A DNA stretch of 16,903 nt from Dehalococcoidia bacterium. GTDB lineage: Bacteria > Chloroflexota > Dehalococcoidia > Lucifugimonadales > SHYF01. Below the pieces are notes generated by a model. That model worked only from the letters and a program-made list of their open reading frames with translations. It was not told where the DNA came from and ran no database searches. Each line of letters starts with the position of its first letter. The first letter of the stretch is position 1. Shown in pieces: positions 1 through 16,903 of the stretch. A program made the translations under genes and the position numbers. The DNA is taken from positions 1 through 16,903 of the forward strand of contig SHYF01000015.1 in the NCBI GenBank assembly GCA_009692985.1, written 5' to 3'.

Positions 1-501
1 AGGGAGGGTCGGCCCTATCGAGGCGTGTTGTACGGCGGTCTGATACTAACAAGGCAAGGGCTAAAGGTGATAGAGTTCAATGCCCGCCTGGGTGATCCGG
101 AAACGCAGGTGATTCTGCCCAGGCTGGAGACGGACCTGGCGGAAATAGCGAGGGCCGTAGTTGACGGTAAGCTAACCGAAACACGAATCCAATGGAGTCG
201 CGAGGCGTGCGTCGGGGTCGTGATGGCATCTGGGGGGTATCCGGGAGACTACTCCACGGGGTTCCCTATCTCCGGCCTGGATAACGAGGGTGGGCAGTCC
301 ATGGTGTTTCATGGCGGCACACGGCTCCGGGATGGAGAGGTAGTGAGCAGCGGAGGACGCGTGCTGACTGTAGTGGGCCGGGCCTCTTCCTTGGCGCAGG
401 CGCGACAGATGGCGTACGCTGGTATTGAGCGAATACGGTTCCAAGGGGCGTTCTATCGCAGGGACATTGGGCTGCGTCCTACAGCGGTGGGTGCTGCCTG
501 A
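1..501 (+). CDS. purD: Phosphoribosylamine-glycine ligase (GARS), C-terminal part
   Basis: This is the 3' end of a purD gene whose start lies left of the window; the frame is open from base 1. GARS joins phosphoribosylamine to glycine using ATP in the second step of purine synthesis. The visible part begins in the last section of the ATP-grasp domain: YRGVLYGGLILT followed by the hallmark EFNARLGDPETQ, whose Glu and Asn are metal ligands in the family. The C-terminal beta-barrel lobe follows, with GYPGDYSTGF and a GRVLTVVG segment. The gene ends with TGA at 499-501, and the next start codon is 13 bases downstream. It is the first visible gene of the purine cluster. Identification is firm; only the N-terminal half is missing because of the window edge. 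Confidence 0.95.
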   Translation, partial: REGRPYRGVLYGGLILTRQGLKVIEFNARLGDPETQVILPRLETDLAEIARAVVDGKLTETRIQWSREACVGVVMASGGYPGDYSTGFPISGLDNEGGQSMVFHGGTRLRDGEVVSSGGRVLTVVGRASSLAQARQMAYAGIERIRFQGAFYRRDIGLRPTAVGAA

Positions 502-514
502 GGAGGGGTAAGAT

Positions 515-1087
515 ATGGCAACGGTACATCACATGTGGCCTTTTCCTAAGGAGACAAAGCTCTCCGATGGTACTTCTGTGACACTGCGACCCATGGTGGC
601 CGGGGACGAAGCTGCCGTCCTGTCGTTCTTCGGCAGGGTGCCCGCGGACGACAGGTATTACCTGAAGGACGATGTGGTGTCTGCGGAAGTGGTCAGGAGT
701 TGGGCCAAGGCCATCGACTACAACCGGGTGTTGCCTCTTCTGGCCGTCAAGGATGGCAAGGTGATCGCCGATGGTAGCCTTCACTTCTGGCAAGGGGCGC
801 GAAGGCACCAGGCCGAGGTTCGCATTTCGGTGGACCCGGAGTACAGGAGCCGTGGCCTGGGGAGGGCCATGATGAAAGAGCTCATAAGAATTGCCAGGGA
901 GAGGGGCCTTCGTAGGCTTCTCATGGAGGTGGTGCCGGCAAGAGAAGAGGCGGCCGTGAGGGTCACCGGAACGATGGGGTTCACGCCAATGGTCGTGCTG
1001 CCGGACTACGCCATAGACAGGTCGGGCTTGCTGGCGCTGGACCTCATTGTCATGGCTTTGGACCTGGAGGAGGCCGATACTTACTAG
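515..1087 (+). CDS. GNAT-family N-acetyltransferase
   Basis: A 190-residue GNAT-fold protein. The acetyl-CoA pyrophosphate-binding motif is clear as RSRGLGRAM (residues 111-119), on the helix after the strand EVRISVDPEY. The C-terminal GFTPMVVLPDYAID matches the usual last strands. The ATG is preceded by GAGGAGGGG at 500-508, a good ribosome binding site. It lies 13 bases after purD and is followed by 184 bases before purE, so it is probably co-transcribed with purD. The substrate cannot be read from sequence. Related single-domain GNATs acetylate protein N-termini, small amines or antibiotics, and nothing here shows a purine role. Confidence 0.85.
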   Translation: MATVHHMWPFPKETKLSDGTSVTLRPMVAGDEAAVLSFFGRVPADDRYYLKDDVVSAEVVRSWAKAIDYNRVLPLLAVKDGKVIADGSLHFWQGARRHQAEVRISVDPEYRSRGLGRAMMKELIRIARERGLRRLLMEVVPAREEAAVRVTGTMGFTPMVVLPDYAIDRSGLLALDLIVMALDLEEADTY

Positions 1088-1136
1088 GAGACTTAGACAA
1101 CCCACATCCCCCTGATGTCTCCATGTCGTTTTTGGA

Positions 1137-1216
1137 TTGGCTCAGGGCAAGCAGGCTCACCACGAACCTGAGTAAACAAGTCCGCTCACCCTGAGCTTGT
1201 CGAAGGGAACGAGGGG
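1137..1216. repeat. Short dispersed repeat of the CCTTCG/CTCAGG family between GNAT and purE
   Basis: The gap between the GNAT gene and purE contains CTCAGG (1141-1146) pairing with CCTGAG (1167-1172), then CCCTGAGCTTGTCGAAGGG at 1189-1207. The reverse complement of the latter, CCCTTCGACAAGCTCAGGG, resembles motifs at 9222-9238, 14097-14113 and 14346-14362. Such short imperfect palindromes are widespread intergenic repeats in bacterial genomes. I see no gene in 1088-1271. Confidence 0.6.
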
Positions 1217-1271
1217 GTAAGAGGCCACAGAGAGTTGGCGGGAGGCTGGAGATAGTATCAGGAGGTCTGAG

Positions 1272-1730
1272 ATGCCCCAGGTGGGCGTTATCATAGGCAG
1301 CAAGTCGGACGAAGGGCAGATACAGGAGACGTTGCACATCTTAGAGGAGATGGGCGTTGCCTATGAGATGCACGTCCTATCAGCCCACAGGACGCCGCAA
1401 AAGGTGGCGGACTACGCTCGGACGGCGCAGGAACGGGGTATCGAGGTGATCATTGCAGCTGCGGGTGGCGCGGCTGCGCTCCCCGGGGCGCTGGCTGCCT
1501 GGACGGACCTGCCTGTAATTGGGGTACCGCTGCCATCCAGCGAGCTGAAGGGCGCGGACGCTTTGTACTCCATCGTGCAGATGCCGCCTGGTGTGCCGGT
1601 GGCGTGCGTGGCGATAGGAAGCTGGGGCGCTCGCAACGCTGCGTATCTGGCAGCGGGCATCCTTAGCCTGAAGGATGGTAAGATAAGGGAGGCCTACTCC
1701 GCATACCGGAAGCAGTTGCGGGAAGGATGA
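1272..1730 (+). CDS. purE: N5-carboxyaminoimidazole ribonucleotide mutase (class I PurE)
   Basis: A 152-residue PurE. In class I enzymes this mutase moves the carboxylate of N5-CAIR (made by PurK) to C4, giving CAIR. Family motifs are GSKSD (residues 9-13), SAHRTP with the catalytic His, and LYSIVQMPPGVPV. The SAHRTP form fits class I rather than the class II AIR carboxylases. One departure is clear: the usual GGAAHLPG loop reads GGAAALPG, with Ala at residue 69 where class I PurE normally has a conserved His. The codons around it are in frame and unambiguous. AGGAGG at 1260-1265, six bases before the ATG, fixes the start. purK is not in the window. Confidence 0.93.
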   Translation: MPQVGVIIGSKSDEGQIQETLHILEEMGVAYEMHVLSAHRTPQKVADYARTAQERGIEVIIAAAGGAAALPGALAAWTDLPVIGVPLPSSELKGADALYSIVQMPPGVPVACVAIGSWGARNAAYLAAGILSLKDGKIREAYSAYRKQLREG

Positions 1731-1756
1731 CCTTCATGCTGGCAGATGTTTGGAAA

Positions 1757-1872
1757 ACCCTCACCCCCTTCCCTCCCCCTCTCCCACGAGTGGGAGAGGG
1801 GGAGGGAAGGGAATCTGGGGGACACCCCCAGGCCCTCAGCAGAAGGGGCTTTGCCCCCTCTGCACTTCCCGA
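1757..1872 (+). repeat. Triple-hairpin intergenic element, copy 1 (purE-HAD gap)
   Basis: Hairpin 1 is a perfect 19-bp stem (1768-1786 with 1791-1809, loop CGAG). Hairpin 2 is CTGGGGGACACCCCCAG (1815-1831, 7-bp stem, loop ACA). Hairpin 3 pairs 1839-1849 with 1853-1863 (11 bp, one mismatch, loop TTT). A purine-rich spacer separates hairpins 1 and 2. The order and polarity are shared with five other copies in this window. The element has no stop codon in the frame of the next gene, so it can be mistaken for coding sequence. Confidence 0.85.
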
Positions 1873-1899
1873 ACAGGATTTCTGGACAACTTGTGGCCT

Positions 1900-2538
1900 A
1901 TGAGCATTGCTGTTCTGTGTGACTTCGACGACACAATAACCCAGGAGAACGTGGCGCACCTGATTCTGGATCGGTTTGGAGATAAGTCATGGCGAGAGGT
2001 GCGGCGTCAGTTCCTGGAAGGCAGCATACCCCCGGAACAGTATTTTGAGCGGCAGTTCAATCTTATTGGGGCGACGCGCGCGGAGATGCAGGGTTATGTG
2101 CGGGAAAAGGGCCGGGTCCGCGACGGCTTCCCAGCGCTGGCCCGGTACTGCCGGCAGCGGGGTATCGAGTTGGCGGTGATAACGCTGGGGCTGGACTTCT
2201 ACGTGCAGGCGTTTCTGGAGCAGCAGGGGCTGGAGTGGTTGCCAGTATACGCCGTGGGCACTCGTTTCACTGAGGATGGCATCCAGTTTGATTTCCCGTA
2301 TGCCAGCAAGGAGTGCCGTAGCTGGGGCATATGCAAGTGCTCAGTGGTGGAGCGGTATCACCAGGGGGGGCATCGGGTCCTTTATATAGGCGATGGGCGC
2401 AACGACCTGTGCCCCGCCAGGAAGTCGGATGTGGTATACGCCCGGGGCGAGCTGCTGGAGCTTTGCAAGAAAGAGGGGTTGGCTTTCCAGGAGCTGCGGG
2501 AGTTCCAGAACGTGATTGATGAGCTGGAGAGGCACTAG
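1900..2538 (+). CDS. HAD-superfamily phosphatase, MtnX-like
   Basis: A 212-residue HAD hydrolase. Motif I is CDFDDTIT (nucleophile Asp8, acid Asp10), motif II is Thr95 in VITLGLDF, motif III is Lys146, and motif IV is GDGRND (164-169). The Cys-rich stretch around residues 139-147 before the motif III Lys, and the overall pattern, resemble MtnX and related HAD-IB phosphatases. MtnX acts in methionine salvage, but HAD substrates are hard to predict. The ATG at 1900 is chosen because the protein similarity begins there; the open frame upstream to 1750 only reads through the repeat. There is no clear ribosome binding site. It ends 9 bases before purB, so it is probably co-expressed with the purine genes. 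A histidinol-phosphate or phosphoserine phosphatase role is possible but not shown. Confidence 0.8.
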   Translation: MSIAVLCDFDDTITQENVAHLILDRFGDKSWREVRRQFLEGSIPPEQYFERQFNLIGATRAEMQGYVREKGRVRDGFPALARYCRQRGIELAVITLGLDFYVQAFLEQQGLEWLPVYAVGTRFTEDGIQFDFPYASKECRSWGICKCSVVERYHQGGHRVLYIGDGRNDLCPARKSDVVYARGELLELCKKEGLAFQELREFQNVIDELERH

Positions 2539-2547
2539 GAGGCGGCC

Positions 2548-3843
2548 ATGATTGACCGGTATGCCCGACCCGCCATGAAACGGGTGTGGTCGGAGGAGAG
2601 TAAGTACGATAAGTGGCTGGCGGTGGAGCTGGCGGCGTGCGAGGCGTGGGCCGAAGAGGGAACAATACCGCAGGCGGACATGGCAAAGCTGCGGGGCGCT
2701 CGCTACAACCTGAAGCGCCTGGACGAGATATTCCAGCGTACCCGACACGATATGACTGCCTTCACTCGCTCTATCACGGAGACGCTGGGCGAAGAGGGAC
2801 GGTGGATCCACCTGGGGCTAACATCCAGCGACGTGATGGATACCGCCCAGGGACTGCAGATGGTGGCGGCGGCGGACCTGCTGCTGGCAGAGGTGGACGC
2901 CCTGCGGGAGGTGCTACGGAGCCGCGCTTTGGAGTTCAAGGATACTCTGATGATAGGCCGCACTCATGGGGTACACGCCGAGCCTATCACATTTGGGCTG
3001 AAGCTGGCGCTATGGTGGGACGAGATGAACCGGAACCGCGAGCGGCTGGTGGCGGCAAGGGAGCAGATCGCCGTGGGCAAGGTATCGGGGGCCGTGGGCA
3101 CCCATGCCACTGTGCTGCCATCGTTGGAGGAGCGGGTGTGCGCTCGATTAGGACTGAAGGCGGCGCCTGTGTCCAACCAGATCATCCAGCGGGACAGGTA
3201 CGCTCACTACGTGACCACCCTGGCGCTGGTGGCGGCTTCGTTGGAGAAGTTCGCCACGGAGATACGGCACCTGCAACGCACCGAGGTGCGCGAGGCGGAG
3301 GAGCCGTTTAGCGAGGGGCAGACAGGGTCGTCGGCCATGCCGCACAAGCGCAATCCAGAACTGTCGGAGAGGGTGTGCGGGCTGGCGCGGCTGATCCGGG
3401 GCCACTCTGTGACGGCATTGGAGAACGTTGCGCTGTGGCATGAGCGGGACATCAGCCACTCGTCGGCGGAGAGGATTATTCTGCCAGATTCGTGCATGGC
3501 GCTGGACTACATCCTGAGCCTGTTCACTCAGGTAATGCAGGGGCTGAAGGTGTATCCGAAGCGTATGTGGGCTAATCTGGAGTCCACGGGCGGGCTGGTG
3601 TTCTCGCAGCGGGTGTTGCTGGCGCTCATCGAGGCTGGCATGAGCAGGGAGGCGGCGTACGAGATAGTGCAACGCAACTCAATGAAGGGGTGGGATGAGG
3701 GGCTAGACTTCCGAGACCTCATCCGTGGCGAGTCGCAGGTGTTGGACCTGATACCTAGCTATGCTCTGGAGGAGCTGTTCGACTACAGCTACTACACTCG
3801 CTACGTGGACGAGACGTTCAAGAAGGCGGGGGTGGGGAGGTAA
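2548..3843 (+). CDS. purB: Adenylosuccinate lyase
   Basis: A 431-residue member of the fumarase/aspartase superfamily. It cleaves SAICAR to AICAR and adenylosuccinate to AMP, both with release of fumarate. Signature elements are RHDMTAF (residues 66-72), TSSDVMDT (92-99), GRTHGVHAEP with the catalytic His140, and the mobile signature loop GSSAMPHKRNP (260-270) carrying the catalytic serine. Length and motif spacing are normal for a bacterial PurB. TAGGAGG lies just before the ATG, nine bases after the HAD stop codon. The stop codon is followed one base later by the GTG of purC, so the two are probably translationally coupled. Confidence 0.97.
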   Translation: MIDRYARPAMKRVWSEESKYDKWLAVELAACEAWAEEGTIPQADMAKLRGARYNLKRLDEIFQRTRHDMTAFTRSITETLGEEGRWIHLGLTSSDVMDTAQGLQMVAAADLLLAEVDALREVLRSRALEFKDTLMIGRTHGVHAEPITFGLKLALWWDEMNRNRERLVAAREQIAVGKVSGAVGTHATVLPSLEERVCARLGLKAAPVSNQIIQRDRYAHYVTTLALVAASLEKFATEIRHLQRTEVREAEEPFSEGQTGSSAMPHKRNPELSERVCGLARLIRGHSVTALENVALWHERDISHSSAERIILPDSCMALDYILSLFTQVMQGLKVYPKRMWANLESTGGLVFSQRVLLALIEAGMSREAAYEIVQRNSMKGWDEGLDFRDLIRGESQVLDLIPSYALEELFDYSYYTRYVDETFKKAGVGR

Positions 3844-3844
3844 C

Positions 3845-4738
3845 GTGGTCATCCTACACACCAATCTGCCTAACCTCTTGCATCGGGGCAAGGTGCGGGA
3901 CACATACGACCTGGGCGGCGGCCTGCTGCTGATGGTGGCGACGGACCGCATCTCGGCCTTCGACGTGGTGCTGCCCAACGGGGTGCCTGGCAAGGGGGTG
4001 GTGCTGTCACGCATGTCGGCCTTCTGGTTCCGGAAGACGGCCCACCTGATGCCCAACCATTTCATTGGCATGGCGGAGGATGTAGCTGCCAGCTATCCTC
4101 AACTGGCAAAAGTGCCACGGGAGGTGGCCCAGCGGTCGATGGTGGTGAAGCGGGCGCAGCGCCTGGATGTGGAGTGCGTGGTGCGGGGGTATCTGGCCGG
4201 TTCTGCGTGGGCGGAGTATCGGGTCACGGGTACAATCTTCGGTAAGCCCGCTCCGGCAGGCCTTAAGGATGGTGACCGCCTCTCGCCGCCAATGTTCACG
4301 CCTACCACTAAGGCGGAGACGGGGCACGACCTGAACATGACGCTTGAGCAGGTGGAGGCGCTGGTGGGCAAACAGAGGGCCAGGGAGTTGGAAGAGAAGA
4401 GCCTGGCCATATATAATTTCGCTCATGCCTATGCCCTGGAGCGGGGCATCATAATTGCAGACACTAAGGTGGAGTTTGGAGTTGTTGATGGGAAGGTCAT
4501 ACTCATTGATGAGGTGCTGACGCCTGACTCCAGCCGGTTCTGGGAGGCGTCGGCTTACCAGCCGGGGAAGTCGCAGCCCAACTACGACAAGCAGTTTGTG
4601 CGGGACTGGCTGAACAGCACGGGGTGGGACCACGAACCGCCGGCCCCGGAGCTTCCGCAGGAGATTGTGGAGAAGACCAGGCAGAGATACCTGGAAGCAT
4701 ACGCTAGACTCACGGGCGAATCAGTCCCGCAGCAGTAG
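3845..4738 (+). CDS. purC: SAICAR synthase (phosphoribosylaminoimidazole-succinocarboxamide synthase)
   Basis: A 297-residue enzyme that joins CAIR to aspartate using ATP. It has the N-terminal nucleotide-binding GKVRDTYDL, ATDRISAFD (residues 32-40), VECVVRGYLAGSAW, and the C-terminal LIDEVLTPDSSRFW followed by GKSQPNYDKQ. The length of about 300 residues matches the longer, yeast-like PurC form rather than the roughly 240-residue enterobacterial form. The GTG at 3845 is chosen as start because GGAGG (3836-3840) precedes it and family similarity begins at once (HTNLPNLLHRGKVRD). The frame is open further upstream only inside purB. The step consumes the PurE product and feeds PurB, so purE, purB and purC supply consecutive steps. 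Confidence 0.96.
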   Translation: MVILHTNLPNLLHRGKVRDTYDLGGGLLLMVATDRISAFDVVLPNGVPGKGVVLSRMSAFWFRKTAHLMPNHFIGMAEDVAASYPQLAKVPREVAQRSMVVKRAQRLDVECVVRGYLAGSAWAEYRVTGTIFGKPAPAGLKDGDRLSPPMFTPTTKAETGHDLNMTLEQVEALVGKQRARELEEKSLAIYNFAHAYALERGIIIADTKVEFGVVDGKVILIDEVLTPDSSRFWEASAYQPGKSQPNYDKQFVRDWLNSTGWDHEPPAPELPQEIVEKTRQRYLEAYARLTGESVPQQ

Positions 4739-4750
4739 ATAGGAGGGACC

Positions 4751-5341
4751 TTGGCAAGAGTGCGAGCGCGTCGCCAGCGGGCTGAGAAGGATGCGGTTCA
4801 GCGAGAGGAGCGCCGGGCAAGGCATCAGGCCCGGAGACGGCTGCAGCGTTGGATGTATTTGGGGGTGTCGGGGGTCATCGCTGTTCTTATTACAGTCTCA
4901 TTGTTCCTGCCGCGGTTGCCATCACGCAACCAAGCCAGTGACCAGGCCGTGGTGACAATAGAGGAAGGGCAGGAGTACGCTGGATACGCATCCAGGCCGC
5001 CCACCTATGGCCCCAGGTGGCCGACAGCTGCCGAGTGGGGAGTGCATACGGAAGAAATCCCGAACCCCAGGCAGGTGGCGAACCTGGCAGAGGGCGGGGT
5101 GTTTATCCAGTACAAGACCAGTGACGAGGAGTTGGCGAAGAAGCTGGGTGAGTTTGCCAAGGGGCAGGCCAACTTCCCGTGTTACATCGTCGTAGCCCCG
5201 TACGCTAGTATGGAGACGGCCATTGCTGTCACGGCATGGGGGGCTAAGGAGACTATGGACGCCTATGACGAGGCCAAGCTGAAGGGTTTCGTTGAGACGT
5301 ACCGGGGCCAGGGGCCCCAGGTCAAGTCGTGTACGCCCTAG
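4751..5341 (+). CDS. DUF3105-family membrane-anchored protein (diverged copy)
   Basis: A 196-residue protein. Residues 1-33 are highly basic, residues 34-54 form one hydrophobic transmembrane segment, and the rest is probably extracytoplasmic. It is clearly paralogous to the next gene: GYASRPPTYGP, GGVFIQY, NFPCYIVVAPY and the C-terminal AVTAWGAKETMDAYDEAKL align along its length. Two Cys (144 and 194) are shared with the paralogue and could form a disulfide. The His residues typical of DUF3105 (PPTSGPH and HNLEHGG) are missing here, reading PPTYGPR and ANLAEGG. The TTG start has AGGAGG at 4741-4746. It lies 12 bases after purC. The function of DUF3105 is unknown. Confidence 0.8.
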   Translation: MARVRARRQRAEKDAVQREERRARHQARRRLQRWMYLGVSGVIAVLITVSLFLPRLPSRNQASDQAVVTIEEGQEYAGYASRPPTYGPRWPTAAEWGVHTEEIPNPRQVANLAEGGVFIQYKTSDEELAKKLGEFAKGQANFPCYIVVAPYASMETAIAVTAWGAKETMDAYDEAKLKGFVETYRGQGPQVKSCTP

Positions 5342-5360
5342 ATTAGGAGTTAGATTCGAA

Positions 5361-5864
5361 ATGATGAAGATGCGATACTTGGTTATACTGCTGTCACTGG
5401 TGTTGAGCGGCATGGGAGCGGCCTCTTGCGCTGGCAACAAACCAGGAGAGGTGTTCCCAGACCAGGGTGCGCAGCACATTCCAGACAACCAGCCGTTCAC
5501 AAACTACAACAGTGTTCCACCGACGTCGGGTCCGCATTGGGGCGCGCCCGCCGGGTGGGGGATATCGTCTTCACCCATTCTAAATGAGCGGCAGGTGCAT
5601 AACCTGGAGCACGGTGGGGTCATGATCCAATACAGTGCCGCGGACACCGAGTTGGTCAGGAAGCTAGTGCAGTTCGCGCAGAAGCAGGAGAACTTCCCGT
5701 GTTTCATCAATCTAGCGCCCTATCCAAACATGCCGTATAAGATAGCGGTGACCGCCTGGGGCGTCCGGGACACGATGGATAGCTTTGACGAGGCGAGGCT
5801 GCAGAAGTTTGTGGACACATACATGAGCAAGGGGCCCGAGCATGGGATCCGCTGCACGGTGTAG
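5361..5864 (+). CDS. DUF3105-family putative lipoprotein
   Basis: A 167-residue secreted protein with a basic start, a hydrophobic stretch at residues 6-22 and Cys23 in a weak lipobox (AASC), so it is likely a lipoprotein or otherwise exported. It keeps the full DUF3105 pattern: PPTSGPH (53-59), VHNLEHGGVMIQY (79-91), NFPCF with Cys114, and a terminal Cys165. The His, Glu and Pro pattern suggests metal binding, which is an inference. The ATG at 5361 follows AGGAGT (5345-5350); an adjacent ATG at 5364 is also possible. It is in tandem with a diverged copy, and its stop lies two bases before purS. No biochemical role is known for the family. Confidence 0.82.
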   Translation: MMKMRYLVILLSLVLSGMGAASCAGNKPGEVFPDQGAQHIPDNQPFTNYNSVPPTSGPHWGAPAGWGISSSPILNERQVHNLEHGGVMIQYSAADTELVRKLVQFAQKQENFPCFINLAPYPNMPYKIAVTAWGVRDTMDSFDEARLQKFVDTYMSKGPEHGIRCTV

Positions 5865-5866
5865 CT

Positions 5867-6115
5867 ATGTACCTGGCCAAGGTGTATGTCACCCTAAAGT
5901 CAACGGTTAACGACCCGCAAGGGCGCACCATAGCGGGCGGCCTCAAGAGCCTGGGATTCGAGTCGGTGACGGACGTGCGCGCTGGGAAGTACCTGGAGGT
6001 GCGGCTGGCGGAGGACGACCAGAGGCGAGCGGAGGCCATGGTGCGGGAGATGTGCGACAAGCTGCTGGCCAACCCGGTCATCGAGGAGTACAGGTTCGAG
6101 CTGGTGAAGGTGTAG
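5867..6115 (+). CDS. purS: PurS subunit of FGAM synthase
   Basis: An 82-residue protein typical of PurS, the small dimeric subunit that bridges PurL and PurQ in the three-part phosphoribosylformylglycinamidine synthase. Characteristic residues are VYVTLKSTVNDPQG at the start, AGGLKSLGF in the middle and the ending NPVIEEYRFEL. The ATG lies two bases after the stop of the DUF3105 lipoprotein gene and has no ribosome binding site of its own in the preceding 20 bases, so translation probably depends on ribosomes finishing the upstream gene. purQ and purL usually follow purS but here the cluster ends; they must be elsewhere. Confidence 0.93.
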   Translation: MYLAKVYVTLKSTVNDPQGRTIAGGLKSLGFESVTDVRAGKYLEVRLAEDDQRRAEAMVREMCDKLLANPVIEEYRFELVKV

Positions 6116-6127
6116 GGTGGAGCCTAA

Positions 6128-6245
6128 ACCTCACCCCCTGTGTCCCCATCTCCTGAAGGAGAGGGGGATGGAAAAAGAAGAGAAAAGGGGACACCCCCTT
6201 TGACCCCTGCCCCTTCGGCTTCGCCTTCGCTTTGCTCAGAATGAC
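6128..6245 (+). repeat. Triple-hairpin intergenic element, copy 2 (purS/hisB convergent gap)
   Basis: An imperfect first hairpin around 6142-6169 (CATCTCCT pairing with AGGAGAGGGGGATG) is followed by an A-rich spacer and hairpin 2 (AAAGGGG 6184-6190 with CCCCTTT 6195-6201). The third hairpin of the other copies is replaced by a CCCCTTCGGCTTCG module running into CTTTGCTCAGAATGACAG, a different common dispersed repeat. It fills the gap between the convergent pur and his clusters. Confidence 0.75.
6165..6201 (-). terminator. Probable intrinsic terminator for the histidine cluster
   Basis: Read on the - strand, hairpin 2 of the repeat (stem AAAGGGG/CCCCTTT) is followed by a T-rich tract, TTTTCTCTTCTTTTTC. 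This lies about 50 bases after the hisB stop codon, in the right place to end hisB transcription. On the + strand the hairpin has no T tract, so it would be weaker for purS. Confidence 0.5.
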
Positions 6246-6250
6246 AGCAG

Positions 6251-7087
6251 TTAGCCGCTGATAGTCCCCTTGGTGCTGGGGACCTGATTGGTGGCGCGTG
6301 GGTCAATCTCCACGGCTTGGCGCAGGGCGCGGGCCAGTGCCTTGAACAGGGCCTCGGCCTTGTGGTGAGGGTCGCTGCCAGACAGCACCCTGGCATGCAA
6401 GGTCAAGCCGCCTTCCAGGGCGAGCCGCTCCAGGAAGTGGCTGACAAGCTCGCCGGCCATGTCCCCTACTCTAGCGCCTTCCAGCCCTGTATGCACCACG
6501 GCGTAGCCCCGCCCGCCGGCGTCCACGACCGCCTGCGCCAGTGCATCGTCGAGGGGCGCCATCGCTGACCCCATGCGCCGTATTCCGGTGCCGTCGCCGA
6601 TGGCCTGGCGTAGGGCGCGGCCCAGCACAATGGCTACGTCCTCAGCCAGGTGGTGAGCGTCGGGAATGGCGTCGCCGCGAGCGGTGAGTGTTATGTCAAT
6701 CAAGCCGTGTCTGGCAAGCTGGGCAAGCAGGTGGTCCAGCATGGCCTCGCCCGTCTGAATCGCGTATCTTCCCTGCCCGTCCAGGTTGATCTCAACCGAG
6801 ACGCGAGTTTCAGAGGTCTCGCGGGTCAGGGAAGCCTGTCGCCCGGAGACGGAAGTATCAGCGTTGCGGCGGCGTGCCCTGCGAGGATTGGCGGTGAGGT
6901 CGCGGGAGACGTAAACGCGGTTCCCGACGCGTGTGACCTGGCCGGTGACAGTGCCGAGGTTGGCGTATCGCCGCAGGGAGGCGGTGGTCATGCCAAGCTC
7001 GGCGGCGCGCTGCGAGAGGGGGACGGTTCCCGCCGGAGCGCGGGTGCGGCGCCTGCGAGTGCCCCGACGGGGTTGTGATTCAACCAT
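6251..7087 (-). CDS. hisB: HTH domain fused to imidazoleglycerol-phosphate dehydratase
   Basis: A 278-residue protein. Residues from about 84 to 278 are a complete IGP dehydratase, which dehydrates imidazole glycerol phosphate to imidazole acetol phosphate. Metal-binding and catalytic positions are visible: LDHLL (His119), ARHG (His127), HHLAED (145-150), DPHHKAEALFKA (His241, His242, Glu245) and the terminal STKG. The usual PxDE motif reads PLDD. Residues 22-64 form a MerR/excisionase-like helix-turn-helix and wing (LSQRAAELGMTTASLRRY, then RVGNRVYVSRDL), flanked by Arg-rich stretches at 7-16 and 69-74. AAGGAG eight bases before this ATG supports translation of the full fusion. The known HisB fusion in enterobacteria is with a phosphatase, not an HTH. 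A role in his regulation is inferred. It is the last gene of the his cluster. Confidence 0.9.
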   Translation of the reverse strand: MVESQPRRGTRRRRTRAPAGTVPLSQRAAELGMTTASLRRYANLGTVTGQVTRVGNRVYVSRDLTANPRRARRRNADTSVSGRQASLTRETSETRVSVEINLDGQGRYAIQTGEAMLDHLLAQLARHGLIDITLTARGDAIPDAHHLAEDVAIVLGRALRQAIGDGTGIRRMGSAMAPLDDALAQAVVDAGGRGYAVVHTGLEGARVGDMAGELVSHFLERLALEGGLTLHARVLSGSDPHHKAEALFKALARALRQAVEIDPRATNQVPSTKGTISG

Positions 7088-7095
7088 TTCTGCCG

Positions 7096-7101
7096 CTCCT
7101 T
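7096..7101 (-). promoter_or_regulatory. Ribosome binding site that fixes the long HTH-HisB start
   Basis: On the - strand AAGGAG ends eight bases before the ATG at 7087, an ideal spacing. I found no comparable site before an internal start that would give only the dehydratase domain, so the HTH region is very likely translated. Confidence 0.75.
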
Positions 7102-7112
7102 ACTAGTTGTTT

Positions 7113-7222
7113 TGACCCTTACCCCCTAGCCCCCTCTCCCTCACAGGGAGAGGGGGAGGGAGAAAGGAATCTGGGGGACACCCCCAGACCCCCGACAAGG
7201 AACCTGGGTTCCTTGTATCCTC
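7113..7222 (+). repeat. Triple-hairpin intergenic element, copy 3 (hisC-hisB gap)
   Basis: Hairpin 1 is a perfect 12-bp stem (7130-7141 with 7145-7156, loop CAC). Hairpin 2 is CTGGGGGACACCCCCAG (7171-7187), identical to copy 1. Hairpin 3 is ACAAGGAACC pairing perfectly with GGTTCCTTGT (7195-7204, 7207-7216). Its sequence is quite different from hairpin 3 in the other copies but it is fully paired. It lies in the leader just upstream of hisB. Confidence 0.85.
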
Positions 7223-7251
7223 CTGAGTTCGTGTGCAAATCAGTTTGGCCT

Positions 7252-8349
7252 CTACGATAATATCATTTGCAGCGCTTCTACTAGGGCCTTGTTCTGCTGG
7301 GGAAGGCCCACACTGAGGCGGATATAGTCCCGCAGCAAATCAGTATCATAGTAGCGAACAAATATACCACGCTTTGCCAGTTCCTGGTAGACACGATGGC
7401 CCTGGCCCTTGGCCAGGCGGCAGAGGATGAAGTTGGCGCGGGATGGCAGCGGGACAAGCCCAGGGATTCGCCGCAGCCGGGCAAAGAGGCTATCTCGCTC
7501 AGCCACGATGGACTGGACACGCGATAGCAGGAGGGCCTTGTCATCCAGCGAAGCTAACAGGGCGATCTCGGCGGCGACGCTGAGGTTATAGGGGGGCTTG
7601 ATGACCATCAGCCGCTCGGCGACTGCCGGGTCCATGATGCCGTACCCCAGGCGCATGCCAGCCAGGCCCGCCCACTTGCTGAATGTGCGCAGCACCACCA
7701 GGTTGGAGTGTTGGGGAATCAGGTGGGCCAGGGTGGCGCCGGCGAACTCGTAGTAGGCCTCGTCCACCACCACCAGCAGGTCCAGCGACAGAAGCTGGCG
7801 AAGAGTGGCTTCACTTAGCAGGTTGCCCGAGGGATTATTGGGCGAGGCCAGAAAGATGACCTTGGCTCCTTGTCTGGCCTCTTTACGGATGGCTTCTATG
7901 TCCACGTCGAAGGTTTTGGTGCGTGGCACGGAAACCAGCTCTCCGCCAACCACGGAGACGAACGAGGCGTACATCCCAAAGGTGGGCACGCAATCAATGA
8001 CGCGGTCGCCTGGCGCGACGAAGAGGCGGAGCAACAGGTCAATTAGCTCATCGCTGCCCACGCCAGCCACTATGCGATCTGGAGTGGTGCCGGCGTATGC
8101 GGCCAAGGCTTCCCGGATGCGGCGCTGCTGAGGGTCGGGGTATATGTGGTAGCCTTTGTAGCTGGCCAGGGCTTCAGCCACCTTGGGCGAGGGGCCGTAG
8201 GGGTTCTCGTTGGCATCCAGCTTGGCGATGTCGTCTTCGGCGAGGCCGGCGCGGGCGGCCAGCACCGACGGAGGGTCCACCGCCGCGTAGGGGACGGCGT
8301 CCAGCATGTGAGGGAGCATCAGACTACGTATGTCTTTTGGGTTGGGCAT
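7252..8349 (-). CDS. hisC: Histidinol-phosphate aminotransferase
   Basis: A 365-residue class I/II PLP aminotransferase that converts imidazole acetol phosphate to histidinol phosphate using glutamate. It has the HisC start LDANENPYGPSP (residues 44-55), SPNNPSGN (169-176), VVDEAYYEF with Asp196 for the PLP ring nitrogen, RTFSKWAGLAGMRLGYG with Lys225 as the PLP Schiff-base lysine, and a C-terminal Arg in DYIRLSVG. Length is normal. The ATG at 8349 has only a weak AGG upstream. It follows the uncharacterised gene at 8434-9192 after 84 bases and precedes hisB, which makes its substrate. Related aromatic aminotransferases are close in sequence, but the his context supports HisC. Confidence 0.93.
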   Translation of the reverse strand: MPNPKDIRSLMLPHMLDAVPYAAVDPPSVLAARAGLAEDDIAKLDANENPYGPSPKVAEALASYKGYHIYPDPQQRRIREALAAYAGTTPDRIVAGVGSDELIDLLLRLFVAPGDRVIDCVPTFGMYASFVSVVGGELVSVPRTKTFDVDIEAIRKEARQGAKVIFLASPNNPSGNLLSEATLRQLLSLDLLVVVDEAYYEFAGATLAHLIPQHSNLVVLRTFSKWAGLAGMRLGYGIMDPAVAERLMVIKPPYNLSVAAEIALLASLDDKALLLSRVQSIVAERDSLFARLRRIPGLVPLPSRANFILCRLAKGQGHRVYQELAKRGIFVRYYDTDLLRDYIRLSVGLPQQNKALVEALQMILS

Positions 8350-8384
8350 GGTATGTTACCTGTGGGACAGCCCCACCACCCCGC

Positions 8385-8424
8385 CAGATTGCGTCGCTCG
8401 AATACTCGCTCGCAACGACGAGGG
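8385..8424. repeat. Possible short dispersed repeat upstream of hisC
   Basis: The 84-base gap before hisC contains TTGCG (8389-8393) and CGCAA (8411-8415) around CTCG-rich sequence, then CGACGAGG. It resembles a degenerate form of the common bacterial CTTCGCTCGCAATGACA type of repeat, also seen near 6220-6240. Weak evidence. Confidence 0.35.
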
Positions 8425-8433
8425 TGCTGAGTT

Positions 8434-9192
8434 CTATTGCCGCGCTAGCAGGTTCGAGTTTAGCGCATCCACCCACTTGAGAAAGTCAATGCCATTCCGC
8501 AACGCTGCACGGAGTATATCAGGCGGCGGCGTGGTACCGCCCATTGCCAGCAGATCATCATAGAACCTCAGGGCATGCTGGTGTCCTGGGTCTCCATTGT
8601 ACCGCTCGCTTAGCCGCTGTAGCGCCGTAAACTTGTCCTCAGCCCAAAGGGCAGAGGCATCCTCATCGTCGTAGCTGACAAGTGCGTAGACCGATGGTGT
8701 GGTTATCGTGGATAGGAGGCGCAGCCTACGTGGAAGAGTGTCATTGCGATTGTCTACAAGGCTCCTTTGGAAGTCGGCGAGGTATTGTCGGGCTGTGCCT
8801 ATCAGTTTGCGGGAGTTCCCACGTAGTTGCTCGTTGGTTGGCTCGTAGCCCCCAGGTATTGCTCTGTAGAGCACGCTGTAGGTGCCGCGAATTGGCCCCA
8901 ACCACCCTGGCGGCAGATGTCCGATCTCTACCAAGTAAAGTTGCAACTCAGTGAAGCCAGCTTCGCGTACACTCAAGCTATCCATACGCTCCTGCATTGC
9001 GAAGATTTTGTCTGTATCTACACCGTACGGTCCAGACTGGCCTGGATTGAGGTAGACCTGGGCATCGAAGTCGGAGAAGCCCTGTATGATGCCTTGAATT
9101 GCGTCGCCGCCCAGAACTTCAAGGCAGACTCTTACCAGGCGCTCGCCAATGGCGTGCACCTGCGCCGGGTTTGATGGAATGGGTTGTGCCAT
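8434..9192 (-). CDS. Uncharacterised protein, possible nucleotidyltransferase fold
   Basis: A 252-residue protein I do not recognise with certainty. The N-terminal segment GGDAIQGIIQGFSDFDAQVYL (residues 28-48) has the shape of a minimal nucleotidyltransferase motif: a Gly-rich turn, then Ser-Asp-x-Asp (40-43) ending a strand. A later strand, ELQLYLVEIG, and the VLYRAIPGG segment also recall kanamycin nucleotidyltransferase-like proteins. The canonical Gly-Ser pair is not clear, so activity is uncertain. The C-terminal half is helical and acidic, with several Trp and Tyr. No signal peptide or membrane segment is seen. It sits between hisD and hisC in the same orientation, with a triple-hairpin element upstream and only a weak ribosome binding site. 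Nothing shows a role in histidine synthesis. Confidence 0.7.
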   Translation of the reverse strand: MAQPIPSNPAQVHAIGERLVRVCLEVLGGDAIQGIIQGFSDFDAQVYLNPGQSGPYGVDTDKIFAMQERMDSLSVREAGFTELQLYLVEIGHLPPGWLGPIRGTYSVLYRAIPGGYEPTNEQLRGNSRKLIGTARQYLADFQRSLVDNRNDTLPRRLRLLSTITTPSVYALVSYDDEDASALWAEDKFTALQRLSERYNGDPGHQHALRFYDDLLAMGGTTPPPDILRAALRNGIDFLKWVDALNSNLLARQ

Positions 9193-9202
9193 TTCTATCT
9201 AC

Positions 9203-9334
9203 CATCCCCCTGACCCTCTTTCCTTCGGTCAGCTCAGGACACGCTCTGCAAGGAAGGGGGTAAAGTAGAAAAGATCTGGGGGGACACACCCCAGATCCCC
9301 CGCCAAGTGGGCTTCGCCCCCCTGGACTCCCCCA
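9203..9334 (+). repeat. Triple-hairpin intergenic element, copy 4 (hisD-9192 gap), long-loop variant
   Basis: Hairpin 1 pairs the C/T-rich 9214-9225 with AAGGAAGGGGG (9250-9260), enclosing a long loop that carries CCTTCGGTCAGCTCAGG (9222-9238). Hairpin 2 is GATCTGGGG with CCCCAGATC (9273-9281, 9289-9297). Hairpin 3 pairs about 9303-9312 with 9316-9325, with two mismatches. On the - strand hairpin 2 is followed by TTTTCTACTTTA. It lies in the leader of the gene starting at 9192. Confidence 0.8.
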
Positions 9335-9354
9335 TGAAATAAGTCGTCGTCAGT

Positions 9355-10692
9355 CTACTCTTTTGGGGCCGCGCGCAGGTCGGCGGCGCGGGCGTGGCCG
9401 GTGAAGCCTTCGGCGCGGGCGATGATGGCTGCGGCGGGCGCTAGCCGGCGGGCCACATCCGGCTTCAACGCAATTACCGGGATCCGTTTGATGAACTGGT
9501 CTACGCCCAGGTATGAGGCAAAGCGCGCCGTGCCGTGGGTTGGAATTGTGTGGCTTGGGCCTGCCACGTAGTCGCCCATGACCTCGGCGGAGTGCTCGCC
9601 CAGGAACAATCCGCCGGCGTGGCGCACTCTTTTGACCCAGCGGCGGGGCTGCTTCACCATGAGGCAAAGATGCTCTGGGGCGATAAGGTTGGACACATCC
9701 AGTGCTTCCGCCAGGTTTCCAACCAGTATCATCGCGCCGTGGTTGTTCAAGGAGGCCAGGGCGATGTCCCGTCGCTCCAGCGTCATGAGCTGTTTCACCA
9801 GCTCATCCCCTACCCTGCTGACCAGGGCCTCCGATGGCGTTATCAGGACTGCCGAGGCCAGAACGTCGTGCTCCGCCTGGGCCAGGAGGTCGGCGGCGCA
9901 GAGGGCCGGGTCAGCCGAGTCGTCGGCAACGACCACGGTCTCGGTGGGGCCGAAGACGCCGTCAATGCCCACCTGACCGAAAAGCTGCTGCTTGGCCAGG
10001 GCGACGAATATGTTGCCCGGGCCGCAAATCTTGTCTACTTTGGGGACAGACTCGGTGCCAAAGGCCATGGCCGCGATAGCCTGAGCGCCGCCGATGCGGA
10101 ACACCCTATCCACGCCCGCTATGTGGGCCGCGGCCAGCACAACGGCGCTGGCGTTGACGCCGTCATGGGCGGGGCTGCATACGATGACCTCTTGCACTCC
10201 CGCTGTGCGGGCGGTGACAGCGCTCATGATGACAGTGGAAGGGTAAGCGGCGGTGCCGCCGGGGGCATAGAGGCCGACGCGCTCCAGAGGCACGATAAGC
10301 TCTCCAAGGCCAGTGTTGGGGTCGTGCCAGGTCTTTGGCAGGGATACTTCGGCGAACTTGGCGACTCGCTGGGCGGCAAGCTCAAGAGCGGCCCGAAGAT
10401 CGGTGGGGATGCTCTCCGCAGCCTGGGCAAGTGCTTTCTTGGGGACCTCCAGGTCTGCAAAGCGTATGCCATCTATGTGCTCCGTCAGGTCTCTTAGGGC
10501 CGCATCGCCACCCTTGCGGATATCCTCGATGATGCGGCGGACAGACTCGGGTACTGTTAGGGGTGAGCCCCAGACGGCCTGGCTGCGCAGGAGGACCGCC
10601 TTTGCCAGTTCCTCTGGAATCTCCTGAGAGGTAATGGAGGTGCGGGCTGCCGCGAATGCCCTGGCCTCCTCCAGGCCGTGCAACACTCTCAT
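9355..10692 (-). CDS. hisD: Histidinol dehydrogenase
   Basis: A 445-residue zinc enzyme that oxidises histidinol to histidine through histidinal using two NAD+. Landmarks, numbered from the ATG at 10692: CGPGNIFVALAK (from 223), FGPTETVVVAD, the zinc ligands Gln272 and His275 in QAEHD, the catalytic pair Glu340-His341 in APEHL, Asp374 in GDYVAG, His381, and the C-terminal zinc ligand His433 in GFTGHA. The ATG at 10692 overlaps the TGA of the upstream gene (ATGA, four shared bases), and the family N-terminus begins here. The ten extra codons available upstream belong to the overlap and are rejected. The overlap implies translational coupling with the phospholipase-C-like gene. The last step of the pathway. 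Confidence 0.95.
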   Translation of the reverse strand: MRVLHGLEEARAFAAARTSITSQEIPEELAKAVLLRSQAVWGSPLTVPESVRRIIEDIRKGGDAALRDLTEHIDGIRFADLEVPKKALAQAAESIPTDLRAALELAAQRVAKFAEVSLPKTWHDPNTGLGELIVPLERVGLYAPGGTAAYPSTVIMSAVTARTAGVQEVIVCSPAHDGVNASAVVLAAAHIAGVDRVFRIGGAQAIAAMAFGTESVPKVDKICGPGNIFVALAKQQLFGQVGIDGVFGPTETVVVADDSADPALCAADLLAQAEHDVLASAVLITPSEALVSRVGDELVKQLMTLERRDIALASLNNHGAMILVGNLAEALDVSNLIAPEHLCLMVKQPRRWVKRVRHAGGLFLGEHSAEVMGDYVAGPSHTIPTHGTARFASYLGVDQFIKRIPVIALKPDVARRLAPAAAIIARAEGFTGHARAADLRAAPKE

Positions 10693-11444
10693 GGCAGGTA
10701 CTCCCGGACTATCCTGGCCCATTCCTGCGCTATGGTCTGCCTGTACGAAACCAGGGCTGACTTGGGCACAATGTCGTATATGCGTTCCAGGCTTTGCGAT
10801 GGGTCTGCCAAGAAGCTATCGGCTATGAGTTTAGCCCGGTCGTGCTCCTGGGTGTCCTGCCGGCGGGTCGCGAGGCCTCGCAGTCGCTCCCAGGTGAACT
10901 CCCGCTGCGTGAGGCCAATCAGCCACTCTCGCCACTCGGTCAGCGTCTCGTCGGGCAGGAAGTCGACGGAGACTCCATCGTTGGCGTCTGGGAAGCGGTC
11001 GGCGACGGCCTTCATGCCAAGGCGCTTTTCCCTGACGCACCTGTCCAGGTCTAGCTGCAAGGCGCGATCCATTACGTTGGCCTCCACTGGGTCGTGGAAA
11101 AGGTCGCGGTTGGCGAAGTACGGGCGGTATATCTGGATAATCCATGCCTCGTCGGCCACCAGGTGAGAGATGTAACCGGCCATGAATGCCTGGGTAGGCC
11201 CAGAGAGGGCGGCCGCATGGCTCAAGTTGGGATATGCCACAAACAGATTAGTAGCGCCGGCGCCGATGGTGGAGTTGCTGAGAGGCGCAAAATGGGTGTC
11301 GTCGCGCTGGCCGCGGGTTATTACGCGCACATCCGGTGCGCAGCTACCCAGTAGGAAGCTGCCCAGATTGGCCTCGATGACCCGGCGAGAGAGATGCTCG
11401 GATAGCTCCAAAGCGATGTCCAGGTGAGCTGTGGGATTGGGCAC
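10689..11444 (-). CDS. Zinc-dependent phospholipase C-like protein
   Basis: A 251-residue protein resembling the zinc-dependent phospholipase C/S1-P1 nuclease-type fold. It begins PNPTAHLDIALEL with an early His7, then NLGSFLLGSCAPDVR with Asp38, RDDTHF (47-52), and AGYISHLVADEAW with His94 and Asp98. This spacing of His and Asp is the typical metal-site pattern of the family. No signal peptide is visible, so it is probably cytoplasmic. The GTG at 11444 starts ten bases after the hisG stop; the frame upstream of it only overlaps hisG. It ends by overlapping the hisD start. Similar proteins are common in Chloroflexota and Firmicutes without a known substrate. A histidinol-phosphate phosphatase role would be attractive from position but is only speculation. 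Confidence 0.75.
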   Translation of the reverse strand: MPNPTAHLDIALELSEHLSRRVIEANLGSFLLGSCAPDVRVITRGQRDDTHFAPLSNSTIGAGATNLFVAYPNLSHAAALSGPTQAFMAGYISHLVADEAWIIQIYRPYFANRDLFHDPVEANVMDRALQLDLDRCVREKRLGMKAVADRFPDANDGVSVDFLPDETLTEWREWLIGLTQREFTWERLRGLATRRQDTQEHDRAKLIADSFLADPSQSLERIYDIVPKSALVSYRQTIAQEWARIVREYLP

Positions 11445-11454
11445 GGTTTTATCT

Positions 11455-12477
11455 CTAATCTTGGCTAAGTGTCTTGAGCATCTTCTGGTAGGTATGGGAC
11501 AGATCGCGGAAGACGTAGCGGGGCTGGAGCACGGATACGCCGGTGCCGCCAATAGCGCGGAAGTGGTCCACCGTCTCTTGAAGGCTGGACTGCGGCACCA
11601 CCACGGTAACGGCGTACCAGCCGTCACCTTCGGGCGTGTAGACCTGGGAAACGGTGGGGCCTTTGAGTCCGGTGAACTCGTGGTGTTCGAGGACCGCCCG
11701 GGCCACGTGGTCGGCGGAAGGGCCGCGCACGTTGGCGGTGATTTTGAAGAAGCGGCGGGCCTCCAGGTATGCCTCCATGCGCTCGATGAGGCGGCGCGCC
11801 GCCTCTTGCTTAGCGGCGCTCTGCTTCAAGGTGGTGCGGTTGCCGATAAGGCAAGCCTGGGAGTGCAAAACTGTGCCGTCGGCTAGCACCTTTAGCTTGT
11901 TTTCTCGCAAGGTGGTGCCCGTAGCAGAGATGTCCACGATGAGGTCGGCGAAGCCCATGGTGGGAGCCGCCTCCAGTGTGCCGCTGGAAGGCACTACGGC
12001 GAAGAAGTTGATGCCGTGGCCAAAGAAGAAGCGTTGGGTCATGCGAGGGTACTTGGTGGCGACACGGAGGTCGCGACCGCGCTCCCTGAACTCAACCGCC
12101 AGGTCTGCCACATCGGCCATGTCTGTGACGTCCATCCATGCCTCGGGCACCGCCGTAACCAGCTCGCACTGGCTGTAGCCCAGGTCGTCACAGATGACGA
12201 AGCCGGGGCCGTCGTCCAGATGGGACTCGGCGAACCGGTCCAGTCCTGCGATACCTATGTCGGTGCTGCCGTCCTCCACTTTGGCGGTGATGTCTGCGGC
12301 GCGTTGGAACAGCACCAGGACGCCCTCCAGAGAGTGCAGCGATCCGGTGTAGCGGCGTGAGTTGGTGCGGTCCACAGCCAAGCCGCACTCTCGCAGGAAG
12401 GCGAGAGTGGAGTCATACATCTCGCCGTCGCTGGGGATGGCGAGCCGGAGAGGATCGTTGCTGTTGTTGCGCTGCAT
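11455..12477 (-). CDS. hisG: ATP phosphoribosyltransferase, long form
   Basis: A 340-residue enzyme for the committed step of histidine synthesis: ATP plus PRPP gives phosphoribosyl-ATP. The two catalytic lobes cover about residues 8-235, with DIGIAGLD, the C-D-D-L segment near 96-99, and the PRPP loop VDISATGTTLREN (181-193). Residues about 243-325 (FKITANVRG, then LKGPTVSQVY and WYAVTVVV) form the C-terminal regulatory domain of long-form HisG, which binds histidine for feedback inhibition and normally needs no HisZ. The ATG at 12477 is preferred; a GTG two codons upstream (12483) has better spacing to GAGG. The longer open frame upstream reads through a repeat and is rejected. It lies 147 bases after the HisS/HisZ-like gene. 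Confidence 0.93.
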   Translation of the reverse strand: MQRNNSNDPLRLAIPSDGEMYDSTLAFLRECGLAVDRTNSRRYTGSLHSLEGVLVLFQRAADITAKVEDGSTDIGIAGLDRFAESHLDDGPGFVICDDLGYSQCELVTAVPEAWMDVTDMADVADLAVEFRERGRDLRVATKYPRMTQRFFFGHGINFFAVVPSSGTLEAAPTMGFADLIVDISATGTTLRENKLKVLADGTVLHSQACLIGNRTTLKQSAAKQEAARRLIERMEAYLEARRFFKITANVRGPSADHVARAVLEHHEFTGLKGPTVSQVYTPEGDGWYAVTVVVPQSSLQETVDHFRAIGGTGVSVLQPRYVFRDLSHTYQKMLKTLSQD

Positions 12478-12489
12478 TCGCACAGATAC

Positions 12490-12605
12490 CTCATCCCCCT
12501 TTGTCCCCCTTCTCCTGCAGGAGAAGGGGGAATAGAAAAAGAGACCAGGGGGCACCCCTGTTACCCCGGCAGGGGGCACAGCCCCCTGCACCCCCAAGGG
12601 GAGAG
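12490..12605 (+). repeat. Triple-hairpin intergenic element, copy 5 (hisZ/S-hisG gap)
   Basis: Hairpin 1 is a perfect 12-bp stem (12505-12516 with 12519-12530). Hairpin 2 is CAGGGG-GCA-CCCCTG (12546-12560). Hairpin 3 is CAGGGGGC-ACA-GCCCCCTG (12570-12588), perfectly paired. An A-rich spacer lies between hairpins 1 and 2, so that on the - strand hairpin 2 is followed by TCTCTTTTTCTATTC. It lies in the leader of hisG. Confidence 0.85.
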
Positions 12606-12624
12606 TTCCTACCCCTGTTACTTA

Positions 12625-14046
12625 CTATGGCACCCTTCGGCGGCGAGTCTTTCCGTCTGGGTCCACGGTAAGGACGTAGGCCATCCCTTGCGACTGCGCC
12701 AGGAGGAGGCACTCCTTCAAGGAGCGACCATCCAACTCCAACTGTACCACTTTCCCCTGGGCACGCAAACGTTGCGCTTCTATGACCGCTGCGGGCGCAG
12801 CCGTCGCGCTGTCAGCCCTTACGAGGTGCGATTCGTGCTGGCTTACGGGGGCTTTGGAAAAGCCCGGTTTCACGGTGGTGGCAGCCAGTACGCGCTCCAG
12901 AGACCATGCAAAGCCCATGGCCGGCGTCGGATCAGCGCCTCCCAGGGCTTGAATCAGGTCGTCGTAGCGGCCACCTCCGCCAAGGGATGTGCCGCCAGAG
13001 GCGGGGTGCTGTACCTCGAACACCACGCCGGTGTAGTAGGCGATGCCGCGGGCAAGGCCAAAGTCCAAGGATACAGGCACTGCGGTATCGTAAAGGGCCA
13101 GCAGCTTCAGGGTGTCGGCCAGCCGGTCAAGCTCTGCCTTTGCCTGGACCGAGGCACTCCTCTGCCGGGCTTTCCTGAGCACCTCCTTTGGGTCGCCGCG
13201 TGTCTGCACCACTTTGGATAGGAGGTTTAAGGCCGCCTCAAAGCGACCGTTGTCCTGGGCGGACCGTTGCTTGCGCAGGAAGCGCTCCCGTATCTCTTGA
13301 GGGGTGCGCACGCCGATAATTGACGACTCAGAAGCTTGGACGTACTGCTCCAGCAGAGCCAAGGCCGCCTCAGATGTCACGGCGCTCTCTGCGTCTGCCG
13401 GGGTGGACTGTCCCGCTATCAGCCCCAGCTCCTCAGCCCGCTGCCGCACCAGGCGGACACCACCGTCGCCTTGGCTCAGTGTGCCAACGCTGGCCAAGAG
13501 GAAAAGCCGCGCCCTATCGGATATGTCCATGGAGTCCAGGAGCGCCGCCACATACCCCAGGTGGCCCACTATCAGGCGGTGTCCTGTGATGCCCAAGCTG
13601 GATAGGCCCTGGATGGCTAAGGCCATGACCTCTGCATCTGCCCAGGGGCCGGAAGCGCCGATCAGCTCCGCTCCGACCTGGGTGAACTGACGGTGCTCCG
13701 TAACCTCCGGCTCGTAGCGGAAGACGGGGCCAAGGTATGACCAGCGAACAGGCAAAGGACCGCCGCCGTTCATCCCGTGGAGATAGGCGCGGACTATGGA
13801 TGATGTGAACTCTGGGCGTAGGCTGACGCGGTGTCCGCCGGGGTCGGTGAATGTGTACATTTTGCTGGCAAGCTCGCCGCCGGACTTGCGGAGTAGGAGG
13901 TCTGTCTCCTCCAGGAGAGGCGTGCCCACGCGTCGGTAACCGTAGCTGGACATCAGGGAGCAAAGGGCATCGGCGGCCCAGGCTATGGTCTGGGTCGCCT
14001 GGGGGCCAAAGTCTTCCATTCCATTCAGGCGGCGCGGTAGCAGCAT
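12625..14046 (-). CDS. Histidyl-tRNA synthetase-like protein (HisZ or HisS paralogue)
   Basis: A 473-residue class II aminoacyl-tRNA synthetase fold. Motif 1 surrounds GTPLLEETDLL, motif 2 is SLRPEFTSSIVRA (from 75) and FRYEPEVTEHRQF (from 109), and the histidine-binding motif LARGIAYYTGVVFE (331-344) keeps the Arg and both Tyr. GGGGRYDDLI (356-365) precedes motif 3. RPEFT instead of RPEGT, and EPEVTEHRQF instead of the usual PQxGRxRQF, point away from a standard HisS. About 70 C-terminal residues look like a degenerate anticodon-binding domain, which HisZ usually lacks. Position directly before hisG favours a HisZ-like regulatory subunit, yet HisG here is the self-sufficient long form. The ATG at 14046 is chosen; a TTG at 14064 is possible, and neither has a clear ribosome binding site. 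First gene of the cluster. Confidence 0.8.
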   Translation of the reverse strand: MLLPRRLNGMEDFGPQATQTIAWAADALCSLMSSYGYRRVGTPLLEETDLLLRKSGGELASKMYTFTDPGGHRVSLRPEFTSSIVRAYLHGMNGGGPLPVRWSYLGPVFRYEPEVTEHRQFTQVGAELIGASGPWADAEVMALAIQGLSSLGITGHRLIVGHLGYVAALLDSMDISDRARLFLLASVGTLSQGDGGVRLVRQRAEELGLIAGQSTPADAESAVTSEAALALLEQYVQASESSIIGVRTPQEIRERFLRKQRSAQDNGRFEAALNLLSKVVQTRGDPKEVLRKARQRSASVQAKAELDRLADTLKLLALYDTAVPVSLDFGLARGIAYYTGVVFEVQHPASGGTSLGGGGRYDDLIQALGGADPTPAMGFAWSLERVLAATTVKPGFSKAPVSQHESHLVRADSATAAPAAVIEAQRLRAQGKVVQLELDGRSLKECLLLAQSQGMAYVLTVDPDGKTRRRRVP

Positions 14047-14081
14047 GACGATTTTCGATTGCAAGAAGCTATTCGACCATT

Positions 14082-14198
14082 CCCCTGTCCCCCTTTCCTT
14101 CGGCCTACTCAGGACAGGCTCTAGCCAGGAAGGGGGTAAAAGATATATCTGGGGGATACCCCCAGCCCCCCACCAAAGGGGCTTAGCCCCTCTGGGCT
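14082..14198 (+). repeat. Triple-hairpin intergenic element, copy 6 (his leader), long-loop variant
   Basis: Hairpin 1 pairs CCCCCTTTCCT (14089-14099) with AGGAAGGGGG (14127-14136), with one bulge, around a long loop holding CCTTCGGCCTACTCAGG (14097-14113). Hairpin 2 is CTGGGGGATACCCCCAG (14149-14165). Hairpin 3 pairs 14173-14182 with 14186-14195, loop TTA, one mismatch. On the - strand hairpin 2 is followed by ATATATCTTTTA. It lies between the his promoter and the first his gene. Confidence 0.85.
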
Positions 14199-14228
14199 CC
14201 TCTTATTATTCCGCAAGAAGCCAAGGGT

Positions 14229-14257
14229 ATTGTAGCTGAGGTAAGAGGGTGGTTCAA
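14229..14257 (-). promoter_or_regulatory. Sigma70-type promoter of the histidine cluster
   Basis: On the - strand, TTGAAC (14257-14252) and TACAAT (14234-14229) are separated by exactly 17 bases. The expected transcript start is near 14222, giving a leader of about 175 bases before the ATG at 14046. That leader contains all of triple-hairpin copy 6. No other site in the window matches both boxes and spacing this well. Confidence 0.65.
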
Positions 14258-14321
14258 CTAACGGGTAAGCCAGGGAGTAGGGGCACGCCACTCCAAAGTA
14301 GATTTTGCCACCCACCCGCCC

Positions 14322-14377
14322 CGAACCCGCTCACGTGGTTCGATCCTTCGGCTAGCTCAGGAAAAACTTTGCTCACG
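14322..14377. repeat. Palindromic dispersed repeat downstream of the NYN gene
   Basis: CCCGCTCA (14326-14333) pairs with TGAGCGGG (14369-14376). Competing inner pairings are CGAACC (14322-14327) with GGTTCG (14337-14342). Between them lies CCTTCGGCTAGCTCAGG (14346-14362), a member of the short-repeat family also seen at 1189, 9222 and 14097. Confidence 0.65.
14352..14373 (-). terminator. Weak candidate terminator for the NYN gene
   Basis: On the - strand GCTCA-TCG-TGAGC (14373-14361) is followed by AAAG and then TTTTT, about 35 bases past the NYN stop codon. The stem is only five base pairs, so it is weak. Confidence 0.35.
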
Positions 14378-14404
14378 ATGAGCGGGGAGAGAGGATAAGC
14401 GCGC

Positions 14405-15367
14405 CTAATCGGTGCGTCTAAGGATTCTTCCTCCATCCCGCGACCATTTGGTGCGTAGAAGTTCGCTGGCATCGAGGAGTCGCTGAAGCGTCTTATACGA
14501 GGAGTCTTTCAGCTTCGTGACGCCCAGGGCTGTTGCGGCAGCTGCGGCGGCTGAAGTGCCAGGAATGAATGGTTTATCAATGGTAACTTTATTAGACCAG
14601 GCCTTGTCTATGACAGCATCCCAGCCAGCGGGAGTGTCCTGAATCCTTGTACCAGCGGGATTACCTGTGGGATGGCCGTTAGATAGCTCTACTATGACAT
14701 CGCCGCCCCTTGGGTGCGTGAGGTTTACTTCTGGAGATGCCTGCAAGAACCTGGAAAAAGTGGAGTAACCAAGCGATTTAGGATTGAAGGCTGGATCAAG
14801 CCGCTGCATAGTGCTCATGAGCTTGCTACCCGTTACCCTGCCTTGGTCGTCGACTGATACTTTCATGGCGCGTACCAAAAGGGAGTCGCCTGGCAGCGTT
14901 TGAGCAGCATCCGCCAGCGGGGTTGGGCTGGCCTCCAGGTCAAGATAGAAATACTTGTCGCACGAGGCCACAAGGGTGCTGGATACCGCCGCCTTTCTGC
15001 CCGCTCCAATAACAGACTTGCCGGCGGACCGCAGCTTAGTCACCAATGGAACGAAGTCGCTATCAGCTGACACTATGACGAAAGTATCGACAAAAGAGGA
15101 CCCGTGTAGAAGGTCAACAGCATCAATGGCAAGCCGGATGTCGCTGGAGTTCTTGCCTGATGCAGCGGAATGGAAAAGGATTACAGGTTCAATGCCAAGC
15201 TCCAACACCTGACCTCTGTCTCGCCTGGTGTTCTCGGCGGACCAGTCGGCGTATGCGCGCTTGACAACGATGCGGCCAATGTCCGAGATCTGGTCGAAGA
15301 GCCACCGGATGGAACCGAGGCCGACGTTTTCGTAGTCTATCAGCACTGCGATTTGCTGTTCTGCCAT
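14405..15367 (-). CDS. NYN-domain putative RNase with LOTUS/OST-HTH-like region
   Basis: A 320-residue protein. Residues 5-145 form a NYN (PIN-like) nuclease domain: VLIDYENVG with Asp11 and Asn14, GKNSSDIRLAIDA with Asp76 and Asp82, and IVSADSDFVPLV with Asp102 and Asp104. These acidic residues form the metal site in the family. Residues about 158-230 (LLVRAMKVSVDD to FLQASPEVNL) resemble an OST-HTH/LOTUS RNA-binding domain, with its conserved LGYSTFSRFL. A second small helical domain ends the protein (275-320), after a Gly/Pro-rich linker. The ATG at 15367 follows AAGGA at good spacing and the family start (MAEQQIAVLIDYEN); 11 codons further upstream are rejected. It is divergent from hicBA. 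RNA cleavage is expected from the family; the target is unknown. Confidence 0.87.
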   Translation of the reverse strand: MAEQQIAVLIDYENVGLGSIRWLFDQISDIGRIVVKRAYADWSAENTRRDRGQVLELGIEPVILFHSAASGKNSSDIRLAIDAVDLLHGSSFVDTFVIVSADSDFVPLVTKLRSAGKSVIGAGRKAAVSSTLVASCDKYFYLDLEASPTPLADAAQTLPGDSLLVRAMKVSVDDQGRVTGSKLMSTMQRLDPAFNPKSLGYSTFSRFLQASPEVNLTHPRGGDVIVELSNGHPTGNPAGTRIQDTPAGWDAVIDKAWSNKVTIDKPFIPGTSAAAAAATALGVTKLKDSSYKTLQRLLDASELLRTKWSRDGGRILRRTD

Positions 15368-15455
15368 GAACCGTCCTTCACACTGTGGATTGTTGGCCAA
15401 GTCTTACAGCACCTGCTGTGGTTGCATTGTACGCTAGAAGGCCTTGCCGCCGCCA

Positions 15456-15485
15456 CGATGCTACAATGACTGTCCAGGCAATTGC
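15456..15485 (+). other. Possible remnant copy of the uvrC promoter and start
   Basis: CGATGCTACAAT (15456-15467) is identical to 16039-16050, the likely uvrC promoter. The following ATGACTGTCCAGGCAATTGC (15466-15485) matches the uvrC codons at 16066-16085 (ATGACTGCGCAGGCTATCGC) in 16 of 20 bases. It would encode MTVQAIA versus MTAQAIA and runs to a TGA at 15511, two bases before the hicB ATG. Confidence 0.5.
15459..15467 (+). promoter_or_regulatory. Extended -10 promoter element for hicBA
   Basis: TGCTACAAT is an extended -10 box (TGn plus TACAAT). No good -35 box is present, which extended -10 promoters tolerate. The expected start near 15474 gives a leader of about 42 bases before the hicB ATG. 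Confidence 0.4.
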
Positions 15486-15515
15486 TATATTCAAGGGGAC
15501 GATGAGAGGGTGAAT

Positions 15516-15737
15516 ATGCAACGCATACTAAGATTCCGGGCTGTCTTTGAAAAGCATGGCTCCTGGTACGTGGGGTACATTCCAGAGGTGCCAGGTGTAA
15601 ACGCCCAGGAGCGGACTTTGAAGCTGGCAAGAGAGAGCTTGAAATCTGCACTCAAGGAGCTGTCTGAACTGGAACCAAACGCCGTAATCGGGACAAAGCG
15701 ACGGTTCGAGGAAGTGGAACTGGTGCTTGAAGGTTAA
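15516..15737 (+). CDS. hicB: HicB-like antitoxin
   Basis: A 73-residue protein with the HicB fold pattern: a first strand RILRFRAVFEKHG, then WYVGYIPEVPGVNAQERTLKLARESLKSALKELSEL. This is the partial RNase-H-like fold that binds and blocks HicA. It lacks the C-terminal helix-turn-helix or ribbon-helix-helix domain of longer HicB proteins, so it may not bind DNA itself. AGAGGG at 15505-15510 precedes the ATG; a GTG at 15510 is a less likely start. It precedes hicA by 85 bases, which is the less common gene order. Identification rests on the fold pattern and on the adjacent HicA. Confidence 0.8.
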   Translation: MQRILRFRAVFEKHGSWYVGYIPEVPGVNAQERTLKLARESLKSALKELSELEPNAVIGTKRRFEEVELVLEG

Positions 15738-15822
15738 GCATTCATTATGTCAAGGCAAGCCAGCGGGCGTATTAACTAGTGTAAAGCAATGAGGTGCAGA
15801 CTGTTCCTGAGGGCTAGATACC

Positions 15823-16020
15823 TTGAAACGAACGGATCTGATAGCGCATCTGGAATCACACGGTTGCCGTTTTGTCCGCGAAGGGGGCAGGCACTCCTGG
15901 TACGTTAATCCTGCCACTCAGACCAACTCAGCCAACCCAAGACACAGGGAGATTGTGGACTTTCTGGCGCGGAAGATATGCCAAGAGCTTGGGATACCAC
16001 TTCCTTCGCGGCGGGCGTGA
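15823..16020 (+). CDS. hicA: HicA-like mRNA interferase toxin
   Basis: A 65-residue double-stranded RNA-binding-like protein: MKRTDLIAHLESHGCRFVRE, then GGRHSWYVNP with the catalytic His24, and IVDFLARKICQELGIP at the end. HicA toxins cleave mRNA and are neutralised by HicB. The TTG start follows GAGGG (15809-15813) with nine bases between. All core features are present, so it is probably active. It lies immediately upstream of the uvrC promoter. Confidence 0.85.
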   Translation: MKRTDLIAHLESHGCRFVREGGRHSWYVNPATQTNSANPRHREIVDFLARKICQELGIPLPSRRA

Positions 16021-16041
16021 CCCAATACCTCCATTCGGCGA

Positions 16042-16050
16042 TGCTACAAT
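16042..16050 (+). promoter_or_regulatory. Extended -10 promoter of uvrC, nearly leaderless
   Basis: TGCTACAAT (TG 16042-16043, TACAAT 16045-16050) is an extended -10 element without a recognisable -35 box. The expected transcript start is about 16057, only a few bases before the ATG at 16060. No ribosome binding site is present. Confidence 0.45.
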
Positions 16051-16059
16051 ACTCGTGCC

Positions 16060-16903
16060 ATGACTATGACTGCGCAGGCTATCGCGGACAGGTTGCGGGC
16101 AACGCCCACGGAACCCGGTGTGTACATCATGCGCGGGGAGGGCGGCGAGGTGCTTTACGTGGGCAAGGCATCTATCCTGCGGAACCGCCTGCGGTCATAC
16201 TTTGGCTCGCCGGTGAATCTGGCGCCCAAGATACGCAACTTGGTGGGCCACATCGCGGACTTCGAGTATGTGGTGACTGAAACTGAGACCGAGGCGCTCA
16301 TTCTTGAGAACACATTGATCAAGCGCTACAAGCCTCAGTACAACGCCCGGCTCAAGGACGACAAGACCTACCCGTACATCAAGATAGACCTGGCGGAGGA
16401 GTTCCCCCAAGTGTACTTTACCCGCCGGGTCCTGCAAGACGGCGCTCGGTACTTTGGTCCCTTTGCCAGCGCATGGTCGGTGCGCACAACCATGGACCTG
16501 CTAAAGAAGCTGTTCCCCTATCGCTCGTGCACCAAGCCCATAACTGGCACAGACGCTCGACCTTGCCTGGAGTACTACATACACCGGTGCGCCGGGCCAT
16601 GCATCGGCGCCGCATCCAAAGAGGAGTACAGGCAGATAATTGGGCAGGTGATACTGTTCATGGAAGGGAAGACGGAACGGGTGGTGAGGGACCTGAGGCA
16701 AAAGATGGCGGGGGCCGCCGACAACCTGCATTTCGAGCGGGCGGCACTGCTGCGAGACCAGGTCCGGGCCATTGAGCGGGTGGGCGAGAGTCAGAAGGTG
16801 GAGGCTCAAGGCGAGGAGGACCGGGACGTGGTGGCGCTGGCCATGAGCGGCGCAGAGGCGTGGGTAGAGGTGTTTTTCGTACGGCACTGCAAGCTCCTGG
16901 GCA
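16060..16903 (+). CDS. uvrC: UvrABC excinuclease subunit C, N-terminal part
   Basis: The first 281 codons of uvrC; the gene runs off the window. UvrC makes both incisions in nucleotide excision repair. Residues about 15-95 form the GIY-YIG nuclease domain (PGVYIM, VLYVGKASILRNRLRSYF), which makes the 3' cut. YKPQYNARLKDDKTYPYIKI and RYFGPF follow. Cys157, Cys169, Cys177 and Cys181 have the spacing 12-8-4 expected for the iron-sulfur cluster site of UvrC. A UVR motif for UvrB contact lies near residues 205-240 (LHFERAALLRDQV). The ATG at 16060 is used; an ATG two codons later (16066) is equally possible. The C-terminal RNase H-like and helix-hairpin-helix domains are outside the window. Confidence 0.96.
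   Translation, partial: MTMTAQAIADRLRATPTEPGVYIMRGEGGEVLYVGKASILRNRLRSYFGSPVNLAPKIRNLVGHIADFEYVVTETETEALILENTLIKRYKPQYNARLKDDKTYPYIKIDLAEEFPQVYFTRRVLQDGARYFGPFASAWSVRTTMDLLKKLFPYRSCTKPITGTDARPCLEYYIHRCAGPCIGAASKEEYRQIIGQVILFMEGKTERVVRDLRQKMAGAADNLHFERAALLRDQVRAIERVGESQKVEAQGEEDRDVVALAMSGAEAWVEVFFVRHCKLLG

Follow-up and report, generated by a model that had tools for sequence, protein, structure and literature searches.

The 16,903-nt stretch of Dehalococcoidia DNA analyzed here (contig SHYF01000015.1, hereafter the window) encodes an imidazoleglycerol-phosphate dehydratase (IGPD, HisB) that carries a winged helix-turn-helix (wHTH) of predicted MerR/excisionase-type fold at its N-terminus. This fusion was found in a total of 31 distinct sequences, in which both the wHTH and the motifs of the enzyme domain are conserved. 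From these features we infer DNA binding, a DNA target and gene regulation by the fused HisB, and a regulatory role is judged to have about an even chance of being correct.

Domain anatomy and predicted fold

The fused hisB gene occupies positions 6251–7087 on the minus strand, starts with ATG and encodes 278 amino acids, ending with a stop codon at 6251–6253. A ribosome binding site (AAGGAG, 7096–7101, minus strand) is located 8 nt before the ATG. It is near certain that the single chain is composed of an Arg-rich arm predicted to be disordered (residues 1–20; 7028–7087), the wHTH (residues 21–66; 6890–7027), a variable, mostly disordered linker (residues 67–82; 6842–6889) and a complete HisB domain (residues 83–278; 6254–6841), all on the minus strand, where the wHTH was delimited by an AlphaFold2 model, VIA-align and conservation. 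The first-pass annotation of this DNA had described an open frame of about 83 residues preceding a complete HisB, with a good ribosome binding site and Arg-rich stretches flanking a DNA-binding domain. This description was confirmed. In the arm, 7 of the 20 residues are R or K, and the linker flank is also basic. The Pfam IGPD family (PF00475) matched residues 112–255 over its whole profile (1–144 of 144) with an E-value of 2.7e-51 and 173.9 bits (cut-off 27), and NCBIfam HisB models span approximately residues 82–276. The match to the HisNB model NF003937 starts at model position 165 and hence covers the HisB part only, the N-terminal phosphatase domain being absent. Solved IGPD structures matched the window protein in a sequence search (best E 2.2e-54), and Foldseek with the full-length AlphaFold2 monomer gave only HisB chains at E ≤ 0.001. 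Residues H119, H145, H146, E149, H217, H241, H242 and E245 of the His/Glu motifs, which we take to be the metal ligands, are invariant in 27 fused sequences.

The N-terminal fold was examined by structure prediction, which placed helices at residues 24–31 and 35–44 and wing strands at 51–54 and 57–61 in the full-length AlphaFold2 model, where a helix-turn-helix and wing had been proposed from the sequence (residues 22–64); the same helix-helix-strand-strand elements were obtained when residues 1–82 were modeled alone. The closest structural matches of the N-terminal model in VIA-align were lambda excisionase (Xis)-DNA complexes, followed by DNA complexes of SoxR, BldC, RacA, GlnR and TnrA; further matches were MtaN, NmlR and CueR, together with some unrelated rows representing proteasome-lid and COP9 subunits. 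Lambda Xis is thus the nearest solved structure to this model, and the designation MerR/excisionase-type is right at the level of the predicted fold. Among 14 N-terminal sequences, 7 matched MerR_1, 4 matched MerR and 1 matched HTH_17 at E ≤ 1, exceeding a control in which 10 of the 14 were shuffled and none matched any HTH family, but none of the real matches attained a curated cut-off. The best HTH_17 E-value in this set was 0.0059, and MerR_1 scored 13.8 bits (cut-off 21.6) against the isolated N-terminal part and gave no match with the full-length window protein. Across full-length fused proteins, MerR_1 and HTH_17 were each detected in 1 of 27. Other Pfam matches of the N-terminal set (DUF3022 in 2 of 14, DUF3853 in 2 of 14 and Octopine_DH in 1 of 14) were taken as chance. 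When N-terminal profiles were searched against the sequences of solved structures, the matches were limited to HI_0186, a MerR-type protein (E 0.94), and an unrelated capsid protein (E 0.26). The long coiled-coil dimerization helix that follows the wHTH in MerR-type proteins is absent, as residues 69–81 are disordered in the full model and the 1–82 model contains only a short low-confidence helix at 68–77; membership in the MerR family is therefore not claimed, given also the MerR_1 score. BldC is a MerR-like wHTH protein devoid of a coiled coil, which binds direct repeats head-to-tail and loses DNA binding upon R30A, G44E or H46A mutation (PMC5859096). Its similarity to the fused wHTH was not significant (hhalign E 0.11 and 0.012), and in the alignment R40 corresponds to Arg30 while V54 and N56 take the place of Gly44 and His46, so that BldC family membership is not claimed either.

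Distribution, conservation and descent of the fused HisB

The source assembly (G000) comprises 1.3 Mb and is 71% complete, and the named relatives are Chloroflexi/Dehalococcoidia metagenome-assembled genomes, three of them labeled groundwater. When the full protein was searched against 59 related genomes, 56 gave a match, of which a full-length fusion was observed in G000, G035 (70%), G058 (68%) and G029 (65%), and G038 matched the N-terminal part only. Matches in other genomes started between residues 23 and 85, those starting before residue 55 (5 genomes) containing stop codons, and upstream frames read at 31 loci revealed no wHTH at the 26 unfused ones. A profile of the N-terminal domain matched 9 of 250 genomes of the order. 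Six of these matches (G000, G029, G035, G038, G058 and G083) had E ≤ 8.5e-27 and lay in or beside his genes, and the other three were ordinary HTH proteins (E 5e-4 to 8.5e-4). No HisB other than the fused one was found in G000, G029, G035, G058 or G083. In the protein database, 13 proteins share the N-terminal region of the window protein, and 18 were obtained with the G038 sequence as the query, including the query itself and one protein shared with the other set, giving 30 in total. They are 273–286 residues long in 26 cases, the shorter ones being P0005, P0009, P0010 and P0014, and all except P0014 contain the IGPD domain.

The mean frequency of the commonest residue in 27 full-length proteins was 0.66 for residues 1–20, 0.81 for 21–66, 0.54 for 67–82 and 0.83 for 83–277, values that are biased upward by the use of the N-terminal match to select the set. 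In the recognition helix, R39 and R40 are unchanged in all 27. For the five genomes compared with their DNA (four from the full-length search, and G083 from the N-terminal profile), mean pairwise identity was highest in HisB (0.73) and the wHTH (0.67) and lower in the linker (0.44) and the arm (0.43). Jukes–Cantor-corrected dN/dS in the ten genome pairs was 0.30–0.55 for the wHTH and 0.13–0.29 for HisB, ratios that are rough since dS is high; on this sequence comparison, the wHTH is under purifying selection that is weaker than that on the enzyme. These data bear on the proposal that translation begins at the dehydratase domain or at Met33 with a non-coding upstream part, for which the database entry P0010, identical to the window's protein, offers a Met33 start. 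This is hardly credible, since relatives share the start region, P18, G20 and the wHTH, linker insertions and deletions preserve the reading frame, and the long start is preceded by a ribosome binding site both in G000 and in three relatives (AGGAG-like in G058, G029 and G038, none being evident in G035). A start-site artefact was ruled out accordingly, because conservation of the wHTH in the 31 sequences comes close to that of the enzyme, unlike that of the linker. The survey of homologues thus showed the upstream part to be retained, against the outcome that would have contradicted the initial proposal of a fusion.

A tree of the HisB domain was built from 57 rows, namely the 31 fused sequences and 26 unfused ones (L005–L030), leaving out unfused matches with no returned locus, the short P0005, P0009 and P0010, and P0014, which has no HisB. 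One part of the tree, with support 100/99, contained all 31 fused rows and also two unfused rows on long branches, L007 (G025) and L012 (G032). A tree with the fused rows forced to be monophyletic was worse by 9.65 log units (AU p 0.0555), a result that fits both a single origin with later loss of the wHTH in L007 and L012 and a long-branch artefact.

The his cluster lies on the minus strand and is ordered as a HisS/HisZ-like gene (12625–14064, first of the cluster; Pfam tRNA-synt_His), hisG (11455–12597; HisG and HisG_C domains by Pfam), a Zn-phospholipase-like ORF, hisD (9355–10722; recognized from its translation, with homologous frames in G035, G038 and G083), a 252-residue ORF, hisC (7252–8349) and, at the end, the fused hisB directly downstream of hisC. 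It is convergent with a purine cluster, and much of its order recurs in G035, G038 and G083. The hisC–hisB order was also found in G029, G035, G058 and G083. The Zn-dependent phospholipase C-like ORF (10689–11627, minus; PF00882) is retained within the cluster in G035, G038 and G083, and the 252-residue ORF between hisD and hisC (8434–9192, minus) gave no Pfam match and had no counterpart in the related his clusters to which it was compared. Beside the cluster lies a gene for a protein with NYN nuclease-type (Pfam E 2.9e-31) and OST-HTH/LOTUS (9.9e-11) domains (14405–15400, minus), which adjoins the his cluster in G083 as well. Two adjacent related ORFs are located at 4751–5864 on the plus strand, the second with DUF3105, and two are also found beside purS in G035. 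In G001, a 97% complete genome of the same genus as G000, neither a HisB nor a close HisC (best E 2.2e-13, 31%) was found and the best match to the wHTH module was no better than E 0.0056; the his pathway may have been lost there.

Related winged helices in tandem and on other enzymes

In G038, hisC is directly followed by a gene (L031 1–677, G038:C112, minus strand) starting with AAGGAGG and then GTG, which contains at least 2.7 tandem wHTH copies with a period of 237 bp and 97% matches and runs up to the contig end. Each repeat unit consists of the wHTH and about the first dozen HisB residues. The array is less likely to be a single copy assembled over and over, since a few substitutions distinguish its units. 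The rest of G038 yielded no HisB, so the enzyme domain presumably lies beyond the contig end. The array protein, P0014, is named a partial hypothetical protein in the database and matched HspR (E 6.1e-9), carbamate kinase (1.3e-6) and FtsL (3.4e-5); the HspR match was given no weight because repeats inflate such values.

A search of 393 genomes of the class with the wHTH profile gave seven matches: HisB in G000 and G029, two ordinary HTH frames and, in three genomes, the C-terminal end of IlvC (ketol-acid reductoisomerase), namely G306 (L068, E 6.7e-9), G350 (L069, 1.4e-4) and G576 (L070, 1.7e-4). These IlvC tails scored 37.1, 24.2 and 18.4 bits against the HisB wHTH profile, compared with at most 12.1 in 9000 shuffled tails, and hhalign related them to the HisB wHTH with 97.4% probability, for tails that had been picked by the same profile. 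The G306 tail alone matched HTH_17 with an E-value of 0.0055, below the cut-off. The IlvC frame lies between ilvN-like and leuA-like frames (named by eye) in G306 and G576, and appears to be cut by the contig end in G350. A profile of the IlvC tail found just these three IlvCs in the 393 genomes, and the sole protein retrieved from the database with the tail, out of 99 candidates, was that of G306 itself, so this fusion looks rare. Within the fused-HisB set, where KARI_C was detected in 5 of 7 genomes, the IlvC frame of G038 shows no wHTH tail, and the module gave no match at E ≤ 1 in the IlvCs of the others. HisB (or the G038 array) and IlvC accounted for all strong module matches in the ten genomes scanned, and the next match had E 0.003. 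At the level of the phylum, weak or strong matches occurred in 8 of 400 genomes, with HisB only in G000 itself. Weak matches outside HisB and IlvC were ordinary or unrelated proteins by eye (MerR/HspR-like, HTH_17, transposase-like, TetR-like and others) and were set aside. A citrate synthase in G903 (L078), of the same phylum, carries an N-terminal HTH_17 domain above the cut-off, whose wHTH matched the HisB profile weakly (E 6.6e-4) in an 11.3-Mb genome with 12% contamination. It has the HTH at the N-terminus as observed here, on a different enzyme, and gives precedent for enzyme fusions of such type. A stand-alone frame of 160 residues with two tandem HTH_17 domains was also noticed (L093, G392).

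Proposed function and competing explanations

In the 24-mer of the plant IGPD, the N-terminal sheet points to the outside, and loss of Mn yields trimers of IGPD in other species but not in that plant enzyme (PMC10978614). Because of this orientation and the flexible linker, the wHTH at the N-terminus of each dehydratase subunit would be exposed, and a particle assembled like other IGPDs would display up to 24 DNA-binding heads. Their most likely use would be control of gene expression, with the own his cluster as the first candidate. Occupancy and assembly state (metal, substrate, trimer or 24-mer) would set how many heads reach DNA together, a number that might thus report the state of the pathway. 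GlnR offers a parallel, as it has a MerR-type wHTH and a long linker and becomes active on binding to the glutamine synthetase dodecamer (PMC9249791). The GlnR/TnrA system shares with the present protein a variable N-terminal arm, a MerR-type wHTH (alpha1-alpha2-beta1-beta2), a long linker and an oligomeric biosynthetic enzyme from which the state of the pathway would be read. GlnR, however, binds the feedback-inhibited enzyme as a separate protein (PMC9249791), whereas here the wHTH and enzyme form one chain whose regulatory function is proposed. Similarly, Xis and BldC are small separate wHTH proteins, and the wHTH here is one domain of a metabolic enzyme. BirA, PutA and NadR are enzymes that carry a DNA-binding domain in the same chain for self-regulation; they share this layout in other enzymes and pathways, with established DNA-binding roles where DNA binding is predicted here. 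HisNB of gamma-proteobacteria also has a domain on the HisB N-terminus, which is a phosphatase instead of a DNA-binding type (PMC1963479). HisB fusions named in the literature include HisNB (PMC1963479) and hisJ-hisB (PMC9413887), and no report of a HisB-wHTH or IlvC-wHTH fusion was found in the open-licence literature searched.

An operator was sought in eight upstream and intergenic stretches of G000, G029, G038, G058 and G083, and no 9-mer common to at least three of these few and distant genomes was found. The same stretches contained 46 9-mers common to two genomes, compared with a mean of 17.5 in 50 single-base shuffles, a surplus that may reflect dispersed repeats. A dispersed palindrome, CTGGGGGTNTCCCCCAG, was observed within intergenic DNA at 1815–1831, 7171–7187 and 14149–14165. 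Its exact copies numbered 77 in G000, 175 in G001, 109 in G038, 69 in G029 and 0 in G035, with none in 9 genomes for a reversed-pattern control. It was rejected as the target since the number of copies is unrelated to the presence of the fusion, G001 lacking HisB and G035 carrying the fused form.

A bifunctional IGP dehydratase and DNA-binding regulator, similar to GlnR and glutamine synthetase in layout but covalent, is the reading we favor, with the chances for and against it evenly balanced. The evidence consists of the fusion in 31 sequences, the conserved wHTH under purifying selection, fold matches to DNA complexes, invariant R39 and R40 (with R40 aligned to the Arg30 that BldC needs for binding), the basic arm, the G038 copies, the IlvC module, the GlnR precedent and the presence of no second HisB in the five genomes with the full fusion. 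The suggestion that the enzyme senses and regulates its own pathway is a possibility, for which no operator was found in the eight stretches. The same absence of a common operator would agree with the wHTH and its basic flanks anchoring the enzyme non-specifically to nucleic acid (nucleoid, RNA or ribosomes), or clustering pathway enzymes by weak multivalent binding, with no specific gene regulation. The Arg-rich arm and linker flank suit such tethering and the G038 tandem copies would raise avidity, but the sequence-reading core, with its recognition helix and wing, is conserved beyond the needs of unspecific charge, and we regard this explanation as rather unlikely.

Since wHTH folds can act as protein-binding domains, the module might instead have been recruited for enzyme assembly or partner binding, with DNA binding lost. 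This would be in line with the proteasome-lid and COP9 rows among the fold matches, the missing dimerization helix and the failure to find an operator in the eight stretches, yet the basic arm, the invariant R39/R40, the DNA complexes as best fold matches and the existence of unfused HisBs of the same order that do not carry the module make it improbable. More improbable still is a passenger domain acquired by chance fusion, for example a mobile element's excisionase, that is tolerated and unused. The excisionase-like fold and the possible loss in two lineages (L007 and L012) could be explained in this manner, but not easily the purifying selection in ten genome pairs and the long-term retention in 31 sequences. 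The IGPD geometry and the parallels with BldC and GlnR lead us to favor the covalent enzyme-regulator over unspecific tethering or a protein-contact role.

A broader conjecture, which we put forward tentatively and consider somewhat doubtful, is that amino-acid enzymes of these Chloroflexi acquired an excisionase-type wHTH at least twice by separate fusions (the HisB N-terminus and the IlvC C-terminus), with tandem multiplication in one lineage, so that enzyme assemblies became DNA-binding particles with many heads, which sense their own catalytic state and regulate the operons that encode them. The reason for the HisB 24-mer was called unclear in a 2024 structure paper (PMC10978614). A natural HisB with a DNA-binding-type head on each subunit, kept in many lineages, makes the assembly state of an enzyme directly testable as a transcription signal, and the IlvC module hints that pathways may be linked to gene control more widely through heads on their amino-acid enzymes, with no need for separate regulators.
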